Assembly: GCF_000472285.1 (NCBI RefSeq)
Contig: NZ_KI421413.1
Location: forward strand, 382,435-446,434
Source: Desulfuromonas sp. TF
Lineage (GTDB): Bacteria; Desulfobacterota; Desulfuromonadia; Desulfuromonadales; ATBO01
Length of the DNA: 64,000 bases
Direction: 5' to 3'
Both the position numbers and the translations under genes were made by a program. Below, piece after piece: positions 1-64,000 of the stretch (within the stretch, counting starts at the first letter, position 1; the number at the start of each line of letters is the position of its first letter). Under the pieces are notes generated by a model that was not told where the DNA came from, did not search any database, and saw only the letters and a program-made list of their open reading frames with translations.

Positions 1-268
1 GGACGAAGAGGATGACATCGGCTTCCTCCACTGCCAGTTGGGACTGCTCCCGCATCTGGGTCAGCAGCCTCTCCTCGCTCACGGGCTCGAAGCCGCCGGT
101 GTCGATCAGGGTGAAGGGAACGGCATAACGAGTCACCTCGGCGTAGTTGCGGTCGCGGGTGACGCCGGGAAAATCCTCGACGATAGCCTTGCGCTGCCCG
201 AGAATACGGTTGAAAAGAGTCGATTTGCCGACATTGGGCCGGCCGACGATGGCGACGACTGGAATCAT
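1..268 (-). CDS. der: Ribosome-assembly GTPase Der (EngA), N-terminal part
   Basis: Only the first ~89 residues lie in the window; the gene runs off the left edge. The product begins [20 protein letters not shown], the G1 P-loop of the first Der GTPase domain, followed by a G2-region threonine (GVTRDRNY) and the G3 motif DTGGFEP, which is typical of Der rather than Era. Der carries two tandem GTPase domains and acts in 50S subunit maturation. It lies about 90 bp downstream of era on the same strand, so both are probably transcribed together. The ATG at 268 is the natural start because the P-loop follows at once. Identification is firm; nothing can be said about the second domain. Confidence 0.95.
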
Positions 269-317
269 GATTATTTTCGCTATCTTTACGCTTAAAGGTT
301 TTTATAATTTATAGTTT

Positions 318-359
318 GTCGCTTACAGCTTACAGCTTATAGCTTGCAGCTTACAGCTT
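318..359. repeat. Heptad tandem repeat, unit ACAGCTT
   Basis: Six consecutive 7-nt units (gtcgctt, acagctt, acagctt, atagctt, gcagctt, acagctt) fill the gap between der and era, and the last one runs into the era stop codon. It is one of a series of 7-nt-period intergenic repeats in this window with different unit sequences. Confidence 0.85.
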
Positions 360-1261
360 CAATCGTACCCGAACTCCTTGAGCAGACGTCCCGATTCGGT
401 CCAGTTCTTTTCCACCTTGACGAAGATTTCCAGGAAAACCCGGCTGCCGAGAAAGCGCTCGATCTCCAGGCGGGCCGACTTGCCGATAGCGCGGATCATT
501 GCCCCTCCTTTACCCAGGATGATGCTCTTGTGGGTGTCCCGCTCGACATGGATCACAGCGCTGATGACGACCAGATTCTTTTCCTCCTTCTCGACAAAAC
601 TCTCCACTGTAACCGCCACCCCATAGGGGACCTCCTCTCGGGTCTGCTTCAGGACCTGCTCGCGGATCATTTCGGCGGCGATGAAGCGCTCCGGCAGATC
701 GGTGACCATCTCCTCGGGATAGTAGCGCGGGCCCTCCGGGAGAGAGTTGCGTATGGAGGCGAGCAGATCGTCGACCCCCTCGCCCGTCTGGGCGGAGAGG
801 GGAAAGATCTCGCGGAAAGGGAATTTGCCGGCATAGGTTCCGATGAGGGGCAGGAGCTTCTCCCGGGGCACCATGTCGACCTTGTTGATGACCAGAAAGA
901 CCGGCGTTTCACTGCGGGAGAGGAGTTCCATAATAAATTCGTCTCCGCCTCCGGGGGGCGCCGTGGCCTCCACCAGCAGCAGAATGAGATCGACATCGGA
1001 ACAGGCGGACAGCGCCTGGTCGACCATGTATTTGTTGAGCCGCCCCCGGGCCTTGTGAATCCCCGGAGTGTCGAGAAAAAGGATCTGCCCGTCCGGGAGG
1101 CTGTGGATGCCGAGAATCCGGTTGCGGGTCGTCTGGGGCTTGCCGGAGGTGATGGCGATCTTCTGCCCCAGAACCGTGTTGAGCAGGGTCGATTTCCCCA
1201 CGTTCGGTCTCCCGACGATGGAGACGAAACCCGAACGGAAAGTGCTGTCGGTCTTATTCAA
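359..1261 (-). CDS. era: GTPase Era
   Basis: 300 aa, the usual Era length. The N-terminal GTPase domain shows G1 [12 protein letters not shown] (~17-28), the Era-type switch region SGKPQTTRNRILGI, G3 DTPGIHK and G4 NKVD. The C-terminal KH domain carries the signature ILGKGGAMIRAIG (~250-262), used to bind the 3' end of 16S rRNA during 30S maturation. The start overlaps the stop of the upstream radical SAM gene by 4 nt, indicating translational coupling; der follows downstream. Placement of era in an rnc-linked operon is common in bacteria. Confidence 0.97.
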   Translation of the reverse strand: MNKTDSTFRSGFVSIVGRPNVGKSTLLNTVLGQKIAITSGKPQTTRNRILGIHSLPDGQILFLDTPGIHKARGRLNKYMVDQALSACSDVDLILLLVEATAPPGGGDEFIMELLSRSETPVFLVINKVDMVPREKLLPLIGTYAGKFPFREIFPLSAQTGEGVDDLLASIRNSLPEGPRYYPEEMVTDLPERFIAAEMIREQVLKQTREEVPYGVAVTVESFVEKEEKNLVVISAVIHVERDTHKSIILGKGGAMIRAIGKSARLEIERFLGSRVFLEIFVKVEKNWTESGRLLKEFGYD

Positions 1262-2283
1262 TGGTTCTGTCCTTCATAACCGGATAAGTCGGTCAAGGTA
1301 AAGCACTGTCCCCCGAAAGCCATATGCTCCCTGGGGACAAGGCGGTTGGAAGAGATAATAAATTCTCCGAAGCGCTGTCGCAGATATTCGAGGTTGAACC
1401 GCCCATGGCCCCGTGCGTCGGAGAAGTCGGCCGGATGGACCTCTGCCCGCCTGGATCCGGTCGCCTCGCCTCCCCGCTCGAGCCCCCGCCGCCAAAGACG
1501 GGAGCGGATCAGTTGACCGAAGGCCGGATGCCAGGGGCCGGCCACCCAGGCCTGTCCTGTCTCCAGCTCAGGCGTCCCCTGCAATCCCAGGCGGATCACC
1601 GGTACGGTATTGTGACGGCAACGCCACAGCATCTCGGCGCACAAATCGACCGCCTCCTCCAGGCCAAGGGGTCGATAGTGGCCGGCATGAAAATCTTCCT
1701 CCAGCGCCGTTCCACGCAGGACCACCGTCGGATAGATGCGGAGAAAATCCGGCCGCAGGGCCAGAGCCTGCTCCAGCGAATCGAGGGCCTCCTCCCGGCT
1801 GCTGCCGGGAAGCCCCGGCATCAACTGCAACCCCACCGCCAATCCGGCGTTTCTGAGCCGGTCGACCGCCTCGCCGATCTCTCGAGCCCCGTGCCCGCGA
1901 CCCGAACGACGCAGAACATCGGGCGAGAAGGACTGGCAGCCGATTTCCACGGTGCGCACACCCGACAGGCGGAGATGCTCCACGGCAGGCTGTGACAGGG
2001 CGTCGGGGCGTGTTGATATCCGGATACCGTCGACGCGCCCATTCCGGATGAAGGGGGCCGCGGCTCCAAGATAGGCCTGCTGGGCCTCTTCAGGCAGAAG
2101 CGTAAACGTCCCGCCGTAGAAAGCCACCTCTCCCCCTCCCGATTCCGGCAGAATATCTTCGAGGGTCCGGGCCACTTCCTCTGGGGCCGGCGCTTTCCCT
2201 TGGCCCGAGGTGCGCTGCTGCTGGCAGAAGCGGCAGCGATGAGGACAGCCGGCATGGGGTATGAAGAAGGGATAGAGACGCAC
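1258..2283 (-). CDS. Elp3-like radical SAM protein
   Basis: 341 aa. The radical SAM cluster motif is near the N-terminus as CPHRCRFC (CxxxCxxC, ~13-20), followed by the glycine-rich FYGGTFT stretch and ISTRPD, the pattern of the Elp3/MiaB-like HemN-related superfamily. Residues after ~220 contain GLQGTPELETGQ, resembling the part of Elp3-family proteins between the radical SAM and acetyltransferase domains, but the full GNAT domain of true Elp3 is not evident in this short protein. The substrate is unknown; a tRNA or small-molecule modification is possible. It sits between rnc and era with a 3-bp gap and a 4-bp overlap, so it is co-transcribed with RNA-processing genes. Confidence 0.85.
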   Translation of the reverse strand: MRLYPFFIPHAGCPHRCRFCQQQRTSGQGKAPAPEEVARTLEDILPESGGGEVAFYGGTFTLLPEEAQQAYLGAAAPFIRNGRVDGIRISTRPDALSQPAVEHLRLSGVRTVEIGCQSFSPDVLRRSGRGHGAREIGEAVDRLRNAGLAVGLQLMPGLPGSSREEALDSLEQALALRPDFLRIYPTVVLRGTALEEDFHAGHYRPLGLEEAVDLCAEMLWRCRHNTVPVIRLGLQGTPELETGQAWVAGPWHPAFGQLIRSRLWRRGLERGGEATGSRRAEVHPADFSDARGHGRFNLEYLRQRFGEFIISSNRLVPREHMAFGGQCFTLTDLSGYEGQNH

Positions 2284-2286
2284 GGA

Positions 2287-2985
2287 TCAGTTTTCCAGCC
2301 TAGCCAGAGCCTCTTGGGCGGCCTCCTGCTCGGCAGCCTTTTTGGTCCTTCCCCTGCCGCATCCGATGGTTTCGCCCTCGGAGCAGACCTCGACGGTATA
2401 GACCCGCTGGTGGTCGGGACCCTCGGTCAGGGTCAGAGCATATGTGGGGGGTCGCCCCTGGCGGGCCTGCAGCAGTTCCTGCAGCCTGGTCTTGTAATCG
2501 ATGCCGGCTTTGCGCCGTGCTGAACGTTCGATCTCGGCGATGCAGAGAGCTTCAATGATCCGGCGGGCGCTTTCGAAGCCTCCATCGCAGAAGACGGCGC
2601 CCAAAATCGCCTCCAGCGCATCGGCAACCAAGCTGTCTTTTTCCCGTCCACCGCTGCGGTCTTCGCCGCGGCCGAGTCTCAAGGAAGCACCCAGGCCGAG
2701 CTGTCGGCCGATTGCCGCAAGCCCCTTCTCGCTGACCACCTCGGCCCTGATCCGGGTCAGTTCACCCTCTGCAAGGTCGGGAAAGGCTCGAAAAAGGGCG
2801 TGGCTGACCACCAGGTCGAGAACGGCGTCCCCGAGGAACTCCAGACGTTCGTTGTGGGGAACATCCCGGCCTGGCTGCTCGTTGCTGAATGATTTATGCG
2901 TGAGGGATTCCCGAAGCAGGGCGGTATCGCTGAAGCGGTACCCGATTTTCTCTTCGAGAGCTTCCTCGCAGGTTCGTCGCGGCAA
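2287..2985 (-). CDS. rnc: Ribonuclease III
   Basis: 232 aa. The catalytic domain has the RNase III signature NERLEFLGDAVLDL (~44-57) with the metal-binding Glu and Asp residues. A C-terminal double-stranded RNA binding domain follows (~158-230, ending in the A-rich KKAAEQEAAQEAL helix). The enzyme cleaves double-stranded RNA in rRNA processing and mRNA decay. The start is a TTG at 2985, chosen because GGAG lies 6 nt upstream and the following residues match family N-termini. A strong promoter (3042-3070) and a perfect leader hairpin (3002-3024) precede it. It is the first gene of rnc - radical SAM - era - der. Confidence 0.96.
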   Translation of the reverse strand: MPRRTCEEALEEKIGYRFSDTALLRESLTHKSFSNEQPGRDVPHNERLEFLGDAVLDLVVSHALFRAFPDLAEGELTRIRAEVVSEKGLAAIGRQLGLGASLRLGRGEDRSGGREKDSLVADALEAILGAVFCDGGFESARRIIEALCIAEIERSARRKAGIDYKTRLQELLQARQGRPPTYALTLTEGPDHQRVYTVEVCSEGETIGCGRGRTKKAAEQEAAQEALARLEN

Positions 2986-3001
2986 AAGGTTCTCCGTGCA
3001 C

Positions 3002-3024
3002 GGACCCGCACCAGATGCGGGTCC
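3002..3024 (-). promoter_or_regulatory. Leader hairpin of rnc
   Basis: A perfect 9-bp inverted repeat (ggacccgca / tgcgggtcc, 5-nt loop) lies inside the predicted rnc 5' UTR, its 3' foot about 8 nt before the GGAG of rnc. There is no U-tract on the minus strand, so it is not an intrinsic terminator. A role in rnc translation or autoregulation is an inference. Confidence 0.6.
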
Positions 3025-3041
3025 GTTGAAAATTGTGGCTG

Positions 3042-3070
3042 ATTATACAGTAATGGTCTGCTGTTATCAA
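3042..3070 (-). promoter_or_regulatory. Sigma-70 promoter of rnc
   Basis: On the minus strand, TTGATA (3070-3065), a 17-nt spacer and TATAAT (3047-3042) make a near-consensus promoter. The start point would be near 3035, giving a leader of about 50 nt before the TTG of rnc. Confidence 0.75.
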
Positions 3071-3100
3071 CGATTGCCGTGCCTGTTTCCAGCTTTTCCC

Positions 3101-3129
3101 TTGATTCTTCCCCTGTGCATTCCTATAAT
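3101..3129 (+). promoter_or_regulatory. Sigma-70 promoter of the tmk operon
   Basis: TTGATT (3101-3106), a 17-nt spacer and TATAAT (3124-3129) point rightward, divergent from the rnc promoter about 30 bp away. The predicted start near 3136 leaves a short leader before the tmk ATG at 3160 and excludes longer reading-frame starts upstream. Confidence 0.75.
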
Positions 3130-3159
3130 ACGATGATTTACCTTAAAAGATTGGTGTAT

Positions 3160-3807
3160 ATGTCTCTTTTCATTACCTTCGAGGGGATCGAGGGGTGCGG
3201 CAAGACCACTCAGATTCGCCTGCTCGCCGAAAGTCTTCGGGCGCGGGGTCTACAGGTTCTCGCCACCAGGGAGCCGGGAGGCTGTCCCATCGCCGACGCC
3301 ATAAGAAGCATTCTCCTGGATTCCGCAAACAGCCGCATGGCGCCCAGGACGGAGTTGCTCCTCTATGCCGCGGCCCGTGCTCAACATGTGTTCGAGGTCA
3401 TTTCTCCGGCCCTGACGGAGGGCAAGGCGGTACTCTGCGACCGCTTTACCGACGCCACCGTCGCCTATCAGGGATACGGGCGCCGTCTCGACCGCGAGCT
3501 GATCGCACAGCTCAACCGACTGGCGGCAGAAGATGTCGTTCCGGATCTCACCCTTCTCCTCGATTTTCCCCCTGAAGAAGGGCTGCGCCGGGCATGTCTC
3601 CGAAATGAATCCCTGCCGGAGTTCAATGAAGACCGCTTCGAGCAGGAGTCCCTCGATTTTCACCGCCGAGTCCGCGCCGGATACCTTGAGGCGGCCGCCC
3701 GCGAAGAGCGCTTTCGTATCATCGATGCGCGGGGGACGGTGGCCGAAGTGGCTGCACGGGTCGAGATGACCGTGGCTGAATTTCTCCTTCAAAAGGAGCG
3801 GGCGTGA
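3160..3807 (+). CDS. tmk: Thymidylate kinase
   Basis: 215 aa from the ATG at 3160. The product starts MSLFITFEGIEGCGKTTQ with the P-loop (~8-16), continues with the TREPGG motif that binds dTMP, and has DRFTDATVAYQGYGR in the position of the DR(Y/F) motif before the lid. It phosphorylates dTMP to dTDP in the cytosol. The ATG at 3160 is preferred over one at 3133 because homologues begin just before the P-loop, though the Shine-Dalgarno is weak for both. Its TGA overlaps the GTG start of holB by 4 nt. A strong promoter is just upstream. Confidence 0.95.
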   Translation: MSLFITFEGIEGCGKTTQIRLLAESLRARGLQVLATREPGGCPIADAIRSILLDSANSRMAPRTELLLYAAARAQHVFEVISPALTEGKAVLCDRFTDATVAYQGYGRRLDRELIAQLNRLAAEDVVPDLTLLLDFPPEEGLRRACLRNESLPEFNEDRFEQESLDFHRRVRAGYLEAAAREERFRIIDARGTVAEVAARVEMTVAEFLLQKERA

Positions 3808-4772
3808 CTTTCGCTCAGATCCTCGGACACGAACGGCAGAAGGACATTCTCAGAAGAGCCGTCGCCGCCAACCGCCTGGCCCATGCCTATCTCTTCGAAG
3901 GAGCCGAAGGAATCGGCAAGCGCCTCATGGCCCTCGCCCTGGTCCGTGCCGTGTTCTGCCTCGAGGGCAGCGGGTGCGGAAACTGCAGCGCCTGCCGGAA
4001 GGTGGATCACCACAATCATCCCGATCTTCACCTTCTGGAGGCCGAGGGCGCCTCGATCAAGATTGAACAGATCCGCGGGATTCAGAAAGAGCTCTCCTAC
4101 CGTCCCCTGGAGGCGCCCAAAAAGGTCTGCCTCATCGACGGAGCGGAAAAAATGAACCCGGCGGCCGGCAACGCCCTGCTCAAGACGCTGGAAGAGCCGA
4201 CGGGAGCCGCCCTTCTGATCCTCCTCACGCCGCGCCCCGAAGGAGTGCTCGGCACCATCCGCTCCCGCTGTCAGCGGCTTCCCTTCGCCCGCCTGCCGCG
4301 GGAGCAGCTCAAGAACGTTCTCCTCGCTCGTCTGGGTGTGGATGAAACCCAGGGGCATATCCTGGCCGCCCTCTCCGAGGGAAGCTTTAAAAAGGCTCTC
4401 GGAAAAGACCGGGAACTTTACCTGGATCGCCGGCGGGAGGTTTTGAAATCGCTCACCGCCCTGTCTTCCGGCAGCATCGTCCCCCTCTTCGAGCTGGCCC
4501 AGGAACTGGCGGAGGACAAAGAACGACTGCCGGAGATCCTGGAGATTTTCCAGGCATTCTACCGTGATCTGCTCCTGTTCCGGCACGGCCGTCCGGAATC
4601 GGAACTGGTGAATGTCGATCTCTTGGAAAAAATACACCGCATCGGAGCCAGGGAGACCGTCCCTTCCCTGCTGCGCAAACTCGATGCCGTCGCCGCCGGC
4701 CGTCGCCAGCTCGACCGGAACGTCAACCGCCAGTTGGCCATGGAAGTTCTCCTGATGCGGCTCGCCGCTTAG
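3804..4772 (+). CDS. holB: DNA polymerase III subunit delta'
   Basis: 322 aa, GTG start overlapping the tmk stop. The N-terminal RecA-like clamp-loader domain has a P-loop-like segment GAEGIGKRLM (~27-36), the zinc-binding CGNCSACRK cluster (~58-66), and the sensor region GNALLKTLEEPTG (~121-133) with the following SRCQRLPF. These are hallmarks of the delta' subunit, which helps load the sliding clamp. The tmk-holB-ricT-metG-tatD order is a widely conserved bacterial cluster. Assignment is strong; a DnaX identity is unlikely because of the length and the degenerate ATPase motif. Confidence 0.93.
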   Translation: MTFAQILGHERQKDILRRAVAANRLAHAYLFEGAEGIGKRLMALALVRAVFCLEGSGCGNCSACRKVDHHNHPDLHLLEAEGASIKIEQIRGIQKELSYRPLEAPKKVCLIDGAEKMNPAAGNALLKTLEEPTGAALLILLTPRPEGVLGTIRSRCQRLPFARLPREQLKNVLLARLGVDETQGHILAALSEGSFKKALGKDRELYLDRRREVLKSLTALSSGSIVPLFELAQELAEDKERLPEILEIFQAFYRDLLLFRHGRPESELVNVDLLEKIHRIGARETVPSLLRKLDAVAAGRRQLDRNVNRQLAMEVLLMRLAA

Positions 4773-4797
4773 AAAACGGTTTATAAGGATAAGTTGA

Positions 4798-5820
4798 ATG
4801 ATTCGCATAGTTTCGATAAAATTCCGGGATGCCGGAAAGCAATACGATTTCAACGCCCAGAACCTGGAACTCAACCGCGGTACGGAAGTGATCGTGGAGA
4901 CCGACAGGGGACGGGCTCTCGGAAAGGTGGTCGTGCCCCCCCGGGAGATCCCCCGCACGGATGCTCCGGAAGGTATTAAGAACATCATTCGAATCGCCTC
5001 AGACGAGGATAGGGCCTTGGCACGCACCAACGCCGCAAGGGAAAGCGAGGCCTTCCGCTTCTGTCAGCTACGCGTTCAGGAGCGGAAAATGGACATGAAG
5101 CTGGTCCGGGCCGAATACCTCTTCGACGGCTCAAAGATCATTTTCTATTTCACCGCCGACGGACGGGTCGATTTTCGCGAATTGGTCAAAGATCTGGCTC
5201 ACCACTTCCATACCCGCATCGAGATGCGCCAGATCGGCGTACGGGACGAGGCCAAACTTACCGGAGGAATCGGCATCTGCGGCCGTGAATTGTGCTGCTG
5301 CACCTTTCTCACCGAGTTCACCCCCGTCTCGGTCAAGATGGCCAAGGAGCAGGGGCTGGCTCTGAACCCCAATAAGATCTCCGGCCAGTGCGGCCGGCTG
5401 CTGTGCTGCCTGAGTTACGAATTCGAGACCTATTGCTCCATGAAGAAATGCCTTCCCAAGTGCGGCCGCAAGGTCCAGGTGGAAGGGGGCGAAGGGGAAA
5501 TCGTCGATCAGAACGTCCTCGCTCAGACCGTGACCGTCCGCCTCGGAGACGGGAAAAAGATGGAGGTCCCGGCCGACCAACTGGAAAACCGGCCTGCTCA
5601 GCCTGCCGAAGCTCCTTCACGGCAAAGATCTAAAAGCGACGAAGTCCCACCGCAAAGAGAGCGGCCGAAGCGCCGCCCCGCCCCCCCGGCGCCCGGACCC
5701 GTCTCCGAAAAACCCGTGGATCCCGCTCCGCCGGAACAGGGCGTGCCTGAGGGGGAATCGGCCGAACAGACGGAAGGCCGGAAGAGAAGCCGCCGTCGGC
5801 GTCGCCCGCGGCGGAAATGA
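4798..5820 (+). CDS. ricT: PSP1-domain protein, RicT (YaaT) homologue
   Basis: 340 aa. Residues ~1-230 match the PSP1/RicT family: an N-terminal beta-rich part (MIRIVSIKFRDAGKQYDFNA) and a C-terminal domain with the conserved cysteines GICGRELCCCTF and SGQCGRLLCCLSYE, then YCSMKKCLPKCG. In Bacillus, RicT with RicA and RicF forms a complex, reported to carry Fe-S clusters, that affects RNase Y-dependent mRNA maturation; partners are not in this window. The last ~80 residues are a Pro/Arg-rich tail ending in a run of arginines, possibly nucleic-acid binding. Located 25 bp after holB and 16 bp before metG, in the usual genomic slot of this family. Confidence 0.9.
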   Translation: MIRIVSIKFRDAGKQYDFNAQNLELNRGTEVIVETDRGRALGKVVVPPREIPRTDAPEGIKNIIRIASDEDRALARTNAARESEAFRFCQLRVQERKMDMKLVRAEYLFDGSKIIFYFTADGRVDFRELVKDLAHHFHTRIEMRQIGVRDEAKLTGGIGICGRELCCCTFLTEFTPVSVKMAKEQGLALNPNKISGQCGRLLCCLSYEFETYCSMKKCLPKCGRKVQVEGGEGEIVDQNVLAQTVTVRLGDGKKMEVPADQLENRPAQPAEAPSRQRSKSDEVPPQRERPKRRPAPPAPGPVSEKPVDPAPPEQGVPEGESAEQTEGRKRSRRRRRPRRK

Positions 5821-5836
5821 CATCAGGAGAGAACCG

Positions 5837-7369
5837 ATGGACAAGCGTTTCTACATTACCACTCCCATTTACTACGTGAACGATGTCCCTCACATCGGCC
5901 ATGCCTACACGACACTGGCCTGCGATGCGCTGGCCAGGTACAAGCGATCCCGCGGGTTCGACGTCTTCTTCCTGACCGGTACAGACGAGCACGGACAGAA
6001 GGTCGAGAAGGCAGCCCAATCCAAGGGGGAGACTCCTCTGGAGCTTGCCGATCGGGTGATGAAGCGCTTCCAGGCCCTGTGGGAGAAGCTCGACATCTCC
6101 CATACAGATTTTATCCGCACCTCCCAGGAGAGGCACATCAAGGGCGTCCAGCAGCTCTTCCGGATAATCCAGGCCAAGGGGGACATCTATCTCGGCGAAT
6201 ACGAGGACTGGTACTGCACGCCCTGCGAAACTTTCTGGACCGAGACACAGCTGATGGACGGCTGCTGCCCCGACTGCGGACGGCCGACGGACAAGCTCAA
6301 GGAAGAGTCCTACTTCTTCCGCATGAGCAAGTATCAGGAAGAGCTGATCCGCCATATCGAGGAGAACCCCGAATTCATCCAGCCGCGCAGCCGGCGCAAC
6401 GAGATCCTCAATTTCGTCCGTGAAGGGCTGCGCGATCTCTCCATCTCCCGCACGTCCTTCTCCTGGGGGATTCCGGTGCCGGGGGACGAGAAACATGTCA
6501 TCTACGTCTGGTTCGATGCTCTTACCAACTACATCACCGCCCTCGGATACCCCGAAGATCCGGAGGGGCAGTTCAAGACCTACTGGCCCGCCGACGCCCA
6601 CGTCATCGGCAAGGACATCCTGCGCTTCCATACGGTTTACTGGCCGACGTTCCTGCTCGCGGCCGGCATCCCCCTGCCGAAAAAGGTCTTCGCCCATGGA
6701 TGGTGGACCGTGGAGGGGCAGAAAATGAGCAAAAGCCTGCAGAACGTCGTCGAACCGAACATGCTCATCGACAAATACGGCGCCGATGCGATCCGCTACT
6801 TCCTCCTGCGGGAAGTCCCCTTCGGCCTCGACGGCGACTTCTCCCACTCAGCCCTGATCCATCGCATCAACTCGGATCTGGCCAACGATCTGGGCAACCT
6901 GGTGAGCCGTTCCACGGCCATGGTCCACAAGTATTTCGATGGAAATCTCCCCGCCCCCGGCGAAGACGAGGATATCGACCGCAGATTCATCGACCGATTC
7001 CCCGCCGCCGTCCGGACTGTCGACGTCCAGATGAACGAGCTGGCCTTCAACAAAGCCCTGCAGACGATCTGGGAACTGATCAGCGCCGCCAACAAGTACA
7101 TCGACGAGACGGCTCCCTGGGCTCTGGCCAAAGACGAAGAGCGGCGGGAGAGACTGGGAACGGTCATGTACAACCTGATCGAGGCGGTGCGCCTGATCGC
7201 CCTGCTGATAGCCCCCTTCATGCCTGAAACAGCGGCCAGAACCATGGCCACCCTGGGCGGCGACCCCGAAGCTCTCGCCTTGGAGGGGAACGACGGATGG
7301 GGCGATCTGCATCCCGGAACGGCCATCGCCAAGGCCGCCCCCCTCTTCCCCCGGATCGAAGCGGAGTAA
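5837..7369 (+). CDS. metG: Methionyl-tRNA synthetase
   Basis: 510 aa. The Rossmann catalytic core has the HIGH motif as PHIGHAYT (~18-25) and KMSKS as KMSKSLQN (~297-304). The connective peptide contains a four-cysteine zinc knuckle: CTPC and CPDC (~127-148). An anticodon-binding helical domain follows to the end. The protein stops at 510 aa and lacks the C-terminal EMAP/Trbp111-like tRNA-binding domain of many longer MetG proteins, so it is the short form. A ggaga Shine-Dalgarno lies before the ATG. It belongs to the tmk-holB-ricT-metG-tatD operon. Confidence 0.97.
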   Translation: MDKRFYITTPIYYVNDVPHIGHAYTTLACDALARYKRSRGFDVFFLTGTDEHGQKVEKAAQSKGETPLELADRVMKRFQALWEKLDISHTDFIRTSQERHIKGVQQLFRIIQAKGDIYLGEYEDWYCTPCETFWTETQLMDGCCPDCGRPTDKLKEESYFFRMSKYQEELIRHIEENPEFIQPRSRRNEILNFVREGLRDLSISRTSFSWGIPVPGDEKHVIYVWFDALTNYITALGYPEDPEGQFKTYWPADAHVIGKDILRFHTVYWPTFLLAAGIPLPKKVFAHGWWTVEGQKMSKSLQNVVEPNMLIDKYGADAIRYFLLREVPFGLDGDFSHSALIHRINSDLANDLGNLVSRSTAMVHKYFDGNLPAPGEDEDIDRRFIDRFPAAVRTVDVQMNELAFNKALQTIWELISAANKYIDETAPWALAKDEERRERLGTVMYNLIEAVRLIALLIAPFMPETAARTMATLGGDPEALALEGNDGWGDLHPGTAIAKAAPLFPRIEAE

Positions 7370-7387
7370 AATCAAGGAGAAAGGATC

Positions 7388-7457
7388 AAGGTTAAAGGTT
7401 AAAGAGAAACCTGAAGCTTCTGACCTTTAACCTTTTACCTTTAACCTTTTACCTATA
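7388..7457. repeat. Heptad repeats AAGGTTA / ACCTTTA between metG and tatD
   Basis: Two AAGGTTA units (7388-7401) and, after a 21-nt spacer, five ACCTTTW-type units (7423-7457) fill most of the 95-bp gap. The two halves are inverted with respect to each other, so the RNA could form an A/U-rich stem. No clear promoter or terminator was seen. Confidence 0.8.
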
Positions 7458-7464
7458 AAGACTC

Positions 7465-8853
7465 ATGCCATACCTTCCAAAACTCATCGACACCCACGCC
7501 CATCTCGACAACGGCCAGTTTGCCGCCGACATCGAGGAGGTCGTCACCCGCGCCCGCGAAAACGGCGTCAGCCACATGGTGACCGTCGGCTGCGACCTGG
7601 AGAGCTCAAGGCGCAGCATCGAGATCGCGAAAATCCATCCCGGGATCTACGCCTCTGTCGGCATCCATCCCCACGACGCCGGCCAGGCCACGGACGAAGG
7701 GCTGGACACCCTCAGAAGGCTTATAAAGGAAGAGGGAAAGATCGTCGCCGTCGGTGAGATCGGCCTCGACTTCTACCGCGACCGCTCGCCGCGAGACATC
7801 CAGCGCCTGGCTTTTCGCCGGCAGATCCGTCTGGCCCGGGAAGTCGGCCTGCCCGTCATCGTCCATGACCGGGAGGCGCACGACGAAGTCCTGCAGATCC
7901 TGCGCGAGGAGGAGGCCGCGGCGGTCGGCGGGGTTCTGCATTGTTTCAGCGGCGATACGGCCATGGCCCGCTCCTGCATCGAACTCGGTTTTCACATCTC
8001 CTTTCCCGGCACCATCACCTATCCGAAGAACGAAGCGGTCCGCGAGGTGGTTCGAAACATTCCCGTCGATCACATGCTGGTGGAGACCGACTGCCCCTAC
8101 TTGGCGCCTCAGGGCCGCCGGGGCAAGCGCAACGAGCCCGCATTCGTGCGCCATACGGCCGAAATGATCGCCGAGGTCAAAGGGCTCACCGTCGAGGACG
8201 TGGCCCGCATCACCACCTTGAATGCCTACAACCTCTTCGGCATCGGCGAAGCAGACCAGACGACCAAAATCGCCTACCGGATCCGCAACTCCCTCTACCT
8301 CAACATTACCAACCGCTGCACCAACGCCTGCATCTTCTGCGCGAAATTCAAGGACTTCACCGTCAAGGGGCATCATTTGCGCCTAGAGCACGAGCCCACC
8401 ATCGACGAGGTAAAAAAAGCGGTCGGTGACCCTACGAGGTACGAAGAAGTTGTTTTTTGCGGCTACGGCGAACCGCTGATCCGCCTCGATCTGGTGCGGG
8501 AGATCGCCGCCTGGCTCAAAGGGAAAGGGATAAAGGTGCGCATCAACACCGACGGCCAGGCCAACCTGGTCCATGGCCGCAACATCCTGCCGGAGCTCGA
8601 AGGGCTGGTGGACGCCGTCTCCGTCTCGCTGAACGCCCCGGACGCGGAGAACTACCAGCGGCTCTGCCGGTCGAAATTCGGCGAGAAGGGGTACGAGGAG
8701 GTCAAGGCGTTCCTTTCCGAGGCGAAAAAGCACATCCCCTCGGTCACCGCCACCGCGGTTGCGATCCCGGGGATCGATGTGGAAGCATGCCGCAGGGTTG
8801 CGCAGCAGTTGGGCGTGGAGTTTCGGGAGAGGGAGTACAATGAGGTGGGGTGA
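7465..8853 (+). CDS. TatD-family metal nuclease fused to a radical SAM domain
   Basis: 462 aa. Residues ~1-258 are a complete TatD hydrolase: DTHAHLD, GEIGLDFYRD, VIVHDREAHDE, LHCFSGD and VETDCPYLAP hold the metal ligands of the TIM-barrel nuclease. Residues ~270-462 begin YRIRNSLYLNITNRCTNACIF and contain the radical SAM motif CTNACIFC, a GYGEPL segment matching the SAM-binding GGEP region, and VSVSLNAPD. This matches the TatD-linked radical SAM family, usually encoded as a separate adjacent gene; here the two are one continuous frame with no stop or frameshift. Substrate of the radical SAM half is unknown. Last gene of the tmk-metG cluster. Confidence 0.9.
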   Translation: MPYLPKLIDTHAHLDNGQFAADIEEVVTRARENGVSHMVTVGCDLESSRRSIEIAKIHPGIYASVGIHPHDAGQATDEGLDTLRRLIKEEGKIVAVGEIGLDFYRDRSPRDIQRLAFRRQIRLAREVGLPVIVHDREAHDEVLQILREEEAAAVGGVLHCFSGDTAMARSCIELGFHISFPGTITYPKNEAVREVVRNIPVDHMLVETDCPYLAPQGRRGKRNEPAFVRHTAEMIAEVKGLTVEDVARITTLNAYNLFGIGEADQTTKIAYRIRNSLYLNITNRCTNACIFCAKFKDFTVKGHHLRLEHEPTIDEVKKAVGDPTRYEEVVFCGYGEPLIRLDLVREIAAWLKGKGIKVRINTDGQANLVHGRNILPELEGLVDAVSVSLNAPDAENYQRLCRSKFGEKGYEEVKAFLSEAKKHIPSVTATAVAIPGIDVEACRRVAQQLGVEFREREYNEVG

Positions 8854-8881
8854 TTTTTTAAAACCGATGACGGATGACGGA

Positions 8882-9766
8882 TTAGGGCCTTTGCTGTCCT
8901 CTGTCCTCCGTCCTCTGTCGTCGCAGTTTATCGCCGACGATCCGGCTCACCGACGAATAGTGCAATCCTAGCCGGTCGGCAACTTCCTTCTGGCTGTATC
9001 CCCACCGCTCCACCGCCTCGATGATCCCGGCGTCCCGCTCTTTTCGGCTCCGCACGCCAGCGAATAGATCCTCGAGCGCCGGCCGTCCCGCCATCCGCTG
9101 TTGCCGCGGAATCTCGACGATCGCCTCCTTGCCTTCGAGAAGCGGCGCGAGCTCTTGGAGAAACCCTTCCCCGCCCAGGGCGATCTGCCCCTTCACTCTT
9201 TCGAAAGGATTCCCGGCCTCCATCCCGTCGCGGACGAAATTCCGAAATCGGCGAACCGCCTCTTTCCTCTCCTGCCCGAATTGTCCGAGGACCCAGTCGA
9301 CGCTGAGACAGGAATGCGCCTCCTCAATTCCGCAGATACCCCGATAGCTGCTCCAAGGCCAGGCCTCCGGCATTTTAGTCGCCCCGGCCCGTACCGGATT
9401 CAGGAGGACATAGCGGATCACCTCCAGCAGATGGCTCTCCCTCTCGACCAGGACGGCCTTGTAACGCCCCTGGAAGAGGTGCCCGCTCTTGCCGTGTCGC
9501 CGGTTGTAGGCTTGGGTGTAGACTGCCCCCACCTGCCGCATCCCTCTTGAGAGATTGCCGTCGGGAGTTTCGATAACGAGGTGATAGTGGTTGTCCAACA
9601 GGCAGTAGGCGTGGCAGAACCAGTTGTGGCGGCGGACGGTGTGGGCGAGGATTCCGAGAAACCGGTCCCGGTCTTCTTCATTGGCGAAGATGTCCTGGCG
9701 GTGGTTGCCGCGGGAGGTGACGTGGTAGAGGGCGCCGGGGTATTCGATGCGCAGCGGTCGGGCCAT
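8882..9766 (-). CDS. REP-associated tyrosine transposase-like protein (RAYT, Y1 family)
   Basis: 294 aa, with a strong GGGGAGG Shine-Dalgarno before the ATG at 9766. The N-terminal ~130 residues are an IS200/RAYT Y1 domain: start MARPLRIEYPGALYHVTSRG, the metal-binding HUH-type NHYHLVIETPDG, and a helix with catalytic-tyrosine candidates (GAVYTQAYNRRHGKSGHLFQ). The C-terminal ~70 residues form a DnaA/Trp-repressor-like helix-turn-helix (GYSQKEVADRLGLHYSSVSR). The last ~11 residues (Q-R-T-E-D-R-G-Q-Q-R-P) are encoded by a GAGGACA-type heptad repeat. No IS ends are seen, so it is probably a domesticated single-copy RAYT. A DUF3024 gene lies 11 bp upstream. Confidence 0.9.
   Translation of the reverse strand: MARPLRIEYPGALYHVTSRGNHRQDIFANEEDRDRFLGILAHTVRRHNWFCHAYCLLDNHYHLVIETPDGNLSRGMRQVGAVYTQAYNRRHGKSGHLFQGRYKAVLVERESHLLEVIRYVLLNPVRAGATKMPEAWPWSSYRGICGIEEAHSCLSVDWVLGQFGQERKEAVRRFRNFVRDGMEAGNPFERVKGQIALGGEGFLQELAPLLEGKEAIVEIPRQQRMAGRPALEDLFAGVRSRKERDAGIIEAVERWGYSQKEVADRLGLHYSSVSRIVGDKLRRQRTEDRGQQRP
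8896..8923. repeat. Heptad repeat GTCCTCT at the 3' end of the transposase gene
   Basis: Four units (gtcctct, gtcctcc, gtcctct, gtcgtcg) lie inside the last codons of the minus-strand transposase; two GATGACG units lie just outside (about 8866-8879). The same unit flanks the IVP-like gene near 12.0 and 12.6 kb. Confidence 0.8.
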
Positions 9767-9777
9767 TTTCGCCTCCC

Positions 9778-10122
9778 CTATCCCCAGTAGATGCCGGTGG
9801 GATCCCGGTCGATCTCCTGAAGGAGACGGTCGAAGTCCTTCACCGGGTCGATTTCCATGTCGGGATGCCATCGGGAATTGCGGTCGGAACAGTAGAGGGT
9901 CCATAGATTGTCGGCGGGGTCGTAGCGGAACTGTGCCACGGGAATCTCCACCCCTTTCTCTGGCATGCCGAAGGCGGGGCGGCTTTCAGAGAGGCTGACG
10001 GTGTTGCCTCGGAACTTAAAGGTGAGGCGGATTTCGTTGTGCAGGTGCGCGGGGATTTTTCTCTGGCAGTAGGCGGAGAGCTTCTTTTCGACGAGTTGTT
10101 TGACGAGAGGTGGGAGGGGCAT
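9778..10122 (-). CDS. DUF3024 family protein
   Basis: 114 aa from the ATG at 10122, which has AAAGGA upstream. The sequence pattern (an N-terminal helix with a Cys, a central IRLTFKFRGNTVSLSESRP strand pair, then RYDPADNLWTLYCSDRNSRW and a final DRDPTGIYWG) matches the DUF3024 family of small proteins of unknown function often found next to mobile genes. No catalytic motif is evident. It lies 11 bp upstream of the RAYT-like gene on the same strand, suggesting one transcript from the promoter at 10155-10182. Confidence 0.75.
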   Translation of the reverse strand: MPLPPLVKQLVEKKLSAYCQRKIPAHLHNEIRLTFKFRGNTVSLSESRPAFGMPEKGVEIPVAQFRYDPADNLWTLYCSDRNSRWHPDMEIDPVKDFDRLLQEIDRDPTGIYWG

Positions 10123-10154
10123 GGGTTGGGTCCTTTCGGAAGGAATATCGTGAA

Positions 10155-10182
10155 AGGATAGAGAGAATAGGCAAAAAGTCAA
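10155..10182 (-). promoter_or_regulatory. Putative promoter of DUF3024 - transposase
   Basis: Minus strand: TTGACT (10182-10177), 16-nt spacer, TATCCT (10160-10155), about 30 nt before the DUF3024 start. The -35 lies in an imperfect dyad (gtcaag..cttgac) next to the triple 15-mer repeat, so promoter and repeat may have a common origin. Confidence 0.45.
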
Positions 10183-10194
10183 GAATAAAGACTT

Positions 10195-10242
10195 GACCCC
10201 CTAGACGTCCGACCCCCTAGACGTCCTGACCCCCTAGACGTC
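10195..10242. repeat. Three copies of a 15-mer ending in GACGTC
   Basis: The sequence gaccccctagacgtc occurs exactly three times (10195-10209, 10211-10225, 10228-10242), separated by 1-2 nt and each ending in the palindrome GACGTC. It lies directly upstream of the DUF3024/RAYT pair and may be a repeat linked to that transposase. Apart from this and the putative promoter, the gap from 10183 to 10486 shows no gene. Confidence 0.85.
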
Positions 10243-10486
10243 CATCTCTTGCTTCCTCCCTTGAAATTTTGAGTTTCTGGTAGACTTGTCATTGCCTCAT
10301 TCCGCCCTTCTGATCCCTCTCAATCCCTTCCCCTCCCGAGCCAACCGCACATGCCCCCCGTCATCCCTCCGATGAAACACAAACAGATTCCGGCTCGGCG
10401 CCCCACGACAACTCCACATAGATCTGGGTCTCCCGGTCTTGAAACTAGCAACCTATTGCTCGTGCTGGAAGTATGCTTAAGTCAGT

Positions 10487-11500
10487 TCATGGCGGACTAT
10501 TTTTGCTCAAATCCACACCAAGAATCCCAGCAATTTTCCTTCTGAAAAAAATAGCAACCAAGGCCAACGCACTTGCAACCAATCCTCCCCAGAAATCTAG
10601 AATTGCCTTCCAGGTAGCCTCCCATATCTGAACCGAATAGAATTTGACGAGGGTCCACGAGTCGGCAACCTCGACCGAAACCTCAAGGTCAGTGGCCGAT
10701 TTTGGGACGGGTGTCCCCTTGCAATCGTTACTAGAAAATAGCAACACGTCTGCCCCCACCCGCAGCGTACCGGTCTTTTGAGGATAAAAATTAAACCGAA
10801 CCGTCACTCCAGTGGGATCAATCAGAACACATTTGCTCTCAGGAGGATCGAACTTAATATGTCGTGGGAAGGGCGTTACCATAGCGCTCTTGCCGGTCGC
10901 CGCAATCACTTTTTGGGTCTTGGCCATCTGGCTGGGCAAATCCGGTATTCGATCGGCGCTACCTATCCAAATTCTAAGTTCACCTGGGGAGCCAGGCAAG
11001 GTCAGTCGCGAGTCAGCCCCGAGGGCCAATCGGTAGCCTTCAAAAGGTCCCGGCTCTCGAGTTCCCAAAGAGGGAAAAGACGAACCCGCTGTTGATTCGG
11101 AGACGGATTGGCCTCCGGACCCACCTGACAAGATTAAAGCTGGCCCAGAGCCCGATTCAGCGAGACTGGCCGTCGGCATTGCCTCTTCCGCTCCACCAAA
11201 GGTGTAGGAGGAGGAATCAGTGGCTCCCGAACCAGCCACAAGTTCATCGGGTAGTGGGGCCGCAAAGACAGGAGCGGGCGAATTGACAGGCATCTCAATC
11301 GAAGCACTTCCACTTTCCGTTGGTTCAGCAACAGGAATCTCGCCAGAAAGCACCCCTGCCCAGGAGGCCTGACCTGCCCTAGTGAAAGCACCGTTTGCGG
11401 CGTAGCTTTTTGTACACCCCTGCAGATGAGGAAGCCCCAAAAGAGCAACCAGCAGGAATAGCCCCTTTTCCAAGTTCATGGCTAATTTCTTGACGTACAT
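10487..11500 (-). CDS. Hypothetical lipoprotein with C-terminal membrane anchor
   Basis: 337 aa, not recognised. The N-terminus has a basic start, a hydrophobic segment (GLFLLVALLGLPHL) and a lipobox LQGC with Cys29, so export and lipidation are likely. The mature protein starts with a Ser/Gly/Pro/Ala-rich low-complexity region (to ~145) and then a beta-rich part (~150-270) containing VLIDPTGVTVRFNFYPQKTG. A hydrophobic helix near 305-322 is followed by FRRKIAG, suggesting a second anchor with a short cytoplasmic tail. The start at 11500 has AAGG upstream; an ATG at 11479 is an alternative. The region is visibly lower in G+C than its neighbours, suggesting acquired DNA. Coding status is likely because the frame is long and has both topogenic segments. 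Confidence 0.6.
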   Translation of the reverse strand: MYVKKLAMNLEKGLFLLVALLGLPHLQGCTKSYAANGAFTRAGQASWAGVLSGEIPVAEPTESGSASIEMPVNSPAPVFAAPLPDELVAGSGATDSSSYTFGGAEEAMPTASLAESGSGPALILSGGSGGQSVSESTAGSSFPSLGTREPGPFEGYRLALGADSRLTLPGSPGELRIWIGSADRIPDLPSQMAKTQKVIAATGKSAMVTPFPRHIKFDPPESKCVLIDPTGVTVRFNFYPQKTGTLRVGADVLLFSSNDCKGTPVPKSATDLEVSVEVADSWTLVKFYSVQIWEATWKAILDFWGGLVASALALVAIFFRRKIAGILGVDLSKNSPP

Positions 11501-11548
11501 ATCATGCCCTTGGCGATGGGGAGGAGCCCACCCTATTGCATGCCTGAC

Positions 11549-11659
11549 TCACTTCTTGAGAAGAACCGTTCCTCTATCATTTATCGTCTCTCCAGCCGGC
11601 TTCACCTTCTTGAATCTCCGCCGCGACTGATCAGCACGATCAAACCTAAAGACATTCAT
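11549..11659 (-). CDS. Candidate small basic protein (36 aa)
   Basis: A 36-codon frame beginning MNVFRFDRADQSRRRFKK, with AGGTGG 4 nt before its ATG, ends 48 bp before the lipoprotein gene on the same strand. It is rich in Arg/Lys and has no recognised domain. The frame immediately upstream, in the same phase, ends with the residues TTYVDITLKR and a TAG just before this Shine-Dalgarno, so it may be the tail of a broken upstream gene. Coding status is uncertain and rests only on the Shine-Dalgarno and position. Confidence 0.3.
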   Translation of the reverse strand: MNVFRFDRADQSRRRFKKVKPAGETINDRGTVLLKK

Positions 11660-12134
11660 GTCCACCTAACGCTTCAGGGTAATATCAACGTAAGTAGTCT
11701 GATTGGGCAGGATGATGTCCTCATAAGGAAGGACGAGGGGTCTTGCAGCGCCACATCACCAAAACACAAAAGCCACTCCCATCAGCACCCTGCTGACAAA
11801 AGCGGCTTCTTCCCTTCTTCCACTCCTCCAACCACACCCAACCCTCCCAGCAAATCCCGCCGGCCAACGGCAGACCAAACTTCGACGGGGGGAGTTAATG
11901 AAAAGAAAATACAATGAGTTTGGTTTTACGCTATTTCCCGTAGGGGTGTCAACATTTTTTGCCCAATAAACGAGAGACCGTATGACGGGAGGCAAAAAAT
12001 GCGATGACGGAGGACAGACGACGGATGACAGAACATTCAAAAACGATGACAGAGGACCGATGACAGAGGACAGCAAAAACCCTTCAAGCTCTTTTCCTGA
12101 GGTTTCGCTGTCCTCAGTCCTCCGTCTTCCGTCC
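11660..12134. other. AT-richer gap with heptad repeats, no convincing gene
   Basis: No supported gene between the small ORF and the IVP-like gene. Frames on both strands are short and of poor composition; a minus-strand stretch near 11680-11760 could be a decayed coding end. From about 12001 the sequence consists of GATGACG / GAGGACA-type heptads. Confidence 0.5.
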
Positions 12135-12151
12135 TCAGGAATTTGCCGTCC
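12001..12151. repeat. Heptad repeats GAGGACR / GTCCTCM upstream and inside the 3' end of the IVP-like gene
   Basis: Imperfect 7-nt units such as gatgacg, gaggaca, gatgaca and, in the opposite orientation, gtcctca, gtcctcc and gtcttcc. The right end provides the last codons of the minus-strand IVP-like gene (12135-12545). The same family recurs at 8896-8923 and 12589-12644. Confidence 0.75.
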
Positions 12152-12545
12152 TCTGGCCTTTGGAGTATCGCCGGCAGAAAGGTTCGGGATTCTCCATCAT
12201 ACTCCCGAGCATGCGGCCGATATCCTTGCAAATTTCAAGGAGATGGGTGCATTGGTCCGCAGAGAGGTAAGAGCACTCGAAGGCGGTCTGGATCCAATGC
12301 TGGGTTTCTGCTTGTTCGCCGTCCGAATCGGAGAGCTTGCTGACGAAGTGAAGGGGGTAGCGGCGCTTCTGCCAGGCTTCGGCGATGTTGGCCCCGATCG
12401 ACCGGGCCGAGCGGCGAACCTGGTCCGTCAGAGAATAGGTCTCCGCCTTGGGGAAGGTCTTGCTTATCTCGAAGATTTGTCTCTGCAACTCCAGGGCCCG
12501 CGCATAAACGCGCAGATCCCGAAAGCTCGCGATTTTCTCAGCCAT
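12135..12545 (-). CDS. Four-helix-bundle protein of the 23S rRNA IVP family
   Basis: 136 aa. The start FRDLRVYARALELQRQIFEI, the segment TDQVRRSARSIGANIAEAW and the later LSDSDGEQAETQHWI match the family first described from intervening sequences in 23S rRNA genes and now known as free-standing four-helix-bundle proteins, several of which pentamerise. No rRNA is adjacent here. Function is unknown. GTCCTCT-type heptads lie on both sides and the last residues (QRTANS) come from the repeat. It sits in the accessory patch between the lipoprotein and VapBC. Confidence 0.85.
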   Translation of the reverse strand: MAEKIASFRDLRVYARALELQRQIFEISKTFPKAETYSLTDQVRRSARSIGANIAEAWQKRRYPLHFVSKLSDSDGEQAETQHWIQTAFECSYLSADQCTHLLEICKDIGRMLGSMMENPEPFCRRYSKGQRTANS

Positions 12546-12588
12546 GTCCCCCTCCGTCTTTTAAAAACGAGGACGGATGACCGGCGCT

Positions 12589-12644
12589 GTCCTCTGTCCT
12601 CTGTCCTCCGTCCTCTGTCCTCCGTCCTCTGTCCTCCGTCCTCG
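12589..12644. repeat. Eight tandem heptads GTCCTCY
   Basis: Eight head-to-tail units (gtcctct, gtcctct, then alternating gtcctcc and gtcctct, ending gtcctcg), the longest regular array in the window. It fills the gap between the IVP-like gene start and the vapC stop. Confidence 0.95.
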
Positions 12645-12653
12645 CTTTTGAAC

Positions 12654-13064
12654 CTAAGGCTCCTTCCTCTCGATCCCCTCGATGCGCCCCAGGTGCTTCC
12701 TGTCGAAGGAGTATAGCCCCGTCAGTCCACGCCGCTCCATCACGGCGACGATGTAGCCGTCGATGAAGTCCACCCCCTTGGTTTCGTAGTGCGCCAGCGC
12801 CCGCTCGACCAGGGCTCCGCCGATGACCTCCAGTCCGGGGGTGGCGAGGATGGCGCGGACCAGGGGAGCGATATCAGCCGCCTTCAGCCCGTAGGCGGAC
12901 TCCAGCACCCAGACCATCTCGGCCACCACCATCTCCGCCGTTACCAGACGCACCTTGCCGGCGGCGGCATCGGCAAGCAGCCGCTCCACCCTTTCGGCCT
13001 TTTCCGGATCGTCATTGGTCAGATAGCGAATGAAGAGGTTGGTGTCGATGAAACAGGCCGTCAT
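12654..13064 (-). CDS. vapC: PIN-domain toxin VapC
   Basis: 136 aa. The PIN fold is shown by FIDTNLFIRYL with the first catalytic Asp (~7), the central Glu in VVAEMVWVLE, and GVDFIDGYIVAVMERRGLTG followed by SFDRKHLGRI with the C-terminal acidic residues. VapC toxins are metal-dependent endoribonucleases that typically cut tRNA or rRNA. The start overlaps the upstream antitoxin stop by 4 nt, the usual arrangement of a type II pair. All active-site residues appear intact, so the toxin is probably functional. Confidence 0.92.
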   Translation of the reverse strand: MTACFIDTNLFIRYLTNDDPEKAERVERLLADAAAGKVRLVTAEMVVAEMVWVLESAYGLKAADIAPLVRAILATPGLEVIGGALVERALAHYETKGVDFIDGYIVAVMERRGLTGLYSFDRKHLGRIEGIERKEP

Positions 13065-13306
13065 TCCAGCTCCTCGCCCACCCGCCGGGCGACGGATGCC
13101 TTGGCTTTTTCCCGCTCCCCGGCAAAATCCCCCTTCCCTTTCGCCTTCACCGCCCCACGCAGGTCGCGCAGGGTTTTCACCGGCACCAGAATCACCCGAT
13201 CCCCTTCCAGAACGAAGTCGACCTTGTCCTCGGTGCGGATGCCGAGTTTTTTCCGAATCTCCTGCGGAATGGTAACCTGACCCTTTGAAGTTACTTTGGC
13301 AAGCAT
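13061..13306 (-). CDS. vapB: AbrB/SpoVT-type antitoxin VapB
   Basis: 81 aa from the ATG at 13306, with GAGGAG 7-8 nt upstream; a TTG further upstream was rejected because the Shine-Dalgarno lies inside that extension. The N-terminal swapped-hairpin AbrB DNA-binding domain is clear (MLAKVTSKGQVTIPQEIRKK and LGIRTEDKVDFVLEGD). The C-terminal ~35 residues (charged, Lys/Glu/Ala rich) would wrap the toxin. Overlaps vapC by 4 nt. Autoregulation of the pair is typical, but no operator was identified. Confidence 0.9.
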   Translation of the reverse strand: MLAKVTSKGQVTIPQEIRKKLGIRTEDKVDFVLEGDRVILVPVKTLRDLRGAVKAKGKGDFAGEREKAKASVARRVGEELE

Positions 13307-13394
13307 ATTCTTACTCCTCAACAAATTTCTTACTTTTGATTCTAGTTGGAAAGAGCCGAGAGTGCAAGCTTGATTTCTGGTTTACGTCGCGTTC

Positions 13395-13412
13395 GTTGCG
13401 TCGTCGCGTGAG
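13395..13412. repeat. GTTGCGTCGTCGCGTGAG element, copy 1
   Basis: An 18-nt sequence identical to one at 14597-14614, in the same orientation. The two copies bracket rtcA. A shorter related sequence is at about 53816-53831. Confidence 0.85.
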
Positions 13413-13464
13413 ACTGCTTTTTCTAGGTTGAACCGGCCTCCTTCCTCAGAATTCCTCTCACCTC

Positions 13465-14496
13465 TCACTGCTTCCTCCTCAAACGCACCAACCCGACCTT
13501 CCCCTCCTCCCCCTCGATCTCAATCTTCACAGGTAGGAACTTCCCGATCACCCAGGCGTTGGTAAGCAGGTGCCTGGTCACGCGAGCCGTGCGTAGCTCG
13601 GACGTTCCGGGCACCAGTGCAAGGGGAATGAGCATCTGGTCGGCGAGGTACTCGTCGACGGCGGCTCCGGAGGCCGAAAATCGCAGGAAGGCATCGACCG
13701 CCTCGTCGGCGACCCGCTCGGCCGGTTTCCCTCGTTCCCCCAGGGCGGCGTAGCCGCAGCGGGAAGCCTCGAAGTCGCCCTGGATCATGAGCATCGACCC
13801 CGGACTTGCCGCGCTCATTCTGAACTGCTCTACCTCGGTGGGCGCGCCGCAACCCTCCAGCCGCATCCGTGCCTGCCGGCTCTGCCGCCCGGCGATCGAC
13901 TCGTCGAGATTGGCCACCGTCGAGAGAATCTTGATTCTCAACAGGCGACCGGAGTCTACCAGGCGCAATGGTTGGGCGGGAAGTCCGGGACGGATGACGG
14001 CACTCACCATGCCTCCACCCCGGGGATAAAAACCGGCCCGGGACATGCGGATCTCCGCCTTCACTCCCAGCCGCTGCAGGCAGGGAATCCAGACCCTCTC
14101 AAGGTAGTGATAGGACGGGCTCCAGGGAACGTGGGTGCCGCCGGTGACGGCGGCGTGCGATTCGCCGCCCGCGGCCGCTAGGGGAAGGATCACCGTCTGC
14201 AGCACGAGGGTGGCGGCCCCGGCGGTTCCGATGTCGAACCGGTATTCCCCCGGTTTCACGGGCCCCGGTTCGAAATCCAGGACCTGCGACCCCTGCCGGT
14301 CCCCCTCCACCCGCGCCCCGCTCACCGCAGCCGCGGCGCGCACCGCCTGCAGGTGCTGGGCCATCAACCCCGGCTTTTTCCGCCCCGCCCGGATGTTCCC
14401 GATCCGCACGGCCCTGCCGGTGAGCACGGCAAGGGTCAGCGCGCTGCGAAGCACCTGCCCACCCCCCTCCCCCCGCGATCCGTCGATCTCGATCAT
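13465..14496 (-). CDS. rtcA: RNA 3'-terminal phosphate cyclase
   Basis: 343 aa from the ATG at 14496. The protein begins MIEIDGSRGEGGGQVLRSAL, the RtcA nucleotide-binding start. It has the family segment PGSMLMIQGDFEASRCGYAALGERGKPAE in the middle, and the catalytic histidine region near the C-terminus is probably ARVTRHLLTNAWV. RtcA converts RNA 3'-phosphate to 2',3'-cyclic phosphate and can adenylate 5'-phosphates. In many bacteria it lies with rtcB and rtcR, but neither is here. It is bracketed by two direct copies of an 18-nt repeat, which may mark a mobile history. Confidence 0.93.
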   Translation of the reverse strand: MIEIDGSRGEGGGQVLRSALTLAVLTGRAVRIGNIRAGRKKPGLMAQHLQAVRAAAAVSGARVEGDRQGSQVLDFEPGPVKPGEYRFDIGTAGAATLVLQTVILPLAAAGGESHAAVTGGTHVPWSPSYHYLERVWIPCLQRLGVKAEIRMSRAGFYPRGGGMVSAVIRPGLPAQPLRLVDSGRLLRIKILSTVANLDESIAGRQSRQARMRLEGCGAPTEVEQFRMSAASPGSMLMIQGDFEASRCGYAALGERGKPAERVADEAVDAFLRFSASGAAVDEYLADQMLIPLALVPGTSELRTARVTRHLLTNAWVIGKFLPVKIEIEGEEGKVGLVRLRRKQ

Positions 14497-14587
14497 CCCT
14501 GCTTCCCCCTTCAGCCTCTTTCCTGTGCGACCACGAGTAGTCGCCCTATAGACAAATTTATCAACCACACTTAAGTATTTTGAATTT

Positions 14588-14614
14588 CGTTGCGTCGTTG
14601 CGTCGTCGCGTGAG
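14588..14614. repeat. GTTGCGTC tandem element, copy 2
   Basis: CGTTGCGTCGTTGCGTCGTC followed by GCGTGAG: an 8-nt period extension of the 13395-13412 copy, upstream of rtcA and in the same orientation. Confidence 0.85.
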
Positions 14615-14747
14615 TATGGTTTATTCGACGAAGCAACAGAGAAATTATTCCACACCTCTGGAGGGATGGAAAGAAGCTGCTAAACTGTCGATGATTCCGT
14701 GCCAGCACGGCAGATGCCGTCCTTCATTACCAGAAAAGGAGAATCCC

Positions 14748-15284
14748 ATGAGATCATTTTCCTGGCTCGCCATCCTGCTGTCGACCCTGTTCGTCCTTGC
14801 CGCCTGTGAGAGAGAAAAACCGCAGGAAGTCCCGGCGCCCCCGACCGAAACCGCCCCCCCGCCGGCGACCGAAGAGATGAAAACGCCCGCCGAAAGCCCG
14901 CCGCCGGCGCCGGGAGAACCCGCACAGCCTCAGGCCGGGCAGCAGGAGGGTTACGTGACTCCACAGGAGGGGGAGCGCAGGGACATGCAGAACCTGGAAG
15001 TCGTCGACAAAAACATTTCCGAGGCGACCGGCCAGCCTTCGGCCATGGAAACACCCGTGCCGGATACGGGACCTGAAACGGCTGTCCTGGAGGCCAGTAT
15101 GGGAAACATCACGTTTCCTCACAGGGCTCACGCCGAACGGGAGGGCTGCGCCGCCTGTCACGAACAGACTCCGCCACAAAAGATCGAACTCGATCAGGAA
15201 ACGGGGCACAAGCTCTGCCGGGGGTGTCACCAGGAGCGTGGGGCGGGACCGACGAAATGTACGGATTGCCACAAGAAAGAATAG
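14748..15284 (+). CDS. Triheme c-type cytochrome lipoprotein
   Basis: 178 aa from the ATG at 14748, preceded by AGGAG. The signal segment WLAILLSTLFVLAAC has a lipobox (LAAC), so the protein is exported and lipid-anchored. A Pro/Glu/Ala-rich linker (~25-115) precedes a compact C-terminal heme domain with three CXXCH motifs (CAACH, CRGCH, CTDCH) and histidines in FPHRAH and ETGHKL as likely sixth ligands. This matches the cytochrome c7/c3 class used in periplasmic electron transfer by metal-reducing deltaproteobacteria. The linker would let the heme domain reach across the periplasm. It is divergent from rtcA and convergent with a ferritin-like gene. Confidence 0.9.
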   Translation: MRSFSWLAILLSTLFVLAACEREKPQEVPAPPTETAPPPATEEMKTPAESPPPAPGEPAQPQAGQQEGYVTPQEGERRDMQNLEVVDKNISEATGQPSAMETPVPDTGPETAVLEASMGNITFPHRAHAEREGCAACHEQTPPQKIELDQETGHKLCRGCHQERGAGPTKCTDCHKKE

Positions 15285-15379
15285 GTAGAGGAGAAAGTCG
15301 GATGATTAAGGGCGGGGCGAGGACTGCTGTCGCCTCGCTCTGTTCATCGATGGCGGCAAGGAGACGGAAGAGCTGGCCG

Positions 15380-15419
15380 AAAAAATAGACCGAGGGAAAT
15401 ATCCTCCGGTCTATTTTTT
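15380..15419. terminator. Bidirectional intrinsic terminator
   Basis: A 13-bp perfect stem (aaaaaatagaccg / cggtctatttttt) around a 14-nt inner region, with an A-run on one side and a T-run on the other. It serves both the cytochrome gene (plus) and the convergent ferritin-like gene (minus). Confidence 0.88.
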
Positions 15420-15440
15420 CTCATTTGTGCTTACCGTTTG

Positions 15441-15956
15441 CTACTGATCCACATCCCGTCCGAAATTGCGGAACTCATCAAGATTGCTGAACTCGCGCCA
15501 GGCGAGATACTGATTTGGGGCATTCACAAAGTCGTAGATATTCTCCAGAACCTCAAAATGCTTGTGCTCTTCCTCGGCAATTCGCAGCAGAAGAGCTTTC
15601 ACATCCTTGTTCTCCTCCTTCGCAGCCGCATCCTCATAAAGGCGGAAGCTGTCCGCCTCGAGTTTCATGGCATGACGGTAACCGTCGATATCTCCGGAGA
15701 CGGGGCCCAGAGCATTCTTTTTGCCGAGGAGTTCTTCGAAGACGTTTTTCGAATCATCAAGCACCGTCGTGTCCTCCATGGCCATGGTCGACGTCTGGCC
15801 TTTCATCGCCTGGAAAATCTCGTAGTGTTTCTGCTCGTCTTTGGCGAGCCGCCTGAAGATATTCTTGAGCCCTTCCATATTGCTTTCAGCGGCCATTTTC
15901 TCGTAAAGGGATTTTCCGTCCATTTCCATTTTCATGGCATAGTCGAATACGTTCAT
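15441..15956 (-). CDS. Ferritin-like (rubrerythrin-type) diiron protein
   Basis: 171 aa, two helical halves each with carboxylate/His iron ligands: E in MKMEMDGKSLYEKMA and the ExxH pair in KDEQKHYEIF, then E in MKLEADSFRLYEDAA and EEEHKHFEVL. This is the ferritin-like superfamily, resembling the four-helix part of rubrerythrin but without the rubredoxin CxxC domain. Such proteins are common in anaerobes and may handle peroxide or iron. A second, diverged member lies 278 bp upstream on the same strand. The electron donor is unknown; the neighbouring triheme lipoprotein would be on the wrong side of the membrane for direct contact. Confidence 0.85.
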   Translation of the reverse strand: MNVFDYAMKMEMDGKSLYEKMAAESNMEGLKNIFRRLAKDEQKHYEIFQAMKGQTSTMAMEDTTVLDDSKNVFEELLGKKNALGPVSGDIDGYRHAMKLEADSFRLYEDAAAKEENKDVKALLLRIAEEEHKHFEVLENIYDFVNAPNQYLAWREFSNLDEFRNFGRDVDQ

Positions 15957-16178
15957 CGTTTCTCTCCTGTGGTCTGAGGGTTGGGTATTTTCGACGCGAT
16001 GCGGATGAGGTTGTTTTGTAATACAGAATCCCAGACATTCAGGGATTTTCGGATGCCTTTCTACCGGTGCAACCCGTAGAAGAGGCAGCAGCTCATCACA
16101 ATAAAAAGTGTCCGGAAGTGACGCTGATCCGGAACTTCGTACAACTTTACCTCGAAGAGGGAATCTGTCAAGATTGAA

Positions 16179-16207
16179 TGAAAAAGGCGTCCGGGGAAGG
16201 ACGCCTT
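16179..16207 (-). terminator. Intrinsic terminator of the second ferritin-like gene
   Basis: Minus strand: a 9-bp stem (aaggcgtcc / ggacgcctt, 6-nt loop) followed by a U-run (tttttc). It ends 27 bp past the stop of the gene at 16234-16725 and separates it from the downstream ferritin-like gene. Confidence 0.85.
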
Positions 16208-16233
16208 AGGTTCGTGCGGGTGTGGGGCTGGAG

Positions 16234-16725
16234 TTACCCGGCCAGAATCTTCGCCTTGCGATCCTTGAGAGCGGCGGCGTGGCGGTCTTCTTCGCCTGCC
16301 AACCAGGTGAAGGCTTCCTTCCCTTCTTCGGTGCGGGCGTTGCGGGCGGCGGCATGGAAGTACTCGGCAAACCTCTCCTCGGCCTCAATGGCCAGATCAA
16401 GCGCCTGCAGGTCTGAATTCTCGGACTGAAGCACTTGAATGAGCCGCTCGGGAGAGGGGAAGATCTCGCGGTCGGAGAAACGGCGCAGATAAGGGAGAAA
16501 CTCCTCTTCGTTGGCCCAGAAGGCTCCCTCCTCGTACTTGGGGACCAGCCTTTCCAGAGTTTTCAGGTGCTGAACTTCGTCCTGCGCGAGCCAGGTGAAA
16601 ATCTCCTTGGCCAGGGGGCTTTTGGCCTTCTCCACCATGGCTGCATAGAACCGGTGGCCGTTCTTTTCCACTTCCATGGCCGCCCGGATGACTTCGAATC
16701 CACTGTAATCCTCAATACCTGTCAT
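16234..16725 (-). CDS. Ferritin-like diiron protein
   Basis: 163 aa from the ATG at 16725, which has GGAG 7 nt upstream. Two helix pairs carry the ligands: MEVEKNGHRFYAAM and AQDEVQHLKTLE, then AIEAEERFAEYFHAAA and AGEEDRHAAALKD. The last pair has the ExxH pattern of the rubrerythrin-like family; no rubredoxin domain is present. It is related in fold, not closely in sequence, to the protein at 15441-15956. Both are short, cytosolic and separately terminated, so they are probably independently expressed. Confidence 0.83.
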   Translation of the reverse strand: MTGIEDYSGFEVIRAAMEVEKNGHRFYAAMVEKAKSPLAKEIFTWLAQDEVQHLKTLERLVPKYEEGAFWANEEEFLPYLRRFSDREIFPSPERLIQVLQSENSDLQALDLAIEAEERFAEYFHAAARNARTEEGKEAFTWLAGEEDRHAAALKDRKAKILAG

Positions 16726-16841
16726 GAAACGCTCCTGATTGTAAGATAGGTCTATCTTCGTGGAAAACGGTCGAGCTTCGTCCGGAGTCCCGCTCAATCG
16801 ACCCTCCGCCGTAAACTACTCAATTTCCCCTCACCTGTCAA

Positions 16842-19250
16842 TCACCTGCCGAACAGACCCCTGATGGTATCTTCCAGCTGTTTCCCAGCCGGTTCAGGAC
16901 TTTTCCCCCCTTCTTCTCCGGAAGGCGGAGCCAGCTTGTCGAAAATTTCCTTCTGCAGCTTCTTCTGGATTTCCTCCCGTGCCTTCTCCTGGACCTTCCC
17001 CTTGACCGCAGAGGTGTCCAGGACGAAGCGAGGCGCCCCGATGGTTCCGGTCACCTTCAGAGGGACCTGCCCCCATCCCTCGGCATCGGTCAGGAATCGG
17101 GAGACCTTTCCGCCGCTGTCGAGCCTGCCGGTAAGCTCGGGAGAGAGCGCCATGTCCAGCGCCACATTAAGTGAGCCGTCGAGCCCGACAGACCCGGTCG
17201 GCTCCATTCGCACATTGCTCCCTTTCAGATCGCTGTTCAGGCGCAGCCGTCCATCGTCGACCGTGAAGCTTCCGTCTGCCCGGCTGAACTGCAGCACCCT
17301 GAGTTCTTCCAGATTAAGGAAGTCGGCCAACCCCTGAACCAGTCCGGCGCCGGTGATTTTGCCGTCGGTGAGCAGCAGGGCGCCTTTTCCGGAGAGGTTT
17401 TTCTTGATGGCTTCGGGCAATGTTCCCCGGCCATTCACCTCGGTGGTGAGATTGAGGGTCCCGAATACCGTACCGCCGGCCTTTGGAAAGAGGGCGCTGA
17501 TGAGAGGGTCGGTCTGGATCCCAGAGACTTCCACCCGCCCCGCATAGGCGAGCCCTTTTTTTGCCAGGTCGATTTTGCCGGTCTGATTGAACCCACCGCC
17601 GGCGGTCCGCCCCGTGAGCTTCTGGATGTCCAATACATTGTTCTCGAGACGGTAGCGCAACTCGAAATTTTCAATGGTCAATCCCTGATAGACGCCCCGG
17701 CCGACCAGCACTGAACCTTCGGCGGTGACCGGGATGTCGAAAGGACCGAGTTCGACGGGAGGGGTTGGCGGCGGCTCCTTGGCTTTTTCGTCTGCCTGCG
17801 CCGGAGGGGCGGTCGCTGCCGGGGCAGCGGCGGCCTGCAGCAGGGGATCGAGTAGAAACTCCTCTGAGGTGATATCGGTGCGAACGACAATCGGCTTACC
17901 GAACAGGTTTTTCGCCCGCAGGTTGATAGCGGCTACGTTTTGTCCGAGTTGCAGAAGGAGCTTTTCGGCCGTGAGGGAATCCCCGGCAAGGTTCAACACA
18001 CCGGTGAGGGAGGGGCGCAGCCCGCCGGAACTGACCTCGATGGCGTTAAGATGCACTTCGCCGTCGCGCAGCAGCTTCATCGGCTCAGCAACAGGTCCAG
18101 CCAGATGGAGTTGTGCCTGGATCGTGCCTGCGGGATTCATATCGGCAAAGGGACGGACCAGGTCTTCGGGAGCGGCGCTGACGGCGGCATTGAGATCGAG
18201 ATCTTCCAGGCGGGCAGTGATATCGATGGCGGGTTCGCCTGCGAAGTGTTCCACCCTCCCCGAGATGTGAAGGGGAATTCCATTCAGGGCAGCCTTCGTC
18301 TCCCTTATCTCGAGGCTGGACGCTTGCAGGTCAGCCGTGACCATGTAGTCAAGGGACAGATCGGCGTTGCGCAGGGGAGTGTCCTGCATGGCATCGAGAA
18401 CCAGTTCTATCCCGTTGAGAGCAATGTGCCCCTTCGATTCAACCATCTCGCGCCCCCCTTCGGCGGTAAGATCGAGATTGAGCCGGAGGGAGCCGAGTTT
18501 TCCCGGGAGGTATTCCTGGAAGTAGGGGGTGAAGGCTGTCACGTCCAGATCCTGGAGCAGGACTTTGGCCCGCCCCTGCAGATCGTCGAGATCGGCTTCT
18601 CCTTCCACCTCCAGGGAGGCCTGGTTTAAACGGGCCTGCATCCGGAACGGGAAGGGTTTATCGAGGGAGATGTCCCTGGCATTGGCAAAGACCCCGGAGA
18701 GCCTGAAGCGATAAGGAGTATCAGCCTCCAGGGCATGGTCGTGAAAAATGACTTCACCTTCGGAGAGGACCACCTCGGATACCAACAGATCAACGGGCTC
18801 CTCCTCCGGCTCAGCCGCAGCCCCGCGGGGCTCCTTTTCCCCCTCCGGTCCCGAAAGATCGCTGAAATTGAAGGTTCCGTCAGCGAAGCGGACCACCCGG
18901 ATCCGCGGAGTCTCCAGCAGAATCTCGTCGATGACCACCCGCATGAACAGCAGGGGCCAGAACTGATAGCTCAAAACCACCCGGTCGGCGGCGACGAAGG
19001 GCTCGTCCTCGCCCCCTTCCTTCCCGCCCCGTTCGTGCACGACCAGATTGTGGAGAACCACGCCGGAGAAGAGGCTTACTTCGATCTTGCCCAGCTCCAC
19101 CTCTCGCTGCAGCTTTTCCTGCGCCAGGGGGAGGACCGTGTCACGAATCCGCTCAGGGGTGACCAGCAATTTGGCCAGAACCAGAACAGCGACGACCAGC
19201 ACCACCAGAATGGCGGCCACTACCGCGACAATTTTTAAAGGCCTGTTCAT
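16842..19250 (-). CDS. AsmA family protein
   Basis: 802 aa. An N-terminal membrane helix (IVAVVAAILVVLVVAVLVLA) is followed by TPERIRDTVLPLAQEKLQREV, the AsmA/TamB-like N-terminal pattern, and then a long beta-rich periplasmic region. The C-terminal part has the AsmA_2-like segments (e.g. GLVQGLADFLNLEELRVL) and ends in a charged amphipathic tail. AsmA-like proteins are thought to form periplasmic bridges for phospholipid transport or to influence outer-membrane assembly. A Pro/Ala-rich linker lies around 465-485. It is 12 bp downstream of the EVE gene, likely in one transcript. Confidence 0.85.
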   Translation of the reverse strand: MNRPLKIVAVVAAILVVLVVAVLVLAKLLVTPERIRDTVLPLAQEKLQREVELGKIEVSLFSGVVLHNLVVHERGGKEGGEDEPFVAADRVVLSYQFWPLLFMRVVIDEILLETPRIRVVRFADGTFNFSDLSGPEGEKEPRGAAAEPEEEPVDLLVSEVVLSEGEVIFHDHALEADTPYRFRLSGVFANARDISLDKPFPFRMQARLNQASLEVEGEADLDDLQGRAKVLLQDLDVTAFTPYFQEYLPGKLGSLRLNLDLTAEGGREMVESKGHIALNGIELVLDAMQDTPLRNADLSLDYMVTADLQASSLEIRETKAALNGIPLHISGRVEHFAGEPAIDITARLEDLDLNAAVSAAPEDLVRPFADMNPAGTIQAQLHLAGPVAEPMKLLRDGEVHLNAIEVSSGGLRPSLTGVLNLAGDSLTAEKLLLQLGQNVAAINLRAKNLFGKPIVVRTDITSEEFLLDPLLQAAAAPAATAPPAQADEKAKEPPPTPPVELGPFDIPVTAEGSVLVGRGVYQGLTIENFELRYRLENNVLDIQKLTGRTAGGGFNQTGKIDLAKKGLAYAGRVEVSGIQTDPLISALFPKAGGTVFGTLNLTTEVNGRGTLPEAIKKNLSGKGALLLTDGKITGAGLVQGLADFLNLEELRVLQFSRADGSFTVDDGRLRLNSDLKGSNVRMEPTGSVGLDGSLNVALDMALSPELTGRLDSGGKVSRFLTDAEGWGQVPLKVTGTIGAPRFVLDTSAVKGKVQEKAREEIQKKLQKEIFDKLAPPSGEEGGKSPEPAGKQLEDTIRGLFGR

Positions 19251-19262
19251 GTTTACCCTCTT

Positions 19263-19784
19263 TCAAATCAGAGTTGTGTCTGCAGTCCGGGCATTCAAGG
19301 GATCCTTCACTCCGCCGAGATCGAGCACCGTCCGCCACTCCTGAGTGCTCACCGGCTGGACCGAAAGACGATTTCCCCTTTTAAGCACCCCCATCCCGGC
19401 CAGGAGAGGGTGAGCGCGCAACTCCTCGCGGGTCAAGGGATGCGGAAGGGGAAGGACGTACTGCACGTCCACCATGTACCAGATGGGATTGTCGTCGCTG
19501 GCTCGGGGATCGAAATGATCGGAGCGGGGATCGAGGGCGGTATGGTCGGGATACCCCTGGCGCACCACTCGGGCCACTCCTACGATGGCCGGCTCCCGGA
19601 CGTTGCTGTGATAGAAAAGAACCCCGTCGCCGACCCTGATCTCGTCCCGCAACAGGTTTCGAGCTTGGAAGTTGCGCACCCCGTCCCAGTGCTCGATGCC
19701 GTCGGGACAACCGCCGAGATCATCGAATGAAAAACAGGTCGGTTCCGATTTCATCAGCCAGTAGCGTCGTTTTTCGCCGGTCAA
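19263..19784 (-). CDS. EVE-domain protein
   Basis: 173 aa. The segment RRYWLMKSEPTCFSFDDL, followed by HWDGVRNFQARNLLRD and GDGVLFYHSN, is the classic EVE (PUA-like) start seen in thymocyte nuclear protein 1 homologues. The fold binds modified bases in DNA or RNA, including 5-hydroxymethylcytosine or methylated cytosine in studied members. The aromatic cage region includes WYMVDVQY. No methyltransferase or restriction gene is adjacent, so a general RNA-related role is as likely as defence. It precedes the AsmA gene by 12 bp. Confidence 0.88.
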   Translation of the reverse strand: MTGEKRRYWLMKSEPTCFSFDDLGGCPDGIEHWDGVRNFQARNLLRDEIRVGDGVLFYHSNVREPAIVGVARVVRQGYPDHTALDPRSDHFDPRASDDNPIWYMVDVQYVLPLPHPLTREELRAHPLLAGMGVLKRGNRLSVQPVSTQEWRTVLDLGGVKDPLNARTADTTLI

Positions 19785-19823
19785 CGCCGATCCTCCAGAA
19801 AAAAATGCATCTTTGAAGAAATA

Positions 19824-19837
19824 TTGACCTCAGTCAA
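19824..19837 (+). promoter_or_regulatory. CRP/FNR-family operator upstream of hcp
   Basis: TTGACCTCAGTCAA is a perfect 5-4-5 dyad (TTGAC / GTCAA) of the CRP/FNR class, similar to sites described for HcpR/DNR-like regulators of hcp genes. It is about 200 bp upstream of the hcp ATG at 20041. The regulator gene is not in this window, and the -10 was not resolved. Confidence 0.6.
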
Positions 19838-19918
19838 GGCCGATGGGTGTACTCCGTCGTATCGTAGGCTCACTTTTGGAAGCAGATATTGATCATTATA
19901 GCTCATCTCACAGGAATT

Positions 19919-19939
19919 CGCCGCACATTGGAAGCGGCG
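19919..19939 (+). other. Hairpin in the hcp leader
   Basis: CGCCGC and GCGGCG (6-bp stem, 9-nt loop) lie about 12 nt before the first of two in-frame Shine-Dalgarno/ATG pairs of hcp. The role is unknown. Confidence 0.4.
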
Positions 19940-20040
19940 GACCAAAAACCAAGGAGAAGTAAATGAAGAGATTATGGAAAATGTTGGGTCTTTCGTCAGC
20001 GAACACTCATTCCATCAACCCGACGCAAAAGGAGGAAAAC

Positions 20041-21666
20041 ATGTTCTGTTATCAATGTGAGCAGGTCGCAAACGGCGGCTGCACCAAAATCGGGGTCTGC
20101 GGCAAACAGCCGGATGTCGCCGCCCTGCAGGATCAGCTGATTTACGCGATGAAGGGAATCGCCTTCTGGGCCGACAAGGCTCGGGAGAAAGGCGCCACGG
20201 ACCAGGCGATCGATCGCTTCATGCTCGACGGCCTTTTCGCCACCGTGACAAACGTCGACTTCGACGCCGAGGACGTGGCCAAGCTGGTCCGTCATGCCGC
20301 CGCCGCCCTCAATGATGCCAAGGCTCTCTTCGAGAAGGCCAACGGAGGCCCCTTCAACGGCGCCGTTCCCGAAGCGGCCAAACCTTTCAAAGCCGGCAGC
20401 ACCGCCGAACTGGTCGCTCTCGGGCAGTTGCACGGGGTCAAGGACGACAGCATCGACCCGGACGTCAAGAGCGTTCAGGAGATCCTCATCTACGGTATCA
20501 AGGGGTACGCCGCCTACGCTCACCACGCCCTGGTGATCGGTCTGGAGAACGACGAGATCTATGCCCATACCCACAAGTTCCTCGCCGCCACCCTCGACAA
20601 GAACCTCGGCCTGATGGACTTCGTCGGTCTCGCCATGGAATGCGGCCGCATCAACCTGGTCACCATGGAGCTGCTCAACAAGGCGAACACCGACAGCTAC
20701 GGCCATCCGGTTCCGACCCCCGTTCAGCTCGGCACCAAGGCCGGCAAGGCGATCCTCGTCTCCGGTCACGATCTGCGCATGCTGGAGGAACTCCTCAAGC
20801 AGACCGAGGGGACCGGAGTCAACGTCTACACCCACGGTGAGATGCTCCCCGCCCACGGCTACCCGGGACTGAAGAAATATGCCCACCTGGCCGGCAACTT
20901 CGGCGGCGCCTGGCAGGATCAGGCCAAGGAATTCGCCGACTTCCCCGGGGCCATCATCTTCAATACCAACTGCATCCAGCGCCCGGCCGATGTCTATAAG
21001 GACCGCCTCTTCACCTGGGGACTGGTTCAGTGGCCCGATGTCGCCCACGTCGAAGGGTGGGATTTCTCCGCCGTGATCAAGAAAGCCCAGGAACACGCCG
21101 GCTTCGCTGAAAACCCCGGCCAGGAGATTCTTACCGGCTTCGGCCACAACGCCGTCCTCGGCGTAGCCGACAAGGTCATCGATGCGGTCAAGGCCGGCCA
21201 GATCCGCCACTTCTTCCTCGTCGGCGGCTGCGACGGCGCCAAAAGCGGCCGCAACTATTACACCGAGTTTGCCGAAAAGGCTCCCAAGGACACCGTCATC
21301 CTCACCCTGGCCTGCGGCAAGTACCGCTTCAACAAGCTCGACTTCGGCGACATCGGCGGCATACCGCGCCTGCTCGACGTCGGCCAGTGCAACGACGCCT
21401 ACAGCGCCATCCAGATCGCCGTGGCCCTGGCGGGCGCCTTCGAATGCGACGTCAACGATCTGCCCCTGTCCCTGGTTCTTTCCTGGTACGAGCAGAAAGC
21501 GGTGGCGATCCTGCTGACCCTGCTGCACCTGGGGATCAAGAACATCAAGATCGGCCCCTCGCTGCCGGCGTTCGTTACGCCCAACGTTCTCAACTTCCTG
21601 GTGGAGAACTTTAACATCGGACCCATCACCACTGCCGAAGAGGACCTCAAGCAGATCCTCGGCTAA
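20041..21666 (+). CDS. hcp: Hybrid cluster protein (hydroxylamine/NO reductase)
   Basis: 541 aa from the ATG at 20041. It starts MFCYQCEQVANGGCTKIGVC, the cysteine arrangement of the N-terminal cluster in the anaerobic class of Hcp. Ligands of the hybrid cluster are seen in FNTNCIQRPADVYKDR, GGCDGAKSGRNYY, LACGKYRFN and the later Glu/Cys positions. Hcp reduces nitric oxide and hydroxylamine and protects against nitrosative stress. AAAGGAGG precedes this ATG, but a second in-frame ATG at 19963 has its own AAGGAG, giving a possible 26-residue extension. An FNR-type dyad lies upstream and a strong terminator downstream, so the gene is monocistronic. Confidence 0.95.
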   Translation: MFCYQCEQVANGGCTKIGVCGKQPDVAALQDQLIYAMKGIAFWADKAREKGATDQAIDRFMLDGLFATVTNVDFDAEDVAKLVRHAAAALNDAKALFEKANGGPFNGAVPEAAKPFKAGSTAELVALGQLHGVKDDSIDPDVKSVQEILIYGIKGYAAYAHHALVIGLENDEIYAHTHKFLAATLDKNLGLMDFVGLAMECGRINLVTMELLNKANTDSYGHPVPTPVQLGTKAGKAILVSGHDLRMLEELLKQTEGTGVNVYTHGEMLPAHGYPGLKKYAHLAGNFGGAWQDQAKEFADFPGAIIFNTNCIQRPADVYKDRLFTWGLVQWPDVAHVEGWDFSAVIKKAQEHAGFAENPGQEILTGFGHNAVLGVADKVIDAVKAGQIRHFFLVGGCDGAKSGRNYYTEFAEKAPKDTVILTLACGKYRFNKLDFGDIGGIPRLLDVGQCNDAYSAIQIAVALAGAFECDVNDLPLSLVLSWYEQKAVAILLTLLHLGIKNIKIGPSLPAFVTPNVLNFLVENFNIGPITTAEEDLKQILG

Positions 21667-21690
21667 AAACCAGATAACATAGCACACAAC

Positions 21691-21720
21691 AAAGAGCGCG
21701 GGGAATTCCCCGCGCTCTTT
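21691..21720 (+). terminator. Intrinsic terminator of hcp
   Basis: A 30-bp perfect palindrome (half-site aaagagcgcggggaa) followed by ctt, 24 bp past the hcp stop. The terminal TTT within the palindrome serves as U-tract. Confidence 0.9.
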
Positions 21721-21739
21721 CTTGTGGCATCGTATGCCT

Positions 21740-21760
21740 CACCAGTCACCAGTCACTCCG
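21740..21760. repeat. Heptad repeat CACCAGT
   Basis: Units caccagt, caccagt, cactccg between the hcp terminator and the kinase promoter; a short member of the 7-nt-period family. Confidence 0.6.
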
Positions 21761-21777
21761 ACCCGTTTAATCAATTG

Positions 21778-21808
21778 TTGACAGTATCCCTCTGTAAACG
21801 CTTATAAT
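21778..21808 (+). promoter_or_regulatory. Sigma-70 promoter of the PAS kinase
   Basis: Consensus TTGACA (21778-21783) and consensus TATAAT (21803-21808) separated by 19 nt. The transcript would start near 21815, so the ATG at 21807 lies within the -10 region and cannot be the start; the next ATG at 21840 is used. Confidence 0.7.
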
Positions 21809-21839
21809 GGACCAATTTCCTCCCCTGGAGTTTCGAGCC

Positions 21840-22976
21840 ATGTCTCTAAAGGTCGCCACCCATTTCGCTTCCGCCGAGCGAGCCGCTGCCGCCGACATTT
21901 CGCGCCAGGTCGACTACTTCTCCGAGCGAGGCCTGACCCGGTACCTCCTCGAGGCGGTACCGACCCATCTTGCCATCCTCAACGGGCAACGGCAGATCGT
22001 CTATGCCAACCGTTCGCTCATCGATCTGGTCGGGGAAGAAGAAATATTCCTCCACGGAAGGCGTCCCGGCGAGGTCCTGCGCTGCACCCATTCCGACGAA
22101 GGGCCTGGAGGCTGCGGAACGTCGAAGGCCTGTTCCACGTGCGGAGCCATCCTGGCCATCCTATCCAGTCTGACCGGCAAGCGGGAAGAGCGCGAATGCT
22201 GCCTGGTGCGCACGACCGACGGGCGGACCGAGGTGCTGAACCTCATGGTCTTCGCCACCCCCTTCGAATACCAGGGAGAAAGATTCACCGTCTTCGCCGT
22301 CAACGACATCAGCCATGAGAAGCGTCGCCGCACCCTGGAGCGCCTTTTCTTCCATGATGTCCTCAATATGGCGGGGGGGGTGCGGGGGTTTGCGGACCTG
22401 CTGCGCAGCGGAGAGCTGGTGGGGAGGGAAGAAGTCTTTCAGCGGATACACGATGCGGCGCAGCGCATCATCGAAGAGATCGAAGCCCAGAGGACCCTTG
22501 CCGCCGCCGAAAACGGAGAACTGCGCATTGAATCGGGCTCCGTCAGCTCCCGCATGCTTCTCGAGGAGACGGTGGCGTTTTATCGCCATCACAATGCGGC
22601 CGGGGGACGCACCATCCATATCGATGACGACTCCGAGGAGGTCTTCTTCGAAAGCGATCGCACCCTTCTAGGCAGGGTCCTGGGGAACATGATCAAGAAC
22701 GCCCTCGAAGGCTCTCAAAAAGGGGAGACGGTTAGCGTCGGCTGCCGGCGGTCGCCGATAGGGGTTGAATTCCTGGTGCACAATGGCGCCGTCATTCCGA
22801 AAGAATCACAACACCAGATTTTCCGCCGGTCCTTCTCCACCAAAGGAAAGGATCGGGGGCTGGGAACCTACAGCATGAAGCTGCTCACCGAATATCTTCA
22901 GGGAGAAATATCCTTCACCAGCCAGGAAGAGAAAGGAACCCTCTTCGTCGCCCGTTATCCCCTGAAGCTGGCCTGA
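21840..22976 (+). CDS. PAS-domain sensor histidine kinase with cysteine cluster
   Basis: 378 aa from the ATG at 21840 (GGAG upstream, promoter just before). A PAS domain (~30-165) starts YLLEAVPTHLAILNGQRQIV and contains an unusual cysteine set: CTHSDEGPGGCGTSKACSTC plus a later CC pair. The phosphoacceptor helix is RLFFHDVLNMAGGVRGF, an FHD-type H-box, followed by an HATPase domain with MIKNALEGS (N box) and GLGTYSMKLL (G2 box). No transmembrane segment is seen, so it is cytosolic. The cysteines could bind metal, Fe-S or heme, or act as redox switches; this is inference. No partner response regulator is adjacent; hcp lies upstream but is transcriptionally separate. Confidence 0.85.
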   Translation: MSLKVATHFASAERAAAADISRQVDYFSERGLTRYLLEAVPTHLAILNGQRQIVYANRSLIDLVGEEEIFLHGRRPGEVLRCTHSDEGPGGCGTSKACSTCGAILAILSSLTGKREERECCLVRTTDGRTEVLNLMVFATPFEYQGERFTVFAVNDISHEKRRRTLERLFFHDVLNMAGGVRGFADLLRSGELVGREEVFQRIHDAAQRIIEEIEAQRTLAAAENGELRIESGSVSSRMLLEETVAFYRHHNAAGGRTIHIDDDSEEVFFESDRTLLGRVLGNMIKNALEGSQKGETVSVGCRRSPIGVEFLVHNGAVIPKESQHQIFRRSFSTKGKDRGLGTYSMKLLTEYLQGEISFTSQEEKGTLFVARYPLKLA

Positions 22977-22991
22977 AGCCCCACCCCAGGC

Positions 22992-24314
22992 TCACCCTTC
23001 CTCCAACCGCCCCTCAAGACCGGTCGATGATGCGCCGGTCACTCCGACCTTTGCCATGGTTCCTTCCAGACCTTCCGGTCCTGTAAAAAAGACGGACAGG
23101 TAATTGCGGGAAAGCCCCTTGTACCTCCCTTCGACCTTCGTCCCCTCGACGACCACCTCCAGGCTGTGGCCGATGAAACCGGCGGCGAAGGCCCGGTTTT
23201 TCTCCTCCCCCACCCCACGGATGGTTGCGGCCCTCTCCTTGGCCACATCTCCCGGCACCTGGCCGGCCATTTTCGCGGCCGGCGTTCCCGGCCTGCGGCT
23301 GAAGGGGAAGACGTGCAGGTGGGTGGCGGGCAGATCCTCAATCAGGCGACAGGTTTCGGCGAACTCCTCTTCGGTTTCCCCGGGGAAACCGACAATCACG
23401 TCCAGACCGATGGCGGCGGCGGGGATGCGGCGGCGGATGCCTTCGGTGAGGGTGCGAAAAAAATCGGTGGTGTAGTGGCGATTCATGCGCCCGAGCACGG
23501 CGTCGCTGCCGGCCTGCAGGGGGATGTGAAAGTGCGGACAGAGCACGTCGGAAGCCGCGACCGCTTCCACCAGTTCTTCCGGAATCTCCGTCGGTTCAAT
23601 GGAGCCGAGACGCAGTCGGGGGACGGTCGTTTCGTTTTCCAGCAGACGCGCCAGTTCCAGCAGGGAGGTGGGGGGGTGCAGGTCATGTCCGTAGCCGCCG
23701 ATGTGGATGCCGGTGAGGACCACCTCGTGGTATCCGTTGACGCTCAGCCTCCGGACCTGCTCCAGAACCCGCCCGGGGGTGACGGAGCGGCTGGCCCCGC
23801 GGGCGTAGGGAATGATGCAGTAGGAGCAGAAGGCGTCGCAGCCGTTCTGGATCTGAACAAAAGCCCGGCTGCGCTCAGCGAAGGAGGTCAGTTCGAGTGG
23901 AACCGCTTCGGTGGAGAGGCGGATGTCGGAAACCCGAACGGAGTTCGCGGATTCCCCGTCCTCCTCGAGCAGGCGCAGGAAATCCTTCTTCTCCTCATTT
24001 CCCAGTACCAGGGAAACGCCGGGGATGGCGGCCAGGGAGGCGGGATCGACCTGGGCGTAGCAGCCGGTCACGGTGATGCGGCAGGCGGGGTTGACGCGCC
24101 GGGCGCGGCGTATGAGATTGCGCGACTGGGCGTCGGTGGCGGCGGTGACGGTGCAGGTATTGACGATCACCAGCTCGGCCCCCTCCTCAAAGGGGATCAG
24201 ACGATAGCCGGCCTCGCGGAGGCGCTCCTCCATGGCGGCGGACTCGAACTGGTTGGTCTTGCAGCCTAAAGTGGCGATTGAAACGGTGCGATTATTTGAA
24301 GGGGAAGGCGTCAT
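22992..24314 (-). CDS. mtaB: tRNA t6A37 methylthiotransferase MtaB
   Basis: 440 aa. The N-terminal UPF0004 domain has the MtaB-type start TVSIATLGCKTNQFES plus VNTCTVT and VTGCYAQ, three cysteines for the auxiliary [4Fe-4S] cluster. The radical SAM motif is GCDAFCSYCIIPYARG (~150-165). A C-terminal TRAM-like domain (EVVVEGTKVEGRYKGLS) completes the methylthiotransferase architecture. The TLGCKTNQ motif favours MtaB (ms2t6A in tRNA) over MiaB or RimO. It lies downstream of mnmA, another tRNA sulfur-modification gene, and beyond iscSU, which would supply sulfur and clusters. Confidence 0.93.
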   Translation of the reverse strand: MTPSPSNNRTVSIATLGCKTNQFESAAMEERLREAGYRLIPFEEGAELVIVNTCTVTAATDAQSRNLIRRARRVNPACRITVTGCYAQVDPASLAAIPGVSLVLGNEEKKDFLRLLEEDGESANSVRVSDIRLSTEAVPLELTSFAERSRAFVQIQNGCDAFCSYCIIPYARGASRSVTPGRVLEQVRRLSVNGYHEVVLTGIHIGGYGHDLHPPTSLLELARLLENETTVPRLRLGSIEPTEIPEELVEAVAASDVLCPHFHIPLQAGSDAVLGRMNRHYTTDFFRTLTEGIRRRIPAAAIGLDVIVGFPGETEEEFAETCRLIEDLPATHLHVFPFSRRPGTPAAKMAGQVPGDVAKERAATIRGVGEEKNRAFAAGFIGHSLEVVVEGTKVEGRYKGLSRNYLSVFFTGPEGLEGTMAKVGVTGASSTGLEGRLEEG

Positions 24315-24321
24315 TGGTCCT

Positions 24322-24370
24322 TAGTCACTTGTCACTTGTCATTTGTTTACGCCTCACGCCTCACGCCTCA
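24322..24370. repeat. Heptad repeats TTGTCAC then CGCCTCA
   Basis: Seven units in phase: tagtcac, ttgtcac, ttgtcat, ttgttta, then three exact cgcctca. The array changes unit sequence without losing the 7-nt frame, and fills the mtaB-mnmA gap. Confidence 0.9.
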
Positions 24371-24376
24371 CCGGTT

Positions 24377-25459
24377 TCATTCAATCCACCCGCCGCCCAG
24401 AACCCGGTCGCCGTCATAGAACACCGCCGCCTGGCCTGGAGTCACCCCCCGCTGCGGATCGTCGAAAAGAACCGTGCCCCGGCCGTCCGGCAGAGGAGTG
24501 ATGAGAGCGGGAACCTCGCCGTGCCGGTAGCGGATGCGGCAGCGGGCGCGAAAAGGCTCAACAGGCTCTGCGACGATCCAGTTGGCGCCGTGCACGGTCA
24601 GCTCCCTCTTCGACAGATGCTCCTTTTCCCCGACCACCACCTGCCGCTTTTCGGCGTCGATGGCTACCACGAAGAGTGGGTGAGGCCAGGAGATGCCGAG
24701 GCCCCGCCGCTGGCCGACCGTGTAGCGATAGGTCCCCCGGTGTCTGCCCAGGATCTTTCCGGATACGTGGACGATATCGCCGTCCATCAGCCCGCGCCCT
24801 CTCTCCTCTTCCAGAAAACGCACATAGTCGCCGTCAGGGACGAAGCAGATGTCCTGACTTTCGGCTTTTTCCGCCACCCGCAGGTCCAGGCGGGCGGCAT
24901 GGGAGCGGACCTCTTCCTTGGTCATTCCGCCCAGGGGAAAGCGCACCCGGGCCATCTGCTCCGGGGTCAGGGTGAATAGAAAGTAGCTCTGGTCCTTGGC
25001 CGGGTCGAGCCCCTTGCGCAGAGAGAGCCCATCGGGGCCCTCCTCGATGCGGGCGTAGTGACCGGTAACCAGGTAGTCGGCCTCGATCTCCCGGGCCTTG
25101 CGCAGGAGCAGCTCGAACTTGAGGACCTGATTGCACAGCACACAGGGGTTTGGGGTACGCCCGGTGAAATAGTCTTCGCAGAAGCGGTCGATGACTTCGC
25201 GCTGAAAATCCTTTTCGAAGTTGACCACGTAAAAGGGAATCTGGAGACTCTCCGCCACCCGGCGGGCATCGTAGACATCGTCGAGGGAACAGCAGGTCCC
25301 GAACGTCTCGCCGTGCTCGGCGGCAAAGCCGGAGTAATCCCAGATCTGCATGGTCATGCCGATGACCTCATGCCCCTGTTCCTTGAGCAGGGCCGCCGCC
25401 ACCGACGAGTCCACCCCGCCGCTCATGGCGACGACGATGCGTTTTTTTGAATCAGTCAT
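24377..25459 (-). CDS. mnmA: tRNA-specific 2-thiouridylase MnmA
   Basis: 360 aa. The PP-loop ATP site is [17 protein letters not shown] (~10-26). The catalytic cysteines are in [14 protein letters not shown] (~100) and [13 protein letters not shown] (~200). MnmA installs s2U34 in tRNAs for Lys, Glu and Gln. An N-terminal [13 protein letters not shown] segment, typical of a subset of bacterial MnmA proteins, adds two further cysteines. The gene lies downstream of iscS-iscU but a terminator at 25530-25556 intervenes, so it may have its own promoter or depend on readthrough. Confidence 0.95.
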
Positions 25460-25465
25460 GAGTTA

Positions 25466-25500
25466 TCGGTGATTGGTGATTGGTGATTGGCAACTGATGA
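25466..25500. repeat. Heptad repeat TTGGTGA
   Basis: Units tcggtga, ttggtga, ttggtga, ttggcaa, ctgatga, in phase, directly upstream of the mnmA start. Looser CAC-type heptads continue near 25585-25610. Confidence 0.85.
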
Positions 25501-25529
25501 TTAGGGACAGGGAGCAGTGACGGAAAAAG

Positions 25530-25556
25530 GGAGGGCTCTGCGCAAAAGCCCTCCCT
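25530..25556 (-). terminator. Intrinsic terminator after iscU
   Basis: Minus strand: gggagggct / agccctccc (9 bp, 9-nt loop) then ttttt. It ends the cysE-iscRSU transcript before mnmA. Confidence 0.85.
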
Positions 25557-25611
25557 CGCAGGTACTCGAATCGTTTTGCTTTTACCGCTCACTGATCACC
25601 GTTCACGCCTT

Positions 25612-25980
25612 TTACTTGTTCTTTTCCTGGTAATTCTTGATCGCCTCGTGCAGAGCGTCGGCGGCCAGGTTTGAGCAGTGGAGCTTTGCCGGGGGAAGGC
25701 CGTCCAGGGCGTCGGCGACGGCGGCGTTGGTCAGCTCCATCGCCTCCTCAAGGGTTTTGCCGATGGCCATCTCGGTGACCATGGAGGAGGTGGCGATGGC
25801 CGCTCCGCAACCGAAGGTCTTGAACTTGATGTCCTTGATGACATTGTCCTCGACCTTGAGAAAAATCTTCATGATGTCACCGCAGGAGGCGTTGCCCACC
25901 TCGCCGACGCCGTCGGCGTTGTCGATTTCCCCGACGTTGCGGGGGTTACTGAAATGGTCCATCACCTTATCGGAATACAT
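25612..25980 (-). CDS. iscU: Fe-S cluster scaffold IscU/NifU-N
   Basis: 122 aa. The three cluster-ligand cysteines occur as NASCGD (~33), FGCGAAIA (~58) and LHCSNLA (~101), with the Asp in CGD that controls cluster transfer. The length fits a stand-alone scaffold without the extra NifU Fe-S and Nfu domains. It accepts sulfur from IscS, encoded 51 bp upstream. The LPPxK-like segment is LPPAKLHC, the usual HscA-binding site; hscA and hscB are not in the window. Confidence 0.94.
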   Translation of the reverse strand: MYSDKVMDHFSNPRNVGEIDNADGVGEVGNASCGDIMKIFLKVEDNVIKDIKFKTFGCGAAIATSSMVTEMAIGKTLEEAMELTNAAVADALDGLPPAKLHCSNLAADALHEAIKNYQEKNK

Positions 25981-26031
25981 GGTCTTCTCCTGTTTAGAAA
26001 ATAAGGCCGGGCTGTCCGCCCATGGCCGGCG

Positions 26032-27243
26032 TCATACCTTGCGAATGACCTGGCATTCCTCGCAGGTCATCGGCTCCTTGCGGTTATACAGCGGGCTCAT
26101 CTCCCGAAGGCGCTGGACGATGGGCGGAAGGATCTCCAGAACATAGTCGACATCTTCCTCGGTATTGCCGGGGCCGAGGCTGAACCGGGTGCTGGAGTGG
26201 GCCAGAATCACATCGACGCACATCGCCCCCATGACATGGGAGGGTTCCAGGGAGCCGGAGGTGCAGGCCGATCCCGAGGAGGCGGCGATCCCCTTCATGT
26301 CGAAGTTGAGAAGCAGGGACTCCCCTTCGATGTAGGCAAAACTGATGTTGAGGGTATTGGGAAGACGTCTGTCCGGGTCGGGATGGCCGTTGAGCTTGAC
26401 CTCGGGGATGCTGCTCATGATCCCCTTCTCGAGGCGGTTCCGAAGCTGCCGCAGCCGAGCCGACGTCTCGGCCATTTCGACTCCGGCCAGCTCGCAGGCG
26501 ATCCCGAGGCCGGCGATTCCGGCCACGTTATGCGTGCCGGCGCGCCGGTTGCGCTCCTGGTGCCCGCCGTGAATCAGGGCGTTCATCTTCGTTCCCCGGC
26601 GGATATAAATTGCGCCGACCCCTTTGGGGGCGCCGATCTTGTGCCCCGACAGGACCAGCAGGTCGACCCCGGCCTTCTGCACGTCCACCGGAACCTTCCC
26701 GATCGCCTGAACGGCATCGGTATGGAAACGGATCTTGTACTTGCGGGCGATGGCGCCGATCTCCTCGATGGGGAAGAGGTTTCCGGTCTCGTTGTTTCCC
26801 CACATGACAGAGATGAGGATGGTCTGATCCGTGATGGCCTCTTCAAGATCCGCAAGATCGAGCATCCCGTCCCGGTCCACCGGCAGATAGGTGACCCGGA
26901 ACCCCTGCTTCTCCAGATACTGACAGGTGTTGAGAACGGCCGGGTGCTCGACGCTGGTGGTGATGATGTGGTTCCCCTTGTCCCGAAGCGCTTCCGCCGT
27001 CCCCTTGATCGCCATGTTGTCCCCCTCGCTGCCGCAGGAGACAAAGACGATTTCGGCCGGTGAACAGTTTATCGACTTCGCCACCTGCTCCCGGGCCTTT
27101 TCCACGGCGCCGCTCACCGCCCGCCCCGCCCAGTGCACACTGGAGGGGTTGCCGAACTGCTCGCGAAAGAACGGGAGCATGGCCTCCAGCACCTCGGGGC
27201 GAACCGGTGTAGTGGCATTGTAATCCATGTAAATACGCTTCAC
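26032..27243 (-). CDS. iscS: Cysteine desulfurase IscS/NifS
   Basis: 403 aa from a GTG at 27243 with GGAGG upstream; the product begins MKRIYMDYNATTPVRPEVLE. The PLP lysine is in LSGHKIGAPKGVGA, and the catalytic cysteine loop is SGSACTSGSLEPSHV. The C-terminal tail carries an extra CEEC pair (KEPMTCEECQVIRKV) not present in E. coli IscS, closer to NifS-type proteins of deltaproteobacteria. It supplies sulfur for Fe-S clusters and for MnmA. It lies between iscR and iscU. Confidence 0.95.
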   Translation of the reverse strand: MKRIYMDYNATTPVRPEVLEAMLPFFREQFGNPSSVHWAGRAVSGAVEKAREQVAKSINCSPAEIVFVSCGSEGDNMAIKGTAEALRDKGNHIITTSVEHPAVLNTCQYLEKQGFRVTYLPVDRDGMLDLADLEEAITDQTILISVMWGNNETGNLFPIEEIGAIARKYKIRFHTDAVQAIGKVPVDVQKAGVDLLVLSGHKIGAPKGVGAIYIRRGTKMNALIHGGHQERNRRAGTHNVAGIAGLGIACELAGVEMAETSARLRQLRNRLEKGIMSSIPEVKLNGHPDPDRRLPNTLNISFAYIEGESLLLNFDMKGIAASSGSACTSGSLEPSHVMGAMCVDVILAHSSTRFSLGPGNTEEDVDYVLEILPPIVQRLREMSPLYNRKEPMTCEECQVIRKV

Positions 27244-27296
27244 AAAAACACCTCCATATATAATTCGAGCGAAGGGCTCGGATTTCCCGTCTCGTC

Positions 27297-27725
27297 CTAA
27301 ACTCCTGAACCTGCTTTGGCTTTCGCCTCTTTCGTCAAATCCTCCAGGTTGATGGAGGAGAGAAACTGACGGATGCGCCCGCCGAGCCCCTGCCAGACGC
27401 TGTGCGTGACGCATTGATCGACACAGGAGCAGCGGCCGTCCTGATCCATGCAGGAGACCGGAACAAGGGTTTCCTCCACGCTGTCGATAATCTCGTCGAC
27501 GCGGATCCGGTCGGCCGGTCGGGCCAGCACATACCCCCCTCCGGGACCGCGAACGCTGTCCACTATTTTCCCCCGCCGGAGCTTGACAAAAAGCTGCTCA
27601 AGATACGTGAGGGAGATGTCCTCCCGGGCGGCTATAGCCTTCAGGCTCATCGGCGCCCCATCGGCATAAAGATTGAGGCTCACCATGGCCCGCACCGCAT
27701 ACTGGGCTTTGGTTGAAAGTCGCAT
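27297..27725 (-). CDS. iscR: Rrf2 family regulator, IscR-type
   Basis: 142 aa. An N-terminal winged helix (MRLSTKAQYAVRAMVSLNLY and SLTYLEQLFVKLRRGKIV) is followed by RGPGGGYVLARP and a cysteine cluster CMDQDGRCSCVDQC (~92-105), which would hold a [2Fe-2S] cluster as in IscR. Position upstream of iscS supports feedback control of Fe-S assembly. Its likely operator is the box at 28491-28516, upstream of cysE, which it follows by 3 bp. Thus cysE is inside the same regulatory unit. Confidence 0.9.
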   Translation of the reverse strand: MRLSTKAQYAVRAMVSLNLYADGAPMSLKAIAAREDISLTYLEQLFVKLRRGKIVDSVRGPGGGYVLARPADRIRVDEIIDSVEETLVPVSCMDQDGRCSCVDQCVTHSVWQGLGGRIRQFLSSINLEDLTKEAKAKAGSGV

Positions 27726-27728
27726 GGG

Positions 27729-28433
27729 TCAGGCATGCTCCGCTGAAGGCACCGGGGAAGTTTCGGAACGTATGGACGCCTGACGATCCTGCGCCTCGGC
27801 AAGTTCCTGAACTTTCCTCTCCAAGGCCCTGATCTGGTCGAAAAGACAGGAGATGGCCTTGGCCTCGGGGTCCGGGAGGCGCCCGTGTTCCAGGTCAGCC
27901 CTCTCCTCCGGCTTCTGTCCCTCAGTCATGACCACCCGCCCGGGCACCCCGACCACGGTAGAGTTGGGAGGGACCTCCTTGACGACCACGGAGTTGGACC
28001 CGATCTTGCTGTTGTCCCCCACCTTGAAAGGTCCGAGGATCTTGGCCCCGGACCCGATGACGACGTTATTACCGAGGGTGGGGTGTCGTTTCTCCTTGGC
28101 CCAGGAGGTGCCGCCCAGGGTGACCCCGTGGTAAAGGGTGCAGTTGTCGCCGATTTCAGCGGTTTCGCCAATGACGACTCCCATGCCGTGGTCGATGAAG
28201 AAACCGCGGCCGATCTTCGCCCCAGGGTGGATTTCAATCCCGGTAAAGAAGCGGCCCAGGTGTGAAACGAACCGGCCGAGAAAGTAAAAACCCCGCTGCC
28301 ACAGGGAATGAGCCACCCGGTGGAACAGCATGGCGTGAAAACCAGGGTAGCAGAAGACGATCTCCAGAACATTGCGAACGGCCGGATCCCGTTCGAAAAC
28401 CGCCTTAAAATCTTCCTTCAGGTGTTTAAACAC
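27729..28433 (-). CDS. cysE: Serine O-acetyltransferase
   Basis: 234 aa from a GTG at 28433. AAAGGAG lies 7 nt before this GTG and inside the longer frame that starts at 28463, so the GTG is chosen. The core begins [20 protein letters not shown], followed by left-handed beta-helix hexapeptides [27 protein letters not shown] and [14 protein letters not shown], and [18 protein letters not shown]. It makes O-acetylserine for cysteine synthesis and is of the short EpsC type. The C-terminal ~60 residues are a predicted coiled coil ([15 protein letters not shown]), longer than usual. It heads the cysE-iscR-iscS-iscU operon, linking cysteine supply to Fe-S assembly. Confidence 0.93.
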
Positions 28434-28490
28434 GCCGACTCTCCTTTGATAAATTACATGCATCCCGATACGATTGTTGCGGATATGGAT

Positions 28491-28516
28491 AACATACCTG
28501 AGCAAAACTGTCAATT
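28491..28516 (-). promoter_or_regulatory. IscR-like operator over the cysE-isc promoter
   Basis: On the minus strand the sequence AATTGACAGTTTTGCTCAGG, continuing TATGTT, resembles the type 1 IscR site (TTGAC..CTCAGGTAT pattern). The TTGACA (28514-28509) would act as -35 with a weak TATCCA -10 at 17 nt. The site lies about 60 bp upstream of the cysE GTG, placing the whole operon under IscR. Confidence 0.65.
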
Positions 28517-28703
28517 ATTTTGTCCGTAAAAAAGCCCATTTATCGTCGACGGGGATAGGCTTAATTTCAGGAATGGATGACTCATGGGAGGGAGAAACGA
28601 TTTTCGGGATTAGACAATGACAGATGGAATCCCGTTCCCCTGCAGGAATCTCACGGCCCCCAAAGGCAGTCCCGGGGGCATTCTCCTGTATCGAACTTCA
28701 GGC

Positions 28704-28743
28704 AAAAACGGTCCTTTTTTCTTAAAATCACAAGGCCGTTTTT
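28704..28743 (-). terminator. Intrinsic terminator of the DUF2007 gene
   Basis: Inverted repeat aaaaacgg / ccgttttt, extended by cctt / aagg with one bulge, around an AU-rich loop. On the minus strand it begins at the stop codon of the DUF2007 gene and ends in a T-run. Confidence 0.7.
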
Positions 28744-28931
28744 CAATGCAGGGTTGCCCTGAGCAGGAGTTCTTCCGCCCTGGGGATATCTTCTTCGGCC
28801 ACATGGATCTGCGACGGACCGATCCCCTGCACCGGTTCATATCTGAGGAAATACTCTATCCCGTTTTCACTCAGGATAGCTTCCACGCGGTAAAGATCGG
28901 CTTCATCAACCGGATCGTAAAACAGCGCCAT
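28743..28931 (-). CDS. DUF2007 small signal-transducing-type protein
   Basis: 62 aa from the ATG at 28931, with AGGAGG upstream. The product begins MALFYDPVDEADLYRVEAIL and contains SENGIEYFLRYEP and IHVAEEDIPRAEELL, the pattern of the DUF2007 (putative PII-like signal transducing) family, a single ferredoxin-like fold. Function is unknown. It is a single gene, 90 bp downstream of ilvA and with its own terminator. Confidence 0.8.
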   Translation of the reverse strand: MALFYDPVDEADLYRVEAILSENGIEYFLRYEPVQGIGPSQIHVAEEDIPRAEELLLRATLH

Positions 28932-29020
28932 GACTCCACCTCCTATTCGGGTACACTCCAATTTTACCACAGCATTTTCAGACTTTTGCTGCACTGCACA
29001 TATTTTAATGAGCGAGGCGG

Positions 29021-30529
29021 TCAGAGGAAAAGGCGGTAGACGGGGTTTCCGGATTCCTCCACGAAACGGTAGCCGAGCCGGTCCAGAAACTCCCGGAAGC
29101 CATCCTCCTCTTTGGGCGGTATTTCAAGGCCGATCAGGACACGCCCGTAATCCCCTCCCTGGCTGCGGTAATGGAAGAGAGAAATATTCCAGTTCTCTCC
29201 CATTGAGCCGAGGAACCGAACCAGGGCGCCGGATCGCTCGGGGAACCAGAAGCGGTAGAGCACCTCATGGCCGGCTTCGGGGGATCGGCCCCCGACCATA
29301 TATCGGACGTGGGTCTTGGCCAGTTCGTTGTCGGTCAGATCGATATTGTCGAATCCGTGTTCACCGAGCAGTTGTCCGAAGGCATGGCGTTCTCCGGTGT
29401 TCCTGATCGAGATGCCAACGAAAATGTGGGCCCTCTCCCGGCCGGCCAGGCGGTAATTGAATTCGGTGATATTTCGATCCCCGAGGACGTCGGAGCAGAA
29501 CCGGCGCAGCGAGCCCGGATTTTCGGGGATGGTGACGGCAAAGAGCGCCTCCTGCTTTTCGCCGATAAGCGTCCGCTCCGCAACGTAGCGCAGCCGCTCA
29601 AAATTCATGTTGGCCCCGGAGTTGACGGCCACCAGGGTCCGCCCCGAAACCTTGCGCTCCCGGACGTATTTTTTGAGCCCGGCGACCCCGAGGGCTCCGG
29701 CCGGTTCGACGATGGAGCGCGTATCCTGATAAATGCTGCGGATGGCGCTGCACAGCTCATCCGTATCGACCCGGATGATTTCATCGAGGTACCGTCGGCA
29801 CAGATCGAAGGTCAGGTGCCCCACCTCCCGCACCGCGACTCCGTCGGCAAAAATGCCCACCGAATCGAGCCGGATACGGCGGCCGGCGGCCAGCGAACGG
29901 GCCATGGCATCGCTGTCGGCGGGTTCAACGCCGACGACCCGGATCTCCGGGCAGAGAGCCTTGAGATATCCGGCCACGCCGGCGGCGAGCCCGCCGCCGC
30001 CGACCGGAACGAAAACGGCATCCATCTGTCCGGCGCTCTGGCGCAGAAGCTCGTCGGCAACCGTCCCCTGCCCGGCGATCACCAGATCGTCGTCAAAGGG
30101 ATGGATAAAGGTCATGCCGGTCGTCTCCACCATCTGCTGGCAGTGATCGGCGGCTTCCGAATAGTTGTCGCCGTGCAGTATGACCTCGGCCCCATATCCC
30201 TCGACCGCCCCGACCTTGATCTGGGGGGTGGTCAACGGCATGACGATGACCGACCGGATGCCGAGCTTGCGGGCGGAAAAGGCCACCCCCTGCGCGTGAT
30301 TCCCGGCGGAGGCGGCGATGACGCCGCGGGCTCGCTCTTCTTCGGTGAGGTGGGCGATCTTGTTGTAGGCCCCCCGCAGCTTAAAGGAGAAGATCGGCTG
30401 CAGATCCTCACGCTTCAGCAGCACCCGGTTGTCGAGGGTCCGCGACAGGCCGGCCGCCTCTTCCAGCGGCGTCTCCGCCGCGGCCTCGTAGACGCGGGAG
30501 GTGAGGATGAGCTTGAGGAGTTTTTGCAT
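29021..30529 (-). CDS. ilvA: Threonine ammonia-lyase, biosynthetic
   Basis: 502 aa, the length of the two-ACT biosynthetic form. The PLP lysine is in IFSFKLRGAYNK (~46-57), the substrate loop SAGNHAQGVAFSARKLG, and the phosphate-binding glycine loop PVGGGGLAAGVAGY. Two ACT-like domains follow (~330-415, LFAVTIPENPGSLRRF, and ~420-502, YRFWFPERSGALVRFLG) and normally mediate isoleucine/valine control. It makes 2-oxobutanoate for isoleucine. No other ilv genes are adjacent. Confidence 0.95.
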   Translation of the reverse strand: MQKLLKLILTSRVYEAAAETPLEEAAGLSRTLDNRVLLKREDLQPIFSFKLRGAYNKIAHLTEEERARGVIAASAGNHAQGVAFSARKLGIRSVIVMPLTTPQIKVGAVEGYGAEVILHGDNYSEAADHCQQMVETTGMTFIHPFDDDLVIAGQGTVADELLRQSAGQMDAVFVPVGGGGLAAGVAGYLKALCPEIRVVGVEPADSDAMARSLAAGRRIRLDSVGIFADGVAVREVGHLTFDLCRRYLDEIIRVDTDELCSAIRSIYQDTRSIVEPAGALGVAGLKKYVRERKVSGRTLVAVNSGANMNFERLRYVAERTLIGEKQEALFAVTIPENPGSLRRFCSDVLGDRNITEFNYRLAGRERAHIFVGISIRNTGERHAFGQLLGEHGFDNIDLTDNELAKTHVRYMVGGRSPEAGHEVLYRFWFPERSGALVRFLGSMGENWNISLFHYRSQGGDYGRVLIGLEIPPKEEDGFREFLDRLGYRFVEESGNPVYRLFL

Positions 30530-30638
30530 GATTTCAGATCGTAAGAGGGTATTAAACCGGAATGCAGGTACTAAAAAGAGAGGATAAAGGAAAAAAGATC
30601 AGGGAAAAAGGAAAATCTGCTTTATGCCTTCGACTTTA

Positions 30639-30679
30639 CCTTGATCCTTGCACCTATTGCCTTTCTCCTACGACCTTTC
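30639..30679. repeat. Heptad repeat CCTTGAT-type
   Basis: Units ccttgat, ccttgca, cctattg, cctttct, cctacga, cctttc in phase; the right part overlaps the thiolase 3' end. Looser purine-rich 7-nt units precede it from about 30585. Confidence 0.6.
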
Positions 30680-31915
30680 CAGAATCATCGCACAGGCCAT
30701 CGCACCGGCGGCGCAGACGGAGATGAGCCCATAGCGGGCATCGCTGCGGGCCATCTCGTTCGCCAGAGTCGTCATGATCCGGGCGCCGGTGGCGGCGAAA
30801 GGATGACCGATGGCGACGGAGCTTCCCAGAGGGTTGAGCTTTTCGGAGTCGACGGTCCCGATCGCCTCCTCCTTCCACCCCTGCTCCCACGCCTTGAGGT
30901 TGAAGGCCACCTGGGCGCCGAAGGCTTCGTGCACCTCGACGATGTCCATGTCGGCGAGCGTCAGCCCCGTCTTCCGCAGCAGGCGCGGCACCGCCACCGC
31001 CGGCGCCATGAGCAGGCCGTCCCGGGGGTGGATGGCGGCAAACTCCGCCGCCCGGATGAAGGCCAGGGGTTCGTATCCCTCGGCCCTGGCCCGCTCTTCA
31101 CTCATCAGGAGCACCGCGGCCGCGCCGTCCGTCAGGGGGCTGGCGTTGGCGGCGGTGATCGTCCCCTGCGCGGGATCGAAGACCGGCTTGAGTTTGGCCA
31201 TCTTCTCCAGGGTTGTATCGCCGCGGACGATGGTGTCGTGGTCTACGCCGAGCACGGGATAGATCTCCGCCGTCAACCGTCCGTCGGCGGTGGCCGAGGC
31301 GGCCCGATGATGGCTGCGCAGCGCTATTTCGTCCTGTTCTGCCCGGCCGATCCTCCATTCCTTGGCGGTCAACTCGGCGTGCTCCCCCATGGTCAGACCG
31401 GTGGAGGGCTCCTTGAAGGAGAGGGGAACGGGTTTAAAATGACGGGGGCGCAGCCTCAGCAGGGTTCTGATCCTGTCGCCGGCAGTCTTTGCCGTACCCG
31501 CTTCCAGAAAGATCCGCGAAGCCTCGCGGCCGAAGAGGACCGGCACCGCCGACATCGACTCCACGCCGCCGGCCATTCCTATCTCGGCCCGTCCGGCGCG
31601 GATGAAGTCGGCGACGTCCACGGCGGCGTGCAGGCTGGTGATGCAGTTGTTGGAGACGAGGTACGCCTCGATGGAGGCGGGAAGATCGAGATCGAAGACG
31701 ATCTCCCGGGCCAGATTGGAGGTGAAGGGATCGTGCAGCACCCGCCCCCACACCAGCAGGTCGATCATCTTGGGATCGAGCTCGAAACGCTCCAGCACCC
31801 CTTTGATGGCCTGGGAAGACAGCTTGAGCTGAGAAATGTCACGGAAGAAGGTTCCGGCCTTGACGAAAGGGGTGCGCATGCCGCCGACGACGGCGACTCT
31901 GTGGTTGTCGTTCAT
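30668..31915 (-). CDS. Thiolase (acetyl-CoA acyltransferase, FadI-like)
   Basis: 415 aa from the ATG at 31915, with GGAG 8 nt upstream. The nucleophilic cysteine is in VSNNCITSLHAA (~89), the His in VHEAFGAQVAFN and GHPFAATGAR, and the C-terminal cysteine loop is CAAGAMACAMILE, where CxAG replaces the common CIGGGQG; that variant is typical of FadI-type thiolases. The reaction is CoA-dependent cleavage or formation of 3-oxoacyl-CoA. No beta-oxidation partner is adjacent. It is divergent from the fumarase gene, whose promoter lies in the shared gap. Confidence 0.9.
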   Translation of the reverse strand: MNDNHRVAVVGGMRTPFVKAGTFFRDISQLKLSSQAIKGVLERFELDPKMIDLLVWGRVLHDPFTSNLAREIVFDLDLPASIEAYLVSNNCITSLHAAVDVADFIRAGRAEIGMAGGVESMSAVPVLFGREASRIFLEAGTAKTAGDRIRTLLRLRPRHFKPVPLSFKEPSTGLTMGEHAELTAKEWRIGRAEQDEIALRSHHRAASATADGRLTAEIYPVLGVDHDTIVRGDTTLEKMAKLKPVFDPAQGTITAANASPLTDGAAAVLLMSEERARAEGYEPLAFIRAAEFAAIHPRDGLLMAPAVAVPRLLRKTGLTLADMDIVEVHEAFGAQVAFNLKAWEQGWKEEAIGTVDSEKLNPLGSSVAIGHPFAATGARIMTTLANEMARSDARYGLISVCAAGAMACAMILERS

Positions 31916-31988
31916 AAATCGGCTCCCGTTCGAATCTGCGGCAATGCGTCGCATGTCCCGTGTAACAGGTTAGAACTAATTATAAATA

Positions 31989-32017
31989 TCGACAAATGTA
32001 TACACCTTTTATATAAT
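31989..32017 (+). promoter_or_regulatory. Sigma-70 promoter of the fumarase gene
   Basis: TCGACA (31989-31994), 17-nt spacer, TATAAT (32012-32017): 5/6 and 6/6 matches. Start near 32024, leaving about 50 nt before the ATG at 32076. Confidence 0.8.
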
Positions 32018-32075
32018 ACCACGGCGCGGCGGTCCTTCCGCCGCGGCTATCCATATCATGACAAGGAGAGAAGAC

Positions 32076-33701
32076 ATGGCTACTCCGGAATTCACGTACC
32101 AGGACCCTTTTCCACTGGCAAAGGACACCACCAAGTACCGCAAGATCGACGGTTCCGAGAAATTCGTCAGCGTGGCGAATTTCGACGGAAAGGACGTCGT
32201 CAAGGTCGATCCCGAGGCCCTGACCGTGCTCGCCAATGCCGCCATGAAGGACGTCTCCTTCCTGTTGCGCCCCGAGCATAACGATCAGGTCGGCAAGATC
32301 CTGCGCGACCCCGAGGCATCGATGAACGACAAGGGCGTGGCCATGGCCTTTCTGCGCAACGCCGAGATCTCCGCCAACTTCGAGCTGCCGATCTGCCAGG
32401 ACACCGGCACCGCCACCATCCTCGGCAAGAAGGGGCAGCAGGTCTGGACAGGCTCCAGGGACGAGGAATTCCTCTCCAAAGGGGTCTACAAGACCTATAC
32501 CGAGGAAAACCTGCGCTACAGCCAGACCGTCGCGCTGGACATGTACAAGGAAAAGAACACCGGGACCAACCTGCCGGCTCAGATCGATCTCATGGCCACC
32601 GAGGGGGACGCCTACAAGTTCCTCTTCATCGCCAAGGGAGGCGGCTCGGCGAACAAGACCATGCTCTATCAGGAGACCAAGGCCCTTCTCACCCCTGAGA
32701 GGCTGGAAAAGTACCTGATCGAGAAGATGAAGTATCTCGGCACCGCCGCCTGCCCCCCGTATCACATCGCCTTTGTCATCGGCGGCACCAGCGCCGACGC
32801 CTGCATGAAGGCCGTCAAGCTCGCCACCGCCAAGGAGCTCGACGGGCTCCCCACCGAGGGGAACGAGCACGGCCGCGCCTTCCGCGACGTCGAGCTGGAA
32901 GGGAAGCTCCTCGAGGCGGCCCAGAAGCTCGGCATCGGCGCCCAGTTCGGCGGCAAGTACTTCGCCCACGACGTCCGCGTCATCCGCCTCCCCCGCCACG
33001 GCGCCTCCTGCCCCGTCGGTATGGCCGTCTCCTGCTCCGCCGACCGCAACATCAAGGCGAAGATCACCCGCGACGGACTCTTCGTCGAGGAGATGGACCG
33101 CAACCCCGGCCGCCTGATCCCCGAGCAGTACCGCGGCAAGCACAGCCACGGCACCAAGATCGATCTCAACCGCCCGATGAAGGAAGTGCTGGCCGACCTG
33201 ACCAGGCTCGAAGTCGGCGCTCCGCTGCTTCTCAACGGCACCATCGTCGTCGGCCGCGACATCGCCCACGCCAAGTTCAAGGAGATCCTCGACAGCGGCA
33301 AACCGCTCCCCGACTACCTCAAGAACCATCCCATCTACTACGCCGGTCCCGCCAAGACCCCGCCCGGCAAAGCGTCCGGCTCCTTCGGCCCCACCACCGC
33401 CGGCCGCATGGACAGCTACGTCGACCTTCTGCAGGAAAACGGCGGCTCGCTGGTGATGATCGCCAAAGGGAACCGCTCCCAGCAGGTGACCGACGCCTGC
33501 AAGAAGCACGGCGGCTTCTATCTCGGCTCCATCGGCGGCCCGGCCGCGGTGCTGGCCGAGGAGAACATCAAGAAGGTCGAGTGCATCGACTTCCCCGAAC
33601 TGGGGATGGAAGCGGTCTGGAAGATCGAGGTGGAGGACTTTCCGGCGTTCATCCTGGTGGATGACAAGGGGAACGATTTCTTCAAGAAGCTTGGGCTTTA
33701 A
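32076..33701 (+). CDS. fum: Fumarate hydratase, class I (iron-sulfur)
   Basis: 541 aa from the ATG at 32076, with AAGGAG upstream. It matches the one-chain FumA/FumB type: [18 protein letters not shown] with the first cluster Cys (~106), the segments [18 protein letters not shown] and [20 protein letters not shown] with the second Cys, and a C-terminal domain ([31 protein letters not shown]). It interconverts fumarate and malate with a [4Fe-4S] cluster. The strong promoter and terminator indicate a monocistronic, well-expressed gene. Confidence 0.95.
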
Positions 33702-33720
33702 ACAGATCGGATGATAGATG

Positions 33721-33752
33721 AAGCCCCCGGTTGCGGATGCGGCCGGGGGCTT
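33721..33752 (+). terminator. Intrinsic terminator of the fumarase gene
   Basis: A 10-bp perfect stem (aagcccccgg / ccgggggctt, 12-nt loop) 19 bp past the stop. Confidence 0.85.
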
Positions 33753-33775
33753 TGCTTTAAGGAGGGGGTTTGTTT

Positions 33776-34044
33776 ATGCCGACAATCAGTGTATTCTACG
33801 GAATCATTATCTATCTCTACTTCTTCGACAACCAGAAACATCGAATCCCCATTTCCACGCCCGCTATCAGGGGCAACAAGCTGCGGTTTCAATCCTTGAC
33901 GGAGAGGTGTTAGAAGGGGAACTCCCTTCGGCAAAGATGAAACTGGTGCAAGCCTGGCAGGAAATCCATCGGGAAGACCTTATGGCGGATTGGGAATTGG
34001 CGGTCAACGGACAGACGCCGTTTCCGATCGAGCCGTTATGTTAG
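33776..34044 (+). pseudogene. DUF4160 gene with a -1 frameshift
   Basis: From the ATG at 33776 the frame reads MPTISVFYGIIIYLYFFDNQ then KHRIP, the DUF4160 N-terminus, and then leaves the family pattern. The +1-shifted frame continues HFHARYQGQQAAVSILDGEV and on through ADWELAVNGQTPFPIEPLC to the TAG at 34042, the DUF4160 C-terminus. One missing C in the run at 33847-33850 explains the shift. Either the gene is broken or a homopolymer sequencing error occurred. A DUF2442 gene follows 8 bp later; these two families are often adjacent and have been suspected of forming a toxin-antitoxin-like pair. Confidence 0.85.
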
Positions 34045-34052
34045 GAGGAAGC

Positions 34053-34331
34053 ATGGAATCGGTTGTCCGTGTGGTGCCACGAGAAAACTACCAGTTGGAA
34101 ATCGAATTCCGTACGGGTGAGGTGCGACTCTTCGACGTGCGTCCATATCTGGACAAGGGTGTTTTCAGCCAACTGAAGGATCAAGCACTTTTCGCTCGGG
34201 CATTTGTTGCATTCGACACGGTCTGCTGGCCAAACAATCTCGACATTGCGCCGGAAACTCTTTATGTAAAATCGGTGCCAATTTCAAGTGAGGTGCATGA
34301 AAAACCAGAAGAATATGGGGAGTGTCCCTAA
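34053..34331 (+). CDS. DUF2442 family protein
   Basis: 92 aa from the ATG at 34053, with AGGAGG 4-5 nt upstream, located within the end of the DUF4160 region. The protein has the family's beta-rich N-terminus (VVPRENYQLEIEFRTGEVRLFDVRPYL) and the DxVCWPNNLDIAPETLY core, where the tryptophan and asparagine/aspartate are typical of DUF2442. It is usually encoded beside DUF4160. Function is unknown. Confidence 0.85.
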   Translation: MESVVRVVPRENYQLEIEFRTGEVRLFDVRPYLDKGVFSQLKDQALFARAFVAFDTVCWPNNLDIAPETLYVKSVPISSEVHEKPEEYGECP

Positions 34332-34870
34332 TTTATTATTCCGCCATCAGGGTCCGCAGGGGACTTTTACCCCTAAGTCATCCAGTCGCTACCACAACGA
34401 CTGGAACAGCGCCAGGCATGGCGCTACGCTCACCGCGTCCACCACATTACAAAAGAAATCTAACCTTCCACCCCCTCAAAGCCTGCATCTTTCCTCCATC
34501 AAGCCCTCCATACTGAAAAATCTTTCATCGGACATCAGCGTGGCCTGATGAGTCCGGCGGAAAACCGCAGAGGATTGCCCGGCGCAGACCGGGGTGCATT
34601 ACACCGCAGGGCATCAGCTCGGTGGTGGCGCGGCTGCGGCGCTGGTCACCCATCTGCTTCATCCCAGCCCCGCCGTGCACCAGCAGAACCGGCGGCCCGC
34701 TCTTTTCTCCACGTCGAGAACGCACCGCCACCTCCGAGAAGAAGGATTACTGCCTCAGCATATCGGCAACCTTGGTCAAAAATTATTTGATTGTCATTGA
34801 ATTTTTCATCGCCAAACGGAAGCTAACCAGTAGTGCTAAAATAGGATCAGGAGGAGAAAGGAAGGACGAG
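34332..34870. other. Gap without a convincing gene; two adjacent hairpins
   Basis: No supported gene. Two neighbouring perfect inverted repeats occur: ccagtcg / cgactgg (34382-34404) and agcgcca / tggcgct (34408-34425). A minus-strand segment near 34660-34700 reads PPVLLVHGGAGMKQMG, like the start of an isoaspartyl peptidase, then degenerates; it may be a decayed gene end. Confidence 0.5.
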
Positions 34871-35302
34871 ATGAGGAAGCAGGAAGTCTATCAGGAAATC
34901 GAGCAGACGTTCGGGCTGGTGCCAAGCATGTTCAAGGAAGTGCCGGAGCCGATGCTCGAACACGAATGGAAGCTGTTCAGGCAGATCCAGCTGGATAAAG
35001 GACCAATCCCTCAAAAGTACCGCGAGCTGATCGGCCTGGCGATCTCCGGCGTGACGAAGTGCCGTTACTGCACCTTCTATCACACCGAGGTGGCCCGTCT
35101 CTTCGGCGCAACGGACGAGGAAATCGAGGCGGCCGCCCATTATGCCAAGTCGAGCGCCGGGTGGAGCGCCTACATCAACGGTCTGCAGGTCGACTATGAA
35201 ACCTTCTGCAGCGAGGTGAAGCAGGCATGTGAGCATGTCCGCAGCAGCCAGAGGAGGGCCGGAAAGCAGGCAAGTGCTGAGACCCGCACGGGCCTTCACT
35301 GA
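34871..35302 (+). CDS. AhpD-like carboxymuconolactone decarboxylase family protein
   Basis: 143 aa from the ATG at 34871, with AAGGA upstream. The AhpD/CMD core is seen in KYRELIGLAISGVTKCRYCT, with the CxxC-x3-H motif CRYCTFYH (~56-63), and then TDEEIEAAAHYA. Members with this motif act as alkylhydroperoxidase-like redox proteins. The C-terminal ~25 residues are charged and probably disordered. No peroxiredoxin or sigma factor is adjacent. It converges with MscS and has a terminator. Confidence 0.88.
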   Translation: MRKQEVYQEIEQTFGLVPSMFKEVPEPMLEHEWKLFRQIQLDKGPIPQKYRELIGLAISGVTKCRYCTFYHTEVARLFGATDEEIEAAAHYAKSSAGWSAYINGLQVDYETFCSEVKQACEHVRSSQRRAGKQASAETRTGLH

Positions 35303-35328
35303 GACTCTTTCAGGGAGTGGAGGAAATG

Positions 35329-35356
35329 AAAAGGGCGGCCGGATGGCTGCCCTTTT
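35329..35356 (+). terminator. Intrinsic terminator after the AhpD-like gene
   Basis: aaaagggc / gcccttt t (8 bp) extended inward by gcc / ggc with an unpaired base on each side, followed by a T-run. Confidence 0.8.
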
Positions 35357-35420
35357 AGCTGGGAGATTGGTGAAGGCCGCGCACCGCGGTTGAAAGGCTC
35401 GCCTGCTGGCTTTATTCGTT

Positions 35421-36275
35421 TCAACCTTTTGCGGGCGATATCAGATGCACATCCCTTTGCGGAAATGGAATACTGATTCCGGCATCGGCCAGGGCTTTGT
35501 GAATACCCAGGTTCACTTGGTACAGAAGGGTGTAATACTGCTTGGTGGGGACCCAGTAGCGCAGCCCGATGTTGATGGCCGAATCGGCAAAAGCTTCAAT
35601 CCCCACCTGGGGCGCCGGATCCTTGCAAATCTCCGCATATCCCTCCAGAACCCCCCGCAGGACCGAAATCGCACGTTCCGGATCGTCCTGGTAGGAAATG
35701 CCGACGCATGTTTCGATCACTTTGTTTTCAAAAGAATTCCGGAGAATTTCTCCTACGATGTGCTTATTGGGGATGGTCAGCACTTCGCCATCCTCGGTGG
35801 TCAGAATCGTGGCCGCCAGTCGTATTTCCTCGACGACACCGCTGACCTCCTGGACGGTGATGGTATTGCCCACGACAAAGGGTCGCGTGAGTATCAGCGT
35901 AAGTCCGGCCCCGTAATTTGACAGAGGTCCCTGAATCGCAAAACTGGCGCCAAACACCAGGGCGCCTAACGCGGCTATGAACGGAGCGATCGAGATACCA
36001 AACTTTCCGATGACCACGATAACGACGAACACCATGATAATCAGCTTGGTGCTGCTGGCGAAAAACCTGGACAGGGTTATGTCGATGCTGCGTTTTTCAC
36101 AGAGACGCAAGACCAATCGAGCGAGCCAACCGGACAGCCTCACTCCGATGACCAGGATAATCAGCGCCCCGATGATCTGAAAGCTGTAATTGATGACAAA
36201 CTCCGTCACTACGTCAATGATCTTCTGCAGGGTTTCTATTTCCTGGCCAAACAGATTCCCATCCTCAGGGTTCAT
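35421..36275 (-). CDS. mscS: Small-conductance mechanosensitive channel MscS
   Basis: 284 aa from the ATG at 36275, with GGAGG upstream. Three transmembrane helices are apparent: ~25-45 (FQIIGALIILVIGVRLSGWL), ~65-85 (TKLIIMVFVVIVVIGKFG), and the pore-lining third helix with the small-residue pattern FIAALGALVFGASFAIQGPLSN. The beta-domain follows (RPFVVGNTITVQEVSGVVEEI) and the C-terminal cage domain. Length equals E. coli MscS. It releases solutes on hypo-osmotic shock. Confidence 0.93.
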   Translation of the reverse strand: MNPEDGNLFGQEIETLQKIIDVVTEFVINYSFQIIGALIILVIGVRLSGWLARLVLRLCEKRSIDITLSRFFASSTKLIIMVFVVIVVIGKFGISIAPFIAALGALVFGASFAIQGPLSNYGAGLTLILTRPFVVGNTITVQEVSGVVEEIRLAATILTTEDGEVLTIPNKHIVGEILRNSFENKVIETCVGISYQDDPERAISVLRGVLEGYAEICKDPAPQVGIEAFADSAINIGLRYWVPTKQYYTLLYQVNLGIHKALADAGISIPFPQRDVHLISPAKG

Positions 36276-36537
36276 GTATAACCTCCATTGCAGAAAACAA
36301 CGCTTCCGTTCGCAGATTTTTATACCACCCCGCCCGGCGCAATACAAAACAATTACAGCCGCAGCCGTCTCTGCTGTACATTTTGCGGCAGCAGGGCTCG
36401 TAATTTAACGGAGGAATTACTCACCCCGGCCCGGGCAGAGCCCGGACAGCACCTTTGAAAGGATTTTCCGACCGGCATCCATCCTGCATCCTTCTCGAAG
36501 ATTCACGTCCAACCACTCTCTTCGACAGGGTCGTGCC

Positions 36538-37488
36538 ATGAGCGAAGTCGCTCCCCATCCCACCACTGCAAGCTCAGCCGCACCCCGCATCCTCGCCATC
36601 GCCGGCGGCAAGGGCGGCGTGGGCAAGTCGGTGATCGTTGCGAACCTGGCCCTCGCCCTGGCCCGCCGCGGCCGTCGCTGCACACTGATCGACCTCGATC
36701 TGGGCGGCGCCAACCTGCACACCCTGCTCGGAATGAACAACCCCGAACGCAGCCTGTCAGACTTGTTCCGGCGCAAAGTGGCCACCCTTCCGGAGGTGGT
36801 GGTCGACACCCCGTTCCCCAACCTCGGGTTGATCAGCGGCTCGCGGGCGCTGCTGGAGATGGCGAACCCCAAGCACGCCCTGAAACTGAAGGTGCTGCGC
36901 CAGATGTTCAGGCTCGAGGTCGATTATGTCCTGCTCGATCTCGGCGCCGGCTCCCACTTCAACGTTCTCGATTTTTTCCTGGCCGCCCATGAGCCCCTGC
37001 TGGTCGTGGCGCCGACCCCGCTTTCGGTGGAGAACGCCTATCATTTTCTCAAGGCGGTCTACCTCCGGAAGTTCAGGCAGGCGCTGCGGCAATTCTCCCG
37101 CAGCGAACGGATGGAGGCTGAATTGCGCGCCCGGGTTGCGCGAGGGCTCCGTTCGCCGCGGCATCTTATGGAGATCCTGGAGGAGATCGCGCCCGAGGCC
37201 CGTCAGGGGGTGACGGAGCGGATGCGGACCCTGAAGCCCGGGCTGGTGCTGAACCAGGTGAAGGAACGGGGGGAGTTGGAGGTCGGCCCCAAGATGAGTA
37301 CCGTATGCCGCCACTATTTTGACCTCGACCTGGCCTACCGGGGAGCGATCCTCAATGACGACCTGGTCTACCGTGCGATGCAGAACAGGCAGCCCGTCTG
37401 CAATCTTTACCCGGAGAGCCCCTTCGCCTTGAGCATCAACGGAATAGCGGAGCAACTGCTCGATCGAAAGGAGGTGGAATATGTCTGA
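36538..37488 (+). CDS. MinD/ParA-like P-loop ATPase
   Basis: 316 aa. The deviant Walker A is GGKGGVGKSVIVANLA (~23-38), then DLDLGGANLHTLLG (switch I region) and YVLLDLGAGSH (Walker B). This is the MinD/ParA/FlhG-like group; the central insert with FSRSERMEAELRARVARGL is unlike MinD. No MinC/MinE, ParB or flagellar gene is adjacent, and no membrane-targeting helix is obvious at the C-terminus. The next gene overlaps it by 8 bp, so they are translationally coupled and may work as a pair in cell polarity or positioning; that is inference. Confidence 0.85.
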   Translation: MSEVAPHPTTASSAAPRILAIAGGKGGVGKSVIVANLALALARRGRRCTLIDLDLGGANLHTLLGMNNPERSLSDLFRRKVATLPEVVVDTPFPNLGLISGSRALLEMANPKHALKLKVLRQMFRLEVDYVLLDLGAGSHFNVLDFFLAAHEPLLVVAPTPLSVENAYHFLKAVYLRKFRQALRQFSRSERMEAELRARVARGLRSPRHLMEILEEIAPEARQGVTERMRTLKPGLVLNQVKERGELEVGPKMSTVCRHYFDLDLAYRGAILNDDLVYRAMQNRQPVCNLYPESPFALSINGIAEQLLDRKEVEYV

Positions 37489-38011
37489 CGGCGGGTTGAT
37501 GGACGCTTATCACTGCCTGGGGTTGAAGCCGACCTCGGACCTATCGACGGTGGAAAAGGCCTATCGCCATATGAAGGCGCTCTACAGCGAAGAGACCCTG
37601 GCCACCTACGAGCTCTTTGAGGAGGACGAGCGCACCCGCCTGCTCGAAGAGGTGGAAAACGCCTTCAACCGGCTCAGCGCCGCCGCCGGGGAACTGCTTC
37701 GACTGCCGCAGGCCCCCCGCATCGTCTCCGAACCAATGCTGCCGCTGGACGATTCCACTCCTCCGGCGGCCTATCTGCGCCTGGCCCGAGAAAACCGTGG
37801 GATGACCCTGAAGGAGATCGCTCAACAGACCAAGATCGGCACCCGGTACCTGGCCATGATCGAGGAAGAAAGCTATGAATTGTTGCCTGCGCCGGTCTAT
37901 CTGCGCGGCTTCGTCTTCGACTACGCCCGTACCGTGGGCGTACCCGCTCCCGAGGAGGTGGCCAGGCGCTATCTCGATCGTTGCCGGGAGACGCTCGCTG
38001 AGCAGGACTAA
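37481..38011 (+). CDS. J-domain-like / RodZ-type helix-turn-helix protein
   Basis: 176 aa, AAGGAGG before an ATG that overlaps the ATPase stop. Residues ~7-70 resemble a degenerate J domain (DAYHCLGLKPTSDLSTVEKA) in which the HPD motif is absent. Residues ~100-165 are a helix-turn-helix of the RodZ/HTH_25 type (LRLARENRGMTLKEIAQQTK, then IGTRYLAMIEEESYELLPAP and VYLRGFVFDYAR). No membrane helix follows, unlike RodZ. The coupled upstream MinD-like ATPase makes this an ATPase-adaptor pair of unknown function. Its stop overlaps the convergent PHP gene by 2 bp. Confidence 0.75.
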   Translation: MSDGGLMDAYHCLGLKPTSDLSTVEKAYRHMKALYSEETLATYELFEEDERTRLLEEVENAFNRLSAAAGELLRLPQAPRIVSEPMLPLDDSTPPAAYLRLARENRGMTLKEIAQQTKIGTRYLAMIEEESYELLPAPVYLRGFVFDYARTVGVPAPEEVARRYLDRCRETLAEQD

Positions 38012-38877
38012 ATGGACCCTCCCCTCCTCGCCAGCGCCTGCCGGATCTCCTCGACGCAGCTATAGGGGATCTTCAGGTTCCCCCTCGACCCGCCGATGAC
38101 GATCTGCCCCCCCTCGTCCCCGTGGTAGTCGGAGCCGCCGGTGACGATAAGGCCGCGGCGGCGGGCCTGGGTGATGTACCAGTCGATGTCGTTGTTGTCG
38201 GCGCCGTTGTTGTACGCCTCCACGCCGTCGAGGCCCAGGGGGACGAAGGCGTCCAGAAGAGATTCGAAGACCTTGCGGTCGGAAGTGATGAAGGGAGGAT
38301 GCGCCAGGACCGCCACGCCGCCGGCGCGATGAACCATGGCGATGGCCTCGTCGATGGGGAAGAAGCGTTTCTGGAGGTTGCAGGGGACCAGGTAGTTGCG
38401 GAAGGCCTCGTCCTTGTCGGACGCGTGTCCCTTTTCGATCAGGGCCTGGGCGATGTGCGGCCGCCCCACCGTTCCGCCCGCCCTGGCCAGAACCTCGGCG
38501 AAGTCGATGGGCTCCCGCCCTTCCTGCTCCAGCTTCTCGTTCACCCTGGCGACGATATGCTCGTTGCGGTTCTCGCGAAAATCCCGGAACTCCCTGAACG
38601 CTTTCTCCATCTCGCGGTCATGGTGGTCGAAGCCGTAGCCGAGCAGGTGGATGTCCTCGTACTCTCCCCACAGGACGGAGAGTTCTACCGCCGACAGGAC
38701 CTCGACTCCCAGCTCCCTCCCCGCGGCCATCGCCTCGTCGATGCCGTCGAGGTTGTCGTGGTCGGCAAGAGCAACGGCGGAAAGCCCCGCCCGCGCAGCC
38801 ATGCGCACCACTTCGGCCGGAGCGTGGGTCCCATCGGAGCAGGTGCTGTGCAGATGTAAATCGACGTATTTATTCAT
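38008..38877 (-). CDS. PHP-domain phosphoesterase (YciV/RNase AM-like)
   Basis: 289 aa. PHP metal ligands: DLHLHSTCSDG (~6-16), ADHDN (~39), the Glu in SAVELSV, the His in GRPHIAQALIEKG, AHPP, and SGGSDYHG-like TGGSDYHGDEG near the C-terminus. This is the YciV family, 3',5'-nucleotide bisphosphate phosphatase / 5'-3' exoribonuclease RNase AM. It lies 15 bp downstream of tex and is probably co-transcribed with it; both act in RNA-related processes. Confidence 0.88.
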   Translation of the reverse strand: MNKYVDLHLHSTCSDGTHAPAEVVRMAARAGLSAVALADHDNLDGIDEAMAAGRELGVEVLSAVELSVLWGEYEDIHLLGYGFDHHDREMEKAFREFRDFRENRNEHIVARVNEKLEQEGREPIDFAEVLARAGGTVGRPHIAQALIEKGHASDKDEAFRNYLVPCNLQKRFFPIDEAIAMVHRAGGVAVLAHPPFITSDRKVFESLLDAFVPLGLDGVEAYNNGADNNDIDWYITQARRRGLIVTGGSDYHGDEGGQIVIGGSRGNLKIPYSCVEEIRQALARRGGSI

Positions 38878-38892
38878 AAATCATCTTTCTCT

Positions 38893-41157
38893 TTATTTTT
38901 TCACCCGAAACCCCGCCCGCTCCCACGCTCCGGCATCCCCTGCCGGGCGCTGTGGGGTTTTTTCCCGGGGGGGCTTTTTCGTCCCCGCATTGGGATCGGC
39001 CTCCTTGATGGAGAGGGCGATGCGTTTGCGGGGCAGGTCGACCGAGAGGATCTTGACCTTGACGGTCTGTCCGGCCTGGACGACCTCGTTGGGGTCCTTG
39101 ACGAAGCGGTCGGCCAGGTGGCTGATGTGGACCAGGCCGTCCTGATGGACGCCGATGTCGACGAAGGCGCCGAAGGCGGTGACGTTGGTCACCTTTCCCG
39201 GAAGGATCATCCCCTCCTGCAGATCGCTCATCTCCTGCACGTCCTCGCGGAAGGCGAAAGCCTCGAAGCGATCACGGGGGTCGCGGCCGGGCTTCTTCAG
39301 TTCCTCCATGATATCACGAAGGGTGGGCATGCCGACACGTTCGTCGACATAGCGTTTGAGGTCGAGACGCGCCGCCAGGGCCGGATCGCTCGCCAGCTGA
39401 GTCACGGCGACCCCGAGGTCCTTCGCCATCGTTTCGACCAGGGGATAATTCTCCGGATGGACGGCGGTGCTGTCGAGGGGGTTATCGCCGCCGCGGATGC
39501 GCAGGAAGCCCGCCGCCTGCTCGAAGGCCTTCGCCCCGAAGCGGGGGACCTTGAGCAGCCCCTTGCGCCCGGTGAAGGAGCCGTGCTCGTCTCGGTGACG
39601 GACGATGGACCGGGCCAGGGAGTCGCCGATCCCCGAAACGTAGGCGAGCAGGGCCCAGGAGGCGGTGTTGAGATCGACGCCGACGAAGTTGACGCACGAC
39701 TCAACGGTGGCGTCGAGGGCCTTCTTGAGGGCGCTCTGGCTGACGTCGTGCTGATACTGACCGACCCCGATGCTCTTGGGATCGATCTTGACCAGCTCGG
39801 CCAAGGGATCCTGAAGGCGGCGGGCGATGGAGATGGCGCCGCGCACGGTCAGGTCGAGATCGGGAAACTCGTCGCGGGCGATCTCCGAGGCCGAATAGAC
39901 GCTCGCTCCGGCCTCGTTGACCATCACCACCGGCAGGGAAAGTCCGGCTTCGCGCAAGGTATCGCGAGCGAACTGCTCCATCTCCCGGCCGGCGGTGCCG
40001 TTGCCGATAGCGACCATCTCCAGGCCCAGCGACCGGACCAGACGCAGCAGCTCCTGTTTCGCCGGGGCGACTTTGGACGCGCCGGTGTGGGGATAGATGG
40101 TGGCGTGTTCGAGGAACTTGCCGGTTTCGTCCACCGCCGCCAGCTTGGAGCCTGTGCGCAGGCCGGGATCGATCCCCAGCACCCTTCTGTTCCCCGCCGG
40201 CGGCGCCAGAAGAAGGTTCTTGAGGTTCTCGGCGAAGACGGCGATGGCCGCCTCGTCGGCCCGCTGCTTGGCCTCCAGGCGCAGCTCCACCTCGATGGAG
40301 GGGGCGATCAGGCGGCGGTAGGCATCCTCCGCCACCCCCTCCAGCAGGGAGCGGAAGATGCTCTCGCCGCGGATCAGGCGCCCCTTGAGCCCGAGGAGAA
40401 TCTCCTCCACCGGCGCCTCGATGGCCAACCGCAGGACATCCTCCTTCTCGCCGCGGCGCATGGCCAGCATGCGGTGGGAGGGAATGTCGCGCAGCGGTTC
40501 GCTGAAGTCGTAGTACATCTCGAACTTGCTGACGCTTCCTTCCTTGTCGGGGGCGACCTTCGAGACGAAGAGCCCTTTCTCGCCGGTCAGCCGGCGCACC
40601 GCGGCCCGGGCGTCGGCGTCCTCGCTCAGCCGCTCGGCCAGGATGTACCCGGCCCCTTCCAGAGCGGCGGCCGCGTCGGGCACGTCCTTCTCCGCATCGA
40701 CGAAGGGAGCGGCGGCCCCTTCGGGGGTTCCGGCCCTCAGCTCCTGGGATGCGACGAGGTCGGCCAGCGGCTCCAGCCCACGTTCCCTGGCGATGGTCGC
40801 CTTGGTCCTCCGCTTCGGCTTGTAGGGGAGATAGAGATCCTCCAGCTCGGTTTTCTGCCGGGTCGTCTCGATGCGGGCGCGCAGCTCGGCGGTGAGCTTC
40901 CCCTGCTCTTCGATCGACTTGAGGACGGTGACCTTGCGCTCCTCCAGTTCGGTGAAATAGGCCAGGCGCTCCTCGATAAGGCGCACCTGGACCTCGTCGA
41001 GCTCGCCGGTGCGCTCCTTGCGGTATCGGGCGATGAAGGGAACGGTCGCCCCCTCGTTGAACAGGTCTACGGTATTTTCGACTCCGGCGGGGGGCAGGCC
41101 GGTCTCTTCAACAAGGCAGGCCAGAATCCGGGCCGTTTGCTGATGGGTAAGCGTCAT
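38893..41157 (-). CDS. tex: Tex family S1 RNA-binding protein
   Basis: 754 aa. The Tex architecture is complete: N-terminal helical domain (NEGATVPFIARYRKERTGEL in variant form FNEGATVPFIARYRKERTG), YqgF-like RNase H fold (LGIDPGLRTGSKLAAVDETG), helix-hairpin-helix region (LNTASWALLAYVSGIGDSLA), and a C-terminal S1 domain (GMILPGKVTNVTAFGAFVDI). Tex binds nucleic acids and affects transcription and gene expression broadly. The last ~30 residues are Lys/Pro rich. First gene of the tex-PHP pair. Confidence 0.95.
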   Translation of the reverse strand: MTLTHQQTARILACLVEETGLPPAGVENTVDLFNEGATVPFIARYRKERTGELDEVQVRLIEERLAYFTELEERKVTVLKSIEEQGKLTAELRARIETTRQKTELEDLYLPYKPKRRTKATIARERGLEPLADLVASQELRAGTPEGAAAPFVDAEKDVPDAAAALEGAGYILAERLSEDADARAAVRRLTGEKGLFVSKVAPDKEGSVSKFEMYYDFSEPLRDIPSHRMLAMRRGEKEDVLRLAIEAPVEEILLGLKGRLIRGESIFRSLLEGVAEDAYRRLIAPSIEVELRLEAKQRADEAAIAVFAENLKNLLLAPPAGNRRVLGIDPGLRTGSKLAAVDETGKFLEHATIYPHTGASKVAPAKQELLRLVRSLGLEMVAIGNGTAGREMEQFARDTLREAGLSLPVVMVNEAGASVYSASEIARDEFPDLDLTVRGAISIARRLQDPLAELVKIDPKSIGVGQYQHDVSQSALKKALDATVESCVNFVGVDLNTASWALLAYVSGIGDSLARSIVRHRDEHGSFTGRKGLLKVPRFGAKAFEQAAGFLRIRGGDNPLDSTAVHPENYPLVETMAKDLGVAVTQLASDPALAARLDLKRYVDERVGMPTLRDIMEELKKPGRDPRDRFEAFAFREDVQEMSDLQEGMILPGKVTNVTAFGAFVDIGVHQDGLVHISHLADRFVKDPNEVVQAGQTVKVKILSVDLPRKRIALSIKEADPNAGTKKPPREKTPQRPAGDAGAWERAGFRVKK

Positions 41158-41424
41158 CCGATATTCCTCTTTGGCTTAAATTCTAAAAGGGATCGGATTC
41201 TAGCATGGGGGGAAGGTAAAAAAAAGATCCTTCGGGAGAGAAGACAAAAACTATTTACCCGAAAACTCCGGATGGACACTGATTGGTTTTCGGATTGGAA
41301 ACGAGGAGTTTTTCGTCGTGGCAAGGAAATCAAGGGATTGCGCGGACGCGTACATGGTACGCCGCACAAGCAATCACGCAGATTGACGCCGCCACGGCGG
41401 AAAAGAACCGTTTCCGAACGAAAA

Positions 41425-41910
41425 CTACTTGAGTGGCACGACCATGACCGCCCTATAAGATTTGCGCAGCAGCTTCTCCGCGACGCTGCCGAGGAAAGCG
41501 TATTTGAGCCGGCCCTTGCCGTGGCTGCCGATGACAATCAGGTCGGCGTCGATGCGGTCGGCGGCCTCGAGGATTCGCCCCACGGGACTGCCGTGGTGAA
41601 TTTCGATTTCGCTGATCCGCTCGACATCCTCGGGGTGATCCGAAAGCTGTTCCTTGGCAAACGCATGGATGCGCTGGCGGATCTTGTCCTTGATCTCCTC
41701 CTTGTGTTCCAGTTCCAGGTCGGCAAGCCGATCTTCGCCCATGACGGTGGAGATGTAATTCAGCATGGCAGGCTCCACCTCGGGAAGAACGTGCAGAATG
41801 TACACCTCCGCCCGATAACTGCGCGCCAGACCGATGACATGGCTGAACGCATGGGCCGCGTTGGCGGAAAGGTCGGTGGCATAAAGGATCTTTTTGTACT
41901 TGGGAATCAT
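41425..41910 (-). CDS. Universal stress protein A family
   Basis: 161 aa from the ATG at 41910, with GAGGAG upstream. The UspA fold is seen in KKILYATDLSANAAHAFSHV and the ATP-binding pattern GSHGKGRLKYAFLGSVAEKL (G-2x-G-9x-G). It lies 11 bp downstream of the fused TRAP permease; UspA proteins encoded in TRAP operons (e.g. TeaD) can modulate the transporter. It is the last gene of the unit; no clear terminator was resolved in 41158-41424. Confidence 0.9.
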   Translation of the reverse strand: MIPKYKKILYATDLSANAAHAFSHVIGLARSYRAEVYILHVLPEVEPAMLNYISTVMGEDRLADLELEHKEEIKDKIRQRIHAFAKEQLSDHPEDVERISEIEIHHGSPVGRILEAADRIDADLIVIGSHGKGRLKYAFLGSVAEKLLRKSYRAVMVVPLK

Positions 41911-41921
41911 GGATATTCTCC

Positions 41922-43997
41922 TCAGGCTTGCGCCACGGCGCTGGAGTTCTTCGCAATTCGCATCTTCTGCAGACCGAAGATGGCTCCATAAAGGGCCAGG
42001 CCGATCAGGTAACTCAGATAGTGATTCTCGATTCCGATAAACCCGGCGAAGAAACCGGGACGGAACATGATCAGCGCGACCACCAGCAGGAGAACCAATT
42101 CGTACCAACGGGTTCTGACGAGGAACCATCCCTGAGTAGCCGATCCGAAGGCGAACATGCCGATGCAGGTCATGATGAAGATATAGATGGCCAGAGGGAA
42201 GCTGTCGATGCCGATCAGGAGCATGTCTGTATTGAAGATGAACATGAAAGGGAGAACGGCCGTGCGGATGTCGTAGGCAAACCCCTGCAGGCCGGTTTTG
42301 ATCGGATCGCTCTTGGCGATGGCCGCCGCGGCGTAGGCCGCCAGCCCGACGGGCGGTGTATCGTCGGCCAGGATGCCGAAATAGAAGACGAAGAGATGGG
42401 CGGCAATCAGGGGTACCTCGAAACCCTGCCATCCGGCGATGGTCACCAGAGCCGGGGCGGTCAGCGAAGCCATGACGATGTAGTTGGCGGTGGTCGGCAG
42501 GCCCATGCCGAGGATCAGGCAGGACACCGCCGTGATCAGAAGCATCAGGAAAAGGTTGCCCATGCTCAGGGTGTCGATGATGCTGGTGATCAGACCGCCC
42601 AGTCCCATGGTCACCACACCGACCACGATGCCGGCCGAGGCGGTGGCCACCGCTACGCTGACCATGTTGCGGGCGCCACCGACCATGCCGCCGATAATAT
42701 CTAGGAATCCGCGCCTTATCCCTTCACCGGCAGTGATTCCCTTGCTCTTGCGGGTCGCCGCATGCTGAAAAAGCATAAGGACCGAAAGGACGCCGATCGA
42801 GCGGAAGGCCGCCAGATCCGGTGAATGGCGAGGAATGATCAGTTCGTAGAGGAGAATGAAGATCGGCAGCAGGTAATGCCATCCGCGCCTGAGAGTATAG
42901 AAGAAGGCTGGAAGATCGGCCTTGGGAATGCCCTTCATTCCCAGCTTGCCGGCTTCCAGGTGGGTCAGCCAGAACAGGGCCATATAGGAGGCAAAGGCCG
43001 GGATGGCCGCCGACTTGCAGACCTCGAGATAGGGGATATTGACGTATTCGGCGATGATGAAGGCCGCCGCACCCATGACCGGAGGCATGAGCTGACCGTT
43101 GGTCGATACCGCCACCTCGATGGCACCGGCCTTGTAGTCCGGGTACCCGACCTTTTTCATCATCGGAATGGTAAACGTCCCGGTGGTGACGACGTTGGCG
43201 ATGCTGGAACCGGATACCAGTCCGGTCAGGCCGCTGGAAAGGACCGCCGCCTTGGCCGGACCACCCTTGTAACGTCCCAGCAGGCTCATGGCCATATCGA
43301 TGAAAAACCGGCCCGCGCCGGCCCGATCGAGCATGGAGCCGAAAAGGACGAAGAGAAAGACGATCCTTGCCGAAACGTCGAGGGGGATTCCGTAGATCCC
43401 TTCGGTGGTCAGCGAGATCTGGCCGACGTAGCGGGACAGACTGACCCCCTTGAAGGCCAGGAAGTCCGGCATGTAGGGACCGAAGAAAGCATAAAGAGTG
43501 AATACTCCGGCAATCACCGGAAGCGCCGGACCGATTACCCGGCGAGCGGCGTCGAGGAGCAGCACCACCAGCATGACCCCGATCAGCAGGTCCAGCGTAT
43601 TGGGCTGCCCCACCCGCGAGGCCAGCCCCTCGTATTCGATGGCGATATAGAGGGCCACCAGGGCGGCCACGATGGCCACCAGGTAGTCGGCAAAGGGAAT
43701 CTTGCGTTTTTCCCCCAGCCAGCGAAGTCCCGGAAGATTCACATCGCGACGCAGTGTGGGATAGGAAAGAAAGACGATGAGCAGGGCAAACGCCAGGTGA
43801 ATTGCCCGGATGATGGTTGAATCGAGAAGGAGCCAACTGGACAGGGAAAGCTGGAAGACTGACCAGCACAAGGCAATGGTGGGCACAATGAACCGGCTCG
43901 GTCCCGTGACCCGGCGCAGACCGAGTTCTTCCTCTTCCTTCATCCTCCTGGCCGTTTCGAGCCCCTCATCCCTGATAGCCTTCTCCTGTTCCGCCAT
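41922..43997 (-). CDS. Fused TRAP transporter permease (DctQM, TAXI type)
   Basis: 691 aa with many hydrophobic segments. The N-terminal ~200 residues contain about five helices (SRFIVPTIALCWSVFQ and after) corresponding to the small DctQ-like part; the remainder is the DctM-like large subunit, with SGLTGLVSGSSIANVVTTGT and GAIEVAVSTNGQLMPPVMGA, GMGLPTTANYIVMASLTAPA and FGILADDTPPVGLAAYAAAA. This single-chain form is typical of TRAP-TAXI systems. It imports an organic acid or similar solute using an ion gradient. It follows the TAXI binding-protein gene; a hairpin lies between them. Confidence 0.93.
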   Translation of the reverse strand: MAEQEKAIRDEGLETARRMKEEEELGLRRVTGPSRFIVPTIALCWSVFQLSLSSWLLLDSTIIRAIHLAFALLIVFLSYPTLRRDVNLPGLRWLGEKRKIPFADYLVAIVAALVALYIAIEYEGLASRVGQPNTLDLLIGVMLVVLLLDAARRVIGPALPVIAGVFTLYAFFGPYMPDFLAFKGVSLSRYVGQISLTTEGIYGIPLDVSARIVFLFVLFGSMLDRAGAGRFFIDMAMSLLGRYKGGPAKAAVLSSGLTGLVSGSSIANVVTTGTFTIPMMKKVGYPDYKAGAIEVAVSTNGQLMPPVMGAAAFIIAEYVNIPYLEVCKSAAIPAFASYMALFWLTHLEAGKLGMKGIPKADLPAFFYTLRRGWHYLLPIFILLYELIIPRHSPDLAAFRSIGVLSVLMLFQHAATRKSKGITAGEGIRRGFLDIIGGMVGGARNMVSVAVATASAGIVVGVVTMGLGGLITSIIDTLSMGNLFLMLLITAVSCLILGMGLPTTANYIVMASLTAPALVTIAGWQGFEVPLIAAHLFVFYFGILADDTPPVGLAAYAAAAIAKSDPIKTGLQGFAYDIRTAVLPFMFIFNTDMLLIGIDSFPLAIYIFIMTCIGMFAFGSATQGWFLVRTRWYELVLLLVVALIMFRPGFFAGFIGIENHYLSYLIGLALYGAIFGLQKMRIAKNSSAVAQA

Positions 43998-44077
43998 TGC
44001 TTCACCCTGTCCTTTCCCCTGTCTTGAACGTCAACTGAGGGGGAATGTTTAATGCATCACTAAATCCTTCGAAACCC

Positions 44078-44105
44078 GGCGAGGGCATAAACAGATGCCC
44101 TCGCC
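44078..44105 (-). other. Intercistronic hairpin between binding protein and permease
   Basis: A perfect 11-bp stem (ggcgagggcat / atgccctcgcc, 6-nt loop) right after the TAXI gene stop. There is no U-tract on the minus strand. Such hairpins often protect the 3' end of a binding-protein mRNA and allow it to be made in excess over the permease. Confidence 0.7.
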
Positions 44106-44121
44106 TTTCTGCATCGATCGA

Positions 44122-45093
44122 TTACTTCTTGATCAGCCCGGCTTCCCTGAAATACTTCTCCGCGCCGGGATGAAGGGGAGCCGAAAGGCCCTGCAGCATG
44201 TTTTCCCTGGTAAGAACATCCAGGGCGGGATGCAGCTTGCGCAGTTCGTCAATGTTTTCAAAGACTGTCTTGGTGATTTTGTAGATCACATCCTCAGAGA
44301 CATCGGAAGAGGAGCAGATGGTTGCCTTGACGCCGAAGGTGGGGACGTTTTCGGTGTTGACCACGCCCGGATACTGATTCACGGGAATCTCCGCCGGAGC
44401 ATAATAGGGCTGCTCGGCAGTGAGCTTCTGCACGAGATTTTCGGAAACCGGTACGAAGTTCACCTTTCGTGCGCCGGCTACCGCCTCCTTGACCGAGCCG
44501 TTGGGATGGCCGACTGTGTAGAAGAAGGCATCGATCCGGCCGTCCTGCAGCATCCCGGCGGCTTCGGCGGGCTTGATCCCCTCGATGCGGAGATCTTTTT
44601 CAGGGTCAATTCCGGCAGCCTGAAACAGATCGAGGGCGTTGACACGCTGGCCCGTGCCGGGGGCACCGATATTGACGACCTTCCCCTTCATGTCGGCCAC
44701 ATTTTTGATGTTGCTGTCGGCTGCCGCCAGGATGGTGACGGCTTCGGGATGGATGGCGAATACGGCGCGCAGCTTCTTCTGCGGTTTGCCTTCCCAGTCT
44801 CCCTGACCGTTATAGGCCTGGTACTGCAGGTCGGACTGAACGATCCCCAGCTCCAGGTCGCTGTTCATGAGGGAATTGACGTTAAACACCGAGCCGCCGG
44901 TCGACTCGACGGTCATGCGCAGGTTGTACTCCTTGCGTTTCTGGTTGACCAGCTTGCTGATGGCGCCGCCGGTGGGATAGTAAACGCCCGTGACACCGCC
45001 GGTTCCCATGGTCACGAAATCGACGGCAAAGGCATCTACGCCGCAGAAAGTAAAGAACACAAGGGCCAGGATCGGGATCGACAGTCTCTTCAT
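44122..45093 (-). CDS. TAXI family TRAP transporter solute-binding protein
   Basis: 323 aa from the ATG at 45093, with GAGGAG upstream. A signal peptide (MKRLSIPILALVFFTFCGVD then AFA) leads to the TAXI start FVTMGTGGVTGVYYPTGGAIS and to ESTGGSVFNVNSLMNSDLEL and GIVQSDLQYQAY. The TAXI family was defined from such proteins, which resemble glutamate-binding proteins; the ligand here is unknown. It is the first gene after a sigma-54 promoter (45177-45192), with palindromic sites further upstream, and just downstream of a two-component pair on the same strand. Confidence 0.93.
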   Translation of the reverse strand: MKRLSIPILALVFFTFCGVDAFAVDFVTMGTGGVTGVYYPTGGAISKLVNQKRKEYNLRMTVESTGGSVFNVNSLMNSDLELGIVQSDLQYQAYNGQGDWEGKPQKKLRAVFAIHPEAVTILAAADSNIKNVADMKGKVVNIGAPGTGQRVNALDLFQAAGIDPEKDLRIEGIKPAEAAGMLQDGRIDAFFYTVGHPNGSVKEAVAGARKVNFVPVSENLVQKLTAEQPYYAPAEIPVNQYPGVVNTENVPTFGVKATICSSSDVSEDVIYKITKTVFENIDELRKLHPALDVLTRENMLQGLSAPLHPGAEKYFREAGLIKK

Positions 45094-45176
45094 AAAATAT
45101 TCTCCTCGTTGGAATTGTCGGCACCAATGCCGCTTCATGGAAGGACGCGCTTTGAATTTCTGACAGTTGCAACTTG

Positions 45177-45192
45177 AGCAAGTGAAATGCCA
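45177..45192 (-). promoter_or_regulatory. Sigma-54 (-24/-12) promoter of the TAXI-TRAP operon
   Basis: On the minus strand: TGGCATTTCACTTGCT, 15 of 16 consensus-type positions (TGGCAC-N5-TTGCW with T for C). The start would be near 45165, about 70 nt before the ATG at 45093. The neighbouring response regulator is a sigma-54 activator. Confidence 0.85.
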
Positions 45193-45352
45193 AAAGTCCT
45201 GCAGACACATAAATCCTTGTAATTATACTCGAAAATCAACGTTTTTCGATTCACTGAAAAAGCCCGGAAAGGTATGACCAAGGTTATCGACCGAAAAGTG
45301 AAAGATAGAGGAAAGGCACCGTAAACGGGCACCTCGGGAGGCACATGACAAA

Positions 45353-45378
45353 GGTTATGAGCATAACCGTGGTTATGC
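45353..45378. promoter_or_regulatory. Overlapping palindromes, likely enhancer for the sigma-54 activator
   Basis: Two overlapping perfect inverted repeats share a half-site: ggttatg-ag-cataacc (45353-45368) and gcataacc-gt-ggttatgc (45361-45378). They are about 160-180 bp upstream of the -24/-12 promoter and about 35 bp from the regulator's stop codon, a typical upstream activator position. A related ggttat half-site is near 45281. The gap 45094-45411 holds no gene. Confidence 0.75.
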
Positions 45379-45411
45379 CCTTTTTGAGGGGAGAAGCTTT
45401 GATATTGCGAA

Positions 45412-46824
45412 TTATTCGCGGGAGTGCTTGAGCCGTTTGCTCAGGGCGGGTTGGGAAATCCCAAGGAGACGGGAGGCGGCGGTCTGGTTTCCGTCGGTCC
45501 TGCGCATGGCCTCGGCAATAAGCAGGTCGAGAGCCTCGGTCATGTACGGCAGCCGGGTAAGACCGGCGAAAGGATTTTCCCCTTCCTCCGTCGCAGCATT
45601 CTCTTGCGCCCCTTCGGTCCGTCCCATGGCCTTCAGAAAGGAGTTCATGGAGAGGATGCCGCCGGGATGGGTGCTGACGGCGTCGTAAACCATGGACCGC
45701 AACTCGCGGATGTTGCCGGGGAAATCGTAGGTCGCCAGCACCACCGGAAGCTGCCGGGGCGGGGTCGGTTTCTTCCTGCCCAGAGAGGCGGCGGCTTCCT
45801 CGAGAAAATGGTCGAACAGCAGGGGAATATCTTCCTTGCGTTGACGCAGAGGCGGAAGATGGACATGATGGCCCCGCAGGCGATAGTAAAGATCCCGACG
45901 AAAATGACCACCGGCTTCCCGATCCGCCAGGTCCTGGTGGGTAGCGACGACAATGCGCGCCCGCGACGTTTTGGGAATGTCGGAGCCGAGAGGGTAATAC
46001 TCCCCCTCCTGCAGCAGGCGCAGCAGCTTGACCTGGGAGGCCGGGGACAGGTCGCCGATCTCATCAAGAAACAGGGTGCCGTCGGCAGCCCGCTCGACCA
46101 TCCCGCCCCTTGCCGTCTCGGCCCCGGTGAAGGCCCCCCGGCTGTGTCCGAAGAGAGTGTCGGCAAAAACGCTGTCGTCGAGTCCGGCTGCGTTCATGGC
46201 CACCAGGGGCCCGGAGCGGCCGCTGAGCTCATGTGCCGCGCGGGCGATGAGCTCCTTGCCGGTTCCGCTTTCGCCGGTGATGAGTATAGGTTGACTGCTG
46301 CCGGCCACCGATTCGATGTACTTGAAAATGGCCTGCATGCCCCGGTCGTCCGTGACGATTCCGGCAAAGACCTCGGGGTGCTCCAGGGCATCGCTCAGAA
46401 CCCTTCGGCGCAGGCTGCGGTTCTCGCGCTCAAGTTCCTGCAGCCGGATCGCCCTGCGCACGCCGTCGAGGATCCGGTCTTCCTCGGCGGTCTTGACGAA
46501 GTAGTCGAAGGCCCCCAGGCGCATGCAGCGCACGGCTGTTTCCACCTGATTCATTCCGCTGACGATGATCACCGCCACTTCGGGGTGCTTTTCCAGTATC
46601 TTCGGCAGCAGTTCCTCGCCGGAGAGGTGCGGCATGGTCAGATCGAGGAGCACCAGACCGATATCTCGGGCGGCGAGGATGTCGAGAACTTCCCGGCTGT
46701 CCCGGCAGAGCTGAAGGTTGCTGATGCCGCCCGGGCCTTCGAGGGTCATGCTCAAGCTGCGCAGCCAGGCCTGTTCGTCATCCACCAGCAGGACACCGAG
46801 GGAAGGATAAGGGTGCTGGTTCAT
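45412..46824 (-). CDS. Sigma-54-dependent response regulator (NtrC/DctD type)
   Basis: 470 aa. Receiver domain (~8-125) with the DD pair in LLVDDEQAW, phosphoacceptor Asp in LVLLDLTMPH and the Lys in YFVKTAEEDR. The AAA+ domain has GESGTGKELIA, the sigma-54-contacting GHSRGAFTGAE and GTLFLDEIGD. A Fis-type helix-turn-helix ends the protein (NQTAASRLLGISQPALSKRL). The start overlaps the sensor kinase stop by 4 nt. Target, by position and promoter type, is the TAXI-TRAP operon directly downstream. Confidence 0.95.
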   Translation of the reverse strand: MNQHPYPSLGVLLVDDEQAWLRSLSMTLEGPGGISNLQLCRDSREVLDILAARDIGLVLLDLTMPHLSGEELLPKILEKHPEVAVIIVSGMNQVETAVRCMRLGAFDYFVKTAEEDRILDGVRRAIRLQELERENRSLRRRVLSDALEHPEVFAGIVTDDRGMQAIFKYIESVAGSSQPILITGESGTGKELIARAAHELSGRSGPLVAMNAAGLDDSVFADTLFGHSRGAFTGAETARGGMVERAADGTLFLDEIGDLSPASQVKLLRLLQEGEYYPLGSDIPKTSRARIVVATHQDLADREAGGHFRRDLYYRLRGHHVHLPPLRQRKEDIPLLFDHFLEEAAASLGRKKPTPPRQLPVVLATYDFPGNIRELRSMVYDAVSTHPGGILSMNSFLKAMGRTEGAQENAATEEGENPFAGLTRLPYMTEALDLLIAEAMRRTDGNQTAASRLLGISQPALSKRLKHSRE

Positions 46825-48560
46825 GTGCTCCGCTCCTCAGTAAAAGCGGGCAGCCGCAGAATCGCGGTCATGCCGGCGCCGGGGGGCGAATCGAAGAGTA
46901 AGCTCCCCCCATGGTCCTTGACGATGCCGGCGGACACAGAGAGCCCAAGTCCGGTCCCCCCGGTGTCCCGTTTGGTGGTGAAGAAGGGATCGGTCAGATG
47001 CGGCAGGTGCTCGGCGGCGATCCCCTCCCCTTCATCTTTCACTTCGAGGACCACCTGTCCGCTCCCGGCATCGTGCCAGGTCCTTACGAAAATCCCCCGC
47101 TCCGTATCGGGCAGAGCCTGGCAGGCATTCAGAACCAGGTTGACAATCACCTGTTCGATCCGCTGCTGGCTCCCCTTGAACCGGGGCAGATTTTCCCCGA
47201 AAGCGACTTCGAAACGACTGGTGGCCTTGCGGATGGAATTATCCACCAGGCGCAGAGCGGCGGCCAATGACGTGTTTAGATGGACGGGAGTCATCAGATC
47301 CGCATCGTCGCGCCGGGCGAAATCCTTGAGATCGTCGACGATGTGCTTGATGCGCCTGGCGCCGTCCTGCATTTCGTCGAACATCTGGGGGATCTCCCGG
47401 CGCATGCGCGAGTATTTGAGCCATCCGAGGCGGAAATCGCCCTTCTTGCGGGAATGTTCCTCAAGAATCGGCTCGGCGGCCTCCCAGGCCTTTTGCAGGT
47501 GCGGCAGGTTTAGCAGAATGAGCCCGGTGGGATTGTTGATCTCGTGGGCCACCCCCGAAACCAGAATTCCGAGAGAAGTCATTTTATCGGCCTGGATCAG
47601 CTGCCGTTGGCGGACCTTGAGTTCATCCATGGCCCGCTTGCGTTCGGCGATCTCCGACTCCAGGGCGGCCGTGCGCGCGGCGACCTCCTTTTTCAAGGTC
47701 CGATTCCAGGTTACGGTCCCGCCCAGGACCAGCAGCAGAGGGACCACCACCATCGCGCCGTATCGCACCAGACGCACCCATGGCATCCGCTGCGGTTCGA
47801 GTACCCCCAGCCATTCACGGTAGATGGCCTGATATTCGCCGCTTTCCTTGAGGATCGACAGCCCCTCGTTGAAACGGGCCAACATCTCCCGGTTCCCCTT
47901 TTTCACCGCATAGCCGTATTCCTGAGCGAGCAGGGGACGAGGCACGGGTTGGATATTCGTCAGCCCCAGCTTCCTGATCAGGTACTGACCGGGAAGCTTG
48001 GCGACCAGAGCGCAGTCATGTCTTCCCGCGGCCAGCAGGCGCAGGGCGTCGGCCAGGGAATCGACCGTAACCAGCCGGGCATCGATGTTCTGCCGCAGCA
48101 TGAAATCATGCATGATGCTGCCGCGCATGACGATCACCTGGCGGCCGGTCATCTGCTCGACCGCGGTAATCGGCGTCTCATCCTTGCGGTTCCAGATCGA
48201 CTGGTGGACCACGGCGTGCGGAAGGGTGAAGTCGACCTGGGCAGTCCGCTCTTCCGAAGGAACCATCCCTTGGAGAATATCCACATTTCCGTCCATCAGC
48301 GCCCGACGCATCTCATTCCAGGAGCCAAGCCGGATATCCACCTCCATTCCCATGATCCTGGCGATGGCGCGGGTCAGCTCCACGTTGAAGCCGCTCGGCC
48401 GTCCTTCCTCATCGAGGAATTCATAGGGAGGGTAACTGTGGTCGCCCCCCACGATGACAGGCAATGATTCCGCCGGAGAATATGACTCGGCGCCGGCACG
48501 AGGTGCGGTGCATAGAATCAGAGCGGCAAGGGAAATCATCAGGACGCGAAAGGCGGTCAC
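46821..48560 (-). CDS. Sensor histidine kinase with periplasmic binding-protein (SBP_bac_3) domain
   Basis: 579 aa from a GTG at 48560 with AAGG upstream; the product starts with a signal-like segment (TAFRVLMISLAALILCTAPR). Residues ~25-240 are a family 3 solute-binding domain (VIVGGDHSYPPYEFLDEEGR, SGFNVELTRAIARIMG). A transmembrane helix (YGAMVVVPLLLVLGGTVTW) leads to a coiled coil and HisKA with GVAHEINNPTG, then HATPase (VLNACQALPD, DEGEGI, GGTGLGLSVS). An amino-acid- or organic-acid-like ligand is expected. An ATG at 48614 is an alternative start. It is coupled to the sigma-54 regulator. Confidence 0.92.
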   Translation of the reverse strand: MTAFRVLMISLAALILCTAPRAGAESYSPAESLPVIVGGDHSYPPYEFLDEEGRPSGFNVELTRAIARIMGMEVDIRLGSWNEMRRALMDGNVDILQGMVPSEERTAQVDFTLPHAVVHQSIWNRKDETPITAVEQMTGRQVIVMRGSIMHDFMLRQNIDARLVTVDSLADALRLLAAGRHDCALVAKLPGQYLIRKLGLTNIQPVPRPLLAQEYGYAVKKGNREMLARFNEGLSILKESGEYQAIYREWLGVLEPQRMPWVRLVRYGAMVVVPLLLVLGGTVTWNRTLKKEVAARTAALESEIAERKRAMDELKVRQRQLIQADKMTSLGILVSGVAHEINNPTGLILLNLPHLQKAWEAAEPILEEHSRKKGDFRLGWLKYSRMRREIPQMFDEMQDGARRIKHIVDDLKDFARRDDADLMTPVHLNTSLAAALRLVDNSIRKATSRFEVAFGENLPRFKGSQQRIEQVIVNLVLNACQALPDTERGIFVRTWHDAGSGQVVLEVKDEGEGIAAEHLPHLTDPFFTTKRDTGGTGLGLSVSAGIVKDHGGSLLFDSPPGAGMTAILRLPAFTEERST

Positions 48561-48796
48561 ATCGAATACCTTAACAAAAGGAGGGAACCTGCATGTCAAA
48601 CAGAGGAGAACCATAGAGATTTCCAGGCCCTACTGTAGGATACGATCCTTCGAATTGTCAACCGTGACGCCGTTGCACGCCTTGACCATCGACCCTAAAA
48701 CGGTTAGATTAATAAAGTTGTCCCTGACCCGTAAATCCGGCTACGCGGCGATAGTGTCGTTTGCGAACTGATCCTGATGCGGAAAGAAAAACATCC

Positions 48797-49756
48797 ATGA
48801 CGCCCCTCCTCGAAGTCCGCAATCTGATGACCTATTTCTTTACGCCCGGCGGCCTGGTCAAAGCCATCCGGGGTCTGGAATTCACCATCGACCGGGGGGA
48901 GACGCTGGCACTGGTGGGAGAGTCGGGATGCGGCAAATCGATGACCGCCCTCTCCCTGCTGCGCCTGGTCCCCGATCCGGGCCGCATCGTGGAGGGGGAG
49001 ATCGTCTTCAACGGCGAAGAACTGCGGCGCATGCCCGAGGAGGAGATGCGCCGCATCCGCGGCAACCAGATCTCGATGATCTTCCAGGAACCGATGACCT
49101 CCCTCAACCCGGTGCTTCGGATCGGGGAGCAGATCGCCGAAGTCGTGCGGCTGCACAAGGGTCTCGATCCGAAGGAGGCCATGGAGGCCGCCGTCGACCT
49201 GCTGCGGCAGGTGGGGATTCCCGCGGCGGAGCAGCGGGTCAGGGAATACCCGCACCAGCTCTCGGGAGGGATGCGACAGCGGGTGGTTATCGCGATGGCC
49301 CTGGCCTGCGACCCGAAACTGCTCATTGCCGATGAGCCGACGACGGCCCTGGACGTGACCATTCAGGCCCAGATCATGGACCTGCTCAGGGCGCTCAAGG
49401 ACGAGCGGCGAATGGCGATGCTGCTGATCACGCACGATCTGGGGGTAGTTGCCGAATCCGCGGACCGGGTGGCGATCATGAACGCCGGACTGATCATGGA
49501 GTACGCCCCGGTCAAGACCATCTTCTCCGATCCGCGGCATCCCTATACCCGCGGCCTCCTCGGATGCATCCCCCGGCTGGGGGAAAAACGGAAGAGGCTG
49601 GCTCCCATCGGTGGCGGGGCGGCGGCCGGAGCGGAGCTTCCTCCGGGCAGCACCTATCTGGATACCTGCCCCGAACCTTTCGCCCCCCGGCAGAACCAGG
49701 TGCCGCCGCTGCTGGAGACGGAGCCAGGCCATTTCGTCCGCCGCTGGAACGTTTAA
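48797..49756 (+). CDS. Oligopeptide/dipeptide ABC transporter ATPase, OppD/DppD type
   Basis: 319 aa. ABC motifs: Walker [12 protein letters not shown] (~40-50), Q-loop [13 protein letters not shown], signature LSGGMRQRV (~155) and Walker [14 protein letters not shown]. The C-terminal OppD extension contains [20 protein letters not shown], as in peptide/nickel importers. It precedes OppF by 88 bp, but no permease or binding-protein genes are in the window, so the pair works with components encoded elsewhere or is the end of a split system. The Shine-Dalgarno is weak (GGAAAG, distant). Confidence 0.93.
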
Positions 49757-49759
49757 AAG

Positions 49760-49829
49760 AAGCTGCAAGCTTTAAGCTTTAAGCTGTAAGCTGAAAACTG
49801 AAAACTGCAAGCCGCCAATCACCAGTAAC
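49760..49829. repeat. Heptad repeat AAGCTGC drifting to AAACTGA and CAATCAC
   Basis: Ten units in phase: aagctgc, aagcttt, aagcttt, aagctgt, aagctga, aaactga, aaactgc, aagccgc, caatcac, cagtaac. It fills the oppD-oppF gap. The unit changes gradually along the array while the 7-nt period is kept. Confidence 0.9.
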
Positions 49830-49843
49830 CACTGGAATAGATA

Positions 49844-50833
49844 ATGGAAAACCTGCTGGAAGTACGCGATCTGCGCAAATCCTTTACCGTGGCTCCCGGA
49901 TTCCGGGGGGGGGCCCGCCGCGAATTGAAGGCGGTGGACGGAGTCTCTTTTGCTCTGAGGCGGGGGGAAACCCTTGGGCTGGTGGGTGAGTCGGGCTGCG
50001 GCAAGTCGACCACCGGCAAACTCATCCTGCGCCTTCTGGAAGCGGACAGCGGCCAGATTATCTTCCAGGGGCAGGACATCCTGCAACTGTCGCAACGCCG
50101 CATGCGTCCCTTGCGGCGTCAGATGCAGATGGTCTTCCAGGATCCCTACTCCTCCCTCAATCCCCGCATGCGGGTGGGGGAGATCGTCGGAGAACCTCTT
50201 AAGATTCACGGCCTTGCCCGGGGCGCGGCCATCCGCGAGGAAGTCCTGAGGCTGCTCAAGACCGTCGGTCTTACCGAGGCTCACTACGACCGCTATCCCC
50301 ACGAGTTCTCCGGCGGCCAGCGCCAGCGCGTCGGCATTGCCCGCGCCCTGGCTCTGAAGCCGAGCCTCATTATCGCCGACGAACCGGTCTCCGCCCTCGA
50401 TCTCTCGATCCAGGCCCAGGTGGTGAACCTTCTGCAGGACATCCAGCAGGAATTCGGACTCACCTATCTCTTCATCGCCCACGACCTTTCGGTCATCGAA
50501 CACATCAGCGACAGGGTGGCGGTCATGTATCTCGGACGGATCGTCGAGCTGGCCGACGCGACGGAGCTCTACCGGGAGCCGCGCCATCCCTATACCGAAG
50601 CCCTGCTCAATGCCGTTCCCGTCCCGGACCCCAGCCTTCCCCGGGTCTCCGAACCCCTCAAGGGAGAAGTCCCCTCCCCCCTCAATCCCCCTCCGGGCTG
50701 CCATTTCCACCCACGCTGCCCCTATGCCCGGGAGATCTGCAACAGCGTCGATCCGCCGCTCGAAGACAAGGGGGGCGAACATTTCGCCGCCTGCCACTTC
50801 AGCGAGGAAGTCGGCCGCTTCCGCAGGTTCTGA
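49844..50833 (+). CDS. Oligopeptide/dipeptide ABC transporter ATPase, OppF/DppF type
   Basis: 329 aa. Walker [14 protein letters not shown]-loop [13 protein letters not shown], signature [16 protein letters not shown] and Walker [14 protein letters not shown]. The C-terminal domain carries the Fe-S/metal-type cysteines [18 protein letters not shown] and AACHFS, as in Opp/Dpp family ATPases. It pairs with OppD upstream. No transmembrane partner is adjacent. Confidence 0.93.
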
Positions 50834-50934
50834 CCGCCATCGCCCTCAAAGAAACGTATACCAGCGTTCTCCACATTTCCGTTGACAAGGGCGTGCCACG
50901 AGTGACACAATCACGCCGTTTCTAAATCCTATTC

Positions 50935-51010
50935 ATCCGCAGATTGCGCAGATTACCGCCGATCTATAAACATGAAGCTTTTTCTGCGTTAATCTGCGTC
51001 ATCTGCGGAT
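50935..51010. repeat. Nonad-period repeat forming a long inverted hairpin
   Basis: Arms 50935-50954 and 50991-51010 pair at 18 of 20 positions around a 36-nt loop. Each arm is built from 9-nt units (ccgcagatt, gcgcagatt; ctgcgttaa, tctgcgtca, tctgcggat). It lies just before the ATG of the hydrogenase-domain regulator and would be in its leader. A similar element with another unit is at 59396-59474. Confidence 0.8.
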
Positions 51011-51032
51011 ATATTTCCCCCCAGGAGCGATC

Positions 51033-53333
51033 ATGGGTCCTATCAAGACCGTCAAAGAGCGCTGCCGCAAATGTTATTCCTGCGTCCGAAACTGCCCGGT
51101 CAAGGCGATAAAGGTCAAGGAAAACTGGGCGGAGATCATCGATGAGCGCTGCATCGGCTGCGGCAAGTGCGTCAGGGTCTGCTCCCAGCAGGCGAAGGTG
51201 ATCACCGACTGCATCGAAAACACCCGGCGCCTGCTGGCGGGCCGGGAAGAAGTCGTTGCCGTGCTGGGCTGCTCCTTTCCCGCTTTCTTCAACGATATAC
51301 GCCCCGGACAGCTGGTAACCGGACTCAAGCGCCTCGGCTTCTGCGAAGTCCATGAGGGTGCCAGCGGGGTCGAACTCATCGCCGGGGAATATTCCCGCAG
51401 GATCGATCAAACCTCCGCAGCGCCCCTGATCGCCACCCACTGTCCGACGGTCGTCGATCTGATCGAACGGCACTATCCGCAACTGCTCAAAAACCTCATG
51501 GACGTGGTCTCGCCGATGGTGGCCATCGGTCGGCTGATCAAGAGTCGTCGTGGGAAAAAGACCCGTGTAATCTATATCAGCTCCTGCATCGCCGGGAAAT
51601 TCGAAATCGAGGCCGAACCGGTGGAAGGTGCCATTGACGTGGTTCTGACCTACCGTGAGCTGAGCCAGATGCTCAGGGAGAATACACTCGACCTGACGCG
51701 CCTGCCTGATTCTCCCTTTGACGGGGTGCCGCCGCTTGGAGGGCGGCTCTTTCCCATTTCCGGCGGTCCTTTTCAGGCGTTCGGAGTGCGCAACGACTTT
51801 GTCGAACCCGAATCGATCACCACCGAGGGAGAGGAGAATGCCCTGGAGATCATCCGGGACCTGGCGGCGGGACGGATTACTCCCCGCATCGTCGACATCC
51901 GTTTCTGCAACGGCGGCTGCATCGGCGGCCCCGGGAAAAACAACCGTCTCACCTCCTTTTCCAAACGCAACCTTATCCTGGATTATTACAAGAATCAGCA
52001 GATCCCCTATGCCACCGCCCCGCATTACCGGGATGCGATCCCCGTTCCGAACCTGAAACGTCGCTTCGCCAACAAGCATCAGCGGCTGGAGCCGCCCAGC
52101 GGAGAGAGCATCCGCCAGATTCTCCAGGCGACCAACAAGTTCGTGGAGCGGGATGAGCTCAATTGCGACGCCTGCGGCTATCCGACCTGCAGGGAATACG
52201 CCGTAGCCATTTACCAGGGTCTGGCCGAGGCGGAAATGTGCCTCCCCTATTCCCTCAAACGTCTTGAAGAAGATCGTTTCAATCTGGCTCAGAAGTATGA
52301 GCTGGCCCAGCGCGCTCTCGACCAGGAGTTCGGCAACTCCGCCATCATAGGCCGGGACGGCCGGACCCTGGAGGTGCTCAATCTGATCCGGCAGGTCGGT
52401 CCCACCCCCACGACGGTCCTCATCCGGGGTGAAAGCGGCACCGGGAAGGAACTCACTGCGCGCGCCATTCACCTGCAGAGCCACCGCGCCGACAAGCCCC
52501 TGGTGACCGTCAACTGCACGACCCTGAGCGACAGCCTGCTGGAGAGCGAACTCTTCGGGCACAAGAAAGGCGCCTTTACCGGCGCAATCGCCGACAAGAA
52601 GGGGCTCTTCGAAGCGGCTGGCGGCGGCACGATCTTTCTCGACGAGATCGGCGACATCACTCCCAAGGTTCAGGCGGAATTGCTGCGGGTGCTCGACAGC
52701 GGAGAAATCCGCCCGGTAGGCGGAAACTCCTCCATCCGGGTGGATGTCCGCCTCATCGCCGCCACCAACAAGAACCTTGAAGCCGGGGTGAAGGACGGCT
52801 GGTTCCGGGAAGACCTTTTCTATCGACTCAACGTCTTCACCATCACCCTCCCCCCCCTGCGCAACCGGATGGAATCGCTCAAGGACCTTGTCGAGCTCTT
52901 TGTCGACCGGGCCAGCAAGAGGGTTAACAAATCGATCATGGGAATCGAAGACCGCGCCATCCATGCGATGCAGCAGTACCAGTGGCCAGGCAACATCCGC
53001 GAGCTTCAGAATATTATCGAGCGGGCGGCGGTCCTGACACAGGACCGGATCATCCGCCTGGAGAACCTTCCGGTCATCTTTGCCGAACTGGCGTTGCAGG
53101 AGTCCGCCGGGACTGCCGGGGCAAGCGGAAACGATTTCCAGAGCCAGCGGGATAAACATCTGAGTCAGGTAGAGAAGTCCCTGCTGAAGCGCTTTCTCAG
53201 GGAATCCGGTGGCAATGTTTCCGAAGCGGCGAGACAGGCCAAGGTGCCCCGGCGCACCTTTTATCGGCTGCTGACCCGCTACGGCATCAAGGGGGGTGAT
53301 TTCCAGAACGAAATCCTCTCGATCGAAAAGTGA
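51033..53333 (+). CDS. [FeFe]-hydrogenase-like sensor fused to a sigma-54 activator
   Basis: 766 aa, AGGAG 7 nt before the ATG. Domains in order: two [4Fe-4S] ferredoxin motifs (C11, C14, C17, C21; C40, C43, C46, C50); an [FeFe]-hydrogenase large-subunit domain (~70-340) retaining the four H-cluster cubane cysteines as THC137P, SSC185IAGK, and C292NGGC296; a CxxCGxxxxC..C cluster domain of the PF04060 type (C378, C381, C386, C403); the AAA+ domain with GESGTGKELTA, GHKKGAFTGA and GGTIFLDEIGD; and a Fis-type HTH (GNVSEAARQAKVPRRTFYRL). The position of the proton-relay cysteine (TSCCP in active enzymes) is His136, and the lysine of MPCxxKK is changed to Gly, so it is probably a sensor rather than a turnover enzyme. 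It has no receiver or kinase. Likely senses H2 or redox state. Confidence 0.92.
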   Translation: MGPIKTVKERCRKCYSCVRNCPVKAIKVKENWAEIIDERCIGCGKCVRVCSQQAKVITDCIENTRRLLAGREEVVAVLGCSFPAFFNDIRPGQLVTGLKRLGFCEVHEGASGVELIAGEYSRRIDQTSAAPLIATHCPTVVDLIERHYPQLLKNLMDVVSPMVAIGRLIKSRRGKKTRVIYISSCIAGKFEIEAEPVEGAIDVVLTYRELSQMLRENTLDLTRLPDSPFDGVPPLGGRLFPISGGPFQAFGVRNDFVEPESITTEGEENALEIIRDLAAGRITPRIVDIRFCNGGCIGGPGKNNRLTSFSKRNLILDYYKNQQIPYATAPHYRDAIPVPNLKRRFANKHQRLEPPSGESIRQILQATNKFVERDELNCDACGYPTCREYAVAIYQGLAEAEMCLPYSLKRLEEDRFNLAQKYELAQRALDQEFGNSAIIGRDGRTLEVLNLIRQVGPTPTTVLIRGESGTGKELTARAIHLQSHRADKPLVTVNCTTLSDSLLESELFGHKKGAFTGAIADKKGLFEAAGGGTIFLDEIGDITPKVQAELLRVLDSGEIRPVGGNSSIRVDVRLIAATNKNLEAGVKDGWFREDLFYRLNVFTITLPPLRNRMESLKDLVELFVDRASKRVNKSIMGIEDRAIHAMQQYQWPGNIRELQNIIERAAVLTQDRIIRLENLPVIFAELALQESAGTAGASGNDFQSQRDKHLSQVEKSLLKRFLRESGGNVSEAARQAKVPRRTFYRLLTRYGIKGGDFQNEILSIEK

Positions 53334-53391
53334 GCCATCTGAGGCACACTGAGTTCCTTTCGATGTGTCTCTACTGGCACAGCACCAAAAG

Positions 53392-53419
53392 ACCGGCATG
53401 GCTGGCCTGACCGGTTTTT
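53392..53419 (+). terminator. Weak intrinsic terminator of the hydrogenase-domain regulator
   Basis: accgg(ca) / (tg)a-ccggt stem with one bulge around a 9-nt loop, followed by tttttc, 59 bp past the stop. Confidence 0.5.
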
Positions 53420-53443
53420 CCCTCGGACAAGAACCAGCCCCCA

Positions 53444-53457
53444 TGCCATTTCTGGCA
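53444..53457. promoter_or_regulatory. TGCCA-N4-TGGCA dyad, possible activator site
   Basis: A perfect 5-4-5 inverted repeat (tgcca tttc tggca) about 120-135 bp upstream of the sigma-54 promoter at 53578. The position suits an enhancer; the binding protein is inferred, not shown. Confidence 0.45.
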
Positions 53458-53577
53458 CACTTCTGTCGATGCGCTCCCTCCTTCTGTTTTCGCGTGAGCG
53501 ATACCTGTCTCCAACTTTTGCTGCCGCCTCCGCTGTTTTTCTAATGTTTCCCACTCAGTGACCACGAACTGAAATTT

Positions 53578-53593
53578 TGGCACGCTCGTTGCT
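53578..53593 (+). promoter_or_regulatory. Consensus sigma-54 (-24/-12) promoter
   Basis: TGGCACGCTCGTTGCT matches TGGCAC-N5-TTGCW at every fixed position, including GG and GC at the -24/-12 spacing. The start would be near 53604. No gene starts within 300 bp; an intrinsic terminator follows at 53658-53697. Confidence 0.88.
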
Positions 53594-53603
53594 TCATTAA
53601 AAT

Positions 53604-53697
53604 CCCATGTTGGGGAAAACAGCCGTTCCAACTCAAAGCGGAATCCTGCCCCCTTTGCGCCGTTCCGGGATCTCTCTCCCCCGGGCGGCGTTTTTTT
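53604..53697 (+). ncRNA. Candidate sigma-54-dependent small RNA (~94 nt)
   Basis: The stretch from the predicted start of the -24/-12 promoter to the end of a strong terminator is about 94 nt and contains no credible ORF. It can form a 5' hairpin (ccca / tgggg), has two copies of gccgttcc (53622-53629 and 53659-53666), and ends in the terminator stem with seven Ts. It lies between the hydrogenase-domain activator and ptsP. An alternative is an attenuated leader of ptsP, whose start is about 220 bp further on. Confidence 0.55.
53658..53697 (+). terminator. Intrinsic terminator after the sigma-54 promoter
   Basis: cgccg / cggcg and ccggg / cccgg, with a 2/1-nt internal loop, around a 10-nt loop, followed by seven Ts (53691-53697). 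It is 325 bp past the regulator's stop, so it more likely ends the transcript starting at 53604. Confidence 0.85.
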
Positions 53698-53710
53698 AAC
53701 CGCATCGACC

Positions 53711-53726
53711 TTCGTTAATCAACGAA
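53711..53726. promoter_or_regulatory. Palindrome TTCGTT-AATC-AACGAA upstream of ptsP
   Basis: A perfect 6-4-6 inverted repeat about 190 bp before the ptsP start, with A/T-rich sequence following that may hold the ptsP promoter (not resolved). Operator function is inferred. The rest of the gap to 53918 holds a short GCGTCGTTGCGTGAG repeat copy (about 53816-53831) and no gene. Confidence 0.4.
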
Positions 53727-53918
53727 CTTCTTATTGCTTGATCAGATTGCTGGCTGTACAAGTATTGTTACTGTTCCGTGATATATTCTATCGGTCTGTT
53801 TTTACATTGCGCTTATAGCGTCGTTGCGTGAGATTGTAATTTTATTTTATGGCCAAACCGGAGCCGTTTCGCTATTATGAGGTGATTTTTAGCCCCCCAC
53901 GCGAGCCGGAAATCCGTC

Positions 53919-56261
53919 ATGACCCCAAGATCCAGAGAACAGCTCGGCATCACCACCCTCGAGGATATCAGCGCCCTCATCCTTCAGTCGCACGATCTGG
54001 ATGAGACTCTGGACAATATCGTGGATCTGGTCGCCAGACGGATGCGCACCGAAGTGTGCTCCATCTATCTTCTGGAGGAGGACCAGGAGACGCTGCGGCT
54101 GCGCGCCACAAAAGGCCTCTCCCGCAAGGCTGTCGGTAAGGTTACACTGCGCATCGGCGAAGGCCTCACCGGCCTGGCGGTGGAAGAGCGGCGCGTCGTG
54201 TCCATCCAGGAACCGCAGAGCCATCCACGCTACCGCTACTTCAAAGAAACCCGAGAAGAGCGTTTTCACTCCTTCCTCGGCATCCCCCTGCTCGACCGCA
54301 AAAAACCCCTTGGAGTCATCGTCATTCAGACCAAGGAAACCCGGCAGTTCGGGGCCGAGGAGATCAGCGCCCTTTCGACAATCGCCTTCCAGATTGCATC
54401 CATCGTCATAAATGCCCGCCTCCTCGATTCCATCCGGCAAAAAGAGGAAGAGAGCAACCGATTCGCCCGGGAGTTGGAGAAAACCAGACAGAGCCTGATC
54501 GACCGTCGGCAACCATCGACCGGCACCCGGGAGATGGTCCTGCGCGGCACCGTCGCCTATCCCGGTCTGGTCTCCGGTCCGGCGCACGTCCTGGATGAGC
54601 GCCTCGGGTTCGCCGATATCCTCCAGGAGGGGATGGTTCACATAGAGGAGGAACTGGAGCGCCTGGAACAGGCCTTGGAGAAAACCCGGATTCAGACTCT
54701 CTTTCTGGAAAAAAGGGTGGCCGAGCGATTGACTCAGGAAGATGCCGCCATCTTCCACACGCACCTTATGATCCTGGAAGACCGCAGTTTTCTGGACAAG
54801 CTGCGGCGAGAAATCGAGGACGGCCACAGTGCTCCGTATGCTCTGGAGAAGATCGTCGGCGGGTACATCGAGGCCTTCCAGAAGATGGAAGATCCTTATC
54901 TTCGGGAACGGGCTGCGGATATGGAAGACATCGGGCGGCGTCTGTTTGCGAACCTGACGGGTCGTGAGAACCAGGTGCTGCTTCTCAAGTCCCCCGGCAT
55001 TCTGGTGGCCCGCACGATTCTGCCGTCAGATATGGCGGCCCTCGACCATGAACAGCTCCGCGGCATCGTCACAGAGGCCGGGGAGAAGAACTCCCATGCT
55101 GTCATCATGGCCAAATCGCTGGGCATCCCTGCCCTGGTCGGAGTCCGCGGAGCCCTCAAGGGCATCACTCCCGAAGAAAAGATCATTCTGGACGCCAATT
55201 CAGGCTACCTGTACGTCAACCCTCCACCGCATGTCGTCGAAGAATACCGCCGCCTGGAGGAGGACTGCAGCCGGGAGCTGCACCGCCTCGAGGAGTTCCG
55301 CGACCTCCCCGCCGAGACCAGCGACGGTAAACGGATCACGCTGCGGGCCAACGTCGGACTGGTGAGCGATGTCAATGTGGCTCTGCGCAACGGCGCCGAA
55401 GGGGTGGGACTCTATCGCACCGAGTTCCCCTACATGGCCCGAGGCGACTTTCCCGACCGCGACGATCAGTACCAGCTCTACCGCAAGGTGATCGAAGGCT
55501 TCGGCGGACAACCGGTGGCTATCCGCACCCTGGACATCGGCGGCGACAAGGCCCTTCCCTACTTCAGCCCGCCCCCGGAGGAAAACCCCTTCATGGGTTG
55601 GCGTTCCGTCAGGGTGTCCCTGGATAACCGGGACATCTTCCGCACCCAGATCGAGGCCATCCTCATGGCCGGCCTGCACGGCAAGGTCAAGCTCCTCTTT
55701 CCGATGATCTCCGGACTCGATGAGCTTCGCTCGTGCCTGGAAGTCGTCGGCGAGGCCCGGGAGACTCTCCGCAGCGAGGGGATCCCCTTCACCGACGAGA
55801 TCCCCATCGGGGTCATGATCGAGGTCCCCGCCGCCGTGCGCCTTGCGCCGAAGCTGGCCCTCATGGTCGACTTCTTCGCCCTGGGGACCAACGACCTGAT
55901 CCAGTACATGCTCGCCGCGGATCGCAACAATCCGCTGGTGAACAAATATTACGACCCGCTGCACCCGGCCGTCCTCCAGGCGCTGGCTGAGGTCATTGAA
56001 GTGGCCCGGAAACAGGGGAAGGGGCTCAGCCTGTGCGGCGAGATGGCTTCGGACCCGCTGAATTTCCTGCTTCTGGTAGGAATGGGAATCACCGAGTTTT
56101 CCATGCCCGCCCCATTCATCCCCCGCACCAAGGCCATGCTGCGTGACATCCCCTCCGCTGTCGCGCGCCGGGCCGCCCGCGAGGTGCTGACCATGGGCGA
56201 CAGCGCCCAGATCCGGACCTACCTTGTAAAGGTTCTCGGCGGGATTGAATCCTCCCGCTGA
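53919..56261 (+). CDS. ptsP: Nitrogen-PTS enzyme I (PEP-protein phosphotransferase PtsP)
   Basis: 780 aa. An N-terminal GAF domain (~5-165, e.g. RRMRTEVCSIYLLEEDQETL) precedes the PTS enzyme I part: PEP-utilising N-domain with GTVAYPGLVSGPAHVL, the phosphohistidine loop EKNSHAVIMAKSLGIPALVG, and the PEP-binding TIM barrel with VGLYRTEFPYMAR, DIGGDKALPYF and LCGEMASDP containing the catalytic Cys. It phosphorylates NPr and senses nitrogen status in other proteobacteria. No npr or ptsN gene is adjacent. The start follows a weak GGAAA. Confidence 0.94.
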   Translation: MTPRSREQLGITTLEDISALILQSHDLDETLDNIVDLVARRMRTEVCSIYLLEEDQETLRLRATKGLSRKAVGKVTLRIGEGLTGLAVEERRVVSIQEPQSHPRYRYFKETREERFHSFLGIPLLDRKKPLGVIVIQTKETRQFGAEEISALSTIAFQIASIVINARLLDSIRQKEEESNRFARELEKTRQSLIDRRQPSTGTREMVLRGTVAYPGLVSGPAHVLDERLGFADILQEGMVHIEEELERLEQALEKTRIQTLFLEKRVAERLTQEDAAIFHTHLMILEDRSFLDKLRREIEDGHSAPYALEKIVGGYIEAFQKMEDPYLRERAADMEDIGRRLFANLTGRENQVLLLKSPGILVARTILPSDMAALDHEQLRGIVTEAGEKNSHAVIMAKSLGIPALVGVRGALKGITPEEKIILDANSGYLYVNPPPHVVEEYRRLEEDCSRELHRLEEFRDLPAETSDGKRITLRANVGLVSDVNVALRNGAEGVGLYRTEFPYMARGDFPDRDDQYQLYRKVIEGFGGQPVAIRTLDIGGDKALPYFSPPPEENPFMGWRSVRVSLDNRDIFRTQIEAILMAGLHGKVKLLFPMISGLDELRSCLEVVGEARETLRSEGIPFTDEIPIGVMIEVPAAVRLAPKLALMVDFFALGTNDLIQYMLAADRNNPLVNKYYDPLHPAVLQALAEVIEVARKQGKGLSLCGEMASDPLNFLLLVGMGITEFSMPAPFIPRTKAMLRDIPSAVARRAAREVLTMGDSAQIRTYLVKVLGGIESSR

Positions 56262-56395
56262 ACCATCTTTTCACCCCTTAACCAACCATGTCCATAACAT
56301 TCCCGTTCCCGATGATCATACCTCGCATCCCCTCATGACTTCCTGCCTTTGACTCCAGGCAAGTCAGATCCTCAGCCCAAAGAAACGACCCTGGG

Positions 56396-57637
56396 TCATT
56401 TGTCCATACGCGGCACCACTACAATTCCGGAGTCGGTCACCGTGTACCCGTTGTCTCGGTCCGCCTTCAGGTCGTAGCCAATCTCCGCGTCGTCCGGAAT
56501 GACCACATTCTTGTCGATGATCGCTTTGCGGATCTTGACATGCCGGCCGACGGTGACGTTTTCGAAGAGGATGGAGTCTTCGACCAGGCTGTAGCTGTTG
56601 ATCTTGCAGCGCGGTCCGAGGATAGAGCGTCGGACCGTGCTTCCGCTGGTGATGCAGCCTGCGCAGACGTAGGAGTCGATGTTCTGCCCGCGGCGGGTGT
56701 CCTCGTCAAAAACTGTCTTGGCGGGCGGGAGGTTTCCCTGGTTGGTCAGGATGGGCCACTTGTAGTTGTAGAGATTCAACTGCGGCGAGATATTGACGAG
56801 GTCCATATTCGCTTCATAATAAGAGTCGAGAGTCCCTACATCCCGCCAGTAGCCTCGCTCCTCTGTTTTCATCCCGGGGATCGTATTATCGTTGAAATTG
56901 TAGGCAAAGACCCGGTCCCCCTTATCCAGCATCATCGGGATCACATGCTTGCCGAAATCCAGATCCGCATGATGTTTTTTCCCCTCCTGCAGCACTTCAA
57001 TCAGTTTCCGGGTGGGAAAGATATAGTTGCCCATGGAGGCGAAGCACGTGTCGCGCCCCGGAATCCGTTCCGGGACCGCAGGTTTTTCATCAAATCCGAT
57101 GATTCGGGAATCTTCGTCCACCGAAAAAACCCCGAATCGGATCGCTTCCTCCACCGGCACCTCCAGGGCGGCAATGGTGATGTCAGCCCGGTTCATCCTG
57201 TGGTAATTGATCATCTGGGTCACGTCCATTTTGTAGATGTGGTCGCCGCCGAAGACAGCCACGTAATCCGCATCGGTCGATTCGACAAAGCGCAGATATT
57301 GCAGGATTGCATCGGCCGTCCCTTTGAACCACTCCTCGCTTTCGCTGCTGGTTTCAGGAGAAATGTCCACGTAGAACTCGCCCAGCCCCGTCCACTTGCC
57401 CCAGGATTCCCGGATGTGCTTGTTCAGCGAGTAGGCCCGGTACTGGGTGAGAATATAAACCTTTTTGATGCCGGAGTTAAAAAGGTTGGAGAGGACGAAG
57501 TCGATGATCTTGTATTTCCCTCCAAAAGCAAGGCCGGGCTTGGCCCTGCGCCGGGTCAATGGACCGAGTCGTTCCCCCTTGCCTCCTGCCAGAACCATAG
57601 CGATGGTATTTCTACCCACGTTGTCAACCGGATACAT
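56396..57637 (-). CDS. glgC: Glucose-1-phosphate adenylyltransferase
   Basis: 413 aa. The nucleotidyl-transferase start is MVLAGGKGERLGPLTRRRAK, with RAKPGLAFGGKYKIIDFVLS for substrate binding, FGGDHIYKMD and FASMGNYIF; a C-terminal left-handed beta helix (SGSTVRRSILGPRCKINSYS) carries the allosteric site. It makes ADP-glucose for glycogen. No glgA or glgB is adjacent. It converges with ptsP. Confidence 0.96.
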   Translation of the reverse strand: MYPVDNVGRNTIAMVLAGGKGERLGPLTRRRAKPGLAFGGKYKIIDFVLSNLFNSGIKKVYILTQYRAYSLNKHIRESWGKWTGLGEFYVDISPETSSESEEWFKGTADAILQYLRFVESTDADYVAVFGGDHIYKMDVTQMINYHRMNRADITIAALEVPVEEAIRFGVFSVDEDSRIIGFDEKPAVPERIPGRDTCFASMGNYIFPTRKLIEVLQEGKKHHADLDFGKHVIPMMLDKGDRVFAYNFNDNTIPGMKTEERGYWRDVGTLDSYYEANMDLVNISPQLNLYNYKWPILTNQGNLPPAKTVFDEDTRRGQNIDSYVCAGCITSGSTVRRSILGPRCKINSYSLVEDSILFENVTVGRHVKIRKAIIDKNVVIPDDAEIGYDLKADRDNGYTVTDSGIVVVPRMDK

Positions 57638-57843
57638 AGGCGTTTCTCCCTGTTAATTTGCTTATAATTGACCCTTGTCGACCTAATTTGGAAGCCGAAT
57701 TTTTCAGAAATTCGTAAAGCTGACAGTCTCTAGATTTTGACAAAACCTGAATTAAAAGCAAGCAGGGGTCAAATGCGGTACAAAATAAAACAGGAATCTG
57801 TGATTAGAGTTCTTATAAGCACGGCAAAGTTAAGAAAGAAAAT

Positions 57844-57879
57844 AAAATGGCCGCCCGAAATAAATCGAGTGGCCATTTT
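57844..57879 (-). terminator. Intrinsic terminator after mocA
   Basis: aaaatggcc / ggccatttt (9 bp) with an inner cga / tcg pair; on the minus strand it is followed by a T-rich tract. It ends the yqeC-mocA transcript. The remainder of the 57638-57957 gap shows no gene. Confidence 0.75.
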
Positions 57880-57957
57880 TCAAACGAAACAGGAGTTCAC
57901 GGAGAGGGATCACGGGATTCCAGCCACCTGCGAAGTGAGCGTTTCCAGGTTTCAGTT

Positions 57958-58572
57958 TCATTCGGCATGGGGCTGGTGTTCCCTCAGCAGCCTCAAGTAG
58001 TCCTCTTCGGTGTCGATATCCAGGTGAATTGCGGGATCTGCAACGGGCACCTTGAGGATGCGTTCGGCATACTCCAGGAACAGGGGACGGGCACCGCAGT
58101 CTTCGCTGAGCTCCGCAATGCGGGCAAAAGTCTCTCGGGCGAACAGGACCGGGTTGCCCCGACGGCCTTCAAAGACGGGGAGAACGATGGGGCTGCGTGA
58201 GGTTTCGTAGGCAGCGATGATCCGGTCGATGATCTCCGGGGTAATGAGGGGCTGGTCGCCAAGGAGGAAAAGGGCGGCCGCACTCTCTTTCCGGAGCATT
58301 CGCAGGCCGGCCTTGAGCGATGTGCTCTGACCCCGGTTGTAACGGGGGTTGCGCACGACGGTCACCGCCCGGTTTTTCAGCAGGGGTTCGAGCACCTCGG
58401 CCTCATGGCCGAGAACCACGATGACCCGTTGCAGTCGGGAGGCGAGGGCATTGTCGACCACGCATTCAAGGATGGTCTGGCCCCGGAATAGAAGAAGCTG
58501 CTTGGTCCTTCCCATACGGGAGCTTGCGCCTGCCGCCAGGACGATCCCGGCCACCTGCGGGGCGCGGCTCAC
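57958..58572 (-). CDS. mocA: Molybdenum cofactor nucleotidyltransferase (MocA family)
   Basis: 204 aa from a GTG at 58572 overlapping the yqeC stop. The NTP-transferase start is AGIVLAAGASSRMGRTKQLL, followed by VVLGHEAEVLEPLL, LFLLGDQPLITPEIID and RRGNPVLFARETF. MocA transfers CMP to molybdopterin for the cytosine-dinucleotide cofactor of xanthine-dehydrogenase-family enzymes. Coupling to yqeC and the enzyme genes nearby support this over MobA (GMP). Confidence 0.9.
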   Translation of the reverse strand: MSRAPQVAGIVLAAGASSRMGRTKQLLLFRGQTILECVVDNALASRLQRVIVVLGHEAEVLEPLLKNRAVTVVRNPRYNRGQSTSLKAGLRMLRKESAAALFLLGDQPLITPEIIDRIIAAYETSRSPIVLPVFEGRRGNPVLFARETFARIAELSEDCGARPLFLEYAERILKVPVADPAIHLDIDTEEDYLRLLREHQPHAE

Positions 58573-59357
58573 GATCCCACCGCCAGGGGGTGCACGGCGT
58601 GAACGCGGATGCCGCCCAGGGCCTGACCGACGATCAGGGCCTCGGCGATGGGACTTGGGCTTCGGCGAAGCAGTTCGGCGATCCGTGCGCCTCCTTCTAT
58701 CCGTCCGGGGGTGTCGGCCTTGTTGAGAAAGATGAAACGTCGGGCCCGGGACGGGGACCCTTTGAAGGCCCCCCTGGAATGGGCGAAGAGGGCGGCCAGG
58801 GCGGCCGCGGTTACGGTTTCCCCCTCGGCGAGCTCCATCAACTCTGCGGCGAGTGCGGAGCGGAAGACCAGATCCTCGTTCAAAGGGCTGCCGAGGACTT
58901 CGAGACCCGCTACGGCAACCAGAACTGTGGTGCAAGCTGGGATGACAGGTTCATGCTCGGCGGGAGCCTTGAGAGGGCGCCGGGCTGATCCGTCCGCCTC
59001 CACCAGGATCCAGTCGAAAAGATCCGATTCCTCGAAACGGCTGATCGCCTCGGGGTCGAAACCCTTGAGCTTGCCGCCATCAGACAGGAGCGCCGCCGCG
59101 GCGGTCACGTGCCGGACGGCGGAATCGCACAATTCGAGCTGGCGCAGGACTTCCCGGGGCTCGGCACTGACGAGGACCGTTGGAGACTGGTCGGGCGTGG
59201 GGACGAAAATCTTGGTCGTGGTCGTGGTCAGGACCCGTCGTCCCGATCGGGCGAGCTGCCGGGCCAGATGGAACATCAGACTCGTCTTGCCCCCTCCGCC
59301 GACAAAGCTCACCACCCCCCGCGCTCTAAGATCCAGTATCTCTTCAAAAAGTATCAT
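58569..59357 (-). CDS. yqeC: YqeC family selenium-dependent hydroxylase accessory protein
   Basis: 262 aa. The N-terminus carries a P-loop (VSFVGGGGKTSLMFHLARQL, ~16-35), then LTTTTTKIFVPTP and ILVEADGSARRPLKAP with the conserved acidic residue. This is the YqeC family, found with YqeB and MocA in genomes with selenium-dependent molybdenum hydroxylases. The biochemical step is not established. Coupled to mocA by a 4-bp overlap. Confidence 0.88.
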   Translation of the reverse strand: MILFEEILDLRARGVVSFVGGGGKTSLMFHLARQLARSGRRVLTTTTTKIFVPTPDQSPTVLVSAEPREVLRQLELCDSAVRHVTAAAALLSDGGKLKGFDPEAISRFEESDLFDWILVEADGSARRPLKAPAEHEPVIPACTTVLVAVAGLEVLGSPLNEDLVFRSALAAELMELAEGETVTAAALAALFAHSRGAFKGSPSRARRFIFLNKADTPGRIEGGARIAELLRRSPSPIAEALIVGQALGGIRVHAVHPLAVGS

Positions 59358-59395
59358 GGGTGCCTCTGCTCGGATTTTCTAAACTCCAGACACTT

Positions 59396-59474
59396 ACCGC
59401 AGAGAACGCGGAGTGCGCGGAGAAAAACTATCGAATCAAAAGGTTTCCTCCGCGATCTCTGCGACCTCGGCGGT
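59396..59474. repeat. Nonad-period repeat forming a long inverted hairpin
   Basis: Arms 59396-59422 and 59448-59474 pair at 21 of 27 positions. The arms are made of 9-nt units (cgcagagaa, cgcggagtg, cgcggagaa; ctccgcgat, ctctgcgac, ctcggcggt). Same architecture as 50935-51010 but a different unit. Confidence 0.8.
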
Positions 59475-59504
59475 GATAAAAGATTTTTTACGATTTCGTC
59501 AATA

Positions 59505-59532
59505 TTGACACGCAGGCAAAGTCGCCTATAAA
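59505..59532 (+). promoter_or_regulatory. Sigma-70 promoter of the CMD-like gene
   Basis: Consensus TTGACA (59505-59510), 16-nt spacer, TATAAA (59527-59532); start near 59539, 47 nt before the ATG at 59586. Confidence 0.75.
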
Positions 59533-59585
59533 TATAGGATATTTTATGGTGATTTTCATCATCTCTTTACATGAGAGGAGAGTTT

Positions 59586-59906
59586 ATGAAAGATCTTCAC
59601 GAGGTGTTCACCAGCTTCAAGGCAGATTTTCCGGAGGTCTACGCCGGACACGAGAATCTGGGCATCGAAATCCATGAAAAAACCGGACCGCTTCCGGAAA
59701 AGGTTCGCTGGTTGTTGAAGGTGGCCATTTCGGGGGCGAGCCGCCACCTGTCGGCCCTTGAGACGCATATCACCAAGGCGAGAGAGGCAGGGGCGACAGA
59801 CGATGAAATCAAACAGACGCTGCTCCTGCTTATGCAGACCACCGGGTTCCCGAACTTCATGGAATCCTATCGAATTTTCAAGAAAATGGAGGGGGAGGCA
59901 AAGTGA
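59586..59906 (+). CDS. Carboxymuconolactone decarboxylase-like protein without the CxxC motif
   Basis: 106 aa from the ATG at 59586, with AGGAG upstream and its own promoter. The CMD-type helices are clear (PLPEKVRWLLKVAISGASRH, HITKAREAGATDDEIKQTLL), but the usual CxxC-x3-H redox motif is missing: the position reads SGASRHLSALETHI, with histidines but no cysteine. It is thus unlikely to be a peroxidase. It is the only plus-strand gene inside the molybdenum-hydroxylase set and interrupts yqeB and yqeC. Confidence 0.82.
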   Translation: MKDLHEVFTSFKADFPEVYAGHENLGIEIHEKTGPLPEKVRWLLKVAISGASRHLSALETHITKAREAGATDDEIKQTLLLLMQTTGFPNFMESYRIFKKMEGEAK

Positions 59907-59940
59907 GGCGGGGTGGTTAAGATAACGGTAGTGATAGGGC

Positions 59941-60747
59941 TTACGCGTTGTAAACGGATAGCATCGCCTCGAGCACGGCCCCGCCCAGCGCCCGGGCTTT
60001 CTCTGAGACGGTGTCGCAGTACCCCGCTTCCCCCCGCGGGTCGATATCCCCGATCTTGAGCCCAGTGGCGACACTGGAGCCGGGCCTGATGAGACCGCGC
60101 AGGATACCGTCGATAGTTGCGGTCACCTCGGCCGTACCGACCATTCCGATGACATCCCCCTTGCGGATCGGGTCGCCGATCTCTTTGCCGGTGGTGAAGA
60201 TGCCGCTGCGGGCGCGCACCACCCCTCTCCCCCTGTAGCCGCCGATATTGCCGGGGATGCCGGTATCCGCCTCGGCCGTGCCGGCGGTGATCAACCGGCC
60301 GAGATCGTGCCCCCGGTTGGTCTCGACCACTACGTGACAGTCTCTGCCCGCCGTGAAGCCGGGGCCGAGCGCAACCACCATCGGCGCGTCGGTTATGGAG
60401 ATCCCCAGGTTGCGTTTGGCCAGGGTGGCATCCACGAGCAGATCCGGACGGTAGAGGCCGATGCTCTCTCCTTCAGGGTCCACCGCCACGGCGATTTTCC
60501 CCCCGGCCCAGGCCTGCTTCACCTCCGACTCTCCGGAAACCCGCACCGCTTCGATCCCCTCCACGGTCACGCTCTTCTCATGAATCGTCTCGCAGAAGGA
60601 GACCCTCCGCCTGATGGCCAGAGGGGAAGGGATTTCAAGCATGAGTATCCGCCGGAAGTTGGCGCGGTAAAGGCTGCAGGCCACGCCCGTGGCCATCTCG
60701 CCGCCTCCCCTGATGAGAATCAGGCGCTCCTTCAGCGCTTTATCCAT
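59941..60747 (-). CDS. yqeB: YqeB (EF2563) family selenium-dependent molybdenum hydroxylase protein
   Basis: 268 aa. The N-terminal LILIRGGGEMATGVACSLYR resembles a Rossmann dinucleotide-binding start, followed by LRRVSFCETI-like RRRVSFCETIHEK and VVALGPGFTAGRDCHVVVET. The family accompanies YqeC and XdhC in selenium-dependent molybdenum hydroxylase systems. Exact function is unknown. Located 1 bp after xdhC and transcribed with it. Confidence 0.88.
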   Translation of the reverse strand: MDKALKERLILIRGGGEMATGVACSLYRANFRRILMLEIPSPLAIRRRVSFCETIHEKSVTVEGIEAVRVSGESEVKQAWAGGKIAVAVDPEGESIGLYRPDLLVDATLAKRNLGISITDAPMVVALGPGFTAGRDCHVVVETNRGHDLGRLITAGTAEADTGIPGNIGGYRGRGVVRARSGIFTTGKEIGDPIRKGDVIGMVGTAEVTATIDGILRGLIRPGSSVATGLKIGDIDPRGEAGYCDTVSEKARALGGAVLEAMLSVYNA

Positions 60748-60748
60748 G

Positions 60749-61510
60749 TCATTCGCGCCCGTGGTAGGTGGCCAGAAGCTGGCTGGCGATGCTGATGGCG
60801 ATCTCCTGCGGGGAGTCGCCGCCGTTGTCGTGGCCGATGGGGCAGCGCACCCTGGAGAGGTCGAAGCCGTTCTCCGTCAGATTTTTCTGGATTCTGCCCC
60901 ATTTGCCCTTGCTCCCGATCATTCCGACGTAGCGGGTGGGATGTGGGAGAACCTCCTCGAGAATCTGCTGGTCGACCGCGCCGTTGAAGGTGACGATTGT
61001 GACGAACGACTGTTTGTCGCACCAGTTGGCTTTCTGGATGAAGTCGCTGTAGTGGCACTGGTGGCGGATCGTGCTGCGGGGAATCTCCGGGGCGTTGATC
61101 CACTCGTCGCGCTCGTCGATCAGATGGGTGCGGAAGGGGGTCCCTTCGAGCACCCGGCACAGGGCCTGCCCGATGTGGCCGGCGCCGAACAGGTAGAGGG
61201 TGGGATTGTAGTTGACGACTTCCATATACATCTCCATCGTTCCGCCGCAGGCGGGGAATTCACCCATCTGCTTCAGGGGGACCTCCATGGTGGTGGAGTG
61301 CGCCTCCTCCAGACAGGTCCTGGCCTCTTCGAGGGCGTACTGCTCCACCGATCCCCCGCCGATCGTCCCGTAAAATTTTCCGTCGGGCAGGACGATCATC
61401 TTGGCGCCCTGCTTGCGTGGGGTCGACCCGGCGCTCCTGGTGACCGTCACAAGGACGGCCAGCTGCCCCTGGCGGCGCAATTCGTCAAGTTTCCCGATCC
61501 AGTCCCACAT
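60749..61510 (-). CDS. xdhC: XdhC family molybdenum-hydroxylase maturation protein
   Basis: 253 aa. An N-terminal XdhC/CoxI motif (VTVTRSAGSTPRKQGAKMIV and YGTIGGGSVE) precedes a C-terminal Rossmann domain (LYLFGAGHIGQALCRVLEGT). XdhC inserts or sulfurates the molybdopterin cofactor of xanthine-dehydrogenase-like enzymes. It lies 33 bp after the molybdopterin subunit gene and 1 bp before yqeB. Confidence 0.93.
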   Translation of the reverse strand: MWDWIGKLDELRRQGQLAVLVTVTRSAGSTPRKQGAKMIVLPDGKFYGTIGGGSVEQYALEEARTCLEEAHSTTMEVPLKQMGEFPACGGTMEMYMEVVNYNPTLYLFGAGHIGQALCRVLEGTPFRTHLIDERDEWINAPEIPRSTIRHQCHYSDFIQKANWCDKQSFVTIVTFNGAVDQQILEEVLPHPTRYVGMIGSKGKWGRIQKNLTENGFDLSRVRCPIGHDNGGDSPQEIAISIASQLLATYHGRE

Positions 61511-61543
61511 GCCTTACCCCCTTGATCCGTTGCCGGTCGGCTG

Positions 61544-63871
61544 TTACGCCCCTCCGGAAGCGTCCTTCTTTTCCTCGGCCTCTTCCCGCTCGCGCTTCTC
61601 TTTCAGCGCCCGCCAGACCTTCTCGTAGGTGAGCGGCAGGCTGTTCACCCGGACCCCCATGGCATCGAAGATGGCGTTGGAGAACATCCCCAGAGTCGGG
61701 TTGGTGGACCCCTCCCCGATCTCCTTGACCCCCCAGGGAGCGCCCGGTTCACGACTGTCCACCACTTCCGAGTGAACGGGCGGCATGTCCATGGCGGTGA
61801 GCACGCGGTAATTCGCAAGCTCGGCGTTCTTGATCCTCCCCTTGTCGTCGAAGAGGACCTCTTCCCAGACCGACTCTCCCATCCCCATATAGAGCGCGCC
61901 GTGCACCTGGCCGTGCAGCAGGCGGGGATTGATCACCTTGCCACAGTCGTGCACATCCCAGATGCCGACCACCGAGATTTCGCCGGTCTCCTCGTCGATC
62001 GCCACCTCACCCACCTGGGCGCCGAAGCTGTAAGCCGGCGAGGTCCCCACGGCGGCCCCCTTGAACTTGCCCCCCAGCCTGGGCGGGGTATAGGACCCCT
62101 TGCCGAGGAGCGGGCCCTTGAGGACGAAATGTCTGCGCGCCACCTCTTCAAAGGTGAGGGTCTTGTCGCTCCGGGATTTGGAGAAGACCACTCCGTCCTC
62201 ACAATCCAGATCATCGATCGGCAGGGAGAACATGGTTGAAGCCATCTCAAGGAGCTGCTTCTTGATCTCTTCGCCGGCCTGCTTGACGGCGGCGCCCGAC
62301 ATATAGGTCTGGCGGCTGGCGTAGGCCCCGAGGTCAAGGGGGGTGATCTCGGTGTCGGCGGCAACGATCTTCATCTGCTCGTAGCGGTACCCCATCGCCT
62401 CGGCCGCCATCTGGCAGAGGATCGTGTCCGAACCCTGGCCAAGGTCCACCGAGCCGGAATAGAGGGTGGCCGCCGTCCCGTCTTCGTGGACCTTGATGAA
62501 GGCCGCGGCGTGCGGGAGATCGGTACGGTAAATGGGATAGCCCGCGCCGGTGACGAAACTGCCGGTGGCGACTCCTATCCCCCGTCCGTGAGGAAGATTT
62601 TTCTTCTTCTCGTCCCACCCGGAGATTTCCCGTGCCCGCTCCAGACACTCACGCATCTTGCAGGAATTGACCCGGAAATCGTTGGGCGTAACCGTATCGG
62701 GACGGCGGGCGTTGACGAGGCGGATGTCCATGGGGTCGATCCCAAGATCCGCGGCGACGTTATCCAGGTGGCTCTCGAAGGCGTACTTGGGCTGGGGCGC
62801 TCCGTGGCCTCGCTGGGCGCCGCAGGCCGGCAGGTTGGTGTAGACCCGATACATGTCGAACTTGAAGTTGTCGAACTCGTAGGTCATCGGCAGAAGCGCC
62901 CCGGCATAGTAGGCCGTGGCGATCCCCAGGCTGGTGTAGGCTCCGCCGTCCATCATGAAGTTGGCGTGGGCGGCGAGGATCTTGCCGTTCTTGTCGACCC
63001 CGGTGGTGATTTCCATGTACTGGGCGTGTCGCCCCCGGTTGTGGGCGAACATCTCGGCCCGATCATAGAACATGCGCACAGGCCGGCTGGTGATCCGGGC
63101 CAGCACCGCCCCGGCGAACTCCAGTCCCGTCGGCTCGAGCTTGCCCCCGAAGCCGCCGCCCAGATAGGGCTTGATGATGCGCACGTCGCCCATGGGCAGA
63201 TCGAACTGGCGGGAGATGTAGTACTGGAAGTAGTGGGGGGACTGGGTGCTCGAGTAGATGGTGAGCTTGCTCCCATCCCACATGGAAATGGCCGAGTGGG
63301 GCTCGATGGGTGACTGGTAGGTTCGCTGGCCGATAAAGACATCGGTGCGCACGTGATGGGCCTCGGCGAAAGCCTTCTCCACGTCGCCGAATTCCTGATG
63401 GATCTCGGTGTTGATGTTGCGCTCGTACTCCTCATGAACCAGAGGCTGCCCCTCGTCCATGGCAGTGCGGAAGTCGAGGACCGCCGGCAGCTCTTCGTAC
63501 TCCACCTTGATGAGCTTGAGAGCCTTGTAGCAGGTCTCCTCGTCGAGACAGGCCACCGCGGCGACCTTGTCGCCGACGAACCGCACCTTGTCGATGCAGA
63601 AGATATTCTCGTCCCAGCGGGCCGGGCTCAGGCCGTACTTCTTATCCGGTACGTCCTTGTGCGTGATCACGGCCTTGACCCCCGGGAGCTTCTCCGCCTC
63701 GGAGGTGTCGATGGAGAGAATCCGGGCGTGGGCGTGGGGGCTGGTCAAAATCTTGCCGAAGAGCATGTTGGGGAACTTCAGGTCCCCTGTATACTTCGCT
63801 GCCCCGGTGACCTTCTCCGGCCCGTCGATGCGCGGAACGCTGCGGCCGATAACTTTGTGATTGTCGCTCAT
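61544..63871 (-). CDS. Xanthine dehydrogenase family molybdopterin-binding subunit
   Basis: 775 aa, the size of a stand-alone XdhA/CoxL-like large subunit. It has the N-terminal aldehyde oxidase a/b hammerhead (GRSVPRIDGPEKVTGAAKYT), cofactor loops GGGFGGKLEP, GAQRGHGAPQPK and DLGQGSDTIL, and the active-site glutamate in WGVKEIGEGSTNP. Active-site residues around the substrate pocket do not settle whether it acts on xanthine, nicotinate or another purine. The adjacent YqeB/YqeC/MocA suggest a selenium-dependent hydroxylase. The 2Fe-2S subunit precedes it by 12 bp. Confidence 0.92.
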   Translation of the reverse strand: MSDNHKVIGRSVPRIDGPEKVTGAAKYTGDLKFPNMLFGKILTSPHAHARILSIDTSEAEKLPGVKAVITHKDVPDKKYGLSPARWDENIFCIDKVRFVGDKVAAVACLDEETCYKALKLIKVEYEELPAVLDFRTAMDEGQPLVHEEYERNINTEIHQEFGDVEKAFAEAHHVRTDVFIGQRTYQSPIEPHSAISMWDGSKLTIYSSTQSPHYFQYYISRQFDLPMGDVRIIKPYLGGGFGGKLEPTGLEFAGAVLARITSRPVRMFYDRAEMFAHNRGRHAQYMEITTGVDKNGKILAAHANFMMDGGAYTSLGIATAYYAGALLPMTYEFDNFKFDMYRVYTNLPACGAQRGHGAPQPKYAFESHLDNVAADLGIDPMDIRLVNARRPDTVTPNDFRVNSCKMRECLERAREISGWDEKKKNLPHGRGIGVATGSFVTGAGYPIYRTDLPHAAAFIKVHEDGTAATLYSGSVDLGQGSDTILCQMAAEAMGYRYEQMKIVAADTEITPLDLGAYASRQTYMSGAAVKQAGEEIKKQLLEMASTMFSLPIDDLDCEDGVVFSKSRSDKTLTFEEVARRHFVLKGPLLGKGSYTPPRLGGKFKGAAVGTSPAYSFGAQVGEVAIDEETGEISVVGIWDVHDCGKVINPRLLHGQVHGALYMGMGESVWEEVLFDDKGRIKNAELANYRVLTAMDMPPVHSEVVDSREPGAPWGVKEIGEGSTNPTLGMFSNAIFDAMGVRVNSLPLTYEKVWRALKEKREREEAEEKKDASGGA

Positions 63872-63883
63872 CGTGGATTCTCC

Positions 63884-64000
63884 TTAGTGCTCGGCAGGAG
63901 CCAGGCGCCCCTGAGAGGCGGCCAGGACGGCCTCGACAATGTGGACGTACCCGGTGCAGCGGCAGAGGTTGCCGGCGATGGCCTCGCGCACCTCCGGTTC
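63884..64000 (-). CDS. 2Fe-2S subunit of the molybdenum hydroxylase, C-terminal part
   Basis: Only the last 38 residues are in the window; the gene continues past the right edge. They read [20 protein letters not shown] and continue to HIVEAVLAA, containing the CRCTGY motif of the second [2Fe-2S] domain of XdhC/CoxS-type small subunits. Ends 12 bp before the molybdopterin subunit start, as expected for a small-large subunit operon. Confidence 0.93.

Follow-up and report, generated by a model that had tools for sequence, protein, structure and literature searches.

What does a consensus sigma-54 promoter transcribe when no gene stands close behind it? The question is raised by a locus in the genome of Desulfuromonas sp. 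TF, where a 64-kb stretch (64,000 nt, hereafter the window) contains the site TGGCACGCTCGTTGCT (TGGCACG-N4-TTGCT), the sole zero-mismatch match to TGGCACN5TTGCW in the whole window. A sequence-only reading had taken this perfect -24/-12 promoter, the terminator after it and the lack of a nearby gene as signs of a small RNA of about 94 nt, and each of these points was borne out: the closest gene downstream is ptsP, which begins beyond a gap of ~220 bp after the terminator, and a start placed ~12 nt past the -12 C on the basis of promoter geometry predicts a 94-nt transcript ending at the T tract (Table 1). The terminator P3 consists of the stem GCGCCGU/CCGGG, the 10-nt loop AUCUCUCUCC, the returning arms CCCGG/GCGGCGU and a T7 tail; with more than 8 nt in the loop, it escaped a simple terminator scan. 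The GCCGTTCC repeat noted in the same reading is present in the RNA (53622-53629 and 53659-53666), but it is private to this genome (1/81 homologues). Single-sequence folding of the window RNA is unremarkable, with a z-score of only -1.55, and the case for the RNA is therefore one of conservation.

Table 1. Features of the sRNA locus and its surroundings, in coordinates of the window.
Feature	Position	Strand	Basis
Predicted activator dyad CGTGCCACGAGTGACACA, 5' of the activator gene	50892..50909	+	dyad scan
Sigma-54 activator: 2x[4Fe-4S] ferredoxin, Fe_hyd_lg_C, FeS, Sigma54_activat, Fis-type HTH	51033..53333	+	Pfam
Predicted activator dyad 1, TGAGCCATCTGAGGCACA, which overlaps the stop codon of the activator gene	53331..53348	+	dyad scan
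Predicted activator dyad 2, TGTGTCTCTACTGGCACA, perfect site	53364..53381	+	dyad scan
Predicted activator dyad 3, CATGCCATTTCTGGCACA	53442..53459	+	dyad scan
Sigma-54 -24/-12 promoter	53578..53593	+	motif scan
Predicted sRNA	53604..53697	+	covariance model R1 match, 96.5 bits; start (~53604) from promoter geometry, end at the T tract
Closing stem P1, 5' arm GGGG	53612..53615	+	fold and covariation
Closing stem P1, 3' arm CCCC	53649..53652	+	fold and covariation
Intrinsic terminator P3 with T7 tail	53657..53697	+	fold; covariation at pairs 3 and 4 of the inner stem
Near-invariant terminator loop, proposed seed (anti-Shine-Dalgarno)	53670..53679	+	homologue alignment
ptsP (GAF and PEP-utilising enzyme), neighbour outside the RNA unit	53919..56261	+	Pfam

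The RNA family, its stems, promoter and dyads and its co-occurrence with the activator were all computed here. A covariance-model search of the order, with model R1 used as a mainly sequence-based finder, showed that 87 of the 136 genomes examined carry a single copy each, and a class-wide sample yielded no family member outside the order; the named relatives are Desulfuromonadales. A loop-pattern match in genome G047 was rejected, as the surrounding region lacks the rest of the RNA. Among 58 relatives, 41 possess the activator, and the same anatomy of dyads, -24/-12 promoter and terminator was found 3' of it in all 30 first loci and in 8 of 11 further loci; in these, the T tract ends ~98–133 nt after the -12 element. 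The remaining three loci have a divergent activator (44-46% identity) directly adjoining ptsP. In 81 distinct homologues, the promoter matches 9–12 of the 12 consensus positions. Promoter and terminator, whose conservation in relatives had been in question, are thus both conserved, as is the length (~94–133 nt). Rfam 15 holds no covariance-model match to the sRNA, either at gathering or at E<=1, a plasmid search with the intergenic region found no match, and a search of a literature collection found no sRNA of this kind for Geobacter or its relatives; the family-level DNA search covered one genome, the window's own. Judged by its sequence, the locus encodes a conserved and previously unreported family of predicted sRNAs in many mud-dwelling anaerobes. 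Each member forms a short non-coding unit that has its own intrinsic terminator and does not depend on the gene 3' of it, and the RNA is presumably made.

Covariation was counted in the 81 distinct sequences using anchors independent of pairing and compared with 2000 shuffles, with kinship ignored. Pair 3 of the terminator P3 is formed in 74 of 81 sequences versus 60 in shuffles, and pair 4 in 68 of 81 versus 44; the fourth pair of the closing stem P1, which is A-U in 44 sequences and G-C in 25, is formed in 70 of 81 versus 53. The observed values were reached in 0/2000 shuffles for each of these pairs. Both stems show compensatory change, exemplified by CGCCGUCAAGG/CCUUGACGGCG and AAGGGAU/AUCCCUU, the latter being one of the P1 variants alongside AAGGGAG/CUCCCUU and GGGGC/GCCCC. 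The 10-nt terminator loop reads ACCUCUCUCC in 39 of 81 sequences and has the window's version in 11, and most loops other than ACCUCUCUCC differ in the first two bases only. Pairing seeds typically show up in this way, as a conserved single-stranded loop flanked by stems that vary.

The activator with a hydrogenase-type sensor that had been placed just upstream of the promoter was confirmed by its Pfam domains; its stop codon lies at 53331-53333. The TGCCA-N4-TGGCA dyad was likewise found, at 53444-53457, within the longer 18-bp dyad 3, and dyads 1 and 2 as well as the site before the activator gene had been overlooked. When at most one mismatch was allowed in the 330 bp preceding the promoter, 76 TGTGYC-N6-GRCACA dyads were detected (0.08 in shuffles), and these predicted upstream activator sites are conserved in 38 of 38 loci. 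In many species, the first dyad and the stop codon of the activator gene overlap. A site like CGTGCCACGAGTGACACA is found 5' of the activator in 25 of 30 relatives, making it likely that the activator regulates its own gene through this dyad. The window's genome contains two perfect dyads only, dyad 2 and one upstream of leuB (C7:183720); the latter lacks a sigma-54 promoter and was put down to chance.

Across the 136 genomes, 81 have both the sRNA and the activator, 6 have the sRNA only, 6 have only a divergent activator and 43 have neither (Fisher 2e-22, kinship ignored); a close activator is accompanied by the sRNA in 81 of 81 genomes, and the sRNA is missing from the 6 with the divergent form. 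In the loci L075-L079 (G024, G036, G031, G040 and G007) and L080 (G010), the sRNA persists, flanked by opp transporter genes and ptsP, although the activator has gone from its place. The six genomes with the sRNA only have no activator above the search threshold, and another activator can therefore presumably serve the promoter. One dyad remains in L075 and one in L076, and the dyads have been lost in L077-L079; from this loss together with the activator we infer that the dyads are binding sites of the adjacent activator, which probably switches the sRNA on. Palindromes of the type TGGTCNNACCA stand upstream of the sRNA in L075-L078, where control may have passed to another regulator. A Geobacteraceae MAG (L295:5200-5900) has the activator (62% identity) and a dyad followed by a small ribbon-helix-helix-like gene, with no sRNA there.

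The near-invariant loop ACCUCUCUCC is complementary to GGAGAGAG Shine-Dalgarno sites, and the RNA exposes a C/U-rich motif that can, at the level of sequence, pair with ribosome-binding sites of its candidate target genes. A scan of three genomes for GGAGAGAG-N2-9-ATG gave 94 matches versus 21 for the pattern read backwards. The site lies ahead of the citrate synthase start codon in each of the three (L330, L270 and L346), and is also found before malate dehydrogenase mdh (L326), class I fumarase (L342), succinyl-CoA:acetate CoA-transferase (L356), a NuoL-like subunit and NrfA. In one subgroup of [NiFe]-hydrogenases, GGAGAGAG directly precedes the start of the large subunit in 15 of 22 orthologues, and several others have GGAGAGA there; ~45%-identical hydrogenases possess an ordinary AGGAGGA Shine-Dalgarno, likewise conserved. 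The genome G106 (91% complete), with no sRNA or activator detected, still has the hydrogenase GGAGAGAG site. A scan of 38 genomes with the 9-mer GGAGAGAGG returned about twice the control number and few recurrent genes; the recurrent candidates emerged from following up the hydrogenase and from scanning with the 8-mer. Whole-RNA duplex energies were set aside, since they do not separate intermolecular pairing from the opening of stems. A further candidate target is a CcoG/NapH-like ferredoxin membrane protein, whose start is preceded by GGAGAGAG in two families (L211 and L363; G018 and G012). In G012, another sigma-54 response-regulator gene is immediately followed by the [NiFe]-hydrogenase operon (L225:1-1238), in the order large subunit, maturation-protease-like gene, Tat-signal small subunit. 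Our best hypothesis, for the targets as for the sign of regulation, is that the loop represses translation of citric-acid-cycle and hydrogen-using enzymes. The candidates were picked after the fact, and a purine-rich Shine-Dalgarno may merely mark well-expressed genes; shared ancestry also conserves such sites, as with AGGAGGA in the other hydrogenases.

Taken together, we assign a probability of roughly 0.6 to a stand-alone, trans-acting sRNA that is switched by the activator and whose loop blocks the Shine-Dalgarno sequences of citric-acid-cycle, respiratory and hydrogenase mRNAs. The activator would be a one-component sensor, with Fe-S clusters in its hydrogenase-like domain joined to a sigma-54 AAA+ and HTH module, and would act from two or three TGTGYC-N6-GRCACA dyads ~80-250 bp upstream to open the -24/-12 promoter. 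The resulting ~94-nt RNA would fold into the closing stem, a variable hairpin and the terminator, leaving the near-invariant 10-nt loop CCUCUCUCC exposed. Pairing of this loop with the GGAGAGAG Shine-Dalgarno would block translation of citrate synthase and, in the same way, of further mRNAs of the citric-acid cycle, of respiration and, in genomes that have one, of the [NiFe]-hydrogenase, so that acetate oxidation would be lowered once the sensor is triggered. More tentatively, and at somewhat less than even odds, an iron-sulphur sensor derived from a hydrogenase but without H2 chemistry would directly drive a single dedicated sRNA, through which the Desulfuromonadales would chiefly restrain the citric-acid cycle and [NiFe]-hydrogenase at the post-transcriptional level, an RNA counterpart of the transcription control exerted by HgtR in Geobacter.

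Sigma-54 activators drive sRNAs in the LuxO-Qrr, CbrB-CrcZ, NtrC-NrsZ and GlrR-GlmY systems. The present locus resembles these in its -24/-12 promoter, upstream activator sites and intrinsic terminator, and luxO/qrr1 also in the activator gene adjoining its RNA; LuxO and its kin are two-component regulators, whereas a one-component iron-sulphur/hydrogenase-like sensor is found here. We saw no homology to LuxO-Qrr, CbrB-CrcZ, RoxS/RsaE or HgtR. The RoxS/RsaE sRNA of Bacillus and Staphylococcus, which is induced by a redox/NO-sensing system and has central-metabolism and TCA-cycle targets, carries an unpaired, C-rich motif able to base-pair with Shine-Dalgarno sequences (PMC4409812). It shares with our family the C-rich anti-Shine-Dalgarno motif, the redox link and the TCA targets (here candidates), but belongs to another phylum, is controlled by ResDE/SrrAB and has several C-rich regions as opposed to one terminator loop. 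In Geobacter sulfurreducens, H2 induces HgtR, a repressor of citrate synthase, and acetate oxidation falls (PMC7894505), which gives the physiology proposed here a precedent; HgtR acts as a repressor protein rather than an sRNA and would be the physiological counterpart of the control proposed here. Post-transcriptional control is almost uncharted in the Desulfuromonadales, metal- and sulphur-reducing bacteria that matter for anaerobic acetate oxidation and in electrode communities. The analysis provides a defined sRNA family with its activator, predicted binding sites and a testable target list, by which throttling of the citric-acid cycle in this order would become directly testable; a hydrogenase fold seems to have been turned into a redox sensor that controls an RNA.

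Other interpretations of the RNA were weighed against this scenario. An activator-controlled sRNA might have other targets, either a different set of mRNAs or an RNA-binding protein that it titrates, in agreement with the occurrence of GGAGAGAG before many unrelated genes (RadC, ParA, MoaC, transporters) and with the absence from the window's own genome of the [NiFe]-hydrogenase subgroup bearing the site. We consider this rather unlikely given the recurrence of citrate synthase and the presence of four distinct citric-acid-cycle-related enzymes among ~42 plausible matches versus ~0.16 expected (Poisson 2e-5, post hoc, assuming 14 such genes per ~3,700 in a category chosen after the fact). A 5' leader acting as an attenuator for ptsP, the outcome that would have undone the sequence-only proposal, is suggested by the position of ptsP as the next gene in most loci. 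It is contradicted by six loci (L017, L018, L020, L029, L034 and L036) that retain the sRNA and have yebC, a DedA gene or others in place of ptsP; the wide gap before ptsP in the window also speaks against it, no conserved alternative anti-terminator fold was seen in the family, and we hold such a leader to be very improbable. Hardly any weight goes to an mRNA for a small protein: an ATG frame of ~31 codons runs through the RNA in the window and one of at least 20 codons is found in 27 of 81 homologues, whereas 46 of 81 have no ATG frame of at least 8 codons and the stems covary.

The signal was weighed in the same manner. An H2-responsive switch, in which the sensor binds H2 via a complete H-cluster, draws on the homology of the sensor domain to [FeFe] hydrogenases and on the four [4Fe-4S]H ligand cysteines (C137, C185, C292 and C296), which are invariant in 31 of 31 proteins. 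A histidine replaces the proton-transfer cysteine of the hydrogenase domain; the residue roles are presumed to be those of the clostridial enzyme CpI. HydF is required for assembly of the di-iron portion of the H-cluster. Among 42 genomes with the RNA, 1 has a HydF above the curated cut-off, versus 8 of 14 without the RNA (Fisher 2e-5), and the window's own complete genome has no hit over the cut-off. Its absence from 41 of 42 RNA-bearing relatives points to a sensor that probably carries [4Fe-4S] clusters only and reads the redox state or an Fe-S-reactive signal. This genomic setting differs from that of TmHydS and TamHydS, group C putative sensory [FeFe] hydrogenases, which also have a PAS domain where the present protein has a sigma-54 AAA+ and HTH output. 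The earlier suggestion that the sensor controls the RNA is thus strongly supported with regard to the activator, by conservation, covariation, dyads and co-occurrence, but weakened with regard to H2 by the distribution of HydF: a [4Fe-4S] redox signal appears likelier, H2 itself is unlikely, and an H2 switch with a complete H-cluster is improbable. The divergent activator (44-46% identity) of L040, L041 and L042 (G044, G052 and G003), which may possibly still carry an H-cluster, abuts ptsP directly, without an sRNA; these genomes do contain HydF.
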